A stretch of 64,000 nt of DNA from Bradyrhizobiaceae bacterium PARB1. GTDB taxonomy: Bacteria > Pseudomonadota > Alphaproteobacteria > Rhizobiales > Xanthobacteraceae. The stretch covers positions 124,001 through 188,000 of the forward strand of contig NKIY01000006.1 of the NCBI GenBank assembly GCA_002256345.1. Reading direction: 5' to 3'. The translations under genes were made by a program, and so were the position numbers. The notes below the pieces were generated by a model. That model made no database searches. It was given only the letters and a program-made list of their open reading frames with translations, and had not been told where the DNA came from. Position 1 is the first letter of the stretch. Each line of letters begins with the position of its first letter. Of the stretch, positions 1 through 64,000 are shown in pieces.

Positions 1-506
1 ACAAGACGATCTGGCACATCAACCCGACCGGCAAGTTTTTCATCGGCGGTCCGGATGGCGACGCCGGTCTGACCGGCCGCAAGATCATCGTCGACACCTA
101 CGGCGGTGCAGCTCCCCATGGCGGCGGCGCGTTCTCCGGCAAGGATTCCACCAAGGTTGACCGTTCTGCTGCCTATGCCGCGCGCTACGTGGCGAAGAAC
201 ATCGTCGCTGCCGGCCTCGCCGACAAGGCGACGCTGCAGCTCGCTTACGCCATCGGCGTGGCGCGTCCGCTGTCGATCTATGTGGACACCCACGGCACCG
301 GCAAGGTCGCCGACGACAAGATCGAGGCGGCCGTCGCGGCCGCGATGGATCTCACCCCGCGTGGCATCCGTAAGCATCTCGACCTCAACAAGCCGATCTA
401 TGCCCGCACCGCTGCTTACGGTCACTTCGGCCGCACGCCGGATGCAGATGGTGGCTTCTCCTGGGAGAAGACCGACCTCGTCGATGCGCTGAAGCGCAAC
501 GTCTAA
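1..506 (+). CDS. metK: S-adenosylmethionine synthetase, C-terminal part (5' end outside window)
   Basis: Makes S-adenosylmethionine from methionine and ATP in the cytoplasm. Only about the last 167 codons are present, read from base 3. The sequence shows the family's [20 protein letters not shown] stretch and then the GGGAFSGKD loop, both diagnostic of MetK. The C-terminus ends with WE-KTD-VDALK as in other MetK proteins. The next gene is ahcY, which removes the S-adenosylhomocysteine left after methyl transfer, so the two form a SAM-cycle neighbourhood. The start and any upstream SAM riboswitch lie outside the window. Confidence 0.95.
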
Positions 507-521
507 GACCCCAACACCAAC

Positions 522-626
522 GTCATGGCCGGGTTTGTCCCGGCCATCCAGTTTTCTTTCGCAGGTCAAGATGGATGCCCGGGTCATCTAGCGAAGCCGC
601 GCTTCGCGCTTTGCCCGGGCATGACA
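522..626. repeat. Palindromic intergenic repeat between metK and ahcY
   Basis: The stretch begins GTCATGGCCGGG and ends with TTGCCCGGGCATGAC, so its ends are an imperfect inverted repeat. It resembles the 'gtcatggccggg...cccgggcatgac' elements scattered through Bradyrhizobium-group genomes (recalled, not searched). It fills most of the metK-ahcY gap, and the ahcY ribosome binding site lies just after it. Confidence 0.6.
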
Positions 627-677
627 GCGAGAAACATTTCCAGTGCCCTTTGGCGCTCTACAACAAGGACATCACCC

Positions 678-2099
678 ATGACCGCACCCGCCGGTTTCAC
701 CGACTACATCGTCAAGGACATTTCGCTCGCCGATTTCGGCCGCAAGGAGCTCTCGATCGCCGAGACCGAAATGCCGGGCCTGATGGCCACCCGTGAAGAG
801 TTCGGCCCGAAGCAGCCGCTGAAGGGCGCGCGCATCGCCGGCTCGTTGCACATGACCATCCAGACCGGTGTGCTCATCGAGACGCTGAAGGCGCTCGGCG
901 CTGACATCCGCTGGGTCTCGTGCAACATCTATTCGACCCAGGACCACGCCGCTGCTGCCATTGCTGCGGCCGGCATTCCGGTATTTGCCGTCAAGGGCGA
1001 AACCCTGAAGGACTACTGGGACTACACCGCCAAGCTGTTCGACTGGCACGGCGGTGGCCACCCGAACATGATCCTCGATGACGGCGGCGACGCCACCATG
1101 TATGTCCATCTCGGCCTGCGCGCCGAGAACGGCGACACCGCGTTCCTCGACAAGCCGGGCTCCGAGGAAGAAGAAGTGTTCTTCGCGCTGCTGAAGAAGC
1201 AGCTCAAGGAAAAGCCGAAGGGCTACTTCAAGGCGATCGCTGACTCGATCAAGGGCGTCTCGGAAGAAACCACCACGGGCGTGCATCGTCTGTACGACAT
1301 GCAGAAGGCCGGCACGCTGCTGTGGCCCGCGATCAACGTCAATGACTCCGTGACCAAGTCGAAGTTCGACAACCTCTATGGTTGCCGTGAATCGCTGGTG
1401 GACGGCATCCGCCGCGGCACCGACGTCATGATGTCGGGCAAGGTCGCCATGGTCGCCGGCTTCGGCGACGTCGGCAAGGGCTCGGCGGCTTCGCTGCGTC
1501 AGGCCGGTTGCCGCGTGCTTGTTTCGGAAATCGATCCGATCTGCGCACTGCAGGCGGCGATGGAAGGCTATGAAGTCGTGACCATGGAAGACGCCGCGCC
1601 ACGCGCCGACATCTTCGTGACCGCGACTGGCAACAAGGACATCATCACCATCGAGCACATGCGCGCGATGAAAGATCGTGCCATCGTCTGCAACATCGGC
1701 CACTTCGATAACGAGATTCAGGTCGGTGCGCTGAAGAACCTGAAGTGGGACAACATCAAGCCGCAGGTCGACGAGATCACCTTCGCCGACGGCAAGCGCA
1801 TGATCCTGCTGTCGGAAGGCCGCCTCGTGAATCTCGGCAACGCTACCGGCCATCCGTCCTTCGTGATGTCCGCTTCCTTCACCAACCAGACGCTGGCGCA
1901 GATCGAACTCTACGCCAACAACAAGGAAGGCAAGTACAAGAAGGAAGTGTACGTGCTGCCGAAGTCGCTCGACGAGAAGGTCGCGCGCCTGCACCTCGCC
2001 AAGATTGGCGTCAAGCTGAGCACGCTCAGCAACGAGCAGGCCGCTTACATCGGCGTGAAGCAGGAAGGTCCATTCAAGGCCGAGCACTATCGCTACTGA
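678..2099 (+). CDS. ahcY: Adenosylhomocysteinase (S-adenosyl-L-homocysteine hydrolase)
   Basis: Hydrolyses S-adenosylhomocysteine to adenosine and homocysteine with bound NAD, relieving product inhibition of methyltransferases. The 473-residue product has the usual alphaproteobacterial length. Visible motifs are [16 protein letters not shown] near residue 80, the NAD-binding [10 protein letters not shown] near residue 260, NIGHFDNEI, and the conserved C-terminus ending KAEHYRY. The frame is open upstream, but the ATG at 678 is preceded by AAGGA at 665-669 and starts the family-typical [14 protein letters not shown], so the upstream extension is rejected. A strong intrinsic terminator follows 22 bases after the stop. 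Confidence 0.97.
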
Positions 2100-2120
2100 G
2101 TTTGGCAAGAGCTGAATGAG

Positions 2121-2149
2121 AAAGGCCCCGGAGCGATCCGGGGCTTTTT
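2121..2149 (+). terminator. Rho-independent terminator of ahcY
   Basis: An 8-bp stem, GCCCCGGA (2125-2132) with TCCGGGGC (2137-2144), closes a GCGA (GNRA-type) tetraloop and is followed directly by TTTTT. Confidence 0.9.
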
Positions 2150-2165
2150 GTTTTGTGCTCCAGTT

Positions 2166-2249
2166 GTCGTCACTCGGCTTGACCGGGTGACCTGGTACAC
2201 ACTGTGGCTTCTGCATTTACTGGATCGCCCGGTCAAGCCGGGCGACGAC
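2166..2249. repeat. Palindromic intergenic repeat between ahcY and the LLM gene
   Basis: The left arm starts GTCGTCACTCGGCTTGACC and the right arm is its near-perfect reverse complement ending in GGGCGACGAC. The arms are about 30 bases with a short spacer. Related half-elements with a CCGGTCRAGCCGGG core occur at 24603-24634 and 42974-43004, so this is a dispersed family within the window. Confidence 0.7.
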
Positions 2250-2260
2250 AGACAAATGCG

Positions 2261-3286
2261 TTACGCGAGCATCTCCCGGACAATCGGGATGACCTCGCGC
2301 CCATAGAGCTCGATACAGCTCATCAGCTTCTCATGCGGTAGCGTCCCGGCGCTGTATTTCATGTTGAAGCGCGAGAGACCGAGTGCCGTCGCCGTCCTTG
2401 CGATCTTCTTCGCCACCGTCTCCGGCGACCCGACATAGAGCGAGCCATGATCGGCTTCCCGATCGTAGTCGCTGCGCTGCATCGGCGGCCAGCCGCGTTC
2501 CTTGCCGATACGATCTCGGCCTGCCTTGAAATGCGGCCATAGCTCCTCGCGCGCCTGTTCGTCGGTGGCCGCGACATAGCCGGGCGAATGCACGCCGATC
2601 GGCTTCACCGGCCGCTGAATCTCGGCATAGGCGCGGTGATAGAGATCGACATAGGGTTTGAAGCGCTCGGGATCGCCGCCGATGATAGCAAGCATCAGCG
2701 GCATGTCATAGCGTACAGCGCGGACCACAGATTCCGGGCTGCCACCGACGCCGATCCAGCTCGTGAGCTTGCCATGCTCGATCGGCGGATAGATGCGCTG
2801 CTTGCTGAGAGGCGCGCGCGTCGTGCCACTCCAGGTAACTTCCTCGCTGTTCACCAACTCAGCAAAGAGATCGATCTTGTCCTCGAAAAGCGTCTCATAC
2901 TGGTCGAGTTTGAAGCCGAATAGCGGGAAGGACTCCGTGAACGAGCCGCGGCCGAGGATGACTTCGGCCCGGCCATTCGAGGCGGCATCGACGGTGGCAA
3001 AACGTTGAAATACGCGGATTGGATCGTCCGAACTGAGCACCGTAACGGCAGACCCAAGGTGAATTCGCTCGGTTCGCGCGGCAATGGCTGCGAGCACGAC
3101 CTCCGGGGCGGACACCGCAAAGTCGGCGCGATGATGTTCGCCGACGCCGAAGAAGTCGACTCCGAGCTGGTCGGCGAGGACCGCTTCATCGATGACGTTA
3201 CGGATGACCTGTGCGTGCGACAGCGTTTCGCCGTCGGCGCCGCGTGTAACGTCGCCAAAAGTATCGAGGCCGAGTTCGAGTGCCAT
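2261..3286 (-). CDS. LLM-class flavin-dependent oxidoreductase (luciferase-like monooxygenase fold)
   Basis: A 341-residue flavin-dependent TIM-barrel protein of the bacterial luciferase family. Visible features are the early ELGLDTFGD strand, FFGVGEHHRADFAVSAPEVVLAAIAARTERI and LGSAVTVLSSDDPIRVFQRFATVDAASNGR, a run that is near-invariant in the LLM subfamily, and a flavin-contact region VILGRGSFTESF. The substrate cannot be read from the sequence. It starts at the ATG on 3286, downstream of a hairpin that separates it from the upstream FAH-family gene on the same strand. It is probably its own transcription unit. The family is secure; the role is unknown. Confidence 0.88.
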   Translation of the reverse strand: MALELGLDTFGDVTRGADGETLSHAQVIRNVIDEAVLADQLGVDFFGVGEHHRADFAVSAPEVVLAAIAARTERIHLGSAVTVLSSDDPIRVFQRFATVDAASNGRAEVILGRGSFTESFPLFGFKLDQYETLFEDKIDLFAELVNSEEVTWSGTTRAPLSKQRIYPPIEHGKLTSWIGVGGSPESVVRAVRYDMPLMLAIIGGDPERFKPYVDLYHRAYAEIQRPVKPIGVHSPGYVAATDEQAREELWPHFKAGRDRIGKERGWPPMQRSDYDREADHGSLYVGSPETVAKKIARTATALGLSRFNMKYSAGTLPHEKLMSCIELYGREVIPIVREMLA

Positions 3287-3312
3287 GTGATGTATCCCGG
3301 GCTGAAAACGAC

Positions 3313-3339
3313 AAAGGCCGCGCAGGATGCGCGGCCTTT
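3313..3339 (-). terminator. Hairpin terminator after the FAH-family gene
   Basis: A 12-bp perfect stem, AAAGGCCGCGCA (3313-3324) with TGCGCGGCCTTT (3328-3339), has a 3-base loop. On the minus strand it lies 22 bases after the FAH-family stop. The following T-run is weak, so termination is probable but not certain. Confidence 0.7.
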
Positions 3340-3361
3340 GCTCGTCCAGCTTTGCTGGCGC

Positions 3362-4060
3362 TTACTTGGGTTCGCTGATTTCGAACTTCAAGGTGCCGAT
3401 GCCGTCCACCCCGCACTCGACCTTGTCGCCGGGATTGAGCGCAGCCACGCCTGCCGGGGTGCCGGTCAGGATCACGTCGCCGGCGCCGAGTTCGACCTGC
3501 AGCGACAGCTTCGAGATGATCTCGGCGATGTTCCAGATCATTTCCGACAGGTCGCCCTTCTGGCGCTCGGTGCCGTTCACCGACAGCCAGATCTTCCCCT
3601 TGGACGGATGGCCCGACTTCGAGGCGGGGATCAGTGCGCCCGTGGGCGCCGACATGTCGAACGACTTGCCGATCTCCCAGGGCTGCTCTTTCTTGCGCGA
3701 GATGGTCTGCAGGTCGCGACGGGTGAGATCGACGCTGACGCCGTAGCCCCAGACGTGATCGAGCGCCTGCTCGGGCGAGATGTTGAGGCCGCCGCTCTTC
3801 AGCGCGACCAGCAGCTCGACCTCGTGCTGCATGTCCTTGGTCAGCGTCGGATAGGGGATCACGCTGCCGTCGGTCACGGCCATGTCGGCATGCTTTGCGA
3901 AGAAGAAGGGCGGGTTGCGCTCGTCATTGCCGAGCTCGCGGATGTGTTCGAGATAATTGCGGCCGACGCACCAGACGCGGCGGACCGGGAATTTGGCGGT
4001 TTCGCCCTGGACGGCGATGGCGGCCTGCGGCGGCGGAGTGATCACATAGGAAGCGGTCAT
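3362..4060 (-). CDS. Fumarylacetoacetate hydrolase (FAH) family protein
   Basis: A 232-residue enzyme of the FAH/2-hydroxyhepta-2,4-diene-1,7-dioate isomerase family. These metal-dependent enzymes act on beta-diketo acids or oxaloacetate-like compounds. Visible hallmarks are VWCVGRNYLEH, FFFAKHADM, the metal-ligand run HEVELLVAL, GYGVSVDLTRRDLQ, WEIGKSFD and the C-terminal GDVILTGTPAGV. The open frame extends to 4276, but the ATG at 4060 gives the family's typical N-terminus and length. It lies 64 bases downstream of the ABC exporter on the same strand, so co-transcription is possible. The exact substrate is not determinable; homologues of this size are often acylpyruvases. Confidence 0.9.
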   Translation of the reverse strand: MTASYVITPPPQAAIAVQGETAKFPVRRVWCVGRNYLEHIRELGNDERNPPFFFAKHADMAVTDGSVIPYPTLTKDMQHEVELLVALKSGGLNISPEQALDHVWGYGVSVDLTRRDLQTISRKKEQPWEIGKSFDMSAPTGALIPASKSGHPSKGKIWLSVNGTERQKGDLSEMIWNIAEIISKLSLQVELGAGDVILTGTPAGVAALNPGDKVECGVDGIGTLKFEISEPK

Positions 4061-4124
4061 GAAGGGGTCTCGGACTGGTTGCAAATGACGTCGATCCGCC
4101 GTGAGGCGGCCCCGGCAGCGTCTC

Positions 4125-5927
4125 TTACGCCGATGCGTCGAGTGGCGCCAGCGGGGAGGCTTCACGATGCTGCAGGCGGAAGAAAGACGCATAGCGGCCG
4201 TCCCGGCGCAACAGGTCGTCGTGGCGACCGCGCTCGACGATCTCGCCGCCCTCGACCACCAGGATGGCGTCCGCATGCATGATGGTGTGCAGGCGGTGCG
4301 CGATCACGATGGTGGTGCGGTTCTGGCAGAGATGTTCGATGGCTTCCTGTACCGCTTTCTCGGACTCGGAATCGAGCGCCGCAGTGGCTTCGTCCAGCAG
4401 GATCAGCGGGGCGTTCTTCACCAGCGCGCGAGCAATGGCGATGCGCTGGCGCTGGCCGCCCGAGAGCTGGGCGCCGTGTTCGCCGACCGGCGTGTCATAG
4501 CCCAAGGGGAAGCCGAGGATGAAGTCGTGCGCACAGGCAGCCTTGGCGGCGGCGACGATCTCGTCCTCGGTCGCGCCGGGTTTGCCGAAGGCGATGTTAT
4601 CGCGAATGGTGCCACGGAACAGATAGACGTCCTGACCGACATAGGCCGTCTGGCTGCGCAGCGAGTGGCGCGAGATTTCGGCGGTGTTCTGGCCATCGAT
4701 GACGATCTGGCCTTCGGAGACCTCATACATCCGCAGCAGCAATGCGAGCACCGTGGACTTGCCGCCGCCGGATGGGCCGACGAGGGCGGTCATCTTGCCG
4801 GGCTCGGCGACGAAGCTCATGCGGTTCAGCACGATCTCGCTCGGGCGATAGCGGAAGGTGACGTCGCGCAGCTCGACGCGGGCGTCGGTGAGCTTCAGCG
4901 CCGGCTTGTGATCGTCATTGGGCTCGGTGGCCGGACTGTCCACGATCTCCAGCAGCGTATGCGCGCCGATGAGCTGGCTGTTGAGATCGATGTTCAACCG
5001 CGCGAGACGCTTGGCGGGCTCATAAGCGAGCAGAAAAGCGGTGATGAACGAGAAGAACTGGCCGGGCGTCGCGCCCATCGCCACCACCCGGTAGCCGCCA
5101 TACATCAGCGCGCCCGCAATGGCGAAGCCGCCGAGGCTTTCCATCAGCGGCGAGGAGCGGCTGGAGACGCGCGCCATCTTGTTGGCGTTCTTCTCGACGG
5201 AGGCGATGCTGGCCTCCATGCGCGCCTGCATCGTCTGCTCAAGCGTGAAGGCCTTGACGGTGCGGATGCCCTGCAGCGACTCCTGCATCACTTCAAGGAT
5301 TTCGGCAGTGCCGGTGAACTGGTTACGCGCGAGGCCCTTGATGCGGCGAACCAGTTTTCGCAGCACCAGGATCGCGGGCGGCGCCACCAGGAAGCCGGTG
5401 ATCGCCATATAGGGATCCTGCATCACCATCACGGCGACTAGCGCGATGAGCGACAAGAGATCGCGGCCGATGGCATTTATCAGCAGGCTGAGCACCTGCG
5501 TCACCGAATTGGCGCCGGCGGTGAGCCGCTGCAGGAACTCGGACGAATGGCGCTCGGAGAAGAAACCGATACTCTCGCTCATCAGCTTGGCGAACAGCCG
5601 GCGCTGATTATTGGCGACGATGGCATTGGAGATCTTCGACAGGATCACCGTATGGCCGTAGGTGGCCGCGCCCTTGAGCAGGAAGATGAGCACCACGAAG
5701 CTGGAGAACAGCGCGATGCGCTCGATGCTCTTGTCCACATAGGCCTGATTGATCACCTCGCCGAGCATATAGGCCGACAGGGCGGTGGTGGCGGCGGAGA
5801 CGGCCATCAGCAGGAAGGCGGCGAGGTACTGGCGCCAATAGGCCTTCGCCTGTTCCGTGATCAGGCGACGGATCAGCGTCCAGGCGCCATGGGGATCGTC
5901 AGTGACTTTGCGTGTAACTTTGGCCAT
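4125..5927 (-). CDS. ABC exporter, fused membrane and ATPase domains (MsbA/LipidA-type)
   Basis: A 600-residue half-transporter with an N-terminal six-helix membrane domain (about residues 25-320) and a C-terminal ATPase. The ATPase shows Walker A GPSGGGKST (384-392), signature LSGGQRQRIAIARAL (from 488), Walker B LILLDEA (508-514) and the switch histidine in IVIAHRL. Such proteins work as inner-membrane homodimers exporting lipids, lipopolysaccharide precursors or drugs. It lies upstream of the envelope gene region, which fits but does not prove a lipid role. It starts at the ATG on 5927, with only a weak ribosome binding site visible. Confidence 0.92.
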   Translation of the reverse strand: MAKVTRKVTDDPHGAWTLIRRLITEQAKAYWRQYLAAFLLMAVSAATTALSAYMLGEVINQAYVDKSIERIALFSSFVVLIFLLKGAATYGHTVILSKISNAIVANNQRRLFAKLMSESIGFFSERHSSEFLQRLTAGANSVTQVLSLLINAIGRDLLSLIALVAVMVMQDPYMAITGFLVAPPAILVLRKLVRRIKGLARNQFTGTAEILEVMQESLQGIRTVKAFTLEQTMQARMEASIASVEKNANKMARVSSRSSPLMESLGGFAIAGALMYGGYRVVAMGATPGQFFSFITAFLLAYEPAKRLARLNIDLNSQLIGAHTLLEIVDSPATEPNDDHKPALKLTDARVELRDVTFRYRPSEIVLNRMSFVAEPGKMTALVGPSGGGKSTVLALLLRMYEVSEGQIVIDGQNTAEISRHSLRSQTAYVGQDVYLFRGTIRDNIAFGKPGATEDEIVAAAKAACAHDFILGFPLGYDTPVGEHGAQLSGGQRQRIAIARALVKNAPLILLDEATAALDSESEKAVQEAIEHLCQNRTTIVIAHRLHTIMHADAILVVEGGEIVERGRHDDLLRRDGRYASFFRLQHREASPLAPLDASA

Positions 5928-6125
5928 CCGCGGTCCAAGGAGCGCCTTACCGGTGGCCCGCAGTAGTCTGCCGGGCCGTCAGTCAGCGTTGCGAAACAGC
6001 CGCCTGATTGCCCGTTAAAGCAAGGATTTTCAAGCGAAATTCGGGCTTGTCAGGACTTTGTTAACGCTCCAGCCGGCCTGCCGAAGCGTCCGGATTCGCG
6101 GGCTTCCTACCCCCGATACAGCGCA

Positions 6126-6156
6126 AGGTCCGGCTCCGCTCGGCCGAGCCGGACCT
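6126..6156 (-). terminator. Terminator-like hairpin after the porin gene
   Basis: An 11-bp perfect stem, AGGTCCGGCTC (6126-6136) with GAGCCGGACCT (6146-6156), lies 14 bases beyond the stop of the outer-membrane protein gene. No T-run follows on the minus strand, so it may protect the transcript end rather than terminate on its own. Confidence 0.55.
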
Positions 6157-6169
6157 CGGGTCTGCCAGA

Positions 6170-6979
6170 TCAGAATCGGTAGTTTACGCCCGCCTTCATG
6201 GTGTGGAACCTGGTTTCCACCTCCAGCAGGGAACTGGCGAAGAAGCCATTGGCGACGTCGTTTACATTGGTCGCGGCCAGCCTGCTGCGGCCGAGATCGA
6301 CATAGAGATACTCGGTCTTGAACGACCATTGCGGAGCGAAGGCGTATTCAAGACCGGCGCCGGCGGTCCAGCCCCATTGCGTACCGCCATTGGAAGCGGC
6401 GGCGACCTGCCCGACGACGCCATTCGGCCCGGTCAGGGTAAAGTTGCCTGAAGTATTGACCTGCCCATAGGCGCCGCCGCCGGTGCCGTAGAGGAACAGG
6501 CGGTCCCAGGCATAGCCGAGGCGTCCGCGGACGGTGCCGAACCATTCGACCTGCGAGCCGGTGCCGAAGGCGGCCGAAGTGACGACGCCGTTATTGTTGA
6601 GGGTCTGGTTGCCCTCGAAGCGGCCCTTGATATCGGACCACTGGATGTCGGCCTCTATGCCGGTCACGAAGCGGTTCGAGAACTGATAATTGTAGCCGAC
6701 CTGGCCGCCCCCGAAGAAGCCGCTGGAGGTGAGACTGAACTTACCGGAGGTGCTGGTGACCAGCGCCGGCGCTTCTGCCTGCAATTGCCGCTGCGTCGCG
6801 CTGAACGGATAGTCGAACCTGTCGCCGCCGAAGCCGACATTGGCGCCGATATAGAAACCGGTCCAGGAGAACACCGGCACCGGCGCGATCGGTGCCTTGA
6901 CCGGATAGGCCATATCGGCAGCAACGGCAGGAGCGGCTGCACCGATAAACGATGCTATGCAAAACGCGATTCTCTTCAT
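6170..6979 (-). CDS. Outer-membrane beta-barrel protein (Omp25/RopB-like)
   Basis: A small porin-like protein of 269 residues with a signal peptide (MKRIAFCIASFIGAAAPAVA, cleavage after about residue 20). It then has ADMAYPVKAP and PVFSWTGFYIGANVGFG, the entry signature of the rhizobial Omp25/Omp31 barrel family. The C-terminus ends in alternating residues and a final F (GVNYRF), as needed for BAM-mediated insertion. The start was moved from 7111 to the ATG at 6979 because a signal peptide begins there and GAAGGG lies about 9 bases upstream. Such proteins are abundant structural outer-membrane proteins. Confidence 0.9.
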   Translation of the reverse strand: MKRIAFCIASFIGAAAPAVAADMAYPVKAPIAPVPVFSWTGFYIGANVGFGGDRFDYPFSATQRQLQAEAPALVTSTSGKFSLTSSGFFGGGQVGYNYQFSNRFVTGIEADIQWSDIKGRFEGNQTLNNNGVVTSAAFGTGSQVEWFGTVRGRLGYAWDRLFLYGTGGGAYGQVNTSGNFTLTGPNGVVGQVAAASNGGTQWGWTAGAGLEYAFAPQWSFKTEYLYVDLGRSRLAATNVNDVANGFFASSLLEVETRFHTMKAGVNYRF

Positions 6980-7327
6980 TGTTAGGCCCTTCGATGTCTG
7001 CCCTTGGCAGGTGATGTCCGATGCATCGCCGTCATGAGCGATCGCATGTAAGGGCGTCGACGAGCTGCACATCACGGATGCGATGCCGGGACTCGCGACC
7101 CTTGCTCCCACAATGACAGGACTGATCGAGGGGTCTTGTTCATGCGCGTAGCGAACTTTAGCTCTCGCGCATCGCTGCTAAACTTCGGAACGATGTGGCG
7201 GTGTCGCAACAGTACAGATGCGCACTGGCCCGTGCGGCAATCAGGCGCGGCCCTGTGCTATCGAAACTTTGCCGGCGATCTGATCGTCTTGTGTTGCAAG
7301 GTTTGCAGTAGAAACCGGTGTGGCACT
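6980..7327. other. 348-bp divergent intergenic region, no gene seen
   Basis: This separates the minus-strand porin gene from the plus-strand AraC gene and should hold both promoters. I found no convincing -35/-10 pair, repeat or RNA gene. The open frames reaching into it lack ribosome binding sites and family similarity. Confidence 0.5.
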
Positions 7328-8293
7328 ATGCATCAGGCCAGTTTTGTCTCGGAAGACTTCGATCCCGGGCTCAGTGACCAGCAGAAATTCGCATTATGGT
7401 GCGAGAGCATGGAAGCAATCACCTGCTGCGTGGACATTACCCGCTCGGAAGCGCAGCCTTTCTCGGCTTTCGTGCATTGGGCCGATTTTGCAGGCGTCAG
7501 CGTCAGCCGCTTCGGCGGTACCATTCGTCAGATCCGGCGTTCGAAGACGGCGATCGCACGTGGTCCCGATGACGACTTCTGTCTGATGTTTCACCGTGGA
7601 GCCGGAACGCTAAGCGTCGATCATATCGGGCGCGAGACAGCGTTGTCGGCCGAGCGGGCGTTTCTCGGTACCAACGGACTGCCGGTGAACTTGCAGTCGG
7701 ACGCCGACTCCGCAGGTACGACGCTCACCGTCAGCCGGGCGCGTATCCTGTCGATCGTCGACAATGTCGATGATCTGCTCGTTCGCCCGCTCGATGAGCA
7801 GAGCGCAGCGGTCGCTCATTTGAAGCGCTACATTGATATCAGTGTGGACCTGTTACGGACCCCGCAGGATGGTGCGCTCGAATCCCATGTCAATACGAGA
7901 CTGCTAGATCTGACTGCATTGGCCTTGGGCGCACGGGGCGATGCGGCGCACCTTGCCCAGGCGCGAGGTTTGCGTGCGTCGCGCACGCAGGACATTATCG
8001 CGCAGATCGCTCGCAACTTCACCGATCCCGATTTTTCGGTCGGCACGATCGCAAAGCGGCTGAACTTATCGCCGCGCTACGTTCAGGATTTGCTGCAGGA
8101 CACAGGATTGAGCTTTACCGAACGGCTGCTGGAGCATCGGCTTCAGCACGCGATGCAGATGCTGACGAGTGAACAAGGCGATAGGTTGAAGATCAGCGAG
8201 ATCGCCCTGACGAGCGGCTTCAGCGAGATTTCCTATTTCAACCTACGCTTCCGCCGCCGTTTCGGAGAGACGCCGACGCAGAGTCGGCGGTGA
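7328..8293 (+). CDS. AraC/XylS-family transcriptional regulator
   Basis: A 321-residue regulator. The N-terminal two thirds look like the AraC-binding-like domain found in feaR-type regulators (residues about 20-200: SVSRFGGTIRQIRRSKTAIARGPDDDFCLMF). The last 100 residues are two helix-turn-helix units: FSVGTIAKRLNLSPRYVQDLLQ, then LKISEIALTSGFSEISYFNLRFRRRFGETP, the conserved AraC signature. The frame is open to 7136; the ATG at 7328 gives the natural domain start, though its ribosome binding site is poor. Its target is unknown. The nearest candidate is the divergent porin gene; the convergent galE is less likely. Confidence 0.88.
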   Translation: MHQASFVSEDFDPGLSDQQKFALWCESMEAITCCVDITRSEAQPFSAFVHWADFAGVSVSRFGGTIRQIRRSKTAIARGPDDDFCLMFHRGAGTLSVDHIGRETALSAERAFLGTNGLPVNLQSDADSAGTTLTVSRARILSIVDNVDDLLVRPLDEQSAAVAHLKRYIDISVDLLRTPQDGALESHVNTRLLDLTALALGARGDAAHLAQARGLRASRTQDIIAQIARNFTDPDFSVGTIAKRLNLSPRYVQDLLQDTGLSFTERLLEHRLQHAMQMLTSEQGDRLKISEIALTSGFSEISYFNLRFRRRFGETPTQSRR

Positions 8294-8302
8294 TCAGGTC
8301 AC

Positions 8303-9316
8303 TCAGGCCGATTGCGCCATCAGTTCGATCCCGAAGCGCTCTCGGGCGAGCTTTTCCTCCCAGGCGAGCGCGTGGCGGGCGATGGTTTCGAGGTCGTCGT
8401 AAACAGGTGTCCAGTTAAGGGTCGCACGGATGCGCCGGGTGTCGGCGATCATGGTCATGATGTCGCCGTCGCGCCGCGGAGCATATTGGACGGCGAAGTT
8501 GCGACCCGACGCACGGCGCACGGCTTCGATGGTCTCCAGCACCGAATAACCGCGGCCGTAGCCACAATTCAGCGTGGTCGACATGCCGCCGTCGCGCAGA
8601 TAGGCCAGAGCGGCCCGATGCGCCTGGACGAGATCGCTGACATGAATGAAATCGCGGATGCAGCTGCCATCAGCCGTCGGATAATCGGTTCCGTAGACGT
8701 CGATCTTGCTGCGCTGACCGGTGGCGGCTTCGACGGCGATCTTGAGCAGATGCGTGGCACCCATGGTGGCAAGGCCGGTGCGGCCCTGCGGATCGGCGCC
8801 GGCGACGTTGAAGTAGCGCAGCACGACGAATTCCATGCCATAGGCCGGGGCGATGTCGTGCAGCATGATCTCGGTCATTAATTTCGACGACCCATAGGGC
8901 GACAGTGGCCGGGTCGGCGCGTCTTCGGCCACCGGTATGAAATCCGGATTGCCATAGACGGCGGCTGTCGATGAAAAAATGAAGCGTTTGACGCCGCACT
9001 TCACCGCCGCATTGAGCAGGTTGCGCGAGGTCATGGTGTTGTTGCGATAATAGCTGAGCGGATCGCGCATCGATTCCGGAACGACGACCGAACCCGCGAA
9101 ATGGATGATGGCATCGACGCCATGTGCCTGAATCACGCCCTCGACGAGGTTCTCGTCGGCGACGTCGCCGATGAACAATGGCACACCTTCGGGTAGATAG
9201 GTGGAGAAGCCGGTGGACAGATTGTCGATGACAACGACATTCTCGCCGGCTTCCACCAGCGCATGCACCATGTGACTTCCGATATAACCGGCACCGCCGG
9301 TGACCAGAACCGTCAT
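8303..9316 (-). CDS. galE: UDP-glucose 4-epimerase (first copy)
   Basis: Interconverts UDP-glucose and UDP-galactose for envelope polysaccharides. The 337-residue extended SDR shows the NAD-binding TGGAGYIGSH at the N-terminus, VIDNLSTG, IHFAGSVVVPES, the serine region FSSTAAVYG, the catalytic tyrosine-lysine pair in YGSSKLM, and RYFNVAGADP. All of these fit GalE. It converges with the AraC gene (10 bases between stops) and is divergent from the following glycosyltransferase. A second galE lies at 21090-22085. Confidence 0.93.
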   Translation of the reverse strand: MTVLVTGGAGYIGSHMVHALVEAGENVVVIDNLSTGFSTYLPEGVPLFIGDVADENLVEGVIQAHGVDAIIHFAGSVVVPESMRDPLSYYRNNTMTSRNLLNAAVKCGVKRFIFSSTAAVYGNPDFIPVAEDAPTRPLSPYGSSKLMTEIMLHDIAPAYGMEFVVLRYFNVAGADPQGRTGLATMGATHLLKIAVEAATGQRSKIDVYGTDYPTADGSCIRDFIHVSDLVQAHRAALAYLRDGGMSTTLNCGYGRGYSVLETIEAVRRASGRNFAVQYAPRRDGDIMTMIADTRRIRATLNWTPVYDDLETIARHALAWEEKLARERFGIELMAQSA

Positions 9317-9433
9317 GTGGATTGTCTCACTCTCCTGTTTCCGGAGACGATAGACGTTTCGCGATGAAGAGCGGGTTTCGCCACGTGGTTACTGGTCTCT
9401 ATGCTTAATGTTGCGTATAGGAACCGGGGCGAA

Positions 9434-10492
9434 ATGGAGTTCTCTGTGCCGATTGCGGGCAAAACAGTCGGAAAATTGCAGGTGATCATCACCAACCTGC
9501 ATTGGCGCTATTCCGGTGTGACGGCAACCAACCGCATGGTGGCGCCGAAACTCGATGCCATGATTGAGGCCGCGTGGCTGGGTACCGATGCGCCCGATGG
9601 CATCCGGCGCATGGGCTTTGGCGAGTTGCTGACATTGTGGATGCGACGAACCCCGGTCGTTTGGCATGCGCGGCGCAACAACGAGATGATCGTCGGTGTT
9701 CTTCTCCGTGCGCTCGGTTGGCCGCTGAAACTGCTCTTCACCTCAGCCGCACAGCGGCATCACAGCTGGATCACCCGCTGGCTGATCCGCCGCATGGATG
9801 CGATCATCGCGACGTCGGACGCATCGGCGTCCTATCTCAAGCGCGAGGCGACCGTGGTGACGCATGGCGTTGACACGAATCGCTATGCGCCGCCGACCGA
9901 TCGCGCGGCGGCCTTTGCTGAAGGCCAGCTGCCGGGACGCTATGCGATCGGCTGCTTCGGCCGCGTGCGCACGCAGAAGGGCACCGATCTGTTCGTCGAT
10001 GCCATGTGCGTGCTGCTGCCGCGTTATCCGGATTTCAGTGCCGTCATTGTCGGTGCTATCAAGCCGGACCAGATCGGTTTCGCCAGTGAGCTGCGCAGGA
10101 AGATCGCCGCCGCCGGTCTGCAGGATCGCATCGTCATCACCGGCGAATTGCCGATCGAGGAGGTTGAGCGCTGGTATCGCCGTTTGACGGTCTATGCGTT
10201 CACTTCGCGGAACGAGGGTTTTGGGCTCACGCTCATCGAGGCGATGTCGGTCGGCGCTGCGCTCGTCGCGACGCGGGCTGGCGCTGCCGAGATCGCGGTG
10301 GACGATGGCGTCACCGGAACGCTGGTGCCGACCGGCGATGCGAAGGCATTGGCAGATGCGATCGAGCCGCTGATGCGCGATCCGGAAGCTGCACACGCCA
10401 TGGGCGTGCGAGGGCGGCAACGTGTGCTTGATAAATTCAGCCTCGACGCCGAGGCGCGCAACATTGCTGCGGTTTATCGCAGGCTCGTCTGA
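9434..10492 (+). CDS. GT4-family glycosyltransferase
   Basis: A GT-B fold glycosyltransferase of about 352 residues, probably an inner-membrane-associated enzyme of lipopolysaccharide core or polysaccharide assembly. Visible are the N-terminal IITNLHWRYSGVTATNR, the domain-2 start GCFGRVRTQKGTDLFVDA, ITGELPIEEVERWYRR, and the donor-binding E-x7-E motif in NEGFGLTLIEAMSVGAALVAT. It may begin at the ATG on 9401, but 9434 fits the domain better; both have weak ribosome binding sites. Its 3' end overlaps the convergent gmhB-like gene by 19 bases. Donor and acceptor are not determinable. Confidence 0.88.
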   Translation: MEFSVPIAGKTVGKLQVIITNLHWRYSGVTATNRMVAPKLDAMIEAAWLGTDAPDGIRRMGFGELLTLWMRRTPVVWHARRNNEMIVGVLLRALGWPLKLLFTSAAQRHHSWITRWLIRRMDAIIATSDASASYLKREATVVTHGVDTNRYAPPTDRAAAFAEGQLPGRYAIGCFGRVRTQKGTDLFVDAMCVLLPRYPDFSAVIVGAIKPDQIGFASELRRKIAAAGLQDRIVITGELPIEEVERWYRRLTVYAFTSRNEGFGLTLIEAMSVGAALVATRAGAAEIAVDDGVTGTLVPTGDAKALADAIEPLMRDPEAAHAMGVRGRQRVLDKFSLDAEARNIAAVYRRLV

Positions 10493-11007
10493 CCTTTCAG
10501 GATATCCGCCACGAAGGCATCGAGATCGCCGCCGGCAAACAGGTAGCCGGGAAGATGCGCGGCGGTCGCCGCTTCGATATCGCTGTCGCGGTCGCCGATG
10601 ACGAAGCTGCCTTCGGGTATGACCGCCCAGTGTTGCATGAGGTCGAGGATCATGCCGGGCTTCGGTTTGCGCCAGGGATGATCTTCCAGATACCCCTCGA
10701 CGATCCCGCTCGGATGATGCGGGCAGTAGCGGACGTCGTCGATAACAGCGCCTTTCCTGGCGAGTTCTTTCCGCATCCAGTCGAGCAGCTCGTTGAGTTC
10801 GGCCTCGGTGAAATAGCCACGCGCGACACCGGACTGGTTGGTGAAGACGAAGACGTGATAGCCGGCCTCGTTGAGCCGCTTCACCGCCTTCGCGGCATTC
10901 GGCATCCAGCGGATTTTCTCTGGGTGTCCGACATAGTTGTCGTCGTAATTCAGCACGCCATCGCGATCGAGAAAGGCGGCAGGCTTGTGTTGCTTGATCG
11001 ACGTCAT
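10474..11007 (-). CDS. gmhB: D-glycero-beta-D-manno-heptose 1,7-bisphosphate 7-phosphatase-like HAD protein
   Basis: A 177-residue HAD-superfamily phosphatase. Motif I is FLDRDGVLN with the nucleophile and acid aspartates, motif II is FVFTNQSG, motif III is RKPKPGM and motif IV is IGDRDSDIEAA. The family removes the 7-phosphate of heptose bisphosphate in ADP-heptose synthesis. The zinc loop is unusual: CPHHP is present, but the second cysteine pair that normally precedes RKP is replaced by a longer cysteine-free insert. The start ATG overlaps the stop of the heptosyltransferase gene (ATGA), so the two are translationally coupled. Neighbouring hldD and hldE support the assignment. Confidence 0.88.
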   Translation of the reverse strand: MTSIKQHKPAAFLDRDGVLNYDDNYVGHPEKIRWMPNAAKAVKRLNEAGYHVFVFTNQSGVARGYFTEAELNELLDWMRKELARKGAVIDDVRYCPHHPSGIVEGYLEDHPWRKPKPGMILDLMQHWAVIPEGSFVIGDRDSDIEAATAAHLPGYLFAGGDLDAFVADILKGQTSLR

Positions 11008-12077
11008 GAGGACACGCCGACGGCTTCGGCTTTTGCCATAATAGTCTGGATGATGTCGGCGACATCGGCTGCCGGGATGTCGCGCATGCAGGCGTGATTG
11101 TTCTGGTGGCAGACCGGCGTATGGCAGGGCTGGCACGGCACGTCGGTCCTGGTCTGCACGGTGGCGGCGAGGGGATTGAGCGGCCCCCAAAGATGCGGGC
11201 TGGTGGGGCCGAAAATGCCGACGGTCGGCGTGCCCACCGCGGCGGCGATGTGCATCAGGCCGGAATCGTTGGCGACGGCGACTTGGGCGGCTGCCATGCC
11301 GATCACGCCGTTACGCAGATCGTTCGTGGTGAGGTCGCGTGCCCGTGGACCGGCCGCGGCGACAATCTCGTTGGCAAGATCCTTCTCGCCGGGGCCGCCG
11401 ATCACCCAGACGTCATAACCGCGCTCTACCAGCAGCTTCGCCGCCTCGGGATAATAGGTCCAGCGCTTGGACGAGCCGACCGAGCCGGGGCCGAGGGCCA
11501 CGGCAGGGCCGGTGCCGAGTCCATTGGCCTGTCGCCAGCGGGCGATCTCGTCGGCGGGAACGCGAAAATCCGGAACGGGCCACTCGGCTGGCAATTCGGT
11601 GCCCGGCGGCAGCGCCAGCGCGCATTTGCGGTCGATCATGCGCGTGAGTTTCTTTTCGCCCCAGCGCCAGTCATTGAGCAGGCCGAAGCGGACCTCGCCG
11701 ACGAAGCCGATGCGTTCAGGAATGCCCGCGAGGGCCGGGGCGAGGGCGGATTTCCACGTCCGCGGCATGATCAGGGCGGTGCCATAATGGCGCTCGCGCA
11801 TCAGCGCGGCGAGTTCCCATTGCTTTGCCAGCGCCAGACGGCTGCGTGGCAGGTCCCAGACGATCCCGGAACGGACGCCGGGCATGTAATCCACCAGCGG
11901 CGCCACCAGCTTGGTCACGAGAAGGTCGATCGGCCGGTTCGGCCAGCGCTGTTTCAATACCCGCACCACCGTATGGCCGCGGACGAAGTCGCCGATCCAC
12001 ATATAGGGCACGATCAGGATCGGGCGGGTATCCGCCGCATCCACTGTCACACCCGGATATGGGGTATTTTGGATCAT
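11004..12077 (-). CDS. waaF: Lipopolysaccharide heptosyltransferase, GT9 family (WaaF-like)
   Basis: A 357-residue GT9 enzyme that adds heptose from ADP-heptose to the inner core. Seen are ILIVPYMWIGDFVRGHTVVRVLK at the N-terminus, MPRTWKSALAPALAGIPERIGF, VALGPGSVGSSKRWTYYPEAAKLL, NDSGLMHIAAAVGTPTVGIFGPTSPHLWGPL, and the cysteine-rich tail CQPCHTPVCHQNNHACM typical of heptosyltransferase II. It is the first gene of a two-gene minus-strand unit with the gmhB-like gene and is divergent from hldD. About 180 bases lie between the two starts. Confidence 0.92.
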   Translation of the reverse strand: MIQNTPYPGVTVDAADTRPILIVPYMWIGDFVRGHTVVRVLKQRWPNRPIDLLVTKLVAPLVDYMPGVRSGIVWDLPRSRLALAKQWELAALMRERHYGTALIMPRTWKSALAPALAGIPERIGFVGEVRFGLLNDWRWGEKKLTRMIDRKCALALPPGTELPAEWPVPDFRVPADEIARWRQANGLGTGPAVALGPGSVGSSKRWTYYPEAAKLLVERGYDVWVIGGPGEKDLANEIVAAAGPRARDLTTNDLRNGVIGMAAAQVAVANDSGLMHIAAAVGTPTVGIFGPTSPHLWGPLNPLAATVQTRTDVPCQPCHTPVCHQNNHACMRDIPAADVADIIQTIMAKAEAVGVSS

Positions 12078-12257
12078 GGTTTCAAAGACTTCGCATATGG
12101 CTTAAGGCAGTCGGTAGCCGGTCCGCCCGGGTCAGACAAGCGGTTTGGAAATGTGTCCGATGATGTCCCCACCGGGTTTATGACATCCGGCCGCCCAAGT
12201 TGCCTGCCGGGCGGGACTGGGGCAAAGGTGGCAGCGCAAGATACGAATGGGGATTTC

Positions 12258-13238
12258 ATGCTGCTGGTGACCGGAGGGGCCGGTTTTATCGGATCGAACG
12301 TGGTTGCGGCGCTGAATGACGCTGGCCGCGCCGATGTCGTCGTGTCCGATTTTCTTGGTCATGACGGCAAATGGCGGAACCTGGCCAAGCGGCAGCTCGC
12401 CGATGTGGTCCCACCCGGCGAGCTGATGGAGTGGCTGAAGGGCCGCCGGCTCGACGCCGTCATCCACATGGGTGCGATCTCCGAAACCACGGCGACCGAT
12501 GGCGATTTGGTCATCGAGACCAATTTCCGCCTTTCCATGCGGCTGCTCGACTGGTGCACCAGCCATGGCGTGCCGCTGATCTATGCGTCGTCGGCGGCGA
12601 CCTATGGCGACGGCGGACAGGGGTTCCGCGACGCCGACACCGTGCCCGAGCTGAAAATGCTGCGGCCGATGAACCTCTACGGCTGGAGCAAGCATCTGTT
12701 CGACCTCGCAGTGGCCGAGCGCGTCGCCCGGGGCGAGCCGATGCCGCCGCAATGGGTGGGACTGAAGTTTTTCAATGTGTTCGGTCCGAATGAATATCAC
12801 AAGGGCGGCATGATGAGCGTGCTGACCCGGCGTTTCGACGACATCAAGGGTGGGCGCGGCATTCAGCTGTTCAAGTCGCATCGCGAGGGCATTGCTGATG
12901 GCGACCAGCGCCGCGACTTCATTTACGTGGAGGATGTTGTCCGCGTCGTCATGTGGCTGCTGGCGACGCCCCGTGTCAGCGGCATCTACAATGTCGGCAC
13001 CGGCACGGCGCGCAGCTTCAAGGATCTGATGCTGGCCGCCTATGCGGCGCTCGGCGCCGCGCCGGAGATCGATTATATCGATATGCCGCAGCAGATTCGC
13101 GGCAGTTATCAATACTTCACGCAAAGCGAAGCCGACCGGCTGCGCGCCGCCGGCTACAATGGCGGCTTCACCCGCCTGGAGGATGCGGTGATGCATTACG
13201 TGACGCACTATCTCGATACGCCCGATCGTTTTCGCTGA
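12258..13238 (+). CDS. hldD: ADP-L-glycero-D-manno-heptose 6-epimerase
   Basis: Last enzyme of ADP-heptose synthesis, epimerising C6 of the heptose. The 326-residue extended SDR shows TGGAGFIGSNVVAAL, IHMGAISETTATDGD, YASSAATYGDG, catalytic YGWSKHLFD, and KFFNVFGPNEYHKGGMMSV, which is specific to RfaD/HldD. The open frame runs back to 11094, but that part is antisense to waaF. The ATG at 12258 has GGGGA 7 bases upstream. hldE follows after 18 bases, so the two are an operon. Confidence 0.95.
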   Translation: MLLVTGGAGFIGSNVVAALNDAGRADVVVSDFLGHDGKWRNLAKRQLADVVPPGELMEWLKGRRLDAVIHMGAISETTATDGDLVIETNFRLSMRLLDWCTSHGVPLIYASSAATYGDGGQGFRDADTVPELKMLRPMNLYGWSKHLFDLAVAERVARGEPMPPQWVGLKFFNVFGPNEYHKGGMMSVLTRRFDDIKGGRGIQLFKSHREGIADGDQRRDFIYVEDVVRVVMWLLATPRVSGIYNVGTGTARSFKDLMLAAYAALGAAPEIDYIDMPQQIRGSYQYFTQSEADRLRAAGYNGGFTRLEDAVMHYVTHYLDTPDRFR

Positions 13239-13256
13239 CGCCCAGGTTCTCGTGTG

Positions 13257-14723
13257 ATGTTCGACTTTGACGCTCTGTCCCATGCGTTTCCGAAGCAGAC
13301 CGTGCTCTGCGTCGGCGATCTCATGCTGGACGAATTCGTCTATGGCGAGGTGTCGCGGATTTCCCCGGAAGCGCCGGCGCCGGTGATTGCCGCGCAGCGC
13401 AGCGAAATCGTGGTCGGCGGCGCCGGCAATGTGGCGCGCAATATCGCGGCGCTGGGTGCAAAGTGCATTTTCGTTGGTTTGATCGGCGCGGACGATGCGG
13501 CGGAGACTCTGAAGCGGCATCTCGCGCAAGAGAGCGGCATCGAGGCGCTATTGGTGACCGATGCGTCGCGGCCGACTACGCGAAAAGTGCGTTTCGTCTC
13601 TGAACATTTCTCCACGCATATGCTGCGCGCCGATTGGGAACTGGCGGCGCCGGCAGCGGCCGAGGTCGAGAAGCAGCTACTCGACGCCATTCTCCCGCAG
13701 ATCGCGCGTGCCGACATCGTGCTGCTATCGGACTATGCCAAGGGCGTGCTGACCGCGCGGGTGATCCGCAACGTGATCGACGCGTCGAAGGCACTCGGCA
13801 AACGCGTGATCGTCGATCCGAAGAGCGCGAATTTTGCCATCTATCGCGGCGCGACGCTGCTGACGCCGAATCGCAAGGAATTTGCCGAGGCGACACGCAG
13901 CCGCGCCGATACCGATATCAATGTTATGGCAGCTCAGGAGGCGATGATCCTCGCCGATTGCACGGCCATGCTGGTGACCCAGAGCGAACATGGCATGACG
14001 CTGGTGGCGCGCGATGGCGATGCCATCCATGTGCCGGCCCTGCCGGTGAAGGTGCGCGACGTTTCCGGAGCCGGAGACACCGTCGCAGCGATGCTCGCCG
14101 TGGCGCTCGCCACCGATGCGGATTGGGAGGCGGTGCTCCGTCTCGCCTCCGCAGCTGCGGCCGTAGCCGTTGGCAAGAAGGGGACGGCGGTGGTTCTGCC
14201 TCAGGAACTGCGCCGCAAGATGCTGCCGGATGCGACGCTGGCAGCTGAAGACAAGATTGTCGCTGCTGGCGATCTCGCTGTCCGCCTCGGTGGCTGGCGT
14301 CACGAACAGTTGCGGATCGGTTTCACAAATGGCTGTTTCGACATCCTGCATCCCGGCCATGTAAAGGTGCTCACCGCAGCGCGTGCGACCTGCGACCGCC
14401 TTATCGTCGGTCTCAACAGCGACGCTTCGGTCAAGCGCCTCAAAGGGCCGGACCGTCCCGTCCAGAACGAGCGGGCCCGCGCCGAAGTGCTGGCTGCGCT
14501 TGAGGCAGTGGATCTCGTCGTGATCTTCGAGGAGGACACGCCGATCAAGCTGATCGAGGCGATTTTGCCCTCGACGCTGGTGAAGGGCGGTGACTACACC
14601 CGCGAACAGGTCGTGGGTCACGAGATCGTCGCGGCGCATGGCGGCGAAGTTGTCATCGTCAATATCCTGCAGGGACACAGCACGACATCGCTGGTCGCGC
14701 GCGCGCGTAGCGGGCAGTCATGA
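13257..14723 (+). CDS. hldE: Bifunctional heptose 7-phosphate kinase / heptose 1-phosphate adenylyltransferase
   Basis: A two-domain enzyme of 488 residues. Domain 1 (about 1-320) is a PfkB-type kinase with [31 protein letters not shown] and the catalytic [14 protein letters not shown]. Domain 2 (from about 350) is a cytidylyltransferase-fold adenylyltransferase with [17 protein letters not shown] (the HxGH motif). Together they carry heptose 7-phosphate to ADP-heptose, with GmhB acting between. A GTG at 13254 directly before the ATG is an alternative start. The stop overlaps the next gene's ATG (ATGA). gmhA, the first enzyme of the pathway, is not in this window. Confidence 0.95.
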
Positions 14724-16630
14724 CGCGGATTTCAAATTTCACCATCCGCAACTGGGTCATTGCGGTCCACGACGCCATTGTCACCGCCGCGGCGGTCGTG
14801 CTGGCATTCGTGCTGCGCTTCGATGGTGAAAATCTGCTGGATCGCCTGCCGTTGCTGCTGACGATCCTGCCTTACTTCATCATCTTCAGCTTTCTCGTCT
14901 GTTACGTCTTTGACCTGACGACGACGAAATGGCGCTTCATCTCGCTGCCGGATCTGCTCAACATCATCAAGGCCTCGACGGTTTTGACCGGCGCGCTGCT
15001 GGTGCTCGACTACATCTTTCTGGCGCCGAACGTCTACGGGACCTTTTTTCTCGGCAAGACCACGATCATCATCTACTGGTTTCTCGAGATATTCTTTCTG
15101 AGCGGCTCACGGCTGGCCTACCGCTACTTCCGCTATTCGCGCACCCGCAACAAGGCTCGTGCAACCGACGCTGCGCCCGCTCTCCTGATCGGCCGCGCTG
15201 CCGATGCGGAAGTGTTCCTCCGTGGCATCGAAAGCGGCGCCGTGAAGCGAATGTGGCCGGTTGGCATTCTCTCCCCGGCGATGTCGGACCGTGGACAGAC
15301 GATTCGCGGCGTGCCGGTGCTCGGCGGTCTCGACGATCTCGGCAATGTCATCGATGACTTCAAGCACCGACAGCGCTCGATCGAGCGGGTGGTGATGACG
15401 CCCTCGGCCTTCGAGGACGAAGCGCATCCGGAAGCGATCCTGATGCGGGCACGCAAGCTCGGCCTCACCGTGAGCCGGATTCCGACGCTGGAAGAAAGCC
15501 GCGACACGCCGCAACTGGCGCCGGTGGCGGTGGAAGATCTGCTGCTGCGGCCGAGCGTGAAGATCGATTATGCGCGCCTGGAGAATTTCGTGCGTGGCAA
15601 GGCGGTGGTGGTCACCGGCGGCGGCGGCTCGATCGGCTTCGAGATCTGCGACCGGGTCATCACCTTCGGCGCGACGCGGCTCCTGATCATTGAAAATTCG
15701 GAGCCGGCGCTGCATGGGGCGACGGAAAAGCTAGCCGGCAAAGTGTCGAATGCCGCCATTCAGGGGCACATTGCTGATATTCGCGACCGTGAGCGCATCC
15801 AGCAGCTCTTGCAGGGCTTCAAGCCTGACGTTGTGTTCCACGCAGCGGCACTGAAGCATGTACCGATCCTCGAGCGCGACTGGGGCGAGGGCGTCAAGAC
15901 CAACATCTTCGGTTCGGTGAACGTCGCCGACGCTGCGCTGGCCTCAGGCGCCGAGGCGATGGTGATGATCTCCACCGACAAGGCCATCGAGCCGGTCTCC
16001 ATGCTCGGTCTCACCAAGCGTTTTGCCGAGATGTATTGCCAGGCGCTCGATGGCGATGTCGCTGCCACCGCCACGGGCAAGCCGCGGATGCGGCTGATTT
16101 CGGTGCGGTTCGGCAACGTGCTGGCGTCGAACGGTTCTGTGGTGCCGAAGTTCAAGGCGCAGATCGAGGCCGGTGGTCCGGTGACCGTGACGCATCCGGA
16201 TATGGTGCGCTATTTCATGACCATCCGCGAAGCTTGCGATCTGGTGGTCACCGCCGCAACCCATGCCATGAATGCGCAGCATTCCGATGCGTCTGTCTAT
16301 GTGCTCAGCATGGGGCAGCCGGTGAAGATCGTCGATCTCGCCGATCGCATGATTCGGCTCTCCGGCTTGCAGCCCGGATATGACATCGACATCGTGTTCA
16401 CCGGCGTGCGCCCAGGCGAGCGCATGCACGAAATTCTATTCGCCGATCAGGAGCCGACGGCCGAGATCGGCCTCGCTGGCATCATGGCCGCGAAGCCGAA
16501 GGAGCTGCCGCTGGACGTACTCAAGGCCTGGCTCGGTACTTTGCGTAAGGCGATCGATGCTAATCAGCATGAGGTCGTGGTGGCGATATTGAAGGACGCG
16601 GTGCCGGAATATCGCGTCCCCGCAGAATAA
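14720..16630 (+). CDS. Membrane-bound nucleotide-sugar 4,6-dehydratase, FlaA1/CapD/WbpM family
   Basis: A 636-residue protein. The N-terminal 130 residues hold about four hydrophobic membrane segments ([40 protein letters not shown]). A nucleotide-binding-like middle follows, then a C-terminal SDR dehydratase with [14 protein letters not shown] (near residue 297), [13 protein letters not shown] and [19 protein letters not shown]. Family members convert UDP-GlcNAc to the 4-keto-6-deoxy sugar that starts QuiNAc, FucNAc or bacillosamine synthesis. Translational coupling to hldE and the convergent WecA-like transferase 4 bases away suggest a role in O-antigen or repeat-unit initiation. Confidence 0.9.
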
Positions 16631-16634
16631 TGCT

Positions 16635-17645
16635 CTAGCGGTGCGGAGTTGCGAACCGCCGCAGCAATAGCGCTGTCGCGCCGAGGCCGGCGGTCAGCAA
16701 ACCGACACTGAGCGGCATCGACTTGAGATAGATCGACAACACCGCCAGCGTCGCGAGGATGAGGTTCAGCGCAAACACGTTGCGCACCACCTCGATCACG
16801 GTAAAGCCGTTATCGGTCGCGCGCTGGTAGAAATGCGAGCGATGGGCGAGCCAGAAGGGCTCTCGTCGCACAATTCGCCGCAGCAGAGTTACGGTCGCGT
16901 CGCAGAGATAGTACAGCGGTAGCAGGATCGCGGCGGCAACATGTCCGGCTAAAGCGAGCTGCAGTAAACACCAGGCGAGCAGGAGGCCGATAGGCAAGCT
17001 GCCGACGTCACCGAGAAACATCTTGGCGACCGGCCTGTTGAAGGGAGCGAATCCGAGCATGGCGCCGCAGAGGGCGGTGGCAATGAGAGCGGTCGGGAGC
17101 GGCAGCGCGCCGGCGAGGCTCATCAGCGCCAGCGACGCCGTGACGGGCACGACCTCGGCAACCGTGATCCAGTCGAGACCATCCATGAAGTTGGTGAGAT
17201 TGACGAACCACAGCGTGCCGACGAGCAGCGCCGCCCGTTCGAGCCATAGCGGCAGGACGGGGAAAATCTGCACATCGGCTGGCATCGCAGCGAGCGCTGC
17301 AGCGACGCACAGGGCTTGCAGCAGGAAACGCGGCGCGACGGGCAGTGGTCGCAGATCGTCCGCGGCGCCTACCGCTGCGATCACGATTGTCGCCGCGAAT
17401 AGCACCCAGAGGGTGCCGGTGATGGCCGTGAACCACGCGATTGCGAGGCACGCCACGAGCAAGGTCGTCGCGATGACTGCGATGCCGGCCCCTTGCGGTG
17501 TCGGCACCTTGTGCGACGAACGTGCGTTTGGCCGGGCCAATGCGTAGCGGATCAGCAGCGGGTGGATGGCCCGGATGCAAAGCGCGGAGAGGGCGGCGGC
17601 CGCGACCAGCGCGACGGGCAGGGCGATCAATTCGGTTGACGACAT
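16635..17645 (-). CDS. Undecaprenyl-phosphate sugar-phosphate transferase, MraY/WecA family
   Basis: A polytopic membrane protein of 336 residues with about ten hydrophobic segments. It carries the family's catalytic motifs: VGAADDLRPL (the magnesium-binding aspartates), LTNFMDGLDWI, KMFLGDVGSLPIGL and HRSHFYQRA. It transfers a sugar 1-phosphate from a UDP-sugar to undecaprenyl phosphate on the cytoplasmic face, beginning a polysaccharide repeat unit. It is convergent with the WbpM-type dehydratase, whose product may be its sugar. WbpL-like enzymes pair with WbpM in just this way in Pseudomonas. Confidence 0.88.
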   Translation of the reverse strand: MSSTELIALPVALVAAAALSALCIRAIHPLLIRYALARPNARSSHKVPTPQGAGIAVIATTLLVACLAIAWFTAITGTLWVLFAATIVIAAVGAADDLRPLPVAPRFLLQALCVAAALAAMPADVQIFPVLPLWLERAALLVGTLWFVNLTNFMDGLDWITVAEVVPVTASLALMSLAGALPLPTALIATALCGAMLGFAPFNRPVAKMFLGDVGSLPIGLLLAWCLLQLALAGHVAAAILLPLYYLCDATVTLLRRIVRREPFWLAHRSHFYQRATDNGFTVIEVVRNVFALNLILATLAVLSIYLKSMPLSVGLLTAGLGATALLLRRFATPHR

Positions 17646-17852
17646 CGGAATGACAAGGTGACGAAGTTTTCGGACGAGCTATGCATGACCGCCTTCTTAG
17701 CGGGTTTCTCCGGCATGGCCAGAAGGTGAAGTCGCGGTTCTGACGCAATCGGGTGCTGCGATACCTGACTGTTGCAGCATTCGCGGCTACATGGCTAATA
17801 GACTGCGGCTTGATGGGCTATGCAATGCGGCCCGCTCGGCAAATCTGGGGAC

Positions 17853-18854
17853 ATGATGTCTGAACCTTCCATCCTCGTGACCGGCGCTGCTGGATTCATC
17901 GGCTTTCACGTTGCACGTCAGTTGCTGGACGAAGGCCGTACCGTGGTCGGCCTCGACAGCGTCAATGACTATTATGATCCCGCCTTGAAAGAGGCCCGGC
18001 TGGCTCAACTTGAAGGCCGGCCCAATTTTACTTTCATCAAGGCCAATCTGGCGGATCGGGGAGCCCTGCTGGCGTTGATGGCCGAGCACAAGTTTCCGGT
18101 GGTGATCCATCTCGCAGCCCAGGCCGGCGTGCGCTACTCCATCGATAATCCGCATGCCTATGCCGATGCCAATCTCGAAGGCTTCCTGAATATCCTTGAG
18201 GGCTGCCGCCATAATGGCTGCAAACATCTGCTCTACGCGTCGTCGTCCTCGGTCTATGGCGCCAACAAGAAAAAGCCGTTCTCCGTCGGCGACCGGGTCG
18301 ATAATCCCATCAGCCTCTATGCCGCCACCAAGAAGGCGAACGAGTTGATGGCGCATTCCTACAGCCATCTCTATCGGCTGCCGACCACCGGTCTGCGGTT
18401 CTTCACCGTCTATGGGCCCTGGGGCAGGCCGGATATGGCGATCTTCCTGTTTACCAAGGCGATCATCGAGAAGGCGCCGATCAAGCTGTTCAATCATGGC
18501 GACATGCGGCGCGACTTTACTTATGTCGATGACGTCGTCGGCGTGATCGGCCGGCTGATCGACAATGTCCCCTCTGGTAGCAGCGACGAGGCGCCGGCGC
18601 GCATCTACAATGTTGGCAACCACAAGCCCGAACATCTGTCGCATGTGGTCGAGGTTCTTGAGAAGGAATTAGGACTGGAGGCGGTCAAGACCATGCTGCC
18701 GATGCAGCCGGGCGACGTGCCTGAAACCTTTGCGGATGTGGACGACTTGATGCGCGACGTTGGCTTCAAGCCGGATACCAGTATCGAGGACGGTATCAGG
18801 CAATTTGTGGCCTGGTATCGCGGCCATTACGGTAATCTTGGCGCAAGCCGCTAG
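17853..18854 (+). CDS. UDP-glucuronate 4-epimerase (NAD-dependent epimerase)
   Basis: An extended SDR of 333 residues that probably converts UDP-glucuronate to UDP-galacturonate for lipopolysaccharide core or capsule. It shows [60 protein letters not shown], catalytic YAATKKANE, and [15 protein letters not shown]. The NDYYD and GRPDMA runs are characteristic of the UDP-GlcA epimerase branch. Two in-frame ATGs (17853 and 17856) follow GGGGA at about 17847; either can be the start. manC follows after 33 bases. Confidence 0.92.
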
Positions 18855-18887
18855 AGCAGTCACGGGACGGAAGAGGTCGAGCAAGCG

Positions 18888-20300
18888 ATGAGTAAGCGTA
18901 TCATTCCCCTGATCATGTGCGGCGGCGCGGGAACGCGACTTTGGCCATCCTCGCGCGAAGGGCGGCCGAAACAGTTCTTGCCGCTGTTCGGACCGCGATC
19001 GACATTTCAGGACACCATTCTGCGGATATCCGATCCCGCGCTGTTCGATCGCCCCATCGTTATCACCAGTGCGGCCTATCGCTTCATGGTGCGCGAGCAA
19101 CTTGCCGAAATCGGACGCGAAGCCGATATCCTGCTGGAGCCGGCGCGCCGTGATTCCGGTCCGGCTATCGCTGCAGGCGCTGTATTTGCGCTGACACGAG
19201 ATCCCGAAGCTGTGGTGCTGGCGCTGGCTGCTGATCATGTGGTGCGCGATGTCCCAGCCTTCGTTGCCGCTTGCCGTGCGGGACTGGTCGAGGCCGATAA
19301 CGGCCACATCGTTACCTTTGGTGTCACGCCGGAGCGGCCCGCGGTGGAATACGGCTATATTTCGCCAGGCGATGGACTATCGGGTGAGGTGAAGCGCGTA
19401 GCCAAATTCGTCGAGAAGCCGGATATGCCGACTGCCACGCGCTATGTCGAAGCCGGCTATCTTTGGAACAGCGGTAACTTCATGTTCCGCGCGGCCACGC
19501 TGCTCGACGAATATCGCACGGTGGACGCGGAGAGCGTCGCAACAATCTCGAATGCGGTGACAAAAGCCGGCAGCGATCTCGGCTTCTTTACCCTTGAGGC
19601 CGATGCCTTCAGGCAGGCGAGGGCGATTTCGGTGGATTATGCGGTCATGGAAAAGACGAAGCGGGCGGCCGTTGTGCCCGTCTCGTGCGGCTGGTCCGAT
19701 GTCGGTTCATGGCTCGCCGTGTGGGAGTTGTCGGACAAGGATGCTCAGGGCAATGCGGCGCAGGGTGTGGCTGTGTTCGAAGATGCCCGCAATTGCAACG
19801 TAGCCAGCGATGGGCCGGTCGTGGCGTTGGAGGGGGTGGACGATCTCGTTGTGGTCGCGACGCACGACGCCGTGCTGGTCTCACGACAGAAGGACGCCAA
19901 TAATTTGAAGCGCCTCGTGGCGAAGCTCAAGGTCGCAGCGCCCCAGGTCACTGAAGACCATCTCAAGACCCATCGTCCATGGGGATCGGTGCAGGCGCTG
20001 GAGACCGGCGAGCGCTATCAGGTCAAGCGTCTCGTCGTGAAGGCAGGTGAGCGGATGTCGCTACAGATGCATCACCATCGCTCGGAGCATTGGATCGTCG
20101 TGCGCGGCACCGCGAGGGTGACGCTGAACGATCAGGTCAAGGTGATGCAGGAAAACGAGTCGATCTACATTCCGATCGGCGCCATGCATCGTCTGGAAAA
20201 TCCCGGCAGGATTCCGCTCGAACTCATCGAAGTGCAGACTGGCAGCTATCTCGGTGAGGACGACATCATCCGCATCGAGGACGATTACAAGCGGACTTGA
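18888..20300 (+). CDS. manC: Mannose-1-phosphate guanylyltransferase / mannose-6-phosphate isomerase
   Basis: A bifunctional 470-residue enzyme. The N-terminal nucleotidyltransferase has MCGGAGTRLWPSSREGRPKQF; the middle has YGYISPG, VEKPD and WNSGNF; the C-terminal cupin isomerase (from about 385) has MSLQMHHHRSEHWIVVRGTA and ESIYIPIGAMHRLENPG. It makes GDP-mannose for polysaccharides. It shares orientation with the UDP-GlcA epimerase just upstream. No phosphomannomutase gene is in the window. Confidence 0.95.
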   Translation: MSKRIIPLIMCGGAGTRLWPSSREGRPKQFLPLFGPRSTFQDTILRISDPALFDRPIVITSAAYRFMVREQLAEIGREADILLEPARRDSGPAIAAGAVFALTRDPEAVVLALAADHVVRDVPAFVAACRAGLVEADNGHIVTFGVTPERPAVEYGYISPGDGLSGEVKRVAKFVEKPDMPTATRYVEAGYLWNSGNFMFRAATLLDEYRTVDAESVATISNAVTKAGSDLGFFTLEADAFRQARAISVDYAVMEKTKRAAVVPVSCGWSDVGSWLAVWELSDKDAQGNAAQGVAVFEDARNCNVASDGPVVALEGVDDLVVVATHDAVLVSRQKDANNLKRLVAKLKVAAPQVTEDHLKTHRPWGSVQALETGERYQVKRLVVKAGERMSLQMHHHRSEHWIVVRGTARVTLNDQVKVMQENESIYIPIGAMHRLENPGRIPLELIEVQTGSYLGEDDIIRIEDDYKRT

Positions 20301-20328
20301 GGCAGGGCATATCGCGTCGGGTAAGCGC

Positions 20329-20520
20329 CTAGCGATATGCGGTGAACTTCTTGTAGATCCAGCGGCGGCCGTCGTGTCGCCGCCACACCTGTCCGCGCAC
20401 CAGACGCCCGGTGATCGATCGCCGCGGGATCAGCACCGTCCACAGGTGCCAGACCGCGGTCCAGCCAGCGCGCGGCTTGAGTTTCAGGATGCGCAGATGA
20501 TTCTGGGTTTCAGCGAACAT
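20329..20520 (-). CDS. Small basic conserved-looking hypothetical protein (63 aa)
   Basis: A 63-residue, strongly basic, tryptophan-rich ORF (AVWHLWTVLIPRRSITGRLV, then RRHDGRRWIYKKFT). The composition is unlike a random frame, and I recall similar IPRRSITGRLV...GRRWIYK proteins in Bradyrhizobium genomes; this is from memory and unverified. It starts at an ATG and lies alone in the gap between manC and the next plus-strand gene. The ribosome binding site is weak. The function is unknown. Confidence 0.55.
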   Translation of the reverse strand: MFAETQNHLRILKLKPRAGWTAVWHLWTVLIPRRSITGRLVRGQVWRRHDGRRWIYKKFTAYR

Positions 20521-20705
20521 GGCGATCTCGGCGTTCGGATCTCCGCAGTTGTGCGTAACAAGCCGAATTATTCAATTGCGACGTGGACTTAACCTAACCG
20601 ATCAAGGTTACCGGCGAAGCTTTTCGTCCGGCTTTCCCAAATTTAATGGATAACCGGCCGCGCGCCGCGTAAACTTCGCGGGTGTGTTCCAGTTGAGCAA
20701 TTCCG

Positions 20706-21005
20706 TTGAAAGTTTTTACCCTCGAAATCGATGGACAACCGACTATGGTCTTCGATGCCGGTAGCATTGAAGAGGCGCGCGGCATCTGCGCGCTGCCAGA
20801 GTTTCGCGCTGATATCGGCGAGTTGAAGCGGCACGGCAAACCGCTGTTTGGCGATGTCGCAGTGTTCGCGGCGCGCGATGCCACGGCGACCGAAATCGTT
20901 GCCTTCAATCATGCCATGACCAATGCCGGACCGTCGGATGGGCCGACCATGGCGTTTCTGGTTCCGGTCGACGGAATGGTCGTGACGATTATCCAGCCCG
21001 AGTAG
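20706..21005 (+). CDS. Hypothetical protein (99 aa)
   Basis: A 99-residue acidic protein beginning at a TTG codon. The sequence reads MKVFTLEIDGQPTMVFDAGS, then SIEEARGICALPEFRADIGELKRHG, and ends in FLVPVDGMVVTIIQPE. The alternation of strands and helices and the coding-like codon use favour a real gene. No ATG lies near the front and no good ribosome binding site is seen, so the start is uncertain. I recognise no domain. It sits 84 bases upstream of the second galE. Confidence 0.6.
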   Translation: MKVFTLEIDGQPTMVFDAGSIEEARGICALPEFRADIGELKRHGKPLFGDVAVFAARDATATEIVAFNHAMTNAGPSDGPTMAFLVPVDGMVVTIIQPE

Positions 21006-21089
21006 ATCGCGGCGGCCCGCGGAGCGGTCGTCATTTCTCCAACAACACTTCGTTCGCTTTGAGCGAGCCGGCTACAGGATTTTCGCGCG

Positions 21090-22085
21090 ATGGATTCGAG
21101 GCAAGCCGTTTTGGTCACCGGCGGCGCGGGATACATCGGCGCGCATTGCTGCAAGGCCCTGCACGATGCCGGCTATCTGCCGATCTGTTACGATAATCTG
21201 TCGAGCGGCCACAAATCCTTCGTCAAATGGGGACCGTTGGTCGTTGGCGACATCGCCGATGCCAGCAAAGTGGCGGAGACGATCGCAACCCAGGGCGTCG
21301 TTGCCGTGATGCATTTTGCGGCCTTCAGCGCGGTTGGCGAGTCCGTCATCGATCCGCAGAAATACTACCAGAACAATCTCGCCGGCACGCTCGGGCTGCT
21401 GCAGGCCATGCGCGAGACCGATGTGCTGAAACTTGTCTTTTCCAGTACCGGCGCGGTCTATGGGCAGGCCGACAGCAAGCCGATAGCAGAGGCGGCCGCG
21501 GGTCGACCGATCAATCCCTATGGCATGAGCAAGTGGATGATCGAGCAGGTGCTCGCCGACTATCGCCACGCTTATGGACTGAATTCGTTCAGTCTGCGCT
21601 ATTTCAACGCTTGCGGGGATGACCCCGGGGGGGAGATCGGCGAATTGCGCGATCCGGAAACGCACCTCATTCCGCGTGCCATGATGGCGCTGCAGGGACA
21701 TGTCGATTTCTCGGTGTTCGGCGACGACTACGCGACGCCGGATGGCACCGCGATTCGGGACTACATCCATGTCGCTGATCTCGCTGCTGCGCATATTCTC
21801 GCGCTGAAGCATTTGCTGGAGGGCCACCGGGGAGGTGCGTTCAATCTGGGCACGGGGAGCGGCTTCTCGGTTCTGGAGATTCTGAAGGCAATCGAGCTGG
21901 AGGCGGGACGCACCGTGCCCCGTGTCATTCGCGAGCGCCGCGCCGGTGACCCCGAATTCCTGGTAGCCGATCCGTCTGCCGCTGTTGCCGTGCTGGGCTT
22001 CCGTCCGGCATTCTCGGACCTCGCCACGATCGTGCGCACCGCCTGGGCTTGGCATCGGAAGGCACATCAGGTTCGGAGCGGTTAG
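21090..22085 (+). CDS. galE: UDP-glucose 4-epimerase (second copy)
   Basis: A 331-residue extended SDR with TGGAGYIGAHCCKAL, CYDNLSSGH, MHFAAFSAVGESV, FSSTGAVYG, catalytic YGMSKWMIE, and RYFNACGDDPGGEIGE. It is clearly a paralogue of the galE at 8303-9316 but diverged throughout, so it may differ in substrate (UDP-Glc or UDP-GlcNAc). AGGA lies about 10 bases before the ATG. A G7 run near 21625 sits in its coding sequence but the frame is intact. Confidence 0.92.
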   Translation: MDSRQAVLVTGGAGYIGAHCCKALHDAGYLPICYDNLSSGHKSFVKWGPLVVGDIADASKVAETIATQGVVAVMHFAAFSAVGESVIDPQKYYQNNLAGTLGLLQAMRETDVLKLVFSSTGAVYGQADSKPIAEAAAGRPINPYGMSKWMIEQVLADYRHAYGLNSFSLRYFNACGDDPGGEIGELRDPETHLIPRAMMALQGHVDFSVFGDDYATPDGTAIRDYIHVADLAAAHILALKHLLEGHRGGAFNLGTGSGFSVLEILKAIELEAGRTVPRVIRERRAGDPEFLVADPSAAVAVLGFRPAFSDLATIVRTAWAWHRKAHQVRSG

Positions 22086-22257
22086 CCTGGTGAGGACCGA
22101 GAAGGCTGGGAAAGACCGGGTTCTGGGGCGAAATTCCCTGTAATTCTCTGAATCAAAACGTGTTTGAATCCCGTTTTTTGCTGCATCGCCACATTTGTGG
22201 CGACATGTTAGGACACCCGCACGCACTGGGGATGGGCGTGATTTGGTGGGATTAAGT

Positions 22258-23271
22258 ATGACTTCGAGCGGTTCCAAAGCAGTTGGTGGGGATCAGATGC
22301 GCGTGCTCCGTGTGGGCGTGGTTGGCGCTGGCGTCATGGGAACGAACCACGGCCGGGTGCTGGCCGGGCTGCCGGGCATTGAGATGATCGGTATCGTCGA
22401 TCCTCTGGCCGAGCACAGGACGCGTGCCGAGAACCTCATCGGCTGCAAGACCTTTGTCGAGCTCGATGCGTTGTTCGCTGCCGGCGTCGATGCGGTGACG
22501 ATCGCGGCGCCGACCCACCTCCATCACGAGATCGCGCTCGCCTGTATCGCCAGGGGAATCCACGTCCTCGTCGAGAAACCGGTGGCGTCCACAGTCGAGG
22601 AAGGCCGCGAGATCGTCGCTGCCGCGAAGGAGGCCGGCGTCACCCTGATGATTGGCCATGTGGAGCGCTTCAATCCGGCCGTTGCCACGATCAAGAAGGC
22701 GATCGCCGGCGAGGACATCCTCTCGATCGGCATCACCCGGGTCGGTCCGTTCCCGCCGCGCATGTCCAATGTCGGCGTGGTGATCGACCTCGCGGTTCAT
22801 GACATCGATCTGATCCGCTGGTTCACCGAAAGCGACATTGTCGAAGTGCAGCCGCAACTCGCTTCGGCTATCGCCGAGCGCGAGGACATCGCACTGCTGC
22901 AGTTCCGTACGGCGTCCGGCGTGCTCGCCCATATCAACACCAACTGGCTGACGCCGTTCAAGGCGCGCACGGTGACGGTTGCGACGCGGGGCAAGTATGT
23001 GACCGGCGATCTGTTGACGCGGCAGGTCACCGAATGTTTCGGCTTCAAGACCGACGGCAGCTATTCCATGCGCCATCTACCCGTTGGCCAGGATGAGCCG
23101 TTGCGCGCCGAACTCAATGCCTTCCTCGATGCCGTACGCACTGGCGGCGTGCCCGCGGTCACAGGTGAGGAGGGCGTCGCCTCGCTGGAAATCGCCATCC
23201 AGTGTCTGGAGGCACCGAAGACCCTCGCCGCCGCGGCGCCGCGCCCGGCACCGCGCAAGGTTGTCGGCTGA
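22258..23271 (+). CDS. gnnA: Gfo/Idh/MocA-family dehydrogenase, probable UDP-GlcNAc 3-dehydrogenase
   Basis: A 337-residue NAD(P)-dependent oxidoreductase. It has the Rossmann motif VGVVGAGVMGTNHGRVL, the family EKP motif in HVLVEKPVAS, and a catalytic region VVIDLAVHDIDLIRWF. It is followed by a DegT-type aminotransferase. This pair matches GnnA-GnnB, which oxidise and aminate C3 of UDP-GlcNAc for 2,3-diamino-2,3-dideoxyglucose lipid A, the lipid A type reported for Bradyrhizobium, Rhodopseudomonas and Nitrobacter. WbpB of UDP-diaminoglucuronate synthesis is the main alternative. The start at 22258 has GGTGGGA upstream; another in-frame ATG is at 22297. Confidence 0.82.
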   Translation: MTSSGSKAVGGDQMRVLRVGVVGAGVMGTNHGRVLAGLPGIEMIGIVDPLAEHRTRAENLIGCKTFVELDALFAAGVDAVTIAAPTHLHHEIALACIARGIHVLVEKPVASTVEEGREIVAAAKEAGVTLMIGHVERFNPAVATIKKAIAGEDILSIGITRVGPFPPRMSNVGVVIDLAVHDIDLIRWFTESDIVEVQPQLASAIAEREDIALLQFRTASGVLAHINTNWLTPFKARTVTVATRGKYVTGDLLTRQVTECFGFKTDGSYSMRHLPVGQDEPLRAELNAFLDAVRTGGVPAVTGEEGVASLEIAIQCLEAPKTLAAAAPRPAPRKVVG

Positions 23272-23342
23272 TCGACCAGCTCCGGGGCCTGAGGCCGCCG
23301 GCCTCGCTTCATCTTTCTCTCCCTTTTCCAACAGGCTTTCTG

Positions 23343-24482
23343 ATGAACCAGCACACCCCCGTTCCCTTCATCGACCTCAATGCCCAGCGCCAGCGGCTGG
23401 GACCGTCGGTCGATGAAGCTGTCACCCGGGTGCTCAATCACTGCCAGTTCATCAATGGGCCGGAAGTCGCCAAGCTCGAAGTCGAACTCGCAAAGTATTG
23501 CGGCGCCAAGCATGTGATCAGCTGTGCCAGCGGCACCGATGCGCTGATGATGGTGCTGATGGCCAAGCAGGTCGGCCCGGGCGATGCCGTTCTGTGCCCG
23601 TCCTTTACGTTCTGCGCGACCGGCGAGGCGGTCGCGCTGGTTGGTGCGTCGCCGGTCTTCGTCGATGTCGATGAAGCCACCTTCAATATCAGCGTTGAAT
23701 CGATCAAGCGTGGCATCGCCGCGGCGAAGAAGGCCGGTCTCAAGCCGCGCGCCATCATCCCCGTCGATCTGTTCGGCCAGCCGGCCGATCTCGATGCGGT
23801 GGCCGCGATCGCCGAGGCCGAAGGCATGTTCGTGCTCGAAGACGCCGCGCAGGCCTTCGGCGCAACCTACAAGGGCAAGCGCGTCGGCACCTCCGCGCTC
23901 GCCACCACCACCAGCTTCTTTCCGGCCAAGCCGCTCGGCTGCTTCGGCGACGGCGGCGCGATCTTCACCGATGACGACCGACTCGCCGATACCCTGCGCA
24001 GCATCCGCATCCACGGCCAGGGCTCGGACAAGTACGACAATGTCCGTCTCGGCATTACCGGCCGTCTCGACACCATCCAGGCAGCGGTCCTGCTGGAAAA
24101 GCTGAAGATCTTCGACGACGAGATCGCCGCCCGCAACAAGGTGGCCGATCGCTATGCCCGCAGCCTCGGCAATCTCGTCGGCGTTCCGCGCGTTGCCGAG
24201 GGCAATACCTCGATCTGGGCCTGCTACACCATCCGTCTGCCCAAGGGCACCGACCGCGACGCTTTCGCCAATGCGCTGAAGGCGCAGGGCGTGGCCAGCG
24301 CCATCTATTACGCGAAGTCGATGCATATGCAGACCGCCTACAAGGACTATCCGGTCGTCGATGGCGGCCTGCCGGTGAGCGAGGCGCTGTCGGCAGACGT
24401 CATCAGCCTGCCGGTACATGCCTATCTCGACGAAGCCGCGCAGGATCGTGTCATTCAAGCGGTGCGTGACGCGCTGGCGTGA
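23343..24482 (+). CDS. gnnB: DegT/DnrJ/EryC1-family sugar aminotransferase, probable GnnB
   Basis: A PLP-dependent aminotransferase of 379 residues. Seen are VPFIDLNAQRQRLG at the start, CASGTDALMMVL (cofactor phosphate site), EDAAQAFGATYKGKRVG, and TTSFFPAKPLGCFGDGGAIFT with the Schiff-base lysine in PAKPLG. It very likely aminates the 3-keto product of the preceding dehydrogenase, from which it is separated by 71 bases. The open frame reaches back into gnnA, but the ATG at 23343 gives the canonical family start. WbpE is the alternative specificity. Confidence 0.85.
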   Translation: MNQHTPVPFIDLNAQRQRLGPSVDEAVTRVLNHCQFINGPEVAKLEVELAKYCGAKHVISCASGTDALMMVLMAKQVGPGDAVLCPSFTFCATGEAVALVGASPVFVDVDEATFNISVESIKRGIAAAKKAGLKPRAIIPVDLFGQPADLDAVAAIAEAEGMFVLEDAAQAFGATYKGKRVGTSALATTTSFFPAKPLGCFGDGGAIFTDDDRLADTLRSIRIHGQGSDKYDNVRLGITGRLDTIQAAVLLEKLKIFDDEIAARNKVADRYARSLGNLVGVPRVAEGNTSIWACYTIRLPKGTDRDAFANALKAQGVASAIYYAKSMHMQTAYKDYPVVDGGLPVSEALSADVISLPVHAYLDEAAQDRVIQAVRDALA

Positions 24483-24512
24483 GGCTTTTTGCGGGCCACG
24501 ACTTCGATGGGC

Positions 24513-24634
24513 CGTCATCGTCCGCCCTGGCGCGCAATTGCGTGCTTGAGCGGGCGATCCAGTATCCGGCACGGCCACTATGAACCACAGCCACCTGTGT
24601 ATACTGGGTCACCCGGTCGAGCCGGGTGACGACA
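24513..24634. repeat. Composite palindromic intergenic repeat before murJ
   Basis: The left part reads GTCATCGTCCGCCCTGG...GGGCGATCCAGTA. The right part ends TACTGGGTCACCCGGTCGAG...GGGTGACGAC, which is the right half of the element at 2166-2249 in slightly different form. The outer ends are inverted (GTCATC / GACGAC). It separates gnnB from murJ. Confidence 0.65.
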
Positions 24635-24662
24635 AAGGCATTCGGGGCAGTAAACTCATCTG

Positions 24663-26195
24663 ATGCTGGGGCGTATTTTCACCGTCGGCGGATACACGCT
24701 GCTCTCGCGGATCACCGGATTCGCGCGCGACATTATGCTCGCCGCGATTCTCGGCGCCGGCCCCGTCGCCGATGCGTTCTTTGTCGCGCTCCGGCTGCCC
24801 AATCATTTTCGGGCGATCTTCGCCGAGGGCGCCTTCAACGCAGCTTTCGTGCCGGCTTACGCCCATGTGAGCGGGAAGGGTGGTCAGAACGCAGCCCATC
24901 TGTTCGCCGATCGCATCTTCACGCTGCTATTTGCCTCGCAGGTCGTTCTGCTTGTGCTCGCCATTGTGTTCATGCCGCAGGCAATGACGATCCTGGCCCC
25001 GGGCTTCACCGATGATCCTGCCCAGCGCAATCTCGCCATCGAGCTGACGCGCATCACTTTCCCCTATCTGCTGCTGATCACACTGGTGACGCTCTATGGT
25101 GGCATGCTCAATGTGATGCAGCGCTTCGCCAGCGCGGCGGCGGCTTCGATCTTTCTCAATATCTCGATGATGGCGACGCTGGCGCTCGCCGCTTTCTTTC
25201 CGAGCGCGGGCCATGCCGCCGCCTGGGGCGTGTTGATTTCCGGCGTGCTGCAATATCTCCTGCTTGCCGGCGACTTGCAGCGCCATGGTGGCCTGCCGCG
25301 CTTTGCGCCGCTGCGGCTGGATGGGGACATCCGCGGCTTCTTCCGTGCCCTCGGCCCGGCGACGCTGGGCTCCATGGGCACCCAAGTGGCGCTGTTCGCG
25401 GACACGATTATCGCGACATTCCTTCCGGTCGGCGCGCTGTCGGCGCTGTATTATGCGGACCGCCTGAACCAGCTTCCCATCGGGGTGATTGGCATTGCCA
25501 TCGGAACTGTGTTGCTGCCGGAAATGTCGCGGCGGATGGCGGCGAATGACCATGTCGGCGCCATGGGCGCGCAGCGGCGCGCCTTCCTCTTCACGCTGCT
25601 GTTTTCGCTGCCTTTCGTCGCTGCGTTTCTCGTCGTGCCCGATGTCATCATGCGCGCGATGTTTGCGCGCGGCGCCTTCAGCAAAGCCGATGCCGCAGTC
25701 GCCGCTGCGACGCTGGCCGCTTACGCCATTGCGCTGATCCCCTTTGTGATGATCCGCAGTGCCGTCGCCACTTTCAATGCCCGCAAGGACACGACCACGC
25801 CGATGATCGCCGCACTGACCGGCATCGCGGTCAATGTGGTGCTCAAGATCATGCTGATGGGCTCGCTGGCGCAGATCGGCCTCGCGCTCGGCACAGCAGC
25901 GGGCGCGTGGATCAATCTGCTGCTGGTGATCGGCTTTGCCGTGCGTGCCGGCTATCTCGAGTTCGATCGCGGTTTCCTCGTCGCGCTCGGCAAGTTCGCC
26001 GTGGCCGGTGTCATCCTCGCCGCCGCTTTGTGGGGCACCGCGCAACAGGCCGCGACGCATCTTGCCGACCTCACAACGCTCCGCGACGAAGCGACGCTGG
26101 GCGCTCTCATCATCGTGACTTTGGTCGTCTATTGCGCGTCGATTCTGGCGCTGTTCGGCAGAAGCTGGCTGCGCAATCTGATGCGTGCGCGCTGA
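24663..26195 (+). CDS. murJ: Lipid II flippase MurJ (MviN)
   Basis: A 510-residue inner-membrane protein of the MOP superfamily with about 14 transmembrane segments. It flips lipid II to the periplasm for peptidoglycan synthesis. Diagnostic runs are the N-terminal TLLSRITGFARDIMLAAILGAGPVADAFFVALRLPNHFRAIFAEGAFNAAFVPAY pattern (MurJ/MviN signature), YYADRLNQLPIGVIGIAIGTVLLPEMSR, and FARGAFS. It starts at an ATG just after the intergenic repeat, with a weak ribosome binding site. It is an essential housekeeping gene at the edge of the envelope region. Confidence 0.95.
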   Translation: MLGRIFTVGGYTLLSRITGFARDIMLAAILGAGPVADAFFVALRLPNHFRAIFAEGAFNAAFVPAYAHVSGKGGQNAAHLFADRIFTLLFASQVVLLVLAIVFMPQAMTILAPGFTDDPAQRNLAIELTRITFPYLLLITLVTLYGGMLNVMQRFASAAAASIFLNISMMATLALAAFFPSAGHAAAWGVLISGVLQYLLLAGDLQRHGGLPRFAPLRLDGDIRGFFRALGPATLGSMGTQVALFADTIIATFLPVGALSALYYADRLNQLPIGVIGIAIGTVLLPEMSRRMAANDHVGAMGAQRRAFLFTLLFSLPFVAAFLVVPDVIMRAMFARGAFSKADAAVAAATLAAYAIALIPFVMIRSAVATFNARKDTTTPMIAALTGIAVNVVLKIMLMGSLAQIGLALGTAAGAWINLLLVIGFAVRAGYLEFDRGFLVALGKFAVAGVILAAALWGTAQQAATHLADLTTLRDEATLGALIIVTLVVYCASILALFGRSWLRNLMRAR

Positions 26196-26331
26196 CGCTG
26201 TAGAGCGGAGACCGGCCGATTACGGCTTCGCCGAATCCGGCCCTACGGCATCGTGTTCACGATGCTGCATCGCCCACTTGCCGCTCTTTCTCCGCTGTGT
26301 AGACTGTTTCTAAATGTTAGCCGGAGGACCA

Positions 26332-28629
26332 ATGGCACCCATCAAGTTCGGCGTCGGACAAAGCGTCCTGCGCAAGGAAGACGATGCCCTGATCCGCGGC
26401 CGTGGCCGCTATACTGACGATCATGCGCCCGTGACGCTCCATGCCCTCGTGCTGCGCTCGCCTCATGCCCACGCCACCTTCACCATCGATGCCAGCGCAG
26501 CGCGCGCGATGCCGGGCGTTGCAGCGATTCTGAGTGCGGAAGACACAAAGGATCTCGGCGGTTTGCCGTGCCTGTTCAATCTCGAGGACAATCCTTTCAC
26601 CGGCCCGGATTATCCGATCCTCGCTGTGAATGAAGTGCGCCATGTCGGCGACGCCATCGCTTTTATCGTCGCTGAAACGGTCGAGCAGGCACGCGATGCC
26701 ATCGAAGCGATCGAGGTCGAATGGAAGACGCTGCCGTCGATCAACGGTGTCGTGAATGCCGTTGCCAAGGGCGCACCGCAGGTGTGGGGCAAGCATCCCG
26801 GCAACGTGCTGTTCGACGTCCCCATTGGGGACAAAAAAAAGGTCGATGAGGTCTTCGCCAAGGCCCCCGTGATCGCCGAAGTGAAGATCGTCAATCCCCG
26901 CGTCGTCATCAACTACATGGAGACCCGCGCGGCGATCTGCGAATACGACGCCAAGCGCGATTACATGACGCTGACCATCGGCAGTCAGGGCAGCCACCGT
27001 CTGCGCGACATACTTTGCGACAATGTCCTGAAGATGCCGAAGGACAAGATGCGCGTGATCTGCCCCGATGTCGGCGGCGGTTTCGGCACGCGGCTGTTTC
27101 CCTATCGCGAATATGCGCTGGTGGCCTTTGCGGCCAAGAAGCTCGGCAAGAACGTCAAATGGGCGGCCGACCGCACTGATCATTTTCTCGGCGATGCGCA
27201 AGGGCGCGACAACGTCACGCATGCGCGTATGGCGCTCAGTGAGGATGGCAAGTTCCTCGCCATGGATGTCGATCTGATGGCCGATATGGGCGCCTATCTC
27301 TCGACCTTCGGCCCCTATATTCCCCATGGCGGCGCTGGCATGCTGCCGGGCCTCTACGATATCCAGGCTTTCCACTGCCGCGTCCGCACCATCTTCACCA
27401 ATTCGGTGCCGGTGGATGCCTATCGCGGTGCCGGCCGTCCCGAGGCCGCTTACGTCGTCGAGCGTTTGGTCGATCAGTGCGCGCGAAAACTCGGCATGTC
27501 GCCCGATGCGATCCGCCGCAAGAACTTTATTCCGCCAAAGGCGATGCCGTACACGACCGCCACCGGCAAAGTTTACGACAGCGGCGATTTCACCGCGCAT
27601 ATGAAGCGCGCGATGGATGTTGCGGGCTGGAAGGAGTTTCCGAAACGCGCCAAAGCCGCCAAGAAGGACGGTCTCGTCCGCGGCATCGGCATGGCCACTT
27701 ATGTGGAAGTCTGCGGCACCATGGGCGAGGAGACCGCGAATGTCGCGCTTGGTTCCGATGGCGACATCACCATTCTGATCGGTACGCAATCGACCGGACA
27801 GGGGCATCACACCGCCTATGCGCAGATCGTTGCCGAGCAGTTCGGCGTCGCGCCAGAGCGCGTTCATATCATCCAGGGCGACACCGCCAAGGTGGCCACT
27901 GGTCTCGGCACTGGCGGTTCGGCTTCGATCCCATCGGGCGGCGTCAGCGTCCAGCGCGCGACAAGACAGCTCGGAATCAATTTGAAAGAACTCGCGGCCG
28001 ACGCGCTGGAGACCAGCGCAGCCGACCTCGAGATCGACGGCGGTATCGTGCGCATTGCCGGGACTGATCGCTCGGTGTCCTTCGCCGATCTCGCCAGGAA
28101 AGCCGATTCGTCCAAGCTGAATGCCAGCGAGACCTTCAGCAGCGCCGATGGCACATTTCCGAACGGAACGCATTCGGTGGAGGTCGAGATCGATCCGTCG
28201 ACCGGCAAAATCCGCATTGTGAACTACGTCATCGTCGACGATTTTGGTGTCACGCTGAACCCGCTGCTGCTCGCGGGCCAGGTCCATGGCGGCACCATGC
28301 AGGGCATCGGTCAGGCGCTGATGGAACAGGCGGTTTACGATCCGCATGACGGCCAGCTCGTCACCGGCACGTTTATGGACTATGCGCTGCCGCGTGCGGC
28401 AGATGGTGCGGCGTTCTCGTTCGAGACGCACAACATCCCGTGCACGACCAATCCGATGGGCGTGAAGGGGGCAGGCGAGGCCGGTGCGATAGGCTCGTGC
28501 CCAGCCATCATGAACGCCATCATCGACGGCCTGTATCGCGAATACGGGATCGAGCATATCGACATGCCTGCCACCCCCGAGCGGGTGTGGATAGCGATCC
28601 GCGAGCAGCAGCGTCTCCACAGGCTTTGA
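26332..28629 (+). CDS. Molybdopterin-binding large subunit, xanthine dehydrogenase/CoxL family
   Basis: A 765-residue molybdenum hydroxylase catalytic subunit. It has VLRKEDDALIRGRGRYTDD at the N-terminus, the cofactor-binding PDVGGGFGTRLFPYREYALV, AYRGAGRPEAAYVVERL, GQSTGQGHHTAYAQI-type loops, and the C-terminal GVKGAGEAGAIGS with the catalytic glutamate near residue 716. GGAGG at 26323-26327 fixes the start. The FAD and 2Fe-2S subunits normally next to it are absent; two c-type cytochrome genes follow instead. The substrate cannot be deduced. CoxL-type copper ligands are not evident, so CO oxidation is unlikely. Confidence 0.9.
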   Translation: MAPIKFGVGQSVLRKEDDALIRGRGRYTDDHAPVTLHALVLRSPHAHATFTIDASAARAMPGVAAILSAEDTKDLGGLPCLFNLEDNPFTGPDYPILAVNEVRHVGDAIAFIVAETVEQARDAIEAIEVEWKTLPSINGVVNAVAKGAPQVWGKHPGNVLFDVPIGDKKKVDEVFAKAPVIAEVKIVNPRVVINYMETRAAICEYDAKRDYMTLTIGSQGSHRLRDILCDNVLKMPKDKMRVICPDVGGGFGTRLFPYREYALVAFAAKKLGKNVKWAADRTDHFLGDAQGRDNVTHARMALSEDGKFLAMDVDLMADMGAYLSTFGPYIPHGGAGMLPGLYDIQAFHCRVRTIFTNSVPVDAYRGAGRPEAAYVVERLVDQCARKLGMSPDAIRRKNFIPPKAMPYTTATGKVYDSGDFTAHMKRAMDVAGWKEFPKRAKAAKKDGLVRGIGMATYVEVCGTMGEETANVALGSDGDITILIGTQSTGQGHHTAYAQIVAEQFGVAPERVHIIQGDTAKVATGLGTGGSASIPSGGVSVQRATRQLGINLKELAADALETSAADLEIDGGIVRIAGTDRSVSFADLARKADSSKLNASETFSSADGTFPNGTHSVEVEIDPSTGKIRIVNYVIVDDFGVTLNPLLLAGQVHGGTMQGIGQALMEQAVYDPHDGQLVTGTFMDYALPRAADGAAFSFETHNIPCTTNPMGVKGAGEAGAIGSCPAIMNAIIDGLYREYGIEHIDMPATPERVWIAIREQQRLHRL

Positions 28630-28729
28630 AGTCGCAGTCCTGGGCCGCGCCGGAATAGCCGGCGTCAGGCGGGGTTCACACCAATATTGCACATTAGTCC
28701 TAGTTGAATTCCAAAGAAGGAAGCTCTTG

Positions 28730-29176
28730 ATGAAATACGCACTTCTCGTCGCCGGCGCCCTTGTGCTCGGGATCGGCGCCGTTTCGGCCCAGCAGGAAAT
28801 CGTCAAGGATCGCCAGACGCAGATGAAGGCGACCGGCCGCGCGCTCGGCGGCACGCTCAGCGCCATGGCCAAGGGCGACAAGCCGTACGACCAGGCTGCG
28901 GTGGATGCCGCTTTCGTGACTCTAACTGAAACGGCGACCAAGCTGCCGGCGCTGTTTGCCGACAGCACCAAGGGCCTGAAGGAAGGCAATGAATATTCGA
29001 CCTCGCCAAAGGTGTGGGACGACAAGGCCGGCTTTGCCTCACATATCGAGAGCTTCGGCAAGGCCGTTGCGGATACCAAAGGCAAGGTGAAGGATCTCGA
29101 CAGCCTCAAGGCCAATGTCGGTGCCATCGGCAAGCAGTGCGGCGCCTGCCACGAGACCTATCGGCTGAAGAGCTGA
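28730..29176 (+). CDS. Cytochrome c, class II (cytochrome c'/c556 type)
   Basis: A 148-residue periplasmic four-helix cytochrome. A signal peptide (KYALLVAGALVLGIGAVSAQ) occupies the first 21 or so residues. The single heme motif CGACH is at residues 137-141, at the C-terminus, as in class II cytochromes. AAGGA precedes the ATG by about ten bases. Position after a molybdenum hydroxylase large subunit and before a diheme cytochrome suggests a role in its electron transfer, by inference. Confidence 0.9.
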   Translation: MKYALLVAGALVLGIGAVSAQQEIVKDRQTQMKATGRALGGTLSAMAKGDKPYDQAAVDAAFVTLTETATKLPALFADSTKGLKEGNEYSTSPKVWDDKAGFASHIESFGKAVADTKGKVKDLDSLKANVGAIGKQCGACHETYRLKS

Positions 29177-29273
29177 GGCGACACGTCGCCACAGCAGTGA
29201 CGTTTCGACGATCCGGCGCGTTGTGTCAGTTCATGATGCCGCGTGCGGATCGTCATTCGTTTAAGTCCACAGA

Positions 29274-30206
29274 ATGGATCACCGCGTGCTGAAGCGCTTC
29301 CTTATTCTTTTCGCCTTTTTCTTCGCCATCGGCCTCGGCGTCTATTGGTGGTTGACGATTCCGGCGACCGTCGCGGCCAGCACGTTGTCGGCGCATACGC
29401 CTGATCTTGCCAATGGCAAGCTCGTGTTCAATGCCGGTGGCTGTGCGTCATGCCATGCGACGCCCAAGCAGGATGACAGGCTGAGACTTGGCGGCGGGTT
29501 GCCGCTGACTTCGCCCTTCGGCACCTTCTACGCCCCCAACATCTCGCCCGATCCGACTGCCGGCATCGGCCGCTGGAGCGAGGCGGATTTCGTCACGGCG
29601 CTGCTGAAAGGAACCTCGCCGAAGGGCGAGCATTACTTCCCGGCCTTCCCCTACACCTCATACCAGAAGATGACCTCTGGCGACGCGCGCGACCTGTTCG
29701 CCTATATCAAGACGCTGCCGCAGGTCACGAGCAGGGCGCCGGATCACGACGTCGGCTTCCCGTTCGATCTCCGCCGCAATCTCGGGGTCTGGAAATGGCT
29801 ATTCCTCGACGGCAAGCCGTTCGTCGCCGACAGCTCGAAATCGCCGCAATGGAATCGCGGCGCCTATCTCGTGAATGCGCTCGGGCACTGCGCCGAATGC
29901 CACAGCCCGCGCAACCCGCTCGGCGGCATCGAGGAGAAGCAGCGCTTCGCCGGTGGGCCGAACCCTGAAGGGCAGGGCTGGGTGCCGAATATCACTCAAA
30001 AGGGCTTGAAGGACTGGAGCGAAAAGGACATCGCCTATTTCCTCAAGACCGGCGAGACGCCCGAAGGCGACACGGCTGGTGGCTCCATGGCGCCGGTGAT
30101 CCGTAACACGACGCAGCTCAGCGACGACGACCGGGCAGCCATGGCTGCCTATCTGAAATCGCTCCCCGCGGTGGACGGGCCGCCCCGGCCGGCGAAGAAG
30201 GGATAG
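29274..30206 (+). CDS. Membrane-anchored diheme cytochrome c
   Basis: A 310-residue protein with one N-terminal membrane anchor (residues about 8-27) and two class I heme domains. CASCH is at residues 57-61 and CAECH at 206-210. It resembles the diheme/triheme cytochrome subunits of periplasmic or membrane dehydrogenases (YAPNISPDPTAGIGRWSEADFVTALLKG; NITQKGLKDWSEKDI). Distal methionines are available in both domains. It follows the class II cytochrome after 97 bases and may pass electrons from the molybdenum enzyme to the respiratory chain, by inference. Confidence 0.9.
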   Translation: MDHRVLKRFLILFAFFFAIGLGVYWWLTIPATVAASTLSAHTPDLANGKLVFNAGGCASCHATPKQDDRLRLGGGLPLTSPFGTFYAPNISPDPTAGIGRWSEADFVTALLKGTSPKGEHYFPAFPYTSYQKMTSGDARDLFAYIKTLPQVTSRAPDHDVGFPFDLRRNLGVWKWLFLDGKPFVADSSKSPQWNRGAYLVNALGHCAECHSPRNPLGGIEEKQRFAGGPNPEGQGWVPNITQKGLKDWSEKDIAYFLKTGETPEGDTAGGSMAPVIRNTTQLSDDDRAAMAAYLKSLPAVDGPPRPAKKG

Positions 30207-30246
30207 CTGCGACGCGCGCAGGCCGCGTCGCCGCCAGCCGCTAATC

Positions 30247-30846
30247 TTACCGTGGCTGCGGCGTGCTCGGGCGCGTGTTCGGTTCGCCGGCGAGCAGACG
30301 TCTCATCGGGTTCTCCTTGATGCCGAGCTCGGCGATCAGCGATGCCTCATCCGTCATCGCGAAAACCAGGCCGGCGCAGCCGCTATTGTAGGTCTGTCGC
30401 AGCCTGCGCCCCTGCAGAAAGGTCGGATCGGTGCTGTTAGCCTCGGCGCTCAGCTTGTTGAGCAGCGCGTTATAGTCGTCGATGCGGGCGTTCAGTCTGG
30501 CGACGGCTGCCCGGTCCGCCCGGTTGAGCTGGCGCTGTGCCGTCTTGATCTCGTTGCTTTCGATATCCAGCTTCTTCTGCTTCTCGTCGATCTCCGCATT
30601 GATCTTGTCGAGGCGCGGCTGAAGCTCATGGAGTTCGGTCGCCTGCTTCATGCAGGTCTTGAGCTGGTCGCGTGTCAGGGCCGGGCGTTCTTCCGGTGCG
30701 CGGAGCAAGAGATCTTTCGCCGGCGGCGCATCGGCCGGCTTCGGCGATTGTGCCCAAGCCCGGCTATCCGCCGCGCCCGATAGCATGGCGGCGGTGGCAA
30801 CGATACGAGCGACCGATACCCATGTCGGTCTATGGCAAAATGTCAT
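30247..30846 (-). CDS. Secreted coiled-coil hypothetical protein
   Basis: A 199-residue protein. An N-terminal signal-like segment (VARIVATAAMLSGAADSRAWA) ends near residue 31. It is followed by a proline/alanine-rich linker and a long heptad-rich coiled coil from about residue 60 to 125 (LHELQPRLDKINAEIDEKQKKLDIESNEIKTAQRQL). Two cysteines, in LKTCMKQA and SGCAGLVF, could form a disulfide. AGGGA lies 8 bases before the ATG at 30846. No named family is recognised. It is convergent with the diheme cytochrome gene. Confidence 0.75.
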   Translation of the reverse strand: MTFCHRPTWVSVARIVATAAMLSGAADSRAWAQSPKPADAPPAKDLLLRAPEERPALTRDQLKTCMKQATELHELQPRLDKINAEIDEKQKKLDIESNEIKTAQRQLNRADRAAVARLNARIDDYNALLNKLSAEANSTDPTFLQGRRLRQTYNSGCAGLVFAMTDEASLIAELGIKENPMRRLLAGEPNTRPSTPQPR

Positions 30847-31094
30847 CGGATGTCCCTGATCTCGTCTCCGGGACGAAAAATGTACGTCCCGTAAACTAGA
30901 CGATTCCAAGTCCGCCAATCCGCAATCGGGCAGGACGCCCTTCTTCCAGGCCGTGCGGGGCAGTCGGCCGCCGCACTGCACGGAAACCCGCCAAGCCATG
31001 TCGCGCTGGTGGTTTTCTCGCGCCGGCTCACGTGATTGTGTGACAAACATTCCGCCATGTGGCGATTCCCGCGAATTTCAGCCTCTCCGTCTGC

Positions 31095-32069
31095 ATGAAC
31101 ATCTTCAAAGCCGTGTCGCTGAAAATCGCCAGCACCATGGCCTTTGCCATCATGGGCGCGCTGGGGCGTTATCTTGGCAGCGCCGTTCCGCTCGGTGAGA
31201 TCGTGTTCTGCCGCGGCCTGTTCGCGCTGATCCCGATCCTGCTGTTCTTTGGCTGGCGCGGCCAGCTGGGCGATGCCGCGCGCACCACGCGCTTTTCCGC
31301 TCACCTGGTCCGCGGCTCGTTCAGCGTGATTGGCACCTTCTGCACCTTCGGAGCTCTGGCGCGGCTGCCGATTGCCGACGTCACCGCCATCGCCTTTATC
31401 GCGCCGCTGATCACCGTGGTGTTTGCGGCGCTGTTCCTGAAGGAGAAGGTTTACGTCTATCGCTGGTCGGCGGTGGCGGTCGGCTTCTCTGGCGTCATCC
31501 TGATGCTGTCGCCGTATTTCCAGAACCATGCCGCCATCACCAACTCGATGATGGTTGGCCTCGGCCTCGCGCTGCTCAATGCCTTCACCTCCGGTGGCGC
31601 TACCATCCAGATCCGCCGTCTCACGGCGACCGAATCCTCGTCCGCCATCGTCATCATCATGACCCTGATCGTGATGGCCGCATCGCTGCTGACGGCACCT
31701 TTCGGCTGGGTGTGGCCATCGAGCTTTGAGCTCGCATTACTGATCGGCATCGGCATTTTCGGCGGCCTTGGCCAGATGCTGTTCACCGAAAGCTATCGTT
31801 ACGCGCCTGCCTCCTTCCTTGCGCCGTTCGATTATACGGCGATGCTGTGGGCGTTTCTGCTCGGCTACTGGATGTTCGGCGAGGTGCCGACGGTCTATGT
31901 CATCATCGGCGCAGTGATTGTCGCTGCGGCCGGCATTTTCGTCATCCTGCGCGAGCGCCATCTTGGCCTCAAGCGCCTGCGCGACACACCGATGTCGCCG
32001 ATCTCCGCCATGGCTGATGATGAGGCAGATCCCGATGCACCGGTTACGGTGCTCGGCAAGAAACGATAG
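31095..32069 (+). CDS. DMT-superfamily transporter (EamA domains)
   Basis: A polytopic inner-membrane protein of 324 residues with ten predicted hydrophobic segments in two EamA repeats. Typical marks are EIVFCRGLFALIPILLFF, RGSFSVIGTFCTFGALARLPIADVTAIAFIAPLITVVFAALFLKEKV in the first repeat, and LTESYRYAPASFLAPFDYTAMLWAFLLGYWMFGEVP in the second. It probably exports or imports a small metabolite; the substrate is unknown. A GTG at 31059 would add 12 residues. Neither start has a good ribosome binding site, and 31095 fits the family better. Confidence 0.87.
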   Translation: MNIFKAVSLKIASTMAFAIMGALGRYLGSAVPLGEIVFCRGLFALIPILLFFGWRGQLGDAARTTRFSAHLVRGSFSVIGTFCTFGALARLPIADVTAIAFIAPLITVVFAALFLKEKVYVYRWSAVAVGFSGVILMLSPYFQNHAAITNSMMVGLGLALLNAFTSGGATIQIRRLTATESSSAIVIIMTLIVMAASLLTAPFGWVWPSSFELALLIGIGIFGGLGQMLFTESYRYAPASFLAPFDYTAMLWAFLLGYWMFGEVPTVYVIIGAVIVAAAGIFVILRERHLGLKRLRDTPMSPISAMADDEADPDAPVTVLGKKR

Positions 32070-32344
32070 AAAACGGTCGTTGTTGCGCTGCACACAAAGC
32101 GAGCTGCGGCATTTTAGAATTTGGAACATGCGCAAAGTGGCAGGCCTTGCTCCGGCCACCTCGGTGCACTTAAATGCCGCCTGCCGCATCCACGCGGCAT
32201 CCCGTGCATGGCGGGCTCAATCGGTGGAATGATCGCGCAAGGATGCTTGCCGCGCAGGCCGCCGTCCCACACGAACCGTCAGCCAAATATCTGTCTGTAT
32301 CTGCGTTCAACGAAAAGACGCTCCCGTACTCAAAGAGGTTACCA

Positions 32345-33775
32345 ATGGTCAACCGCATGCAATTCTACATTGACGGCGCCTGGGTCGATCCCGTCGTCAA
32401 GAAATCGACGCCCGTCGTCAATCCGGCGACCGAAGAAGCGATGTATGAAGTTGCCCTCGGCTCCAAGGCCGATGTGGACAAGGCCGTGGCCGCCGCCAAG
32501 CGCGCCTTCGAGACCTTCTCGCAGACCACCCGCGAAGAGCGCGTCGCGCTGCTCGAGAAGATCATCGAGGCTTACAAGGCTCGCATGAAGGACATCGGCG
32601 CATCCGTGTCCGACGAAATGGGCGCCCCGCTGCCGATGGCCGAGCGCCTTCAGGCCGGTGCTGGTCTCGGCCACCTGACGGCGACCCTCGACGTCCTCAA
32701 GAGCTACCCGTTTGACGAGAAGCACAACCAGGCCGTCATCACCAAGGAGCCGATCGGCGTCGTTGGCATGATCACGCCCTGGAACTGGCCGCTCAACCAG
32801 ATCGCCTGCAAGGTCGCCCCCGCGATTGCAGCCGGTTGCACCATGATCCTGAAGCCGTCGGAATTCACCCCGACCTCGGCGCTGATCTTTGCCGAAGTGC
32901 TGCACGAAGCCGGCGTGCCGAAGGGCGTGTTCAATCTCGTCAACGGCCTCGGCCCTGAGGTCGGCGTCGCCATGAGCGAGCATCCGGATATCGACATGGT
33001 GTCGTTCACCGGTTCGACCCGCGCCGGTATCGACGTCGCCAAGCGCGCCGCCAACACCGTGAAGCGCGTCAGCCAGGAACTCGGCGGCAAGTCGCCGAAC
33101 GTGATCCTGGAAGGCGCCGACTACGTGAAGGCCGTCACCGGCGGCGTCGCGCACATGTTCAACAATTCCGGACAGTCGTGCAACGCACCGTCGCGCATGA
33201 TCGTGCCGCAGGGCGCGATGAAGGAAATCGCCGCCATTGCCAAGGCCCAGGCCGACAAGACCAAGGCCGGTGATCCGCGTGCCGACGGCACCGTGATCGG
33301 CCCGGTGGTCAATCGCGGCCAGTGGGACAAGATCCAGGGCCTGATCCAGAAGGGCATCGACGAAGGCGCCACGCTGGTTGCCGGCGGCCCCGGTCTGCCG
33401 GAAGGCGTCAACAAGGGCTTCTATGTCCGTCCGACGATCTTCGCCGACGTCACCGAGGACATGACCATCGCGCGCGAGGAAATCTTCGGACCGGTGCTCG
33501 TGATCATGGGCTCGAAGGACGAGGCTGATGCACTCCGCATCGCCAACGACACGCCCTATGGTCTCGCTGGCTACGTCTCGGCCGACACGATCGAAAGCGC
33601 CCGCAAGTTCGGTCGCCGCATCCGCGCCGGCAACGTCAATCTGCAGGGCGCCCCGAACGACCGCACCGCGCCGTTCGGCGGCTACAAGCAGTCCGGCAAC
33701 GGCCGTGAATGGGGCAAGGCCGGCCTCGAGGATTTCCTCGAGATCAAGGCCATCGCAGGCTACGACGCGGCGTAA
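32345..33775 (+). CDS. NAD(P)-dependent aldehyde dehydrogenase
   Basis: A 476-residue ALDH-superfamily enzyme oxidising an aldehyde to the acid. Seen are VNPATEEAMYEVALGSKADVDKAV, the cofactor-binding TPWNWPLNQIACKVAPA and LKPSEFTP, SFTGSTRAGIDVAK, the general base in QELGGKSPN, and the catalytic cysteine at residue 279 in GQSCNAPS. The frame is open to 32174; the ATG at 32345 has AGAGG upstream and gives the usual length. It stands alone between a DMT transporter and a terminator. The aldehyde substrate is unknown. Confidence 0.93.
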   Translation: MVNRMQFYIDGAWVDPVVKKSTPVVNPATEEAMYEVALGSKADVDKAVAAAKRAFETFSQTTREERVALLEKIIEAYKARMKDIGASVSDEMGAPLPMAERLQAGAGLGHLTATLDVLKSYPFDEKHNQAVITKEPIGVVGMITPWNWPLNQIACKVAPAIAAGCTMILKPSEFTPTSALIFAEVLHEAGVPKGVFNLVNGLGPEVGVAMSEHPDIDMVSFTGSTRAGIDVAKRAANTVKRVSQELGGKSPNVILEGADYVKAVTGGVAHMFNNSGQSCNAPSRMIVPQGAMKEIAAIAKAQADKTKAGDPRADGTVIGPVVNRGQWDKIQGLIQKGIDEGATLVAGGPGLPEGVNKGFYVRPTIFADVTEDMTIAREEIFGPVLVIMGSKDEADALRIANDTPYGLAGYVSADTIESARKFGRRIRAGNVNLQGAPNDRTAPFGGYKQSGNGREWGKAGLEDFLEIKAIAGYDAA

Positions 33776-33810
33776 GACCGCGTTTCGAAGCGTCAGGCTT
33801 CGTGACTGAA

Positions 33811-33840
33811 AACGCCGGGGCGAAAGCTCCGGCGTTTTTG
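33811..33840 (+). terminator. Rho-independent terminator of the aldehyde dehydrogenase gene
   Basis: AACGCCGG (33811-33818) pairs with CCGGCGTT (33829-33836), with further pairing inside, and a T-run (TTTTTGTTTT) follows. Confidence 0.88.
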
Positions 33841-34020
33841 TTTTGACGAGGAGCCAAAAGGCGGACGTCGCGTCGGCGGCAGAACTGCGCGATTAGACCT
33901 GGTTGTCGCGCGCGGCTTAATCTTTCGTTCAGAATATGGGTATCGGCACCGCCAAATATACCAGTCCGTTAGACTTCATCGGCATGATCTGGTTGAAGGT
34001 CGTCTTGATCGAAGCTGAAG

Positions 34021-35283
34021 GTGGCGTCGTTGGCCGAAACGCGAAAGATGGAGGGACTGCGCACACGCCTCACTGCTCTGCGGCGCATGCTGGCTTCGAT
34101 GGCAGGGCTGATCGGCTCCGACTATGCGACGAAAGAGCAAGCATGGGAAATGCTGGAAGGGCTCTTCAACCCGCTGGCGCATGCACTAACTGCGACGGCC
34201 ATCACGATCGTCGCCTGGCATAACTGGCACGCCTACGGATCTCTTGCCTCCGTACCGGCGGCCATCATCGTTATCGGGACATTCGCTATCCGTCTTGCTT
34301 TCGTCCGCCGCTTTCACCGCCGCGGGCCGGATGCACGGGTTTCCGATTGGGTTCGTCGGTTTGCCTCATCCAGCTTCATCGCGGCTTTGGGTTGGGGCTC
34401 AAGCCTGTCTATTCTGCTTTACACCACTGAAGGGGCGACCAGGTTTGCTGTCTTCGCGCTGATCTCTGCTCCGATCCAGGGAGCCAGCGCGCGCGCCTAT
34501 GCCATGCCGGGGGGGGTGATTCTTCACATCAGCATCGTGCTGGGTATGATCAGCGTGACCGCAACGGCGTTCGGCGTGACGGTCGCCATTCCGCTGGCGC
34601 TTCTCTATCTGTGGTACCAGGTTGGCTTCGTCTCCGAGCTGTTCACATTCCGGACGAGAATGCTGAAGGCCGACCACGATAATCGCGCATTGCTTGGCTA
34701 GGTGACGCGCTACAATGCAGATCTTGCAGTCATGAATGCCCGGCTGTCGACATTTGCGCTCACTGATGGCTTGACCGGGGTCAGCAACCGGCGGGATTTC
34801 GACGAAAAGCTCAGGCGAAGTTTGCAGGATCAACCCATGCATGCCGCGTCGTTGGCGTTGCTGCTAATCGATGTCGATCATTTCAAGCGCTTCAACGACA
34901 ATTTCGGACATCTGGTCGGCGACGAATGCCTTAAGCTCGTGGCGGCCGCGATCCGGAGTGTGGAGCGCGCCGACGACTTCACGGCGCGTTATGGCGGCGA
35001 GGAATTCGCGCTCATCCTGCCCGCGACGACCCGCGCAGATGCCTTGATGGTCGCCGAACGGGTGCGGCTGGCCGTTGCAGCCATGGACTGTAGCGCTTTG
35101 CCGAATCCCGCCAGGGGACTGACCGTGAGTATTGGTGTCGGCATCGCCGTGGCCAACGCGAACATTCAGCCACGAACGCTGCTGGAAGCGGCCGACAGTG
35201 CTTTGTATCTGGCCAAGCAGAGTGGGCGCAATTGCGTCAGAGACGGCATGGCGTCAGGACAACAACTGCAACAGATCGCCTGA
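34021..35283 (+). pseudogene. Membrane diguanylate cyclase (GGDEF) split by an in-frame amber codon
   Basis: One continuous reading frame of 421 codons is interrupted only by TAG at 34699-34701. The upstream part (GTG at 34021, or ATG at 34048) encodes about five or six membrane helices (LAHALTATAITIVAW; LASVPAAIIVIGTFAIRLAF) and ends KADHDNRALLG. The downstream part continues in the same frame: VTRYNADLAV, TDGLTGVSNRRDFDEKL, then the active-site GGEEF near position 326 with an RxxD inhibitory site (RADD) five residues before it. A single change, such as GAG to TAG, explains the break. The catalytic half could still be made from the GTG at 34702, but no ribosome binding site is seen. Confidence 0.85.
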
Positions 35284-35287
35284 TCGG

Positions 35288-36262
35288 TCAGCCGCCCAGC
35301 GCACCCTGCGTGTTCACATAAACCGCATAAATCGACTGGCTTGCCGCCATGAACAGCCGGTTGCGCTTGCGGCCGCCGAAAGCAACGTTGGCGCAGCGTT
35401 CGGGCAGTGCGATGCGGCCGATCGGCGTGCCGTCCGGCGCGAACACCATCACGCCGTCGAGTTCAGGTGTCCCCATCCCCCAGCCGCACCACAGATTGCC
35501 GTCGGTATCGCAGCGCATGCCGTCCGGCGTGCCGGGACCGGCATCGATGGCGATGCGCTTGTTTCTGAGCGTCTTGCCATCGGGTGCGACATCGTAAGCA
35601 AGGATTTTTCGCGTCGGCACGCCGCGCGATTCTACGATGTAGAGGATCGTCTCGTCCGGCGAGAAGCAGAGCCCGTTCGGCGCAAGAATGTCGTCGGCAA
35701 CGATGCTCGGCTGCAGCGTCTCGCCATCGATGCGATACACGTTCATCCCGATCTCGGACGGTGCCTTGTCGCCTTCGTAATCGCTCAGGATGCCGAAGGC
35801 GGGGTCGGTGAACCAGATCGATCCATCGGATTTCACCACCACGTCATTCGGTGAATTCAGCCGCTTGCCCTCGAAGCGATCCATCAGCACGGTGATGCTG
35901 CCGTCATATTCGGTGCGGATCAGGCGGCGGCCGTGCTCGCAGGTGATCAGCCGGCCTTGCCTGTCGCGCGTATTGCCATTGGCGTAATTCGATGGTTTGC
36001 GGAAATCGCTGACCGCGCCGGTCTCTTCATCCCAGCGGATGATGCGATTGTTGGGAATGTCCGAGCAGAGCAGATAACGGCCATCGCCGAACCAGACCGG
36101 GCCTTCCGCCCATCGCAGGCCGGTGGCGATGCGCTCGACGGCGCCGAGCTTGATCCAGTATTTCTCGAAGCGGGAATCGAGGGCGGTGATAGCGGGGTCG
36201 GGATAATAGGCCGCCGGCTGCCAGCCGCGCGATGACGTATCGGACATTGGCGTCTCGTTCAC
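35288..36262 (-). CDS. SMP-30/gluconolactonase-family lactonase
   Basis: A six-bladed beta-propeller of 324 residues of the SMP-30/Gnl family, hydrolysing sugar lactones. Hallmarks are LRWAEGPVWFGDGRYLLCSDIPNNRIIRWDEETG, NSPNDVVVKSDGSIWFTDPAFGI, ILAPNGLCFSPDETILYIVES and PGTPDGMRCDTDGNLWCGWG, which carry the metal-binding E, N and D residues. The GTG at 36262 is chosen because GAGGA lies 7 bases upstream; an ATG at 36247 is the alternative. It is divergent from a uronate-dehydrogenase-like gene, its probable pathway partner. Its stop lies only 4 bases from the end of the broken cyclase gene. Confidence 0.9.
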   Translation of the reverse strand: MNETPMSDTSSRGWQPAAYYPDPAITALDSRFEKYWIKLGAVERIATGLRWAEGPVWFGDGRYLLCSDIPNNRIIRWDEETGAVSDFRKPSNYANGNTRDRQGRLITCEHGRRLIRTEYDGSITVLMDRFEGKRLNSPNDVVVKSDGSIWFTDPAFGILSDYEGDKAPSEIGMNVYRIDGETLQPSIVADDILAPNGLCFSPDETILYIVESRGVPTRKILAYDVAPDGKTLRNKRIAIDAGPGTPDGMRCDTDGNLWCGWGMGTPELDGVMVFAPDGTPIGRIALPERCANVAFGGRKRNRLFMAASQSIYAVYVNTQGALGG

Positions 36263-36393
36263 TGTCGTTTCCTCGGATGCGTTGCTAGCATCGGCAGGGA
36301 TGGGCGGCAAGCAATGCCGGTTGCGCTGCCTTGCTGGGACGCCGGCGCTGCGCCATACTTGTCTGACAACTGACAACATCACGAGGGACGGGA

Positions 36394-37215
36394 ATGCCAA
36401 CGATCTTGATGACGGGCGCCTCGGGCGGCATTGGCACGCGTTTGCGCGAACTCCTGCCGCCGATCTATCCGGACCTTGTGCTTAGCGATCTCACGACGCC
36501 GCCGAATCTCAAATCCGCCGAGACATTCAAGCAGGCCGACCTCGCCGATCTCGCGGCCGTTGAATCCATCTGCGACGGCGTGGATGGCATCCTGCATTTC
36601 GGCGGCTTCTCGGTGGAAGGGCCGTGGGATACCATCCTGCAGGCCAATATCATCGGTTGCTACAATCTGTTCGAGGCTGCGCGCAGGAAAGGCGTGAAGC
36701 GCATCGTGTTCGCCTCCTCGAACCATGCAGTCGGCTTCTATCCGCGTCACAGCAAGATCCCGCCCGCAGTCACCGCGCGACCCGACAGCCGCTATGGCGT
36801 CAGCAAGGTATTTGGCGAGGCGCTCGGTGCGCTCTATGCGGACAAGCATGGCCTTGCGGTGACATGTCTGCGCATCGGCAATTTCGGCGATGTGCCGCTC
36901 GACAGGCGCCGGCTGTCGATCTGGCTGAAGCCGGAAGATCTGGCGCAACTCTGCCGCATCGGGCTCGAACATCCCGACATCCATTTCGAGGTGCTGTACG
37001 GCGCCTCCTGGAACGAGCGTGCCTGGTGGGATAACACGCGCGCCTACGAGCTCGGTTACCGCCCCACCGGCAAGGGCGAGGATCACCGCGAACATGCGAT
37101 GGCGGAACAGGCCAAGCTGAAGCCCGATCCTATCGGCGATTTCTATCAGGGCGGCGCTTTTTGCAGCGCCGAATTCGCCGGCGATTTCAGCAAGATTTGG
37201 GAGCCGAAATCGTAG
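36394..37215 (+). CDS. NAD-dependent SDR, uronate dehydrogenase-like
   Basis: A 273-residue extended SDR. It shows MTGASGGIGTRLRELL (cofactor site), ILHFGGFSVEGPWDTILQANIIGCYNLFEAAR, FASSNHAVGFYPR, catalytic YGVSKVFGEALGALYADKHGL, and CLRIGNFGDVPLDRRRLSIW. This pattern matches uronate dehydrogenases, which oxidise galacturonate or glucuronate to aldarolactones. A strong GAGGGACGGGA lies before the ATG. The neighbouring lactonase and sugar-acid dehydratase make an oxidative uronate or sugar route likely. The exact substrate is an inference. Confidence 0.85.
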   Translation: MPTILMTGASGGIGTRLRELLPPIYPDLVLSDLTTPPNLKSAETFKQADLADLAAVESICDGVDGILHFGGFSVEGPWDTILQANIIGCYNLFEAARRKGVKRIVFASSNHAVGFYPRHSKIPPAVTARPDSRYGVSKVFGEALGALYADKHGLAVTCLRIGNFGDVPLDRRRLSIWLKPEDLAQLCRIGLEHPDIHFEVLYGASWNERAWWDNTRAYELGYRPTGKGEDHREHAMAEQAKLKPDPIGDFYQGGAFCSAEFAGDFSKIWEPKS

Positions 37216-37315
37216 GATGGGTTGAGCGAAGCGAAACCCATGCTGTCCGTCGTCTCGGCAGGCTCCGCCGATGGGGTGCCGCTCTGCCGTTGCGCCTGCG
37301 CTCAACCCATCCCAC
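37212..37315. repeat. Palindromic intergenic repeat after the uronate dehydrogenase-like gene
   Basis: The left end GTAGGATGGGTTGAGCG and the right end CGCTCAACCCATCCCAC form an inverted repeat about 100 bases apart. The left end begins within the stop codon of the preceding gene. A related type (GTAGCCCGGATTGAACG) occurs at 41142-41231. Confidence 0.7.
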
Positions 37316-37385
37316 AGCCTCCGCATTGACTTCCGCTCCCGCGGCTTCATAAGAAACGTTCAAAACAAGCATTGGGAACGCGAGA

Positions 37386-39092
37386 ATGGCCGACGGATTG
37401 CGCAAGGGACTCACGAGCTATGGCGATGCCGGTTTTTCCCTGTTCCTGCGAAAAGCTTTCATCAAGGCGATGGGCTATTCCGACGATGCGCTCGACCGCC
37501 CCATCGTCGGTATCACCAACACCCACAGCGACTACAATCCCTGCCACGGCAATTCGCCCCAGATCATCGAGGCGGTGAAGCGCGGCGTGATGCTCGCCGG
37601 CGCGCTGCCGATGGTGTTCCCCACCATCTCCATCGGCGAAAGCTTTGCGCATCCGACCTCGATGTATCTGCGCAATCTGATGGCGATGGATACCGAGGAA
37701 ATGATCCGCGCGCAGCCGATGGATGCCGTGGTCGTGATCGGCGGCTGCGACAAGACGCTACCGGCGCAGATCATGGCGGCGCTCTCCGTCGATCTGCCGA
37801 CGGTGGTGATCCCCGTCGGCCCCATGGTTGTCGGCCATCACAAGGGCGAGGTGCTGGGCGCCTGCACCGACTGCCGCCGCATGTGGGGCAAGTTCCGCGC
37901 CGGCGAGATCGATCAGCAGGAGATCGACGACGTCAATGCGCGCCTCGCGCCATCGGTGGGCACCTGCATGGTGATGGGCACGGCCTCCACCATGGCCTGC
38001 ATCACCGAAGCCATGGGTCTGTCGCTGCCGATGAGCGCGACCATCCCGGCGCCGCATGCGGAGCGCTTCCGCTCTGCCGAAGCCAGCGGCAAGGTCGCCG
38101 CCGAACTGGCGAAGAACAAGGGCCCGAAGCCGAGCGAATTTCTCACGCCAGGCTCGTTCCGCAATGCGCAGGTGGTGCTGCAGGCGATCGGCGGTTCCAC
38201 CAATGGCCTGATCCATCTCACGGCTATGGCCAACCGGACGCCGAACCGCATCGATCTCGGTGCTTTCGACGATCTCGGCCGCGATGTGCCGGTGCTGGTC
38301 GATCTGAAGCCGTCCGGCGATCACTACATGGAGCATTTCCATCACGCCGGCGGCGTGCCGAAGCTGATGGCCCAGCTCGGCGACCTCATCGATCTCGATG
38401 CGAAATCGGTAACCGGCCAGACCCTGCGCGACATCGTTGCGAAGGCTGAGGATGTGCCGGGGCAGGATGTGATCCGTTCGAAAGATAATCCCATCAAACG
38501 GGAAGGCGGGCTAGCCATTCTGCATGGCAATCTCGCGCCGCGCAGCGCTGTCATCAAGCATGCGGCGGCCTCGCCGAAGCTTCTGCAGCACACCGGCCGC
38601 GCTGTCGTGTTCGAGTCGGTTGAGGACATGACCAACCGCGTCGACGATCCCGAACTCGATGTCACCGCCGATGACGTGCTGGTACTCCGCAATGCCGGCC
38701 CGAAGGGCGCGCCGGGCATGCCCGAGGCCGGTTATCTGCCGATTCCCAAAAAGCTGGCGCGCGCAGGCGTGAAGGACATGGTGCGCATCTCCGACGCCCG
38801 CATGAGCGGCACGGCCTTCGGGACGATCGTGCTGCATATTACGCCGGAGAGTGCGGTCGGCGGGCCGCTGGCGCTGGTGAAGAACGGCGACATGATAAGG
38901 CTGGATGTGGCTAAGCGGAGCATCGATCTTCTGGTGGACGAAGCCGAGCTTGCGAAGCGTGCTGCCGCGTTGCCGAAGCCGGAGGCGCCGGACTGGGCCA
39001 GGCGCGGCTACGCGCATCTGTTCCACACGACGATCATGCAGGCCGATGAAGGCTGTGATTTCGACTTCATGACCGGGCAGGGGAAGGTCTGA
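37386..39092 (+). CDS. IlvD/EDD-family sugar-acid dehydratase
   Basis: A 568-residue iron-sulfur dehydratase. Cysteines at residues 53 (YNPCHGN), 121 (GGCDKT) and 194 (GTCMVMG) have exactly the 68- and 73-residue spacing I recall for the three [2Fe-2S] ligands of Rhizobium L-arabinonate dehydratase (C59, C127, C200). FPTISIGESFAHPTSMYLRNLMAMDTEE-type and SDARMSGTAFGTIVLH segments support the family. Its length and its position after lactonase and uronate dehydrogenase genes favour an aldonate or aldarate substrate over branched-chain dihydroxy acids. A bidirectional hairpin follows. Confidence 0.9.
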   Translation: MADGLRKGLTSYGDAGFSLFLRKAFIKAMGYSDDALDRPIVGITNTHSDYNPCHGNSPQIIEAVKRGVMLAGALPMVFPTISIGESFAHPTSMYLRNLMAMDTEEMIRAQPMDAVVVIGGCDKTLPAQIMAALSVDLPTVVIPVGPMVVGHHKGEVLGACTDCRRMWGKFRAGEIDQQEIDDVNARLAPSVGTCMVMGTASTMACITEAMGLSLPMSATIPAPHAERFRSAEASGKVAAELAKNKGPKPSEFLTPGSFRNAQVVLQAIGGSTNGLIHLTAMANRTPNRIDLGAFDDLGRDVPVLVDLKPSGDHYMEHFHHAGGVPKLMAQLGDLIDLDAKSVTGQTLRDIVAKAEDVPGQDVIRSKDNPIKREGGLAILHGNLAPRSAVIKHAAASPKLLQHTGRAVVFESVEDMTNRVDDPELDVTADDVLVLRNAGPKGAPGMPEAGYLPIPKKLARAGVKDMVRISDARMSGTAFGTIVLHITPESAVGGPLALVKNGDMIRLDVAKRSIDLLVDEAELAKRAAALPKPEAPDWARRGYAHLFHTTIMQADEGCDFDFMTGQGKV

Positions 39093-39099
39093 TTGTCGT

Positions 39100-39124
39100 T
39101 ACCCTCCCCCTCCAGGGGAGGGTA
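39100..39124. terminator. Bidirectional hairpin between convergent genes
   Basis: TACCCTCCCC (39100-39109) pairs perfectly with GGGGAGGGTA (39115-39124) around a 5-base loop. It lies between the convergent dehydratase and PfkB kinase genes and can serve both, although neither side has a long T-run. Confidence 0.6.
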
Positions 39125-39129
39125 AAGAA

Positions 39130-40023
39130 CTATACCTTCGCCTCGAACTCTTCTTTCACCGCCGCGATATCTGTCAGCGTCGGCAGCCCGCTCTCATTGC
39201 CGAGCTTCTGAATCTTGTAGCTCGATGCCGCCCGGGCGAACTGGAAATGCTCCGACCAGCTCGCCCCGGGATTTGCGAGATATGAATACACATAGGCGCC
39301 GTGAAACACGTCGCCGGCGCCATTGGTATCGATCACGCGTTCGCGCGGGATCGGATAAGCAGGCTGCGTGTGCACAGCGCCCGCTTCGTCATACCAGAGC
39401 AGTCCCTTCTCGCCGAGCGTGACACCGCCGACGCGGCAGCCGCGGCCCTTGAGATATTCGAGCATCTTCTCTGGCGTCAGATCCATCTGTTCGCAGAGTC
39501 GCTCGGCGACGATGGCGACATCGATATATTCCAACAGTTCATGCGTATTGGTGCGCAAGCCGCCGCCGTCCAGCGAGGTGAGAATGCCAGCCTCGCGGCA
39601 CAGTTTCGCATAGTGGATCGCAGCATCGGGCTGATGCCCGTCCACATGCAGCGCGCGGCAGGCGCCAAGGTTGAGGAGCGGAAACGGATGGATATGCTCG
39701 TCGTCGCGGCAGCGGACGATGGCGCGTTTGCCGTCCTTCGGCATGATGAAGGACAGTGACGATGACGCCACCTTGCGCGGATGAATCTCGATATTGTATT
39801 TCGCACTCATGTCCATGAACATGCGCCCGAGCCAGTCATTGGCCACGGTGGCGATCAGGTCGGGCACGATACCGAGCTTGGCGCAGCAGAACGCCGCGGT
39901 GACGGCATTGCCACCAAACGACACCGCATAGTCGGAGGCGACATGCTTTTCATCGCCAGTCGGCATATGGTCGGTGATGAAGGTGACGTCGATATAGGTC
40001 TGTCCGATAAAGAGCGCTTTCAT
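39130..40023 (-). CDS. PfkB-family carbohydrate kinase
   Basis: A ribokinase-fold sugar kinase of 297 residues. It has the N-terminal FIGQTYIDVTFITDHMPTGDEKHVA, the glycine-rich FGGNAVTAAFCCAKLG, LDGGGLRTNTHELLEYID, VTLGEKGLLWYD, and the catalytic DTNGAGDVFHGAYVY. The last motif holds the anion hole and base aspartate. The open frame extends to 41166 but overlaps the plus-strand VOC gene and is discarded upstream of the ATG at 40023. It may phosphorylate a keto-deoxy sugar acid or another sugar of the neighbouring pathway; this is an inference. Confidence 0.9.
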   Translation of the reverse strand: MKALFIGQTYIDVTFITDHMPTGDEKHVASDYAVSFGGNAVTAAFCCAKLGIVPDLIATVANDWLGRMFMDMSAKYNIEIHPRKVASSSLSFIMPKDGKRAIVRCRDDEHIHPFPLLNLGACRALHVDGHQPDAAIHYAKLCREAGILTSLDGGGLRTNTHELLEYIDVAIVAERLCEQMDLTPEKMLEYLKGRGCRVGGVTLGEKGLLWYDEAGAVHTQPAYPIPRERVIDTNGAGDVFHGAYVYSYLANPGASWSEHFQFARAASSYKIQKLGNESGLPTLTDIAAVKEEFEAKV

Positions 40024-40269
40024 GAATCCGTCCGTCGCGTCAGGGGGGATGGCGGTACGGCCGCCGGCCTCGGCCACATCGAACAGCTTAACAGCCGCCG
40101 CGCCGCCCGCCATCGAAAATTGTGCGGTGCCGCACGGGCCGCCCGCGAATCCTGTTTGTGCTTCGGTCGTGGCCGCACTGGGGCAATCGCGCAAAGCGGC
40201 TGCGTCGTCTTGACCAGTTGGCCGTAAAAGCTGGCATAGTGGCGCAGCAAGAAACAGGAGGAGAGAACG

Positions 40270-41115
40270 ATGATCACCGGGCTGGATCATGTCGTCATTC
40301 TGCTGAACGATCTGGAGGTGGGCATTGCCACCTACCAGACGTTGTTCTCGCGCAAACCCGCCTGGCGCAGCACCAGCGAGGGCGCCGAGCTTGCGATCTT
40401 CACTCTTGCCAATATGTCCGTCGAACTGATGGCCCCGCATGGCGAGGGCACGGCCGCGACCCGCATCCGCGCGGTGCTGCCGGAAAGCGGCGCCACGCTC
40501 GCCAGCATCTGTTTTGCGACCGATGATATTGCGAAGATGCATCGCCGCCTCGATCGCGTGGCCCTCAAGCCGGATCCCATCACCGAGGTCGAGAGCCGGG
40601 ATCGCGACACCGGCGCCACGTTGTCCTGGAAGCGTACCCGCGCGGCCACCGATCATACCCGCGGCGTGCGCCAGTTCTTCCTTGAGCTGGATGGTGAGCG
40701 CCAGGTTTCGGCCAGTACCAGCAAGACGCCGATCATCGGCCTCGACCACATCGTCGTCGCGACGCAGGACCCCGAACGTGCCGCCGCGCTCTATGGCGCG
40801 CGGCTTGGCCTCGATCTCGCGCTGGATCGCTCCAATCCGGATTGGGGGCACCTGATGTTCTTCCACTGCGGCGATCTCGTCGTCGAACTGGTCAAGCGCC
40901 CGCACGACCAAGGCGACGTCAATCGCGACGTATTGTGGGGCATGACCTGGCGTGTCGCCGATATCGATGCGACGCGCGAACGTCTGCTCGCCGCTCATGT
41001 CACTGTCTCCGAGGTGCGGAGCGGCCGTAAGCCCGGCACCCGTGTCGCCAGCCTGCGCGATGGCACGCTCGGCATTCCGACGCTGCTGATCGAGCGGGAG
41101 GAGAGAGAGGGGTAA
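40270..41115 (+). CDS. Two-domain VOC (glyoxalase/dioxygenase fold) protein
   Basis: A 281-residue protein with two vicinal-oxygen-chelate modules. Each begins with the same signature: GLDHVVILLNDLEVGIATYQTLF (residues about 4-26) and GLDHIVVATQDPERAAALYGARLGLD (about 157-182). Possible metal ligands are the H in LDH and E residues such as VELVKRP. A strong AGGAGGA precedes the ATG. Its function may be lyase, isomerase or resistance type; the sequence does not decide. Confidence 0.88.
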   Translation: MITGLDHVVILLNDLEVGIATYQTLFSRKPAWRSTSEGAELAIFTLANMSVELMAPHGEGTAATRIRAVLPESGATLASICFATDDIAKMHRRLDRVALKPDPITEVESRDRDTGATLSWKRTRAATDHTRGVRQFFLELDGERQVSASTSKTPIIGLDHIVVATQDPERAAALYGARLGLDLALDRSNPDWGHLMFFHCGDLVVELVKRPHDQGDVNRDVLWGMTWRVADIDATRERLLAAHVTVSEVRSGRKPGTRVASLRDGTLGIPTLLIEREEREG

Positions 41116-41141
41116 GATTGCAGGATAGCAGAGCGTAGTCG

Positions 41142-41231
41142 GTAGCCCGGATTGAACGAAGCGCAATCCGGGAACCGGAGCTTCAACTATCTCGGCATCC
41201 CCGCATTACGCTCCGCTCCATGCAGCTACGC
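41142..41231. repeat. Palindromic intergenic repeat after the VOC gene
   Basis: The left part is GTAGCCCGGATTGAACGAAG...CAATCCGGGAAC; the right part, CCCCGCATTACGCTCCGCTCCATGCAGCTAC, is a degenerate inverted copy. It lies between the convergent VOC and TauE/SafE genes. Confidence 0.6.
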
Positions 41232-41241
41232 TCACTGCCGC

Positions 41242-42003
41242 TCATCGCACGAAGTGCGAAATCCCTTGCCACAGCAGCACCAGCGAGATTACCAGCAGCA
41301 TGGCATAGGCGATGTTGTAAAACAGGTCGGTAGGCGTGCGCTTCACCAGCCAGATGCCGGCGAAATTGGTCAGCACGGCCGCGGGCAACAGCAGCAGCGA
41401 TGTCGCGAAATTCGCGGTGTTGAACTGGCCGAGCGCCAGATAGGGCACGATCTTCAGTGCATTCACGATGGCGAAGAAGATCGTCATGGTGCCGACCAGC
41501 ATCAGCTTGGGCAGCCGCTGCGGCAGCACATAGACCTGGAAGGGCGGGCCACCCGCCTGTGTCATGAACGACGTGAAGCCCGAGACTGCACCCCAGAACA
41601 CGCCAGCGGCCGGCCCCATGCGGCGCGGTTCGAGCTGGGCGCGTTTGCGCCAGACATCGATGACGAAAACCAGGCCGATCAGGCCGACGGTGATCCGCAC
41701 CGCATTGTCGGAAATGACGGAGGCGAGCAACCATGCCAGTGCCATGCCGGCGATAGCGCCGGGCAGCATGATCTTCAGGTTTGAGGCGTCCCATTCGCGT
41801 CGATAGACGTAAAGTGAAATCAAATCCTGCGTAATCAGCACCGGCAACAACAATGCTGCAGCTTCGAGCGGTGGTAGATATAGCGCCAGTAGCGGCGTTG
41901 CCGCGATCCCAACCCCGGCAAAGCCGCCCTTGGACAGGCCCAGGAAAAGCACCGCGGGAATGGCGACGACATAGAAAAACGGGTCGGTGATGATGGTAGG
42001 CAC
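41242..42003 (-). CDS. TauE/SafE-family membrane permease
   Basis: A 253-residue inner-membrane protein with seven or eight hydrophobic segments. It has the family signature LFLGLSKGGFAGVGIAATPLLALYLPP near the N-terminus and the repeat-like GFTSFMTQAGGPPFQVYVLPQRL in the second half. Members export sulfite, sulfoacetate or related anions. The neighbouring importer operon uses an SBP family that includes sulfonate-binding proteins, which would be consistent with sulfur-compound traffic, but this link is only suggestive. Confidence 0.9.
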   Translation of the reverse strand: MPTIITDPFFYVVAIPAVLFLGLSKGGFAGVGIAATPLLALYLPPLEAAALLLPVLITQDLISLYVYRREWDASNLKIMLPGAIAGMALAWLLASVISDNAVRITVGLIGLVFVIDVWRKRAQLEPRRMGPAAGVFWGAVSGFTSFMTQAGGPPFQVYVLPQRLPKLMLVGTMTIFFAIVNALKIVPYLALGQFNTANFATSLLLLPAAVLTNFAGIWLVKRTPTDLFYNIAYAMLLVISLVLLWQGISHFVR

Positions 42004-42172
42004 GGCGGGATCCGGTTGGGCCGCGCAGTGATAGCGACGCGTCAGCTAAAAGGCGATGGATGTTTATGCATACTCGCCAGAACGTATGCGGTTCTCAATG
42101 CTGCAACCGCATGCTACACGCGATGAGGTTGCCGGTGTGATCCATCATACCGGTCGGCGACAGGGACAAGGT

Positions 42173-42934
42173 TTGGCCAAGAAGCAAACGACCAGGCAAG
42201 CGATCAGGACGAGATCGACCAAGGCGGGCAAGTCGGCAGGCAGGGCCCAGAGGTGGCAGCGGGACCCCGAGGGCATGCGTCTGCGCATCCTGGAGGCGGC
42301 GACGAAGGAATTTGCTGCGCGCGGCTTGGCCGGTGCGCGTGTCGATCGCATCGCAGCGGCTGCCGGCGCCAACAAGCGCATGCTGTACTATCACGTCGGC
42401 AAGAAGGATGATCTCTATCTGGCAGTGCTGGAAGGCACCTATGCCAAGATTCGTGCAGAGGAGCGCACGCTCGATCTCGAGCATCTCGATCCGCCGGAAG
42501 CGATCGAGAGCCTGATCACCTTCACCTGGAACTACTTCATCCGTAATCCGGAATTCCTCGCGCTGCTCAACACCGAGAATCTGGAGCGCGCCAAGCACAT
42601 CAAGCGTTCCGACAAAGTGAAGTCGATGCATTCGCCATTTGTGGAGATGATCCGCCAGGTCGTCGTGCGCGGCGTCGCGTCCGGCGACTTCAAGGTCGCG
42701 ATGGATCCTGTTCAGCTCTACATCTCCATCGCCGGCCTCAGCTTCTTCTATATCGGCAACAATGCGACGCTCAGCGTCATCTTCGGCCGCGATCTCCTGG
42801 CTAAGGACGCCAAGGACGAGCGGCTGGCGCATATGGTGTCGCTCATTCTCGGAGCCTTGACCGGGCGCTCGCCCGCGGAATTTCCGGTGCCGAGAACTCA
42901 GCCTGTCATCCCTGCGAAAGCGGGAATTCAGTAA
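42173..42934 (+). CDS. TetR/AcrR-family regulator, likely controller of the adjacent ABC/catabolic operon
   Basis: About 253 residues. The helix-turn-helix domain covers about residues 30-85 (MRLRILEAATKEFAARGLAGARVDRIAAAAGANKRMLYYHVGKKDDLYLAVLEG). An all-helical ligand domain follows (FTWNYFIRNPEFLALLNTENLERAKHIK). The TTG at 42173 (LAKKQTTRQ) is preferred because GGGA lies upstream and the protein length then fits; an ATG at 42056 would add 39 unlike residues. The last nine residues, VIPAKAGIQ, are encoded by a dispersed repeat that has run into the gene's end. A palindromic operator lies about 135 bases downstream, before the next operon. Confidence 0.85.
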   Translation: MAKKQTTRQAIRTRSTKAGKSAGRAQRWQRDPEGMRLRILEAATKEFAARGLAGARVDRIAAAAGANKRMLYYHVGKKDDLYLAVLEGTYAKIRAEERTLDLEHLDPPEAIESLITFTWNYFIRNPEFLALLNTENLERAKHIKRSDKVKSMHSPFVEMIRQVVVRGVASGDFKVAMDPVQLYISIAGLSFFYIGNNATLSVIFGRDLLAKDAKDERLAHMVSLILGALTGRSPAEFPVPRTQPVIPAKAGIQ

Positions 42935-43004
42935 CCGTTTCGGCCCGCGATCGTGCGTCTAACTCGAAGTGTGCTGGATCGCCCGGTCGAACCGGGCGGT
43001 AACG
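42904..43004. repeat. Two repeat fragments at the 3' end of the TetR gene
   Basis: The stretch 42904-42931 (GTCATCCCTGCGAAAGCGGG...) is the widespread 'attcccgctttcgcagggatgac' type. It supplies the final codons and the stop of the TetR gene. The stretch 42974-43004 (CTGGATCGCCCGGTCGAAC...) matches the right arm of the repeats at 2166-2249 and 24513-24634. Confidence 0.7.
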
Positions 43005-43068
43005 GTCGTGCCTTTTATCGACAGTCTATCAGGCTGAAATCGCTGTAGAAATATCTCTAGTTGATCGG

Positions 43069-43100
43069 CTGATTGACAAGTCAATCAGTGTGGCTAGTAT
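43069..43100 (+). promoter_or_regulatory. Promoter with overlapping palindromic operator for the ABC/catabolic operon
   Basis: The 20-base palindrome CTGATTGACAAGTCAATCAG (43069-43088) has perfect 9-base arms around a 2-base centre. It contains a perfect -35 box TTGACA (43073-43078), followed after 16 bases by TAGTAT (43095-43100) as the -10 box. Repressor binding here would block RNA polymerase. The TetR gene just upstream is the obvious candidate. Confidence 0.75.
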
Positions 43101-43192
43101 TTATCCAGTGAGTTAATTACGACTGCGAAGCCGGCCGATCGAGCTAGCCAACCAAACAGGCCAATGAAAACCGGCAATGGGAGACGAGACGC

Positions 43193-44002
43193 GTGAGTGA
43201 GAAAAAGGCGCCAGGGGCAGTTACCAGACTGCTGAATTCTTCGTGGCTGCGCCCGTTCATATTCCTGCTTTTCATCATCGCTGCATGGGATCTATCGATC
43301 CGCATTTTCGGCATTCCGGCCTATCAGATCCCGGCGCCGATGGATGTGGTGAAGGTGTTGATCTCCGACTGGCCCGAACTCCTCTCGCAGTCGTGGCCGA
43401 CGACCTATGCGACGCTGCTCGGCTTCCTCGCGTCCGCCGTGTTCGGGATTCCGATCGCGATGCTGATTGCGGGCTCGCGCACCGTCGAAAGCTACGTCTA
43501 TCCGCTGCTCGTGTTTTCTCAGTCGATCCCGAAGGTCGCCATCGCGCCGCTTTTTGTGGTGTGGTTCGGCTTCGGCATCATCCCGAAAATCATCTCGGCC
43601 TTCCTGCTCGGCTTCTTCCCCGTCGTCGTTTCTGCGGTGCAGGGCTTCAAGTCGGTCGATCCCGATATGGTCGATCTCGCCCGCGCGATGAAGGGTAGCC
43701 GCATGCGCGTGTTCTGCGCGGTGAACCTGCCGCATGCCCTGCCGGCGATCTTCTCGGGCCTCAAGGTCTCGGTCACGCTCGCTGTTGTCGGCGCCGTCGT
43801 CGGCGAATTCGTCGGCTCCAATTCCGGCATCGGCTACGTGCTGCAGCGGTCCATCGGCACCTTCGACTTGCCGACCATGTTCGCGGCCCTCGTTATTCTC
43901 GCGCTGCTCGGCGTCATCCTGTTCTGGATCGTCGATCGCATCGAGAAGATTGCGATTCCGTGGCACGTCAGCCAGCGCGCTGATGTTTTCGTCGCGTCCT
44001 GA
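43193..44002 (+). CDS. ABC transporter permease (SsuC/TauC/ThiX type)
   Basis: A 269-residue inner-membrane permease with six hydrophobic segments, forming a dimeric channel with the ATPase encoded two genes on. Typical features are FLASAVFGIPIAMLIAGSRTVESYVYPLLVFSQSIPKVAIAPLFVVWFGFG, the EAA-type loop ARAMKGSRMRVFCAVNLPHALPAIFSGLK, and GEFVGSNSGIGYVLQ. The start is GTG with GGGAG about 9 bases upstream. It is the first gene of the seven-gene operon running to 50580. The family carries sulfonates, pyrimidines, riboflavin, phthalates and others. Confidence 0.93.
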   Translation: MSEKKAPGAVTRLLNSSWLRPFIFLLFIIAAWDLSIRIFGIPAYQIPAPMDVVKVLISDWPELLSQSWPTTYATLLGFLASAVFGIPIAMLIAGSRTVESYVYPLLVFSQSIPKVAIAPLFVVWFGFGIIPKIISAFLLGFFPVVVSAVQGFKSVDPDMVDLARAMKGSRMRVFCAVNLPHALPAIFSGLKVSVTLAVVGAVVGEFVGSNSGIGYVLQRSIGTFDLPTMFAALVILALLGVILFWIVDRIEKIAIPWHVSQRADVFVAS

Positions 44003-44072
44003 TTGGACGCCAATATCCAAAAGCGGCCCGGCTGAACGGGCCGCCATCACCTGCTTCAATGGGAGGCTGACT

Positions 44073-45065
44073 ATGCTGAAATGGGTTACCGCCGTATCCA
44101 CTGCCGCGATCGCTGCGACGATCGCCTTCACCGCGCCGGCCGCTGCCGCCGACAAGGTGACGCTGATGCTCAACTGGTATGTCTATGGCGAGCATGCGCC
44201 GTTCTATTACGGCAAGGCCAAGGGTATCTATGCCGCTGAAGGCATCGATCTCGACATACAGGAAGGCCGTGGTTCGGCCGCCACCGTGCAGGCCGTCGCT
44301 GCCAAGACCGTGAATTTCGGCTATGCCGACGTCCCGACCATGATGCGCGCCGCCGTGAAGGGCGCTCCGGTGGTCGCCACCGGCGTGCTGCTGCAGACCA
44401 CGGCCATGTCGGCCATGGGCTTCGTCGACAAGAACATCAAGAAGGCCGAGGACCTGAAGGGCAAGACGGTGGCGATCACGCCAGCCGACGCGCTTACACA
44501 GATCTGGCCGCTGTTCCTGAAGAAGGCCGGCCTCAAGGAATCCGATCTCAAGACCGTCGCCGGCGATGCACAGACCAAGCTGAACGCCGTCATCAACGGC
44601 CAGGCCGACGTGCTGTTGGGCTACGTCATGGACCAGTCCATGAAGATCAAGGACGCCACCGGCAAGGACGTCAATACGATCAAGTTCGCCGACTACGGCA
44701 TCCATCTCGTCTCGTCGGGCATCATCGCCAACACCGACTGGGCCAAGGCCAATCCGGATCTCGTCAAGCGCTTCATGAAGGCGACCATTAAGGCCGTCGA
44801 GGAAGCCCAAAAGGATCCGAAGGCTGCCGCGCAGTCGATCCTCGATGCCAATCCGAAGGGCGGCAAGATCGATACCCTGACCCAGGGCTTCGAACTCACC
44901 ACCCAGTTCTACAAGACGCCGGAAACCAAGAACAAGCCGGTGTTCAGCGTCACCGACCAGAACATGAAGGAGTCGGTGGAACTGATGGTCGAGTATGGCG
45001 GTCTGGAAGCGAAGGCCAAAGAGAATCCGAAGGCCTTCTACACCAACGACTATCTGCCGAAGTAA
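44073..45065 (+). CDS. ABC substrate-binding protein, NMT1/THI5-like (SsuA/TauA fold)
   Basis: A 330-residue periplasmic solute receptor. The signal peptide ends near APAAAA (about residue 25). The mature protein starts KVTLMLNWYVYGEHAPFYYGKAKGIYAAEGIDLDIQEGRGSAATVQAVAA, the NMT1 pattern, followed by FGYADVPTMMRAAVKGAPVVATG and a lobe-2 region with SSGIIANTDWAKANPDLVKRFMKATIKA. GGGAGG lies 6 bases before the ATG. The ligand cannot be read, but NLNW-type entries are shared with pyrimidine and sulfonate receptors. It delivers substrate to the permease and ATPase encoded on either side. Confidence 0.93.
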   Translation: MLKWVTAVSTAAIAATIAFTAPAAAADKVTLMLNWYVYGEHAPFYYGKAKGIYAAEGIDLDIQEGRGSAATVQAVAAKTVNFGYADVPTMMRAAVKGAPVVATGVLLQTTAMSAMGFVDKNIKKAEDLKGKTVAITPADALTQIWPLFLKKAGLKESDLKTVAGDAQTKLNAVINGQADVLLGYVMDQSMKIKDATGKDVNTIKFADYGIHLVSSGIIANTDWAKANPDLVKRFMKATIKAVEEAQKDPKAAAQSILDANPKGGKIDTLTQGFELTTQFYKTPETKNKPVFSVTDQNMKESVELMVEYGGLEAKAKENPKAFYTNDYLPK

Positions 45066-45087
45066 GCGCAAGCGAACAGGAAGACTG

Positions 45088-45945
45088 ATGACTGCAACGA
45101 TGAAAGCCACGAGCCACATGAGCGTCGATCAACCCAGCGCGCATCTTCGTGTCGTGTCGGAGCAGCCGCAAAACGCGGCGTCGGGGATCAATCTCTCCGG
45201 CGTCTCCAAGACCTACGGGACCGGCGACGGCAAGGTGCAGTCGCTGCGTCCTTTGGATTTTCACATCAATGACGGCGAGTTCTTTGTCGTGGTCGGCCCG
45301 TCCGGCTGCGGCAAGTCCACGCTGCTCAAGATGATCTCGGGCCTGTTGCCGCCGACCACCGGCGAAATCCGCGTCGATGGCAACAAGGTCACCGAGCCTC
45401 ATGGCGATGTCGGCATCGTATTTCAGAATGCGCTGCTGCTGCCGTGGCGGAACATTCTCAACAACGTGCTGATGCCCATCGATATGAAGGGCGAGAAGCG
45501 CGAAAAGTACATTCCGCGCGCCAAAGAACTGCTCAAGATGGTCGGCCTCGAAGGTTTCGAGAAGAAGTTGCCGTGGCAGCTGTCCGGCGGCATGCAGCAG
45601 CGCGCCTCGATCTGCCGTGCGCTGGTGCACGATCCCAAGATCATGATGATGGACGAGCCCTTTGGCGCGCTCGATGCCATGACGCGGGAGAAGATGAATG
45701 TCGAGCTGTCGCGCATCCAGCGCCGCACCGGCAAGACCATTTTGCTGATCACCCATTCGATCCCGGAAGCGGTTTTCTTGGCCGACAAGGTGCTGGTCAT
45801 GACCGAGCGCCCCGGCGGTATCGCGGCCATCTATGACGTGCCGCTCGGCCGCGATCGCAATCTCGATGTGATGTCGAACCCGATCTTCACCGATCTCGTC
45901 GCCCGCATCCGCAAGCATTTCATGACCAACAGCGCGCTGGACTGA
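45088..45945 (+). CDS. ABC transporter ATP-binding protein (SsuB/TauB type)
   Basis: A 285-residue ATPase with Walker A GPSGCGKST, a Q-loop in FQNALLLPWRN, signature LSGGMQQRASICRALVHDP, Walker B IMMMDEPFGALD and the switch histidine in LLITHSIPEAVF. The N-terminal 40 residues are a poorly conserved extension. The chosen ATG at 45088 has AGGAAG five bases upstream; a second in-frame ATG is 5 codons later. It powers the import system formed with the two preceding genes. The next gene begins 6 bases after the stop. Confidence 0.95.
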   Translation: MTATMKATSHMSVDQPSAHLRVVSEQPQNAASGINLSGVSKTYGTGDGKVQSLRPLDFHINDGEFFVVVGPSGCGKSTLLKMISGLLPPTTGEIRVDGNKVTEPHGDVGIVFQNALLLPWRNILNNVLMPIDMKGEKREKYIPRAKELLKMVGLEGFEKKLPWQLSGGMQQRASICRALVHDPKIMMMDEPFGALDAMTREKMNVELSRIQRRTGKTILLITHSIPEAVFLADKVLVMTERPGGIAAIYDVPLGRDRNLDVMSNPIFTDLVARIRKHFMTNSALD

Positions 45946-45950
45946 AGCCG

Positions 45951-47354
45951 TTGAACACCGCACCACGTATTGCCCTGCGAGATATCACGCTGTTCGAGCG
46001 CCCGACGGCGTTCGTGCGGCCGTTTCGCTTCGGCAGCGTAACGGTTCATGCGGCGCCGCAGGCTTTCATACGCGTCGAGCTCGAGGTCGAGGGCAGGGGC
46101 GTGTTCGTCGGTGCCTCCGCCGAGCTCATGGTGCCAAAATGGTTCGACAAGCGGCCCCATCTTGCCATTGATGACACGGTGAACGAGCTGCGCCAGTCGC
46201 TGGCGATCGCGAAGGATCTCTATCGCGCGCAGTCCGGTTACATCACGGCTTTCGGCCTGCATGCCGCCTGTGTCGGCGCGCAGATGCAGGCCTGCGCCGC
46301 ACGCGACATTCCTCTGCTCGCCGCCGCTTTCGGTCCCGCCGAGATCGACAAGGCCGTTCTTGATGCTTTGCTCCGTGGTCTCGGTACCGATTTCTTCATC
46401 GGCATGAAGGCGAATGTCGCCGGCCTCACGCCACGTCTCGCGCCCGATCTCGGCGCCGATGACATCGCGACGTTCCTTGCCAGCCGCGAGTGCCTGCCGC
46501 GTGTCGCGCTGCGCCACACCGTCGGCCTCGACGATGTGGTCGAAGGCGAGGGCGGTGTCGCCGATCCCACTGAGAATTCCGGCGCGCGCTACTTCAAGCT
46601 GAAGATGAATGGCGATCCAGACGCGGATGCCATCAGGCTGACGCGCATCGGCAACGCGCTAACGACGCTGCCTTACGATTATCAGGTCACGCTCGACGCC
46701 AATGAGCAATATGCCGATCTGCAAGCGCTCTGCACGCTCGTCGATCGCCTCGACAAGGACACAGCACTCGCGCCGATCGCATCAAAACTGCTCTATATCG
46801 AGCAGCCGATGCCGCGCGATATCACGCGCGAACAGCCGCTCGGTTTGCTCAGCTCGCGCTCCTTCATCATCGACGAAGCCGATGATAGCTGGGACGCATT
46901 CCCCGCTGCCAAACAGCTGGGCTATCGCGGCATCTCGTCAAAATCCTGCAAGGGGTTTTACAAGTCCATCGCCAATGCCACCCGCGCCGCCGCGTGGAGC
47001 GCGCAAGGCACGCCGCATTTTATCACCGGCGAGGATCTCACCTGCCAGGCCGGCCTTGGCGTGCAGCAGGATCTCGCGCTCGGCGCGTTGATCGGCGTCA
47101 CCCATGCCGAGCGCAACGGCCATCACTATGTCGATGGCTTTGGCTTCGCGCCCGCTGGCGAGGCGGAAGCCTTCTTAGCTGCGCATCCCGATCTCTACAG
47201 CCGCGATGAAGATTTCATCCGTCTGCAGATCAATGACGGCGATCTCCTTACGGGATCGCTCACCACTCCCGGATTTGCATCCGGCGCACATCCGGACTGG
47301 ACGGCAATGACGCCGCTCGCAGTCCCTCAAACTAAAGTTCTTCAGGAGTCCTGA
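45951..47354 (+). CDS. Enolase-superfamily enzyme (mandelate racemase/muconate lactonizing-like)
   Basis: A 467-residue protein with the enolase-superfamily ligand set. The K-x-K catalytic pair is in YFKLKMNGDP. Metal ligands are in VTLDANEQY, LLYIEQPMPRD and FIIDEADDS, and a late lysine is in YRGISSKSCKGF, which resembles the MLE/dipeptide-epimerase arrangement. It is longer than usual (350-400), with an extended N-terminus and C-terminus. Superfamily members dehydrate acid sugars or epimerise at the carbon next to a carboxylate. The start is TTG with almost no ribosome binding site, 6 bases after the ATPase stop, so coupling is likely. The substrate is unknown. Confidence 0.85.
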   Translation: MNTAPRIALRDITLFERPTAFVRPFRFGSVTVHAAPQAFIRVELEVEGRGVFVGASAELMVPKWFDKRPHLAIDDTVNELRQSLAIAKDLYRAQSGYITAFGLHAACVGAQMQACAARDIPLLAAAFGPAEIDKAVLDALLRGLGTDFFIGMKANVAGLTPRLAPDLGADDIATFLASRECLPRVALRHTVGLDDVVEGEGGVADPTENSGARYFKLKMNGDPDADAIRLTRIGNALTTLPYDYQVTLDANEQYADLQALCTLVDRLDKDTALAPIASKLLYIEQPMPRDITREQPLGLLSSRSFIIDEADDSWDAFPAAKQLGYRGISSKSCKGFYKSIANATRAAAWSAQGTPHFITGEDLTCQAGLGVQQDLALGALIGVTHAERNGHHYVDGFGFAPAGEAEAFLAAHPDLYSRDEDFIRLQINDGDLLTGSLTTPGFASGAHPDWTAMTPLAVPQTKVLQES

Positions 47355-47356
47355 CT

Positions 47357-48508
47357 ATGGCTGTCCACCGCCTTGGCATTATCATGAACGGCATCACCGG
47401 CCGTATGGGTCTCAACCAGCATCTGATCCGCTCGATCGTTGCGATCCGCGCGCAGGGCGGTGTCACGCTGAAGAACGGCGATCGCATGATGCCGGATCCG
47501 ATCCTGGTCGGCCGCAATGCCGAGAAGATCGAAGGCCTCGCAAAACGTTTCGGCATCGAGCGCTGGACCACCGATCTCGACAAGGCGCTGCAGGATCCGA
47601 ACGACACCATCTTCTTCGACGCCGCCACCACCCAGGCGCGTCCGGGCCTGCTGCAAAAGGCCATCGCCGCCGGCAAGCACATCTATTGCGAGAAGCCGAT
47701 CGCGACCAATCTCGCCGAAGCCATCGACGTCATCAAGGTCGCCAACGCCAAGGGCCTCAAGCACGGCACCGTGCAGGACAAGCTGTTCCTGCCCGGCCTG
47801 AAGAAGCTCGCGATGCTGCGCGATAGTGGCTTCTTCGGCCGCATGCTCTCGGTGCGCGGTGAGTTCGGTTACTGGGTGTTCGAAGGCGACTGGCAGGAAG
47901 CCCAGCGCCCGTCCTGGAACTATCGCGCCGAAGACGGCGGCGGCATGATCCTCGATATGGTCTGCCACTGGCGCTACGTGCTCGACAATCTGTTCGGTGA
48001 GGTCGAGAGCCTCACCTGCCTCGGCACCACCGACATCCCGGCGCGCTGGGACGAGCAGGGCAAGGAATACAAGGCGACCGCCGACGACTCGGCCTATGCC
48101 ACCTTCAAGCTGAAGGGCGGCGTTATTGCTCACATGAACATGTCCTGGGCCACCCGCGTCTATCGCGATGACCTCGTCACCTTCCAGGTTGATGGCACCC
48201 ACGGTTCGGCCGTCGCCGGTCTCACCGAATGCATGATCCAGGCCCGTCAGGCCACGCCGCGTCCGGTCTGGAATCCCGACGAGAAGCGCACCCACGACTT
48301 CTACGGTGACTGGCAGAAGGTTCCGGACAACGCCGTCTATGACAACGGCTTCAAGGAGCAGTGGGAAATGTTCATCCGTCACGTCTGCGAGGACGCGCCG
48401 TATAAATACACGCTGCTCGAAGGCGCCAAGGGCGTGCAGACGGTGGAAGCCGCATTGCAGAGCTGGAAGGAGCGTCGCTGGGTCGACGTTCCCGCACTCA
48501 AGGTCTGA
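47357..48508 (+). CDS. Gfo/Idh/MocA-family oxidoreductase
   Basis: A 383-residue NAD(P)-dependent dehydrogenase. The N-terminus LGIIMNGITGRMGLNQHL is the cofactor site, with GxxGRM rather than the commoner GxGxxG. HIYCEKPIATN has the family EKP motif, and DMVCHWRYVLDNLFG replaces the usual DxxxH catalytic stretch. Members oxidise a sugar or cyclitol hydroxyl to a keto group. AGGAG lies 8 bases upstream of the ATG, 2 bases after the preceding stop. It is part of the catabolic operon. Confidence 0.9.
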   Translation: MAVHRLGIIMNGITGRMGLNQHLIRSIVAIRAQGGVTLKNGDRMMPDPILVGRNAEKIEGLAKRFGIERWTTDLDKALQDPNDTIFFDAATTQARPGLLQKAIAAGKHIYCEKPIATNLAEAIDVIKVANAKGLKHGTVQDKLFLPGLKKLAMLRDSGFFGRMLSVRGEFGYWVFEGDWQEAQRPSWNYRAEDGGGMILDMVCHWRYVLDNLFGEVESLTCLGTTDIPARWDEQGKEYKATADDSAYATFKLKGGVIAHMNMSWATRVYRDDLVTFQVDGTHGSAVAGLTECMIQARQATPRPVWNPDEKRTHDFYGDWQKVPDNAVYDNGFKEQWEMFIRHVCEDAPYKYTLLEGAKGVQTVEAALQSWKERRWVDVPALKV

Positions 48509-48517
48509 GGTCTCGTC

Positions 48518-49714
48518 ATGAACAAGCCAGTCCAGTCCACCACCGGCTCATCGCTGTCGCTGAAGCTGCCGACCGCCGATCGCAGCATCGAGACCTATCG
48601 TCTCGCGGCCTCGCGTTCGTTCCCGGCCAAGCTGAGCGGCACGCTCAATCGCGTCGCCTTTTCGGCGGCGCATGTGGTGGCCGATCCGCTCGCCGAATGC
48701 GATCCGTGGCTCAATCAGGCCATCGATTGGGACAAGACCATCGCATTCCGTGAGCATGTGTGGGATCTCGGCCTCGGCGTCGCCGAAGCCATGGATACTG
48801 CCCAGCGCGGCATGGGTCTGGACTGGCCGACCTCGCTCGAACTGATCACGCGCTCGGTGAATGCCGCAAAGCCCCGCAATGGCCTCGTGTTCTCCGGCGC
48901 CGGCACCGACCACCTCGCGGTGGAAGATGCAAAATCCATCGACGACGTCATCAAGGCTTACGAACAGCAGTTCGAAGCCATTGAGAAAGTCGGCGGCCGC
49001 ATCATCCTGATGGCGTCGCGCGCGCTCGCCAAGATCGGCAAGAACGCGGACGACTACGCCAAGGTCTATGACCGCATCCTGTCGCAGTCGCAGAACCCGG
49101 TGATCATCCACTGGCTCGGCGACATGTTCGATCCCGCGCTTACCGGTTACTGGGGCACGGCCGATCTCGGCAAGGCGATGGACACCGCAACGGACGTCAT
49201 CAACCGCAACGCCGCCAAGGTCGATGGCGTAAAAATCTCGCTGCTCGATGCGCAGCGCGAGATCGACATGCGCCGTCGCCTCAAGCCCGAAGTGAAGATG
49301 TATACCGGCGACGACTTCAACTATGCCGAGCTGATCGCCGGCGACGACAAGGGCTATTCCCACGCGCTGCTCGGCATCTTCGATGCCATCGCGCCGGCCG
49401 CATCCTATGCGCTGTCGCGTCTCGCGGCGGGCGACGAGGCCGGCTTCCATGATGTGCTCGGCCCGACGGTGCCGCTGTCGCGTCACATCTTCAAGGCGCC
49501 GACACGCTTCTACAAGACCGGCATCGTCTTCATGGCCTATCTCAATGGCCATCAGGATCACTTCACCATGATCGGCGGCCAGGAGAGCACACGCTCCACC
49601 CAGCATCTCGCCGAACTATTCCGCCTCGCCGACAAGGCCGGCCTGCTTGCCAATCCAGAGCTTGCAGTTGCGCGCATGAAGTCCGTCATGGCCACGCGCG
49701 GGATCGATGCCTGA
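48518..49714 (+). CDS. DUF993 protein (dihydrodipicolinate synthase/aldolase-like)
   Basis: A 398-residue protein of the DUF993 family, usually labelled dihydrodipicolinate-synthase-like. Runs seen are RVAFSAAHVVADPLAECDPWLNQAIDWD, HVWDLGLGVAEAMDTAQRGMGLDW, NPVIIHWLGDMFDPALTGYWG and KVDGVKISLLD, where the lysine in GVKIS is the candidate Schiff-base residue by analogy with class I aldolases. No biochemical role is known to me. Position after a dehydrogenase and an enolase-type enzyme suggests that it cleaves a keto-deoxy intermediate. It is 9 bases from the previous gene and 2 from the next. Confidence 0.85.
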   Translation: MNKPVQSTTGSSLSLKLPTADRSIETYRLAASRSFPAKLSGTLNRVAFSAAHVVADPLAECDPWLNQAIDWDKTIAFREHVWDLGLGVAEAMDTAQRGMGLDWPTSLELITRSVNAAKPRNGLVFSGAGTDHLAVEDAKSIDDVIKAYEQQFEAIEKVGGRIILMASRALAKIGKNADDYAKVYDRILSQSQNPVIIHWLGDMFDPALTGYWGTADLGKAMDTATDVINRNAAKVDGVKISLLDAQREIDMRRRLKPEVKMYTGDDFNYAELIAGDDKGYSHALLGIFDAIAPAASYALSRLAAGDEAGFHDVLGPTVPLSRHIFKAPTRFYKTGIVFMAYLNGHQDHFTMIGGQESTRSTQHLAELFRLADKAGLLANPELAVARMKSVMATRGIDA

Positions 49715-49716
49715 TC

Positions 49717-50580
49717 ATGCGTGACTTTTCCAAAGACCATCGCTGGCTGTCGCTCAACACGGCGACAGTCCGCAAGCAGGGCGACTTTGTTGCCATCACT
49801 GAAGCCTGTGCCCGTCACAAGATCCGCGGCGTCTCGCCGTGGCGCGATCAGGTCGCGTATGTCGGCCTCGATCGTGCCGTGAAGGCGGTGAAGGACCACG
49901 ATCTCGAACTGTCCGGCTATTGTCGCGGCGGCATGTTCGTGGCCGATGCCGCGCATCGCCAGGCCGAGCGCGACGACAACAAGCGTTGCGTCGATGAAGC
50001 CGTGGCGCTGGGCTCGCCCTGCATCGTGCTGGTCGTCGGCGGCCTGCCGCAATATTCGCGGCCGGGCAGCGTGACGTCGAAGGACATCATCGATGCCCGC
50101 AACCAGGTCGATGACGGCATCGCAGCGATGCTCGACTATGCGAAGCAGGCGAAGATGCCGCTGTCCATCGAGCCGCTGCATCCCGCTTACGCCGCCGACC
50201 GCGCCTGCGTGAACACCACGGAACAGGCGCTCGACATCTGCGATCGCCTCGATCCCAACCGCACCGGCATGCTCGGCGTCGCGCTCGACGTCTATCACAT
50301 CTGGTGGGACCCGGAGATGCTTCCGCAGATCGCGCGCGCCGGAAAGGATCGCCTGCACGCCTTCCATGTCTGCGACTGGATGGTGCCGACCAAGGACATC
50401 CTCAACGACCGCGGCATGATGGGCGACGGCGTCATCGACATTCGCGCTGCGCGCGCGGCCGTCGAGGCGCAGGGCTTTGCCGGTTACTGCGAGATCGAGA
50501 TTTTCTCGGAGCACTGGTGGAGCAAGCCGATGGACGAGGTGCTGCAGACCTGCATCGAGCGCCACAAAACCGTGGTGTGA
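49717..50580 (+). CDS. Sugar phosphate isomerase/epimerase-like TIM barrel (AP endonuclease family 2)
   Basis: A 287-residue xylose-isomerase-like TIM barrel. Candidate metal ligands lie in LSIEPLHPAYAADRACVNT (Glu), GVALDVYHIWWDPEM (Asp, His), LHAFHVCDWMVP (His, Asp) and the C-terminal CEIEIFSEHWWSKP (Glu). Family members isomerise or epimerise sugars, inosose or hydroxypyruvate, or dehydrate inosose. It closes the operon, following DUF993 after 2 bases. The substrate is unknown. Confidence 0.9.
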   Translation: MRDFSKDHRWLSLNTATVRKQGDFVAITEACARHKIRGVSPWRDQVAYVGLDRAVKAVKDHDLELSGYCRGGMFVADAAHRQAERDDNKRCVDEAVALGSPCIVLVVGGLPQYSRPGSVTSKDIIDARNQVDDGIAAMLDYAKQAKMPLSIEPLHPAYAADRACVNTTEQALDICDRLDPNRTGMLGVALDVYHIWWDPEMLPQIARAGKDRLHAFHVCDWMVPTKDILNDRGMMGDGVIDIRAARAAVEAQGFAGYCEIEIFSEHWWSKPMDEVLQTCIERHKTVV

Positions 50581-50700
50581 CATCCCCTCGTCACCGCGAA
50601 GCGCAGCTTCGTGGGGGAGAAGGGGAGCCACAAACGTCGACGCCCGCGGAGACACCCTCTCCCTGCCCCGCTTCCGCAAGCGGGAGTGGGGGACATGGCT
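50581..50700. repeat. Repeat-rich intergenic stretch after the catabolic operon
   Basis: It contains small inverted units: CCCCTCGTCACCGCGAAGCGCAG... opposite GTGGGGGAGAAGGGG, and CCGCTTCCGCAAGCGGGAG, a perfect CCGCTT/AAGCGG hairpin. It resembles dispersed elements common in this bacterial family. It may also end the operon transcript. Confidence 0.5.
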
Positions 50701-50786
50701 GCTGGTGGTGGGACCAATATCAGTTGCCGCCTACTGCTGTACCGCTATAGTCTCGCTCTGATCCTTCCCTTCGCGCGAGACTATTC

Positions 50787-51848
50787 ATGGCGGCGCCGAT
50801 CCCGGTCTTCGATGGCCATAACGATGTCCTGCTGCGCCTCTACCAATCGACATCGCCTGACCCTGTCGCAGATTTTCTGGCCGGTGAACGGGCAGGGCAT
50901 ATCGATCTGAAGAAAGCCAAAGCGGGATCATTCGCTGGCGGTCTGTTCGCGATGTTTTCGCCGGTCGTCGAAAAGACCGATGGTTTTTTCGATGCGATGA
51001 ACGGCGGCGCATATGCGCTGCCGCTTCCGGAACCTTTGTCGCTCGAAGAGGGGCGGAGGTCGGTGGTCGGCGAATTAGCGATCCTGCTTCGGTTGGTGCG
51101 CGTGTCGCAAGGTGCGGTGGCGATCTGCACCACCGCTGCCGAAATCCGCGCTGCTATGGCGCGCGGTGCGCTCGCAGTGGTCCTCCATCTGGAAGGCGCG
51201 GAAGCGATCGATGGCGATCTGAGATTCCTCGAGATTTTGTATGCGGCGGGCCTGCGCTCGCTCGGGCCGGTATGGAGCCGGAGCAATATCTTTGGCCACG
51301 GCGTACCATTCCATTTTCCTGCAGGGCCTGATCTCGGGGACGGTCTCACTGCGGCTGGCGAGCGGCTGATCGCCGCGTGTAACGAAATGAAGATCATGAT
51401 CGATCTGTCGCATATCACTGAGAAAGGGTTCTGGGATGTCGCGCGCCTCAGCAAGGCGCCGCTGGTCGCCACGCATTCCAATGCGCATGCGCTTTGTCCG
51501 TCGCCACGAAACCTGACCGACCGGCAACTCGCCGCAATCCGAGACACGCAAGGCATGGTGGGCCTCAACTTCGCGACCTGCTTTTTGCGTTCCGACGGCA
51601 GCATGAGCGCCGACACCGATATCGCACTGATGGTCGAGCAGATCGATTATCTGATGACGAAGGTCGGTGAGGATCACGTCGGCCTTGGATCGGATTTTGA
51701 CGGGGCGATTGTGCCGAGCGTTATTGGCTCGGCTGCTGGCCTGCAGACATTGTTCGCAGCGCTGCGGCGAAAGGGCTATTCAGAAGCTGTACTAACCAAG
51801 CTTGGATCTACCAACTGGCTCAATTTGCTACAGCGGACGATCGGCTGA
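50787..51848 (+). CDS. Membrane dipeptidase (renal dipeptidase, peptidase M19) homologue
   Basis: A 353-residue amidohydrolase-fold peptidase of family M19. Metal and active-site elements seen are FDGHNDVLLRL (HxD), VVLHLEGAEAI (bridging Glu), MIDLSHITEKGFWDV, LVATHSNAHALCPSPRNLTDRQL and HVGLGSDFDGA. It cleaves dipeptides, often with a D-residue, or related beta-amino bonds. No secretion signal or lipid-attachment cysteine is visible, so a cytoplasmic location is likely in spite of the family name. It starts at an ATG 206 bases after the operon and may be separately expressed. Confidence 0.92.
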   Translation: MAAPIPVFDGHNDVLLRLYQSTSPDPVADFLAGERAGHIDLKKAKAGSFAGGLFAMFSPVVEKTDGFFDAMNGGAYALPLPEPLSLEEGRRSVVGELAILLRLVRVSQGAVAICTTAAEIRAAMARGALAVVLHLEGAEAIDGDLRFLEILYAAGLRSLGPVWSRSNIFGHGVPFHFPAGPDLGDGLTAAGERLIAACNEMKIMIDLSHITEKGFWDVARLSKAPLVATHSNAHALCPSPRNLTDRQLAAIRDTQGMVGLNFATCFLRSDGSMSADTDIALMVEQIDYLMTKVGEDHVGLGSDFDGAIVPSVIGSAAGLQTLFAALRRKGYSEAVLTKLGSTNWLNLLQRTIG

Positions 51849-52431
51849 GCGGTGTGCTTTTTTGCTTCTCGCTCTCCGCACGACTGACGGAGATTCACGT
51901 CTCCTCAAGGACGTTCCCTTTATGTTCTTGGCAAGCTCCATCCAAGGAATATTCTTTCGCCCGGTTCATTCGTGAGGGGCGCGTCATGAGGCGTCGTGAG
52001 CGGGATGAAGCGCGGCGCCTGCGGGCAGGGGAGGACGTACCTCTCGCACTCGGGTGGTCGAGGGTCGCCGTTCGACCCGCTACGGGGGACCCCCGCTAGT
52101 GCGCGGCTGGACGCGGTGCGGGTGAAGGCAGGGAAACCTGCCGGATCAATCTCCTGCGGGGAGATGCCCAGTACCCGGAAGAACGGTCCTTCGGCCAAAA
52201 AGACGTCGCCGGTGGTGCGCCGCAAGGCGTTGCGCGATCTCAGCTTTTGCCGGCGATCCGGCAAATGCCGATCGCGTCCCCGCCACCCCATGCGCCTTGT
52301 GGCGCACCGCCTCCCCTCATGCCGAGGGGAGAACCGCTCACCCCTCGGACGCTCCGGCGCCGCGAGATCGCTGCACTGTGTCTCCCCGGATACCACCCCC
52401 GGTAATATCCCTGATGCGACGCACCAATTTA
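51849..52431. repeat. Longest gene-free stretch: repeat or relic sequence
   Basis: I see no credible gene here. Open frames on both strands are arginine/proline-rich with no domain and no ribosome binding site. The part from about 52110 to 52400 (pieces such as CGGAAGAACGGTCCTTCGGCC and the hairpin-like CTCCCCTCATGCCGAGGGGAG near 52311-52331) resembles sequence I recall at many loci in Bradyrhizobium-type genomes, so it may be a dispersed element or a decayed mobile remnant. That recollection is unverified. Confidence 0.45.
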
Positions 52432-52462
52432 TTGACAGGAACAATGGTGAGCGCTTACTCAC
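52432..52462 (+). promoter_or_regulatory. Candidate autoregulated promoter of the TetR-RND efflux operon
   Basis: TTGACA at 52432-52437 is followed, 17 bases on, by a weak -10-like TTACTC (52455-52460). The imperfect palindrome GTGAGCGCTTACTCAC (52447-52462, 5-base perfect arms) covers the -10 position. It lies only 7 bases before the first ATG of the TetR gene, so autorepression is plausible. The -10 match is poor. Confidence 0.45.
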
Positions 52463-52468
52463 GCCGCT

Positions 52469-53176
52469 ATGACGACTCTCCGAATGACCCACGATCTCCG
52501 GCGCGAGCTGATCCTGTCAGCCGCGAAGCGTTGCTTTGCGCACAATGGATTTGCTGGCACCACGACCAAGAGCGTGGCTGCGGCGGCATCGATTTCGGAA
52601 GGTCTGCTGTTCAAGCATTTCCCCACCAAGTCGGCGCTCTATGCCGAGATTCTGGCGGAGGAATGCAAGGCCGATCCGGCGCTCAACCGGCTGCTCGATC
52701 TGCCGGCCTCCACCGAGACGCTGGTGATCCTGATCCGCGAGATGGTGCGGCACTTCCTGGAAATTACCCGCGCGCCAGACGACGAGGAAGCCCAGCGTCT
52801 GCGTCTGGTCACGATCAGCTATCTCAACGACGGCGAATTCGCGCGCCTGATGCACGAGAAGATCGCCGGCATCATCGGTTCGGCCTTTGTCGCCGCTTAC
52901 GAGCAGGCGGTGAAATCGGGCGATGCGCGCGCGTCGTCGCAAGCGCCCATGAATCTTTTCTGGTTCGCGCATCACGCGGCCATGACGACATCGCTGTCGC
53001 TTTTGCCGGCGGTGCCTTCTCTTTCTTACGGCAAGGCAGAAAGCCTCGATCTGCAACTGACGGAATTCATCCTTCGCGGGATTGGACTGAACGACGATGC
53101 GATCGCATCGCATATTCATCGCGCGCTGCCGCCCGAGCTGATGCCGGCCGCCGCGACCACGACAGAAAGCGCATAA
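52469..53176 (+). CDS. TetR/AcrR-family regulator of an RND efflux operon
   Basis: A 235-residue repressor. The DNA-binding domain is residues about 10-65 (LRRELILSAAKRCFAHNGFAGTTTKSVAAAASISEGLLFKHFPTKSALYAEIL). The rest is a helical ligand domain. The start may be 52469 or the ATG at 52484; neither has a ribosome binding site, so the transcript may be nearly leaderless. The adaptor gene begins two bases after its stop, so it is co-transcribed with the pump it probably represses. Confidence 0.88.
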   Translation: MTTLRMTHDLRRELILSAAKRCFAHNGFAGTTTKSVAAAASISEGLLFKHFPTKSALYAEILAEECKADPALNRLLDLPASTETLVILIREMVRHFLEITRAPDDEEAQRLRLVTISYLNDGEFARLMHEKIAGIIGSAFVAAYEQAVKSGDARASSQAPMNLFWFAHHAAMTTSLSLLPAVPSLSYGKAESLDLQLTEFILRGIGLNDDAIASHIHRALPPELMPAAATTTESA

Positions 53177-53177
53177 G

Positions 53178-54371
53178 ATGACGATGACCCAGAATCCTCC
53201 CACGGCGCACCAGCAGCCATCCGTCGAGAAGCCGCGCAAGAAGCCGCGCACCGTGAAGTGGTTCATCATTATCGGTGGCCTGCTGGTGCTGCTCGTCGTC
53301 GCCATTGTCGGCTTCAATGCGTTCCGCGCGCATATGATCAAGCAGTTCTTCGCCAATATGAAGCCGCCGCCGATCACCGTGAGCATCGCCGAAGCGACGT
53401 CCGAAGTGGTGCCGAACCTGATCGGCGCCGTCGGCGATCTCGCCGCCGTGCATCAGGTCAATGTCACCTCCGACACCAACGGCCGCGTCACCGAGATCAT
53501 GTTCGAAGCGGGCGCCACCGTGAAGAAGGGGCAGCCGCTGGTGCAGTTGTTCGACGGGCCGGAGCAGGGCGATCTCGCCAACTTCAAGGCCGCAGCGTCC
53601 GTGGCGCGCATCAATCTCGATCGTGCCAAGCAACTCGCCGAACGCCAGGTCGGTCCGCAGGCCACGGTCGATACGACGCAGGCCGTCTACGATCAGGCGC
53701 TCGCCAGCATTGCCAAGACCGAAGCTGTCATCTCGCAGAAGCAGGTCCGCGCGGCTTTCGACGGCGTGCTCGGCACCCGCCGTATCGAAGTCGGCCAGTA
53801 TCTCACCGCCGGCACGCAGATCGTGTCGCTCACCGATCTGTCCGCCGTCTATGTGAACTTCACCGTCACCGAAAAGGACTCCGGCAAGCTTGCCGTGGGC
53901 CAGGTCGTACGCATCAAAGTGGACGCCTATCCGGGCCGCAGCTTCGAGGGCAAGCTCACAACCATCGAGCCGCAGATTTCCGCCGATACGCGTAACATCC
54001 GCGTGCAGGCGACGATCCTGAATCCCGATGGCGTGCTGAAGCCCGGCATGTTCGCGACCACGACGGTTGTGCTGCCGAACAAGCCCGCTGTGGTCACCGT
54101 GCCGGAAACGGCCGTCGACTACACGCTCTATGGCGACAGCGTCTATCTGATCGAGGAAAAGAAAACCGACGACGGCAAGACCGAGTTGCATGCCATCCGT
54201 ACCTTCGTGCGCACCGGCGACCGCATCGACGGCCGTGCTGTGATCACCCAGGGCGTCAAGGCCGGCGACCGCGTCGTTGCGGTCGGCCAGCTCAAGCTGC
54301 AGTCAGGTGCGCTGGTGGCGATCTCCTCGGATCCGCCGCCGAAGATTCCCGCGCAGCCGCCGCTGAATTAA
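53178..54371 (+). CDS. RND efflux periplasmic adaptor (membrane fusion protein)
   Basis: A 397-residue adaptor with one N-terminal membrane segment (residues about 28-48, WFIIIGGLLVLLVVAIVGF). It has the biotinyl-lipoyl halves VTSDTNGRVTEIMFEAGATVKKGQPLVQLFDG and VRAAFDGVLGTRRIEVGQYLTAGTQIVSLTDLS, a short alpha hairpin between them (NLDRAKQLAERQVGPQATVDT), and a beta-barrel and membrane-proximal domain. It links the inner-membrane pump to an outer-membrane channel. No lipobox cysteine is seen. Confidence 0.93.
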   Translation: MTMTQNPPTAHQQPSVEKPRKKPRTVKWFIIIGGLLVLLVVAIVGFNAFRAHMIKQFFANMKPPPITVSIAEATSEVVPNLIGAVGDLAAVHQVNVTSDTNGRVTEIMFEAGATVKKGQPLVQLFDGPEQGDLANFKAAASVARINLDRAKQLAERQVGPQATVDTTQAVYDQALASIAKTEAVISQKQVRAAFDGVLGTRRIEVGQYLTAGTQIVSLTDLSAVYVNFTVTEKDSGKLAVGQVVRIKVDAYPGRSFEGKLTTIEPQISADTRNIRVQATILNPDGVLKPGMFATTTVVLPNKPAVVTVPETAVDYTLYGDSVYLIEEKKTDDGKTELHAIRTFVRTGDRIDGRAVITQGVKAGDRVVAVGQLKLQSGALVAISSDPPPKIPAQPPLN

Positions 54372-54386
54372 GGGAGCGATATCCTC

Positions 54387-57300
54387 ATGTCCTTCACGGA
54401 TATCTTCATCAAGCGCCCGGTGCTGGCGGTGGTGGTCAGCCTGCTGATCCTGCTGATCGGCTTCAAGGCGGCCACCAGCCTGCCGATCCGGCAATATCCG
54501 AAGCTCACCAACACCGTGATCACCGTCACCACGGTGTATCCCGGCGCATCGCCGGATTTGATGCAGGGCTTCATCACCACGCCGATCGAGCAGGCCGTCG
54601 CGTCTGCCGAAGGCATCGACTACATGACCTCGGCCTCGACCCAGGGACAGAGCCTGATCTCGGTCTACATCAAGCTCAATGTCGATCCGAACGCGGCGCT
54701 GACCGAAGTGCTGTCGAAGGTGAACTCGGTCAAGTACTTGATCCCGCGTGAAGCCAACGATCCGGTGATCCTGAAGTCGACCGGCGAGACCACGGCGATC
54801 ATGTATCTCGGCTTCTCCAGTGACGAACTGTCCGGCTCGGCGATCTCGGATTATCTGACGCGCGCCGTGCAGCCAGTGCTGTCGACGGTCGATGGCGTGG
54901 CCAATGCCGAAATCCTCGGCGGTCAGACTTTTGCAATGCGTCTGTGGCTCGATCCCGTCCGCATGAACGGCCGCGGCGTGTCGTCGGATGACGTCATCAA
55001 CGCGATCCGCACCAACAATTTCCAGGCGGCGGCCGGACAGACCAAGGGCTATTACATCGTCTCCAACGTCACCGCGAATACCGACCTTCAGAATGTCGGC
55101 GAATTCAAGCGGATGATTGTGAAGGCGAAGGATGGCGGTTTCGTTCGCATGGAGGACATCGCCACGGTCGAACTGGCGGCACAGAGCTCCGATGCGTCGG
55201 TGGCCTTCAGCGGCGAGCGCGCCATCTTCATCGGCGTGAAATCGACGCCGCTCGGCAATCCGCTCAACATCGTCAAGGGCGTGCGTGAGCTGTTCCCCGA
55301 ACTGGAGCGCAATCTGCCGCCGTCGATGAAGATGAAGGTGGCTTACGACTCGACCAAATTCATCACCTCGTCCATCGAGGAGGTGCGCAACACGCTGATC
55401 GAAGCGGTGGTGATCGTCGTCGTCGTCATCTTCCTGTTCCTGGCCTCGCTGCGCTCGGTCATCATTCCGGTGGTGACGATCCCGCTGTCGCTGATCGGTG
55501 TCTGCAGTCTGATGGCGATGGCCGGTTTCAGCTTCAACCTGTTGACGCTGCTCGCCATGGTGCTCGCCATCGGCCTTGTGGTCGACGACGCCATCGTGGT
55601 GGTGGAGAACATCCACCGCCATCTGGAGGAGGGCAAATCGCCGGTGCAGGCGTCGCTGGAAGGCGCGCGCGAAATCATCGGTCCCGTCATCTCCATGACC
55701 ATCACGCTGGCGGCGGTCTATGCGCCGATCGGCTTCATCGGCGGTCTCACCGGCGCACTGTTCCGCGAATTCGCCTTCACGCTGGCTGGCTCGGTCATCG
55801 TGTCGGGCGTCATCGCGCTGACGCTGTCGCCGATGATGTGCTCCGTGCTGCTGAAGCAGGAAGAGCCGGGCTGGTTCGCCAAGAAGGTCGACAAGGTGTT
55901 CGGTGCAACGACGCGCTGGTATGGCCGTCAGCTCGATCGCTCGCTCGACTATCGCCCGATCACCGCGCTGTTCGCGGTGGTGATCCTCGGCCTCGTCGGC
56001 TTCATGTATATGAACACGTCCAAGGAGCTGGCGCCCGAGGAAGATCAGGGCATCCTGTTCGCCGTCACCAAGGGTCCGAAATACGCCAATATCGACTACT
56101 CCGACTATTACGGAGAGAAGATGGACAAGGTGTTCGCCCAGTTCCCGGAAACGGATCTGCGCTTCATCATCAATGGCATCAACGGTCCTAACAACGGCAT
56201 CGCCGGCATGCTGCTGAAGCCGTGGGACGAGCGCAAGCGCTCGACCAACCAGCTCAAGCAGCCCGTGCAGAACGAACTCAGCAAGATCGAGGGCGTGCAG
56301 GCTTTCGCGTTCAACCTTCCTGCGCTTCCGGGCGGTCCGGGCGGCTTGCCGATCCAGATGGTGATCAACACTGTCGGCAGCTTCCAGTCCGTCTATGAAG
56401 AGATGGTCAAGCTGAAGGCCGAAGCGCAGAAGAGCGGTCTGTTCATCGTGTCGGACAGCGATCTCGACTTCAACCAGCCGGTGGTCCGTGTCAGCGTCGA
56501 TCGGTCGAAGGCGAACGATCTCGGCGTAACCATGCAGAGCGTCGGCAATACGCTGGCCGTGATGCTGGGTGGCAACTACATCAACCGCTTCAACCTCGAA
56601 GGGCGCTCCTATCAGGTGATCCCGCAGGTGCCGCGCGGCATGCGCATTTCGCAGGATTCGCTGGCCAACTACTATGTGCCGACCGCGACGGGCCAGCAGG
56701 TCCCGCTATCGACGTTGGTGAAGGTCGAGACCGGCACCAATCCGAACGCATTGTCGCACTTCAACCAGCTCAATTCGGCGACCTTCCAGGCCGTGCCGAT
56801 GCCGGGTGTGACGGTGGGACAAGCAGTGGACTTCCTTGAGAACGCTGCGAAGAAGCTGCCGGCTGGTTTCAACCACGACTATCTGGCTGACAGCCGCCAA
56901 TACGTGCAGGAAGGCAACCAGTTGGCTGTGGCGTTCGGCTTCGCGCTGATCATCATCTTCCTGGTGCTGGCGGCGCAGTTCGAGTCGATCCGCGATCCCC
57001 TGGTCATCATGATCTCGGTGCCGATGGCGATTTCGGGTGCGTTGATCCCGCTGTTCTTCGGCGTGGCGACGATCAACATCTACACCCAGGTCGGTCTGCT
57101 GACGCTGGTCGGCCTGATCTCGAAGCACGGCATCCTGATGGTGGAGTTCGCCAACGAACTGCAGCTCAAGGAAGGTCTCGATCGCCGCTCGGCCATCGAA
57201 ATGGCCGCCCGTGTCCGTCTGCGTCCGATCCTGATGACGACGGCGGCGATGGTCACCGGCCTGCTGCCGCTGCTCACCGCATCGGGCGCTGGCGCTGCGA

Positions 57301-57473
57301 GCCGCTTCTCCATCGGCCTCGTGGTCGTGGCCGGTATGCTGATCGGCACGCTGTTCACGCTGTTCGTTCTGCCTGCGGTCTATGTGGCCATCGCCACCGA
57401 CCACCGCGCCGGCAAGGAGAGCGAGCGAGCGAAGCAGATCGCGGATTTCGACGCGCACCACGCAAAGGCCTAG
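54387..57473 (+). CDS. RND multidrug efflux permease (AcrB/MexF-like, HAE1 family)
   Basis: A 1028-residue proton-driven trimeric pump with 12 transmembrane helices and two large periplasmic loops. Helix 4 carries the proton-relay aspartates in VLAIGLVVDDAIVVVENIHRHLEEG. The second half shows LVGLISKHGILMVEFANELQ with the helix-10 lysine, and RLRPILMTTAAMVTGLLPLL. The start MSFTDIFIKRPVLAVVVSLLILLIGF is typical, with GGGAG upstream. Helix 4 and helix 10 residues are intact, so it should be active. No outer-membrane channel gene is adjacent. Confidence 0.95.
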   Translation: MSFTDIFIKRPVLAVVVSLLILLIGFKAATSLPIRQYPKLTNTVITVTTVYPGASPDLMQGFITTPIEQAVASAEGIDYMTSASTQGQSLISVYIKLNVDPNAALTEVLSKVNSVKYLIPREANDPVILKSTGETTAIMYLGFSSDELSGSAISDYLTRAVQPVLSTVDGVANAEILGGQTFAMRLWLDPVRMNGRGVSSDDVINAIRTNNFQAAAGQTKGYYIVSNVTANTDLQNVGEFKRMIVKAKDGGFVRMEDIATVELAAQSSDASVAFSGERAIFIGVKSTPLGNPLNIVKGVRELFPELERNLPPSMKMKVAYDSTKFITSSIEEVRNTLIEAVVIVVVVIFLFLASLRSVIIPVVTIPLSLIGVCSLMAMAGFSFNLLTLLAMVLAIGLVVDDAIVVVENIHRHLEEGKSPVQASLEGAREIIGPVISMTITLAAVYAPIGFIGGLTGALFREFAFTLAGSVIVSGVIALTLSPMMCSVLLKQEEPGWFAKKVDKVFGATTRWYGRQLDRSLDYRPITALFAVVILGLVGFMYMNTSKELAPEEDQGILFAVTKGPKYANIDYSDYYGEKMDKVFAQFPETDLRFIINGINGPNNGIAGMLLKPWDERKRSTNQLKQPVQNELSKIEGVQAFAFNLPALPGGPGGLPIQMVINTVGSFQSVYEEMVKLKAEAQKSGLFIVSDSDLDFNQPVVRVSVDRSKANDLGVTMQSVGNTLAVMLGGNYINRFNLEGRSYQVIPQVPRGMRISQDSLANYYVPTATGQQVPLSTLVKVETGTNPNALSHFNQLNSATFQAVPMPGVTVGQAVDFLENAAKKLPAGFNHDYLADSRQYVQEGNQLAVAFGFALIIIFLVLAAQFESIRDPLVIMISVPMAISGALIPLFFGVATINIYTQVGLLTLVGLISKHGILMVEFANELQLKEGLDRRSAIEMAARVRLRPILMTTAAMVTGLLPLLTASGAGAASRFSIGLVVVAGMLIGTLFTLFVLPAVYVAIATDHRAGKESERAKQIADFDAHHAKA

Positions 57474-57508
57474 TCGTCGTCCCTGCGGACGCCGGGACCC
57501 ATAATCTC

Positions 57509-57547
57509 CGCCGCCAGTTGTGAAACGTCACAGCTGGCGGCGTTTTT
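57509..57547 (+). terminator. Strong rho-independent terminator of the RND operon
   Basis: A 15-bp stem (57509-57523 with 57528-57542, one G-T wobble, outer part CGCCGCCAG/CTGGCGGCG) closes an AACG loop and is followed by TTTTTATTTT. Confidence 0.93.
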
Positions 57548-57600
57548 ATTTTAAGTCTGGTGTCTATGGATTCCGGCGTTCGCCGGGATGACAGTGAGAT

Positions 57601-59064
57601 TCAAGCCGCCCGCGCGGACTTGCTCAGATGCGCCGCCACGATGCGAAGGTCTTCGACGAAGTTTTCGTATTCCCGCGCTTTCGCCTCTTCATCCGGCAGC
57701 CGCAATAGATAGGACGGATGCACCGTCACAAGCACGCGGGTGCCGTCTTCCAGATCGATCACACGCCCGCGCGTCTTGCCGACCGGCACGATCTTGCCGA
57801 ACACGCTCTGCGCCGCCGTCGCGCCCATGGCGACGACAAGCTCAGGCTTTACCAACGCTTTCTCGCGCTCATACCAGGGCCTACACGCCTTGATCTCTGG
57901 CGTCGCCGGTTTCTGATGCAGCCGGAATTTGCCGCGCGGTACGAATTTGAAATGCTTCACGGCATTGGTGACGTAGACTTTCTCGCGGATAATCCCGGCT
58001 TCCTTCAGCGCCTTGTCGAGCATCTGCCCGGCCGGGCCGACGAATGGCTTACCGGCAAGGTCTTCCTTGTCGCCAGGCTGTTCGCCGACCATCATCACCG
58101 AAGCCTGTGTGGGTCCTTCGCCGAACACGGTCTGGGTGGCATCTTTCCACAGCGGGCAGGCACGGCAATCGGCCGCTTCATCGCGCAGCGCGGCGAGGTT
58201 GCTGTCGCTCGGATGTTCGGCATTGGCCATCGCGGATGAACTTGCCACTGTTTCCTCCCGGCGCTGCGGCTTCTTCGGCTCCTGCGCTTCGGCGGCAATC
58301 ATGTCGCTCGTGACTCGTTCCGCCTTCTCGATCAGCGGCTTGATCAGCCCGGCTTCGGGCAGGTTGCGCCAGTATTTCTTCGGCATCTCCTTCTGCATCG
58401 CTTTGGTCTTCAGGCGGGCCGGATTGAAGATGCTCGCATAGTAAGTGCGCCACGTTTCTTCAAGGCGATCGCTCGATGGCGCCATGGATTTGTCGACGCC
58501 TGGCGAGAACGACACCTCGTGCCCGTCCCAATGCGCGCACAGATCGGGTGTCAGGATCGACCATGCCATGTCGGCAAAGCGCCGCGCGAAGAACGGTGCG
58601 GCGAGTTCGACGATGTGATGCTCCGGCTCGAACCACGCCACGAAATGCGCCTTCGCATCGCGGCCGATCTCGCGGAAGCGCACGAAAGCATGCATCTTGT
58701 GCTCGTCGCGGCGGATCGCCTTGGCCATGCTTTCCAGTTTCGCGGTGTCCGGATCGGTCGCAAGATGCAGCAGCTCGTGATGGCTGCGCAGCCGCCACAG
58801 CATGCGATAGAGCAGGGCGAAGCGCTCGGGATCGCGGTGCAGGATGACCGCCTGCGCGAGGTCGACGAAGTGTGCGGGGACATTGAAGGTGCCGCGGGCC
58901 TCTTCGAGCGGCGCGTCCTGTGTGATGGGGAAAAGCTCGGGTTCGTCACGACCCGCCACGGTCCATGTCACATCCTCAGGCGCGATATCATTCATCGCCA
59001 GCAGCCGCGCCGCTTTGCGCCAGCCGCTGAAATCGGTCTCGCCATCGAGTATGATGGTGTGCAT
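57601..59064 (-). CDS. udgX: DUF4130-UdgX fusion: uracil-DNA binding/glycosylase-family protein
   Basis: A 487-residue fusion. Residues about 1-240 are the DUF4130 domain that usually accompanies UdgX (ARGTFNVPAHFVDLAQAVILHRDPERFALLYRMLWRL). Residues about 288-487 are a uracil-DNA glycosylase fold with GEQPGDKED (327-335), GKPFVGPAGQML, and HPSYLLR (449-455). The UdgX loop KRRIH, whose histidine forms a covalent bond to uracil-DNA, appears as KFRLH (379-383), so the histidine is kept. Cysteines C290, C293 and C394 remain, but the position expected for the fourth cluster ligand is alanine. AGGGA precedes the ATG at 59064. The downstream-strand partner is the radical-SAM gene. Confidence 0.92.
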   Translation of the reverse strand: MHTIILDGETDFSGWRKAARLLAMNDIAPEDVTWTVAGRDEPELFPITQDAPLEEARGTFNVPAHFVDLAQAVILHRDPERFALLYRMLWRLRSHHELLHLATDPDTAKLESMAKAIRRDEHKMHAFVRFREIGRDAKAHFVAWFEPEHHIVELAAPFFARRFADMAWSILTPDLCAHWDGHEVSFSPGVDKSMAPSSDRLEETWRTYYASIFNPARLKTKAMQKEMPKKYWRNLPEAGLIKPLIEKAERVTSDMIAAEAQEPKKPQRREETVASSSAMANAEHPSDSNLAALRDEAADCRACPLWKDATQTVFGEGPTQASVMMVGEQPGDKEDLAGKPFVGPAGQMLDKALKEAGIIREKVYVTNAVKHFKFVPRGKFRLHQKPATPEIKACRPWYEREKALVKPELVVAMGATAAQSVFGKIVPVGKTRGRVIDLEDGTRVLVTVHPSYLLRLPDEEAKAREYENFVEDLRIVAAHLSKSARAA

Positions 59065-59089
59065 TCTTCGATCCCTGCAACAATCTCCA

Positions 59090-59219
59090 CCCTCATCCTG
59101 AGGAGCCGCGAAGCCGCGTCTCGAAGGACGAAGGTTTGGCTCTTCCGGCCCATCCCCAGCGAATGGCGTTGCCATTCGCGAGGAGACGCCGTGCGATACG
59201 CGGCTCCTCAGGATGAGGG
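59090..59219. repeat. Inverted repeat with perfect 21-base arms between the repair genes
   Basis: The left arm 59090-59110 (starting CCCTCATCCTGAGGAGCC) and the right arm 59199-59219 are exact reverse complements. Inside are smaller palindromes such as CGAATGGCGTTGCCATTCG. This is a common Rhizobiales intergenic element type (recalled). It lies between the radical-SAM stop and the fusion gene start. Confidence 0.8.
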
Positions 59220-59236
59220 AGAGTTTGTTGCGCCTG

Positions 59237-60478
59237 TCAAAATCCGAAGCCCAATTGTTTCGCTTTCGGCTTGAAGCGCTCCGCCAGATTAGCACCATCA
59301 AGCAATGCCGTTGCCGGCCGATGATCGGGAAGAACGATGAACGGCAACGCCTTGTTCCGCGGGATGTGCAGCTTTGCCAGATCGCCGACGCGGATCGAGG
59401 AAATCCGCCGTGTTTCAATGATCCGCGCTACGGCCCGCGCACCGAAGCCAGGCACGCGCAACAGGTCCTCGCGGCTGGCGCGGTTGACGTCGAGCGGGAA
59501 GCGGTCGCGGTGGCGCAGCGCCCAGGCGAGTTTCGGATCCATTTCCAGCGGCAGCATGCCGGCATCGTTATCGACGATCTCGTCGGCATCGAAACCGTAG
59601 AACCGCATCAGCCAGTCCGCCTGATACAGCCGGTGTTCGCGCATCAAAGGCGGCGCGCGCAACGGCAGCGAACGGCTGGCATCGGGGATTGGGCTGAAGG
59701 CGGAGTAATAGACACGCTTGAGATTGTAGGAGCCGTAGAGATTGGCAGAGGTCTTGATGATGGTGGCGTCATTGGCGCTGTCGGCGCCGACGATCATCTG
59801 CGTGCTTTGCCCCGCCGGCGCAAAGCGTGGCGCGGTGCGGCCACGCGGCGTCGGTTTGGCGCCCTCGCGCGCCTCATCCAGTTTCAGCCGCAAGCGACCC
59901 ATGGTGCGGCGGATGGCGCGCACGTCTTTCTCCGGCGCCAGTTGCTTGAGGCTGCCTTCATCCGGGACTTCGATATTGATCGAGAGCCGGTCGGCATATT
60001 TGCCGGCCTCGGCGATCAGCGCATCGTCGGCTTCGGGGATCGTCTTCAAATGGATGTAACCGCGGAAATGATGCTCTTCGCGCAGCTTGCGCGCGACGGC
60101 GACTACTTGCTCCATCGTGTAATCGGCGCTGCGGATGATGCCAGAGGAGAGAAACAGCCCCTCGATGTAATTGCGCCGATAGAAATCCAGCGTCAGTTGC
60201 ACCACCTCATCCACGGTGAAGCGCGCCCGTGTCACATTGCTGGAGGCGCGGTTGACGCAATAGAGGCAATCGTAGTTGCAGGCATTGGTGAGCAGGATTT
60301 TCAGCAGCGAGATGCAGCGGCCGTCCGGCGCATAGGAATGGCAGATGCCCATGCCCGCATCGGTCGATCCCATACCCTTGCCGTCGCGCGAGTCCCGCTT
60401 CTCCGTGCCGCTCGATGCGCAGGAAGCGTCATACTTCGCAGCATCCGCAAGGATCTCCAGCTTGCGCTTCACGTCCAT
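59237..60478 (-). CDS. Radical SAM protein of the UdgX-associated DNA-repair type
   Basis: A 413-residue radical SAM enzyme. The cluster-binding CxxxCxxC is in TNACNYDCLYCVNR. A (beta/alpha) barrel follows (GLFLSSGIIRSADYTMEQ, RLSINIEVPDEGSLKQLAPEK), and a helix-hairpin-helix-like DNA-binding end, LLRVPGFGARAVARIIETRR. This family (putative DNA modification/repair radical SAM) is known to co-occur with UdgX and DUF4130 proteins, as here. The ATG at 60478 has AAGGA 8 bases upstream; a TTG two codons earlier is the alternative. It is divergent from imuA, with the LexA box about 80 bases from its start. Confidence 0.9.
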   Translation of the reverse strand: MDVKRKLEILADAAKYDASCASSGTEKRDSRDGKGMGSTDAGMGICHSYAPDGRCISLLKILLTNACNYDCLYCVNRASSNVTRARFTVDEVVQLTLDFYRRNYIEGLFLSSGIIRSADYTMEQVVAVARKLREEHHFRGYIHLKTIPEADDALIAEAGKYADRLSINIEVPDEGSLKQLAPEKDVRAIRRTMGRLRLKLDEAREGAKPTPRGRTAPRFAPAGQSTQMIVGADSANDATIIKTSANLYGSYNLKRVYYSAFSPIPDASRSLPLRAPPLMREHRLYQADWLMRFYGFDADEIVDNDAGMLPLEMDPKLAWALRHRDRFPLDVNRASREDLLRVPGFGARAVARIIETRRISSIRVGDLAKLHIPRNKALPFIVLPDHRPATALLDGANLAERFKPKAKQLGFGF

Positions 60479-60526
60479 TACCAATTCCTTCCAATACCAC
60501 CGCGAAAATTTGGGGCGCGCTCCCCG

Positions 60527-60573
60527 TTGACTCGCCCGGGCCAGTGGGTTTTATATAAGAACATATCATGAAC
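60527..60573 (+). promoter_or_regulatory. SOS promoter with LexA box upstream of imuA-imuB-dnaE2
   Basis: GAAC-N7-GAAC at 60559-60573 reads GTTC-N7-GTTC on the other strand, the exact alphaproteobacterial LexA box. It sits just after a promoter-like pair, TTGACT (60527-60532) and TTATAT (60551-60556, 18-base spacer), so LexA would cover the transcription start. The box is 64 bases from the imuA ATG and may also influence the divergent radical-SAM gene. Confidence 0.88.
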
Positions 60574-60580
60574 AATGTGA

Positions 60581-60612
60581 CCGGCAAAGCGTTCATCAAA
60601 AACCTTTGCCGG
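60581..60612 (+). other. 9-bp stem hairpin in the imuA 5' leader
   Basis: CCGGCAAAG (60581-60589) pairs perfectly with CTTTGCCGG (60604-60612) around a 14-base loop. It lies just downstream of the LexA box and 25 bases before the imuA start, so it would be in the leader RNA. No T-run follows, so it is not a terminator. Confidence 0.6.
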
Positions 60613-60637
60613 CACCGGATTTTTTGAGGAGCGGCGC

Positions 60638-61456
60638 ATGACCAGCGCACGCACGGACACGCTTGCGCGTCTGCGCGGCAGCATCGAACGGATCGAAGGG
60701 CATGAGGATACCGCGCGCCTCGATCGCGTGGCGCTCGGTCATGCCAAGGCCGATCGCGTGCTGCATGGGGGGCTCCTGCGCGGCACGCTGCATGAGGTGT
60801 TCGCCCTCGAGACACGGCAGGTCGGTGCGGCGACAGGCTTCGTTGCCGGCATCGCCCAGCGCCTGACCCAAGGCAGGCCGCTGCTCTGGATCCGGCAGGA
60901 TTTCGTCGCCCGCGAAGGCGGAGCGCTGTCGATGTCGGGCCTTGCCGAACTTGGCCTCGATCTGCGCCGCGTCGTTCTGGTGCAGGCGGCGGATCACGAG
61001 ATGGCGCTGCGTGTCGGCGCGGATAGCCTCGCCTGCGATGCGCTTGGCGCCGTGGTGCTCGATCTGTGGGGCGAGGTGCGCGCTTTCGATCCCGTTGCCA
61101 GCCGCAAATACACGCTCGCTGCCCAGACCTCCGGCGTCAGCTGCGTGATGCTGCGCACCTCTGCCTTGCCGGCCGTGAGCACCGCGGAGACGCGCTGGGT
61201 GGTGCAGGCCGCACGCTCGGCACCGACAGCGCGATGGGAGGCCTGGGGAGCGCCGATCCTCGATATCGAGCTTGTTCGCAACCGCCATGGCCAGCTTGGC
61301 CGATGGATCATGGAATGGAAATGTGATGAGTGCCTTTTCCGTGACGCAAAGTCTCATGCAGACAAGGCGCATTCTCAGCCTGTGGCTGCCGCGCCTCCCG
61401 ACCGACCGCATCAGGCGCCAGCGCGCCCGCAGCGGCGCATTGCACGACGCGCATGA
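60638..61456 (+). CDS. imuA: ImuA, SOS mutagenesis RecA-like protein
   Basis: A 272-residue RecA/SulA-like protein of the translesion mutagenesis cassette, acting with ImuB and DnaE2. Marks are VLHGGLLRGTLHEVFALETRQVGAATGFVAGIAQRL, RPLLWIRQDF, LVLDLWGE-type VVLDLWGEVRAFDPVASRKYTLAAQTSGVSCVMLR and the end GRWIMEWKCDECLF. GAGGAG lies 6 bases before the ATG. The C-terminal 40 or so residues are proline/alanine/arginine-rich and overlap the start of imuB by 131 bases in another frame. Confidence 0.93.
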   Translation: MTSARTDTLARLRGSIERIEGHEDTARLDRVALGHAKADRVLHGGLLRGTLHEVFALETRQVGAATGFVAGIAQRLTQGRPLLWIRQDFVAREGGALSMSGLAELGLDLRRVVLVQAADHEMALRVGADSLACDALGAVVLDLWGEVRAFDPVASRKYTLAAQTSGVSCVMLRTSALPAVSTAETRWVVQAARSAPTARWEAWGAPILDIELVRNRHGQLGRWIMEWKCDECLFRDAKSHADKAHSQPVAAAPPDRPHQAPARPQRRIARRA

Positions 61457-62939
61457 TGGCAAGCCGCTCATCGTCGCGGCCAAGGAGAGCAATGCCTGGC
61501 AGATCGCCGCGCTGAACGATGCAGCTGCAAAACTCGGTCTCGAGATCGGCCTGCCGCTCGCCAATGCGCGCGCGGTCTGTCCCGACATCGATGTCTGCGA
61601 TGCCGATCCCGTCGCCGATGCTGAATTGCTGAACGCCATCGCCGACTGGTGCGATCGCTTCACGCCGCTGGTCGCGCTCGATCCACCGCATGGGCTGTTT
61701 CTGGACATCACCGGCTGCGCGCATCTGTTCGGCGGCGAGGCTGCATTGATGGAGCAACTTTGCGCGACGCTGACGCGGCAGGGTTTTATCGTCAGCGCCG
61801 CGATCGCCGGCACTTCGGTCTGCGCGCGCACGCTGAGCCGCTATCGGCATGGCCGCATCGTCACTGCAGGTGAGGAAGCAGGCGCCGTCATGCCTTTGCC
61901 GCTCTATCCGCTCGGCGCGGACGAGGCGATCATGCGTGGCTTACAGCGCGCCGGGCTCAAGACCATCGGTGATGTCGCCGCCCGCGCGCGCCATGAAATC
62001 ACCGCGCGTTTCGGGGCCCCGTTTACGGCGCTGCTCGAACAGGCGCTGGGGCAGCACGATCATCCGATCAGTCCGCGAAAGCCGCTGCCGGATTACATTG
62101 TCGAGAAACGTTTCTCCGAGCCGGTCGCGACCGATGCTGTCATCATGGCAACGCTGCACGCCCTGGCCGGCATGCTGATCGCGGCGATGGAGAAACAGGG
62201 CAAGGGCGCCCGCCAGCTGGAAGCGTCTTTCTTCCGCACCGACGGCGTGGTCCGTGTGATTGCCGCGCAGACCGGACAGCCGGTCAACCGGAGCGAGGTC
62301 ATCGACCGTCTGTTCCACGAACGCCTGGACGCCATTGCCGACCCGCTCGATCCCGGCTTCGGCTTCGACATGATCCGCCTGTCCGCAAGCCATACCGAGA
62401 TCGTGGTGCAGCAGCAGAACGATCTGGATGCCCATGCGCGGGACAATGACGAGGTGATCGGTCTGGTGGATCGTCTCTCGGCGCGGATCGGCGCGCGCCG
62501 CGTGCTCGTGCATCTGCCGGTCGATACGTATATCCCGGAACGCGAGGCGAATCCGGTGCCGGCGCAATGGAGCCTGGCCGAAGCTTCATCGACGCCGTGG
62601 CCGCTGCGCATCGCGGGCGAGCCGCCGCTGCGACCGCTGCGCATGTTCGAACGGCCTGAGCCGATCGAGGTGACGCTTGCCGAGGTGCCCGACAAGCCGC
62701 CGAAGCATTTTGTCTGGCGACGCGTGACCCACATCGTGCGCCGTGCTGAAGGCCCCGAGCGCATCGCCATGGAATGGTGGCATGCGCAGGAGCCTCGGCC
62801 GACGCGGGATTACTTTCGCATCGAGGACGATATCGGGCAGCGCCTCTGGATCTTTCGCGATGGACTCTACGGCGAAATCACGGACGACGAGGGCGAGATC
62901 GTCGATCCCCAATGGTTCGTGCATGGGCTGTTCGCATGA
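61326..62939 (+). CDS. imuB: ImuB, Y-family polymerase-like protein (catalytically inactive type)
   Basis: A 537-residue Y-family homologue that bridges ImuA, the beta clamp and DnaE2. It begins RRILSLWLPRLPTDRIRRQ, has AAKLGLEIGLPLANARAVCPDI, LFLDITGCAHLFGGE, SAAIAGTSVCARTLSRY, a little-finger region, and a C-terminal extension with VDPQWFVHGLFA. The metal-binding acid residues of true Y-family polymerases are not preserved at the N-terminus (SLWLPRLPTD instead of a D-x-D/N-type start), as is usual for ImuB. The start may be 61326 or the ATG at 61356. Its stop overlaps the dnaE2 ATG (ATGA). Confidence 0.93.
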   Translation: MSAFSVTQSLMQTRRILSLWLPRLPTDRIRRQRARSGALHDAHDGKPLIVAAKESNAWQIAALNDAAAKLGLEIGLPLANARAVCPDIDVCDADPVADAELLNAIADWCDRFTPLVALDPPHGLFLDITGCAHLFGGEAALMEQLCATLTRQGFIVSAAIAGTSVCARTLSRYRHGRIVTAGEEAGAVMPLPLYPLGADEAIMRGLQRAGLKTIGDVAARARHEITARFGAPFTALLEQALGQHDHPISPRKPLPDYIVEKRFSEPVATDAVIMATLHALAGMLIAAMEKQGKGARQLEASFFRTDGVVRVIAAQTGQPVNRSEVIDRLFHERLDAIADPLDPGFGFDMIRLSASHTEIVVQQQNDLDAHARDNDEVIGLVDRLSARIGARRVLVHLPVDTYIPEREANPVPAQWSLAEASSTPWPLRIAGEPPLRPLRMFERPEPIEVTLAEVPDKPPKHFVWRRVTHIVRRAEGPERIAMEWWHAQEPRPTRDYFRIEDDIGQRLWIFRDGLYGEITDDEGEIVDPQWFVHGLFA

Positions 62940-64000
62940 GCAGGCGGGTCACCAGAGGATCGCTATCGGCCTATGCCGAGATCGGCATCACCACCAATTT
63001 CTCGTTTCTGCATGGCGGCTCGCATCCGCAGAGCTATGTGCATCAGGCGAGCGAGATAGGCTTGCCCACTATCGGCATCGCCGATCGTAATACGCTGGCC
63101 GGCGTGGTCCGTGCCTATAGTGAACTTGGCAGCAAGGACGTTCTGCATCCTCCGCGTCTGCTGGTCGGCGCACGCCTCGTTTTCATCGATGGCGCGCCTG
63201 ATGTCATCGTCTATCCCCGGGATCGCGACGCCTATGGTCGGCTGTGCCAGTTGCTCAGCCGCGGCAAGCTGGCGGCCGACAAAGGCGATTGCCGTCTCAC
63301 GCTCGCGGATCTCATCGATTTCTCCGAAGGGCAGTTGTGCATCGTTTCCCTGCCGCATCGTTTCGAGGCGGTGACGGCGCTCAAAACGCTGGATCGCTTG
63401 ACCAAAGCATGTCCTGACCATGTGTGGCTTGCTGCGAGCTTCATGCATCATGGCGACGACAAGCGGCGCCTGGCGCGGCTTGAGCGCATCGCAGGCACGG
63501 CCCGTGTGCCGCTGCTCGCTACCAACGAGGTCCTGTATCACCATGACAGTCAGCGGCCATTGCAGGATGTGCTGACCTGCATCCGCGAGAAGACGACCAT
63601 CGACAAAGCCGGCCGCCGGCTGGAAGCCAATGGCGAGCGCCATCTCAAATCGGCTGCCGAAATGATGAGGCTGTTTCGCGAATATCCCGAGGCGATTGCC
63701 GAGACGATCCGTTTTTCCGAACGCATCACCTTCACGCTCGACCAGCTCAGATATCAGTATCCCGACGAACCCGTGCCGCCGGGCAAGACGGCGCAGCAGC
63801 ATCTCGCAGACCTGACATGGGCCGGTTATCGCCGGCACTTTCCCAATATGGTCGATGAGACGCTGGAGGCGACATTGCACAAGGAGCTCGCGCTGATCGC
63901 CGAGCTCGGTTACGCACATTACTTTCTGACCGTTCACGACATCGTCCAGTATGCACGCAGCCAGAAAATTCTCTGCCAGGGGCGCGGCTCGGCGGCGAAT
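62936..64000 (+). CDS. dnaE2: Error-prone DNA polymerase DnaE2, N-terminal part (3' end outside window)
   Basis: The first 355 codons of the C-family polymerase that performs SOS mutagenesis with ImuA and ImuB. The PHP domain is visible: YAEIGITTNFSFLHGGSHPQSYVHQASEIGLPTIGIADRNTLAGVVRAY. Further on are LLATNEVLYHHDSQRPLQDVLTCIREKTTID, ELALIAELGYAHYFLTVHDIVQYAR and the start of the palm at ILCQGRGSAAN, where the window ends. The ATG overlaps the imuB stop. The frame is open to the last base. Confidence 0.95.
   Translation, partial: MSRRVTRGSLSAYAEIGITTNFSFLHGGSHPQSYVHQASEIGLPTIGIADRNTLAGVVRAYSELGSKDVLHPPRLLVGARLVFIDGAPDVIVYPRDRDAYGRLCQLLSRGKLAADKGDCRLTLADLIDFSEGQLCIVSLPHRFEAVTALKTLDRLTKACPDHVWLAASFMHHGDDKRRLARLERIAGTARVPLLATNEVLYHHDSQRPLQDVLTCIREKTTIDKAGRRLEANGERHLKSAAEMMRLFREYPEAIAETIRFSERITFTLDQLRYQYPDEPVPPGKTAQQHLADLTWAGYRRHFPNMVDETLEATLHKELALIAELGYAHYFLTVHDIVQYARSQKILCQGRGSAAN

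Follow-up and report, generated by a model that had tools for sequence, protein, structure and literature searches.

Genes and features of the locus

The DNA analysed here (hereafter the window) is a stretch of 64,000 nucleotides from Bradyrhizobiaceae bacterium PARB1 in which seven open reading frames, all on the + strand, occupy positions 43193-50580. The features of this locus, in window coordinates, are the following:

41242-42003: TauE (Pfam)
42275..42934, + strand: TetR-family regulator (Pfam TetR_N and TetR_C_29); the open frame extends back to 42056, and the start used is the one called in relative L002
43069..43088: perfect 9-bp inverted repeat CTGATTGAC-AA-GTCAATCAG, overlapping the -35 hexamer
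43073..43100, + strand: promoter-like site TTGACA-16-TAGTAT (hexamer match and alignment of upstream regions)
43101..43116: candidate TetR operator TTATCCAGTGAGTTAA (consensus TTAACC-N4-GGTTAA, two mismatches in the window copy)
43193..44002, + strand: ABC permease of the Tau/Ssu/Ntr type, GTG start (Pfam BPD_transp_1, NCBIfam)
44103..45065, + strand: periplasmic NMT1/THI5-like substrate-binding protein, SBP (Pfam NMT1; start and signal peptide judged by eye)
45088..45945, + strand: ABC ATPase of the Tau/Ntr type, ATG at 45088 (Pfam ABC_tran)
45951..47354, + strand: enolase-superfamily protein with a muconate-lactonizing-type active site, an optional part (family profile)
47357..48508, + strand: Gfo/Idh/MocA dehydrogenase (Pfam GFO_IDH_MocA; solved relative 3oqb)
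48518..49714, + strand: DUF993 protein, a putative remote DHDPS-like barrel (Pfam DUF993, 626 bits; solved relative 4dnh)
49717..50580, + strand: xylose-isomerase-like TIM barrel (Pfam AP_endonuc_2; solved relatives 3ju2, which is SMc04130, and 3qc0)

The earlier note on this DNA had described a seven-gene operon running in one direction and had named the gene families; the layout is borne out, and Pfam agrees with the families. The intergenic gaps read off the sequence are 22 nucleotides between the SBP and ATPase genes, 5 between the ATPase and enolase-like genes (TTG start), and 2, 9 and 2 at the enolase-Gfo, Gfo-DUF993 and DUF993-isomerase junctions, respectively. The permease and SBP genes are 100 nucleotides apart if the latter starts at 44103, a position chosen by reading within an open frame that runs from 43734. 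No aldehyde dehydrogenase or kinase is present within the operon of the window.

Conservation of the gene order and the enzymatic core

The gene order, which the earlier note allowed might be found only here, recurs elsewhere. Among the best 80 of 596 matches, a choice that biases these figures upward, all seven genes appear in order in 54 loci and the oxidoreductase-DUF993-isomerase order in 75. The 54 full-order loci span 8 named families and DUF993 identities as low as 65%, and the operon is therefore more than a chance arrangement.

Partners were counted in 83 DUF993 loci from two genome samples. The Gfo oxidoreductase is near DUF993 in 46 of these loci, all of which also carry the isomerase, and the enolase-like gene is present in 21, each with both Gfo and isomerase; the importer and the enolase-like gene vary across the sample, and 37 loci have no nearby Gfo partner of the window's kind. 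Sequence comparison shows a three-enzyme core (Gfo-type dehydrogenase, DUF993 and xylose-isomerase-like protein); the enolase-superfamily protein is an optional addition to it, and the importers are interchangeable. Of 249 genomes sampled within the order to which the window belongs, 73 have DUF993, and the gene set is common to many soil and plant-associated bacteria. Other branches of the DUF993 tree, from which locus L141 was excluded as too short, adjoin acyl-CoA dehydrogenase, CoA-transferase and enoyl-CoA hydratase genes.

Active sites of the dehydrogenase, the isomerase and the enolase-superfamily protein

The active site of Gfo/Idh/MocA enzymes combines an E-K-P lysine with a D-x3-H motif, and in the operon's dehydrogenase, for which the Pfam models score above cut-off, E112, K113, D200 and H204 are conserved in 117 of 117 rows. 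Its best NCBIfam match is IolG, at 70.9 bits and thus far short of the equivalog cut-off of 355; after 3oqb, its nearest named solved relatives are scyllo-inositol/L-glucose dehydrogenases. Xylose-isomerase-like isomerases bind their metal through an E/D/H/E set, and the ligand-like residues E152 (122/122 rows) and H217 (121/122) are conserved in the operon protein, candidates for the two further ligands being located by eye only (VALDVYH, CEIEIFS); this protein matches IolI at E 1e-6. The structures 4dnh, 3oqb and 3ju2/3qc0 are close solved relatives of DUF993, the dehydrogenase and the isomerase, respectively. Their PDB names state no specific function, a literature search with the four codes turned up a single paper, whose subject is unrelated, and the passages found for the SMc0413x locus tags are table entries or network mentions only.

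The enolase-like protein scores below the Pfam MR_MLE_C cut-off (21.2 against 29.4 bits), and the family profile supports its placement in the enolase superfamily despite this weak score. K216-x-K218, D249, E284, D308/E309 and K331/K334 are each present in 83 of 83 rows; the portion from KxK to D/E aligns with 3rit and 3s5s, and the last lysine region with 3s5s. Dipeptide epimerases and cycloisomerases are its nearest relatives, and its active site (KxK, D, E, D/E, K) assigns it to the muconate-lactonizing subgroup. The earlier proposal of a sugar-acid dehydratase is not supported: the protein has this Lys-x-Lys ... Lys site, and the gene is optional.

Remote similarity of DUF993 to DHDPS

Profile comparison relates DUF993 to DHDPS profiles (probability 85%, E 6e-6). 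At E values up to 0.001 Pfam assigns the protein to PF06187 alone, with no match to the PF00701 model, and a single-sequence search gives DHDPS matches at E 0.12 to 0.19. In that search, designed helical-repeat proteins outscored DHDPS (E 5e-6 and up, over residues 121-190), matches that are presumably compositional. Lys239 of DUF993 aligns with the Schiff-base lysine of DHDPS (GVKD, strand 6) and is invariant in 182 of 182 rows, which include near-copies. The same rows are invariant for His198, which occupies the position of the aldolase tyrosine, so that the catalytic tyrosine itself is absent. The substrate-binding motif of DHDPS/NAL lyases is known as GxxGE; in DUF993 it is missing, with D93-T-A-Q-R97 in its place (Asp93, Thr94, Gln96 and Arg97 each in 182/182 rows), a position read by eye by extending upstream a profile alignment that begins at residue 100.

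DUF993 is, by these criteria, remotely DHDPS-like. Compared with the DHDPS/NAL family (PF00701; KDG aldolase, 5-keto-4-deoxyglucarate dehydratase, aldopentonate dehydratase), it shares the Schiff-base lysine in register but differs in the invariant His for Tyr, in DTxQR for GxxGE and in an extra conserved C-terminal part. The earlier view of DUF993 as a cleaving enzyme of the DHDPS fold gains support, as a possible Schiff-base lyase, from the register and invariance of Lys239; nevertheless, cleavage may be the wrong assignment because the DHDPS link is remote and both the aldolase Tyr and GxxGE are missing. None of the 5.39 million papers in the library searched was found to name the family, and searches for PF06187, IPR009334, COG3802, six SMa14xx locus tags and 7VPF likewise found none.

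Regulator, promoter-like site and probable operator

The TetR gene upstream of the operon was absent from the earlier note. Of the 83 sample loci, 46 have a TetR gene linked to DUF993. The best NCBIfam match of the window's protein is RutR, at 54.4 bits and far below the equivalog cut-off of 368.

Promoter-like sites in the region number 3 against 2.3 expected, and a hexamer match alone is therefore no evidence for a promoter; the block from the -10 element onward (GTATTTATCCA) is invariant across 10 aligned upstream regions. The palindrome at the -35 element, CTGATTGACAAGTCAATCAG, was the initial operator candidate and was dropped as a general operator because its core, TTGAC-N2-GTCAA, occurs in none of 183 other loci. 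An imperfect form is found in L037, the nearest relative of the window, and we keep the palindrome as an apparent oddity of this lineage.

A conserved operator-like palindrome directly follows the -10 element of the operon promoter. With at most one mismatch allowed, the 183 loci (3.5 Mb) contain 54 sites, and all but one of these (53) lie less than 300 bp upstream of some gene of the system; 40 permuted cores average 3.5 sites, 1.1 of them upstream. One permuted core, ACCATT, has 46 sites in the same loci, 31 of them upstream, and shared promoter ancestry therefore inflates the operator counts. The window's own genome (6.95 Mb) has a single exact site, at 43101. Among 12 relatives, seven (Azospirillum, Bradyrhizobium, Rhodopseudomonas) have one site per genome and no second target, four of the remaining five have no exact match, and G526 has two sites elsewhere, in surroundings that appear unrelated; a backward control pattern gives a single match in 2 of the 12. 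With no related second target in the 12 genomes, the operator yielded no further pathway genes. TTAACC-N4-GGTTAA at the promoter is likely the TetR operator; it is new in this analysis. A literature search for these letters together with TetR found no paper.

Importer and ligand class

The importers of the 46 sample loci with Gfo are of the tripartite tricarboxylate (18), NMT1 (13), sugar ABC (6) and other (9) types. This distribution supports the earlier expectation of a ligand other than a plain sugar, probably an acid. Like the Tau/Ssu/Thi-type importers, the operon pairs an NMT1 receptor with a permease and ATPase of that class; it differs from them in that its receptor, permease and ATPase all fall below the NCBIfam taurine and aliphatic sulfonate cut-offs and that tricarboxylate or sugar ABC transporters replace the importer elsewhere. 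Among named proteins of solved structure, those closest to the receptor include a formyl-aminopyrimidine-binding protein and the HMP-related THI5/THI13.

A search of 153 loci for TauE of the window's kind gave two, both from Tardiphaga. A more distant TauE occurs in one other bacterial family, where it precedes Gfo-DUF993-XI in L102, a cluster repeated in L105 and L152; the L102 copy was missed in a search with the window's protein and picked up by Pfam. The suggestion of a sulfonated ligand in the earlier note is weakly supported: the importer resembles Tau/Ssu parts and TauE is present, but TauE of the window's kind is rare and the sulfonate cut-offs are missed.

Of 20 plasmid loci examined, 7 have a glycerate kinase gene no more than 8 kb from DUF993, two of these 7 being the same S. 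meliloti region. In the 83-locus sample it is near DUF993 in just 3 loci, all of one branch; glycerate was accordingly rejected as a general end product and is kept as a lineage-level hint. Three leads toward uronates, each from single loci or related genomes, are a YesO-like binding protein in a Sinorhizobium locus, a KduI/IolB family gene and GH39 adjoining an enolase-like relative, and an annotated kdgD near L089. They are suggestive only of a pectin or uronic-acid link of the operon.

Proposed pathway and alternatives

The reading of the locus as an import-and-catabolism operon is supported. We tentatively favour, at somewhat under an even chance, an operon under local regulation for the catabolism of a sugar-derived carboxylic acid that is imported, oxidised, isomerised and then cleaved (or dehydrated) by DUF993. 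The acid would enter through the NMT1-type ABC importer (in many other genomes, a tripartite tricarboxylate transporter), and the acid or a derivative would bind TetR and lift repression. The Gfo enzyme would use NAD(P) to oxidise a secondary hydroxyl, giving a ketone, and the metal-dependent isomerase would shift or epimerise the carbonyl. Lys239 of DUF993 could then form a Schiff base with the ketone, leading to retro-aldol breakage of a C-C bond, with His198 replacing the aldolase Tyr as proton carrier. The products would be small acids or aldehydes, in some lineages likely D-glycerate or a precursor because an annotated glycerate kinase adjoins the genes. For the muconate-lactonizing-type protein, the probable role is to bring a second form of the substrate into the core by epimerisation or cycloisomerisation. 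As to the class of substrate, the neighbourhoods fit best, though weakly, with uronic or aldonic acids derived from plant polysaccharide. The scheme does not explain the DUF993 branches associated with acyl-CoA dehydrogenase, CoA-transferase and enoyl-CoA hydratase.

The same logic of dehydrogenase, enolase-superfamily protein and DHDPS-like enzyme is found in the oxidative uronate pathway, which consists of uronate dehydrogenase, galactarolactone cycloisomerase and KdgD. Compared with it, the operon has a dehydrogenase of another family, a muconate-lactonizing-type site, DUF993 for KdgD and an added isomerase, and it lacks a semialdehyde dehydrogenase. No described pathway with this gene set was found in the libraries used here, in agreement with the earlier note, and a literature search found no paper on the combination or on DUF2264.

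The missing tyrosine opens another route, which we regard as unlikely though deserving attention: DUF993 may be a Schiff-base dehydratase or isomerase, the keto-deoxy acid entering central metabolism via enzymes outside the operon. The replacement of the aldol-cleavage Tyr by His198 and of GxxGE by D-T-x-Q-R fits such an activity, and one report describes a DHDPS-family member in which loss of the catalytic Tyr accompanies dehydration only, with cleavage lost (PMC9795676). However, an isomerase is already part of the core, joined in some loci by an enolase-superfamily protein, and the glycerate kinase near some loci suggests C3 products. Inositol catabolism likewise employs a Gfo/Idh/MocA dehydrogenase and a xylose-isomerase-like barrel. 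A cyclitol variant, with Gfo as inositol dehydrogenase, the barrel as inosose isomerase/dehydratase and DUF993 opening or cleaving a later intermediate, would accommodate the solved relatives and IolG match of the dehydrogenase and the IolI match of the isomerase. The dehydrogenase is nevertheless far below the IolG cut-off, iolD, iolB and iolC were not found among the ten window proteins scanned, and tricarboxylate-type importers fit acids better, all of which makes this variant improbable. We know of no counterpart of the DUF993 step in inositol catabolism.

Both the resemblance of the importer to Ssu/Tau parts and the TauE genes, in the window and before Gfo-DUF993-XI, are what one would expect if the receptor imported a sulfonated sugar acid and TauE exported sulfite or a sulfonated product. 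Given the rarity of the window's kind of TauE, the missed equivalog cut-offs and the lack of any desulfonating enzyme recognised by Pfam in the operon, we consider sulfonate use very improbable. Salvage of a pyrimidine or thiamine precursor, to which the THI5/THI13 and formyl-aminopyrimidine relatives of the receptor and the RutR-like regulator might point, is hardly credible: the four enzymes come from sugar-acid families, and 18 of the 33 sample Gfo loci without an NMT1 importer have a tricarboxylate transporter.

Returning to cleavage of a sugar-derived acid, a broader and more doubtful, though serious, possibility is that DUF993 represents a new class of Schiff-base C-C lyase (Lys239 with His198) and the hub of at least four modular pathways, built on Gfo with isomerase, SDR with acyl-CoA dehydrogenase, GMC with SDR oxidases, and CoA-transferase genes. 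These pathways would serve sugar acids of plant origin that lie beyond the reach of known pathways. DUF993 has a solved structure, and no report of its function was found; the receptor, the TetR/operator pair and the three enzymes with crystallised relatives offer direct handles on the substrate. Should DUF993 prove to be a lyase whose catalytic pair is unusual, the sugar-acid catabolism of rhizobia and other soil bacteria would gain a reaction type.

Organization and conservation of the operon

The window lies on contig C24 of a 6.95-Mb genome whose closest named genus, according to the DUF993 scan, is Tardiphaga. The earlier note had described a seven-gene operon here, and its genes, common direction, extent and family assignments are all borne out by the gene calls and Pfam families:

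42275-42934, TetR gene, upstream of the operon
43101-43116, TTATCCAGTGAGTTAA, candidate TetR operator
43193-50580, + strand, operon of seven genes: ABC permease, NMT1-type receptor, ATPase, enolase-superfamily (enolase-like) protein, Gfo/Idh/MocA dehydrogenase (Gfo), DUF993 (PF06187) and xylose-isomerase-like barrel (isomerase)

The gaps from the second through the seventh gene are 22, 5, 2, 9 and 2 bases, and a search of the same genome returned a single copy each of DUF993 and the enolase-like protein. A DUF993 scan of 84,980 species genomes yielded at least 596 confirmed stretches, from which the best 80, a set biased toward close relatives, were fetched. In 54 of these best 80 loci, all seven genes keep their order and share a strand, and in 75 the Gfo, DUF993 and isomerase genes are adjacent; the remaining 26 loci without the full order include some cut at a contig end or with one gene split in the search. 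The 54 loci belong to Nitrobacteraceae (36), Azospirillaceae (4), Methylobacteriaceae (4), Xanthobacteraceae (3) and four more families (1 each), with 3 lacking a family name. The operon is real and widely kept.

Upstream of the operon, the 39130-42003 region contains a ribokinase-like PfkB gene (- strand; NCBIfam match below the cut-off) and a + strand gene read as VOC/glyoxalase-like, for which there was no family call; the genes that probably correspond to them (clusters 8 and 9) occur in 37 and 36 of 153 loci, respectively. Among the same 153 loci, a TauE gene of the kind located at 41242-42003 was seen only in Tardiphaga. The operon is followed by a membrane dipeptidase (peptidase M19) gene (50787-51848) that was not found in the other loci compared.

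Core and replaceable components

For a less biased view, PF06187 was traced in two overlapping draws of genomes, from the phylum (24 of 299 genomes) and from the order of the window (73 of 249); none of 14 control genomes contained it. The sample consisted of all 83 full-length matches from both draws, excluding the window's own, after removal of five fragments or weak rows, and partner genes within 8 kb of DUF993 were scored with profiles made from the sample loci. The isomerase was detected in 55 loci, Gfo and TetR in 46 each, SDR in 23, CoA-transferase in 22 and the enolase-like protein in 21. All 46 Gfo loci also encode the isomerase, all 21 enolase-like loci encode both, and the importers in the Gfo loci vary (tripartite tricarboxylate type in 18, NMT1 in 13, sugar ABC in 6, others in 9). 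Given this co-occurrence of partners and variety of importers, Gfo, DUF993 and the isomerase are the core of this branch, and the importer and the enolase-like protein are replaceable. Tripartite tricarboxylate-type importers favour carboxylates, which points to an acidic ligand.

No such Gfo gene is found near DUF993 in the other 37 loci. Other DUF993 settings combine an acyl-CoA dehydrogenase and SDR, to which several loci add CoA-transferase, enoyl-CoA hydratase or electron-transfer flavoproteins. Further settings pair SDR with two GMC oxidoreductases, or place DUF993 beside LacI and CoA-transferase, in most cases together with a second Gfo gene. In a tree of 92 DUF993 proteins, built with a quick method and SH-aLRT support only, partner types cluster (10 changes versus a shuffled mean of 31.6, with near-copies helping the clustering). 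The window's DUF993 is placed well within the main Gfo branch, outside of which fall three actinobacterial copies and one Erwinia copy that also have Gfo.

Several additional gene sets were noticed around DUF993 in other genomes. In L104, L136, L145, L073, L107 and L066, from several distant genomes, the DUF993 genes adjoin differing subsets of another gene module (DHDPS-like protein, NAD-dependent epimerase, PhyH dioxygenase, methionine-synthase-II-like protein and extra NMT1 importer parts). A sugar ABC importer with at least one further Gfo gene is present in L039-L042, L079, L085, L103, L106 and L111; such sets recur next to DUF993 systems whose main importers differ. In L090, annotated NAD(P) transhydrogenase alpha and beta genes follow Gfo-DUF993-isomerase, and L064 and L065 contain genes of the same clusters, a hint that the pathway may have difficulty balancing its cofactors.

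Predicted functions of the enzymes

In a single-sequence search, 4dnh is the one close solved structure for DUF993. It is followed by designed helical-repeat proteins (residues 121-190, E values of 5e-6 and up), presumably compositional matches, and then by DHDPS entries (E = 0.12 to 0.19). Comparison with a profile of seven DHDPS paralogs from the same genome yielded E = 6e-6 (probability 85%, 195 columns) and aligned Lys239 of DUF993 (KVDGVKIS) with the GVKD lysine of DHDPS; judged from its start, the weak single-sequence match seems to fit the same register. According to PMC9795676, a conserved lysine forms the Schiff base in the DHDPS family. The aldolase tyrosine position is occupied by His198, and Lys239, His198, Asp93, Thr94, Gln96 and Arg97 are each conserved in 182 of 182 DUF993 rows. 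In a family member described in PMC9795676, loss of this tyrosine is accompanied by dehydration without cleavage, so DUF993 may, but need not, cleave its substrate.

The enolase-like protein gave no match to solved structures in a single-sequence search (E up to 0.1). A profile of 34 relatives matched dipeptide epimerases, chloromuconate cycloisomerases and N-acylamino acid racemases (best E = 3e-7), with K216-x-K218, D249, E284 and D308/E309, invariant in 83 rows, falling on the active site. By this alignment, the predicted active site follows the muconate-lactonizing pattern and so speaks against the sugar-acid dehydratase role proposed in the earlier note. Outside DUF993 loci, a Rhizobium relative is encoded beside a KduI/IolB protein, a GH39 hydrolase and a 2-hydroxyacid dehydrogenase, and a haloarchaeal one has a heparinase II/III protein nearby.

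The EKP lysine and D-x3-H of Gfo are kept in 117 of 117 rows, and E152 and H217 of the isomerase in 122 and 121 of 122, respectively. The names of the solved close relatives (3oqb for Gfo, 3ju2/3qc0 for the isomerase) give no specific function. A "Bacteriophage sp." record from human faeces (MT835659.1, 8378-9538) encodes a Gfo that shares 54.5% identity with the window's Gfo along 99% of the latter; this record is probably bacterial DNA.

A candidate TetR operator

In ten aligned upstream regions, from Nitrobacteraceae and one near relative, the block right after the -10 element is invariant and can be read as an imperfect palindrome. With at most one mismatch, TTAACC-N4-GGTTAA occurs at 54 sites in 183 DUF993 loci (3.5 Mb), 53 of them less than 300 bp upstream of a system gene (the exception is L129). 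The reversed core gave 6 sites (3 upstream) and 40 permuted cores on average 3.5 (1.1 upstream) in the same loci. One permuted core, ACCATT, reached 46 sites (31 upstream), and therefore shared ancestry inflates site counts; the ACCATT-N4-AATGGT sites could be a second conserved element or reflect plain shared ancestry. Bradyrhizobium, Rhodopseudomonas and near relatives account for 40 of the 54 sites. Among the other 14, 13 of which are upstream, are perfect copies in Azospirillum as well as sites in Microvirga and Betaproteobacteria; the gene that comes first past the site varies among permease, TctC, Gfo and TetR.

Among 12 whole genomes, a degenerate form of this palindrome occurs exactly once, at the operon, in 7 (Azospirillum, Bradyrhizobium, Rhodopseudomonas); four lack it and one has two sites elsewhere. 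Two of these genomes also contain a match to the reversed control. The window copy (two mismatches to the consensus) is itself the sole exact occurrence of its pattern in its genome, where, with one mismatch allowed, the reversed control matches more often than the window pattern. Because the candidate operator directly follows the -10 element, it would likely mediate repression at the start site, with the operon's TetR as the putative binding protein.

Substrate leads and outlook

Annotated glycerate kinase genes are no more than 8 kb away from DUF993 in 7 of the 20 plasmid loci chosen for inspection (two of the 7 represent one S. meliloti region, present in two strains) but in only 3 of the 83 sample loci. 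The sugar-binding protein encoded next to DUF993 in the Sinorhizobium locus closely resembles YesO (E = 1.5e-56) and 2uvg-2uvj, which bind pectin fragments. DUF2264, presumably with a glucuronidase role, is found near DUF993 in L096 (annotation) and L079 (Pfam), and L111 contains a protein of the same cluster as that of L079; the literature search retrieved no paper on DUF2264. Finally, annotated kdgD and mandelate racemase genes are located near L089. Taken together, these four leads weakly favour a uronic or related acid.

In the searched collection, which does not cover all of print, we found no characterization of the operon and no paper naming DUF993 or the identifiers tried. S. meliloti SMc04132 and SMc04133 are table entries in the section of PMC12542648 on PhaR and gene expression, and SMc04134 is mentioned as a regulator in PMC11387232. 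SMc04132 and SMc04133 would be DUF993 and its Gfo because 3ju2 is named SMc04130 and 4dnh matches the Sinorhizobium copy. The mechanism can be sketched down to reaction types, and the chemistry of DUF993 is now a testable question.
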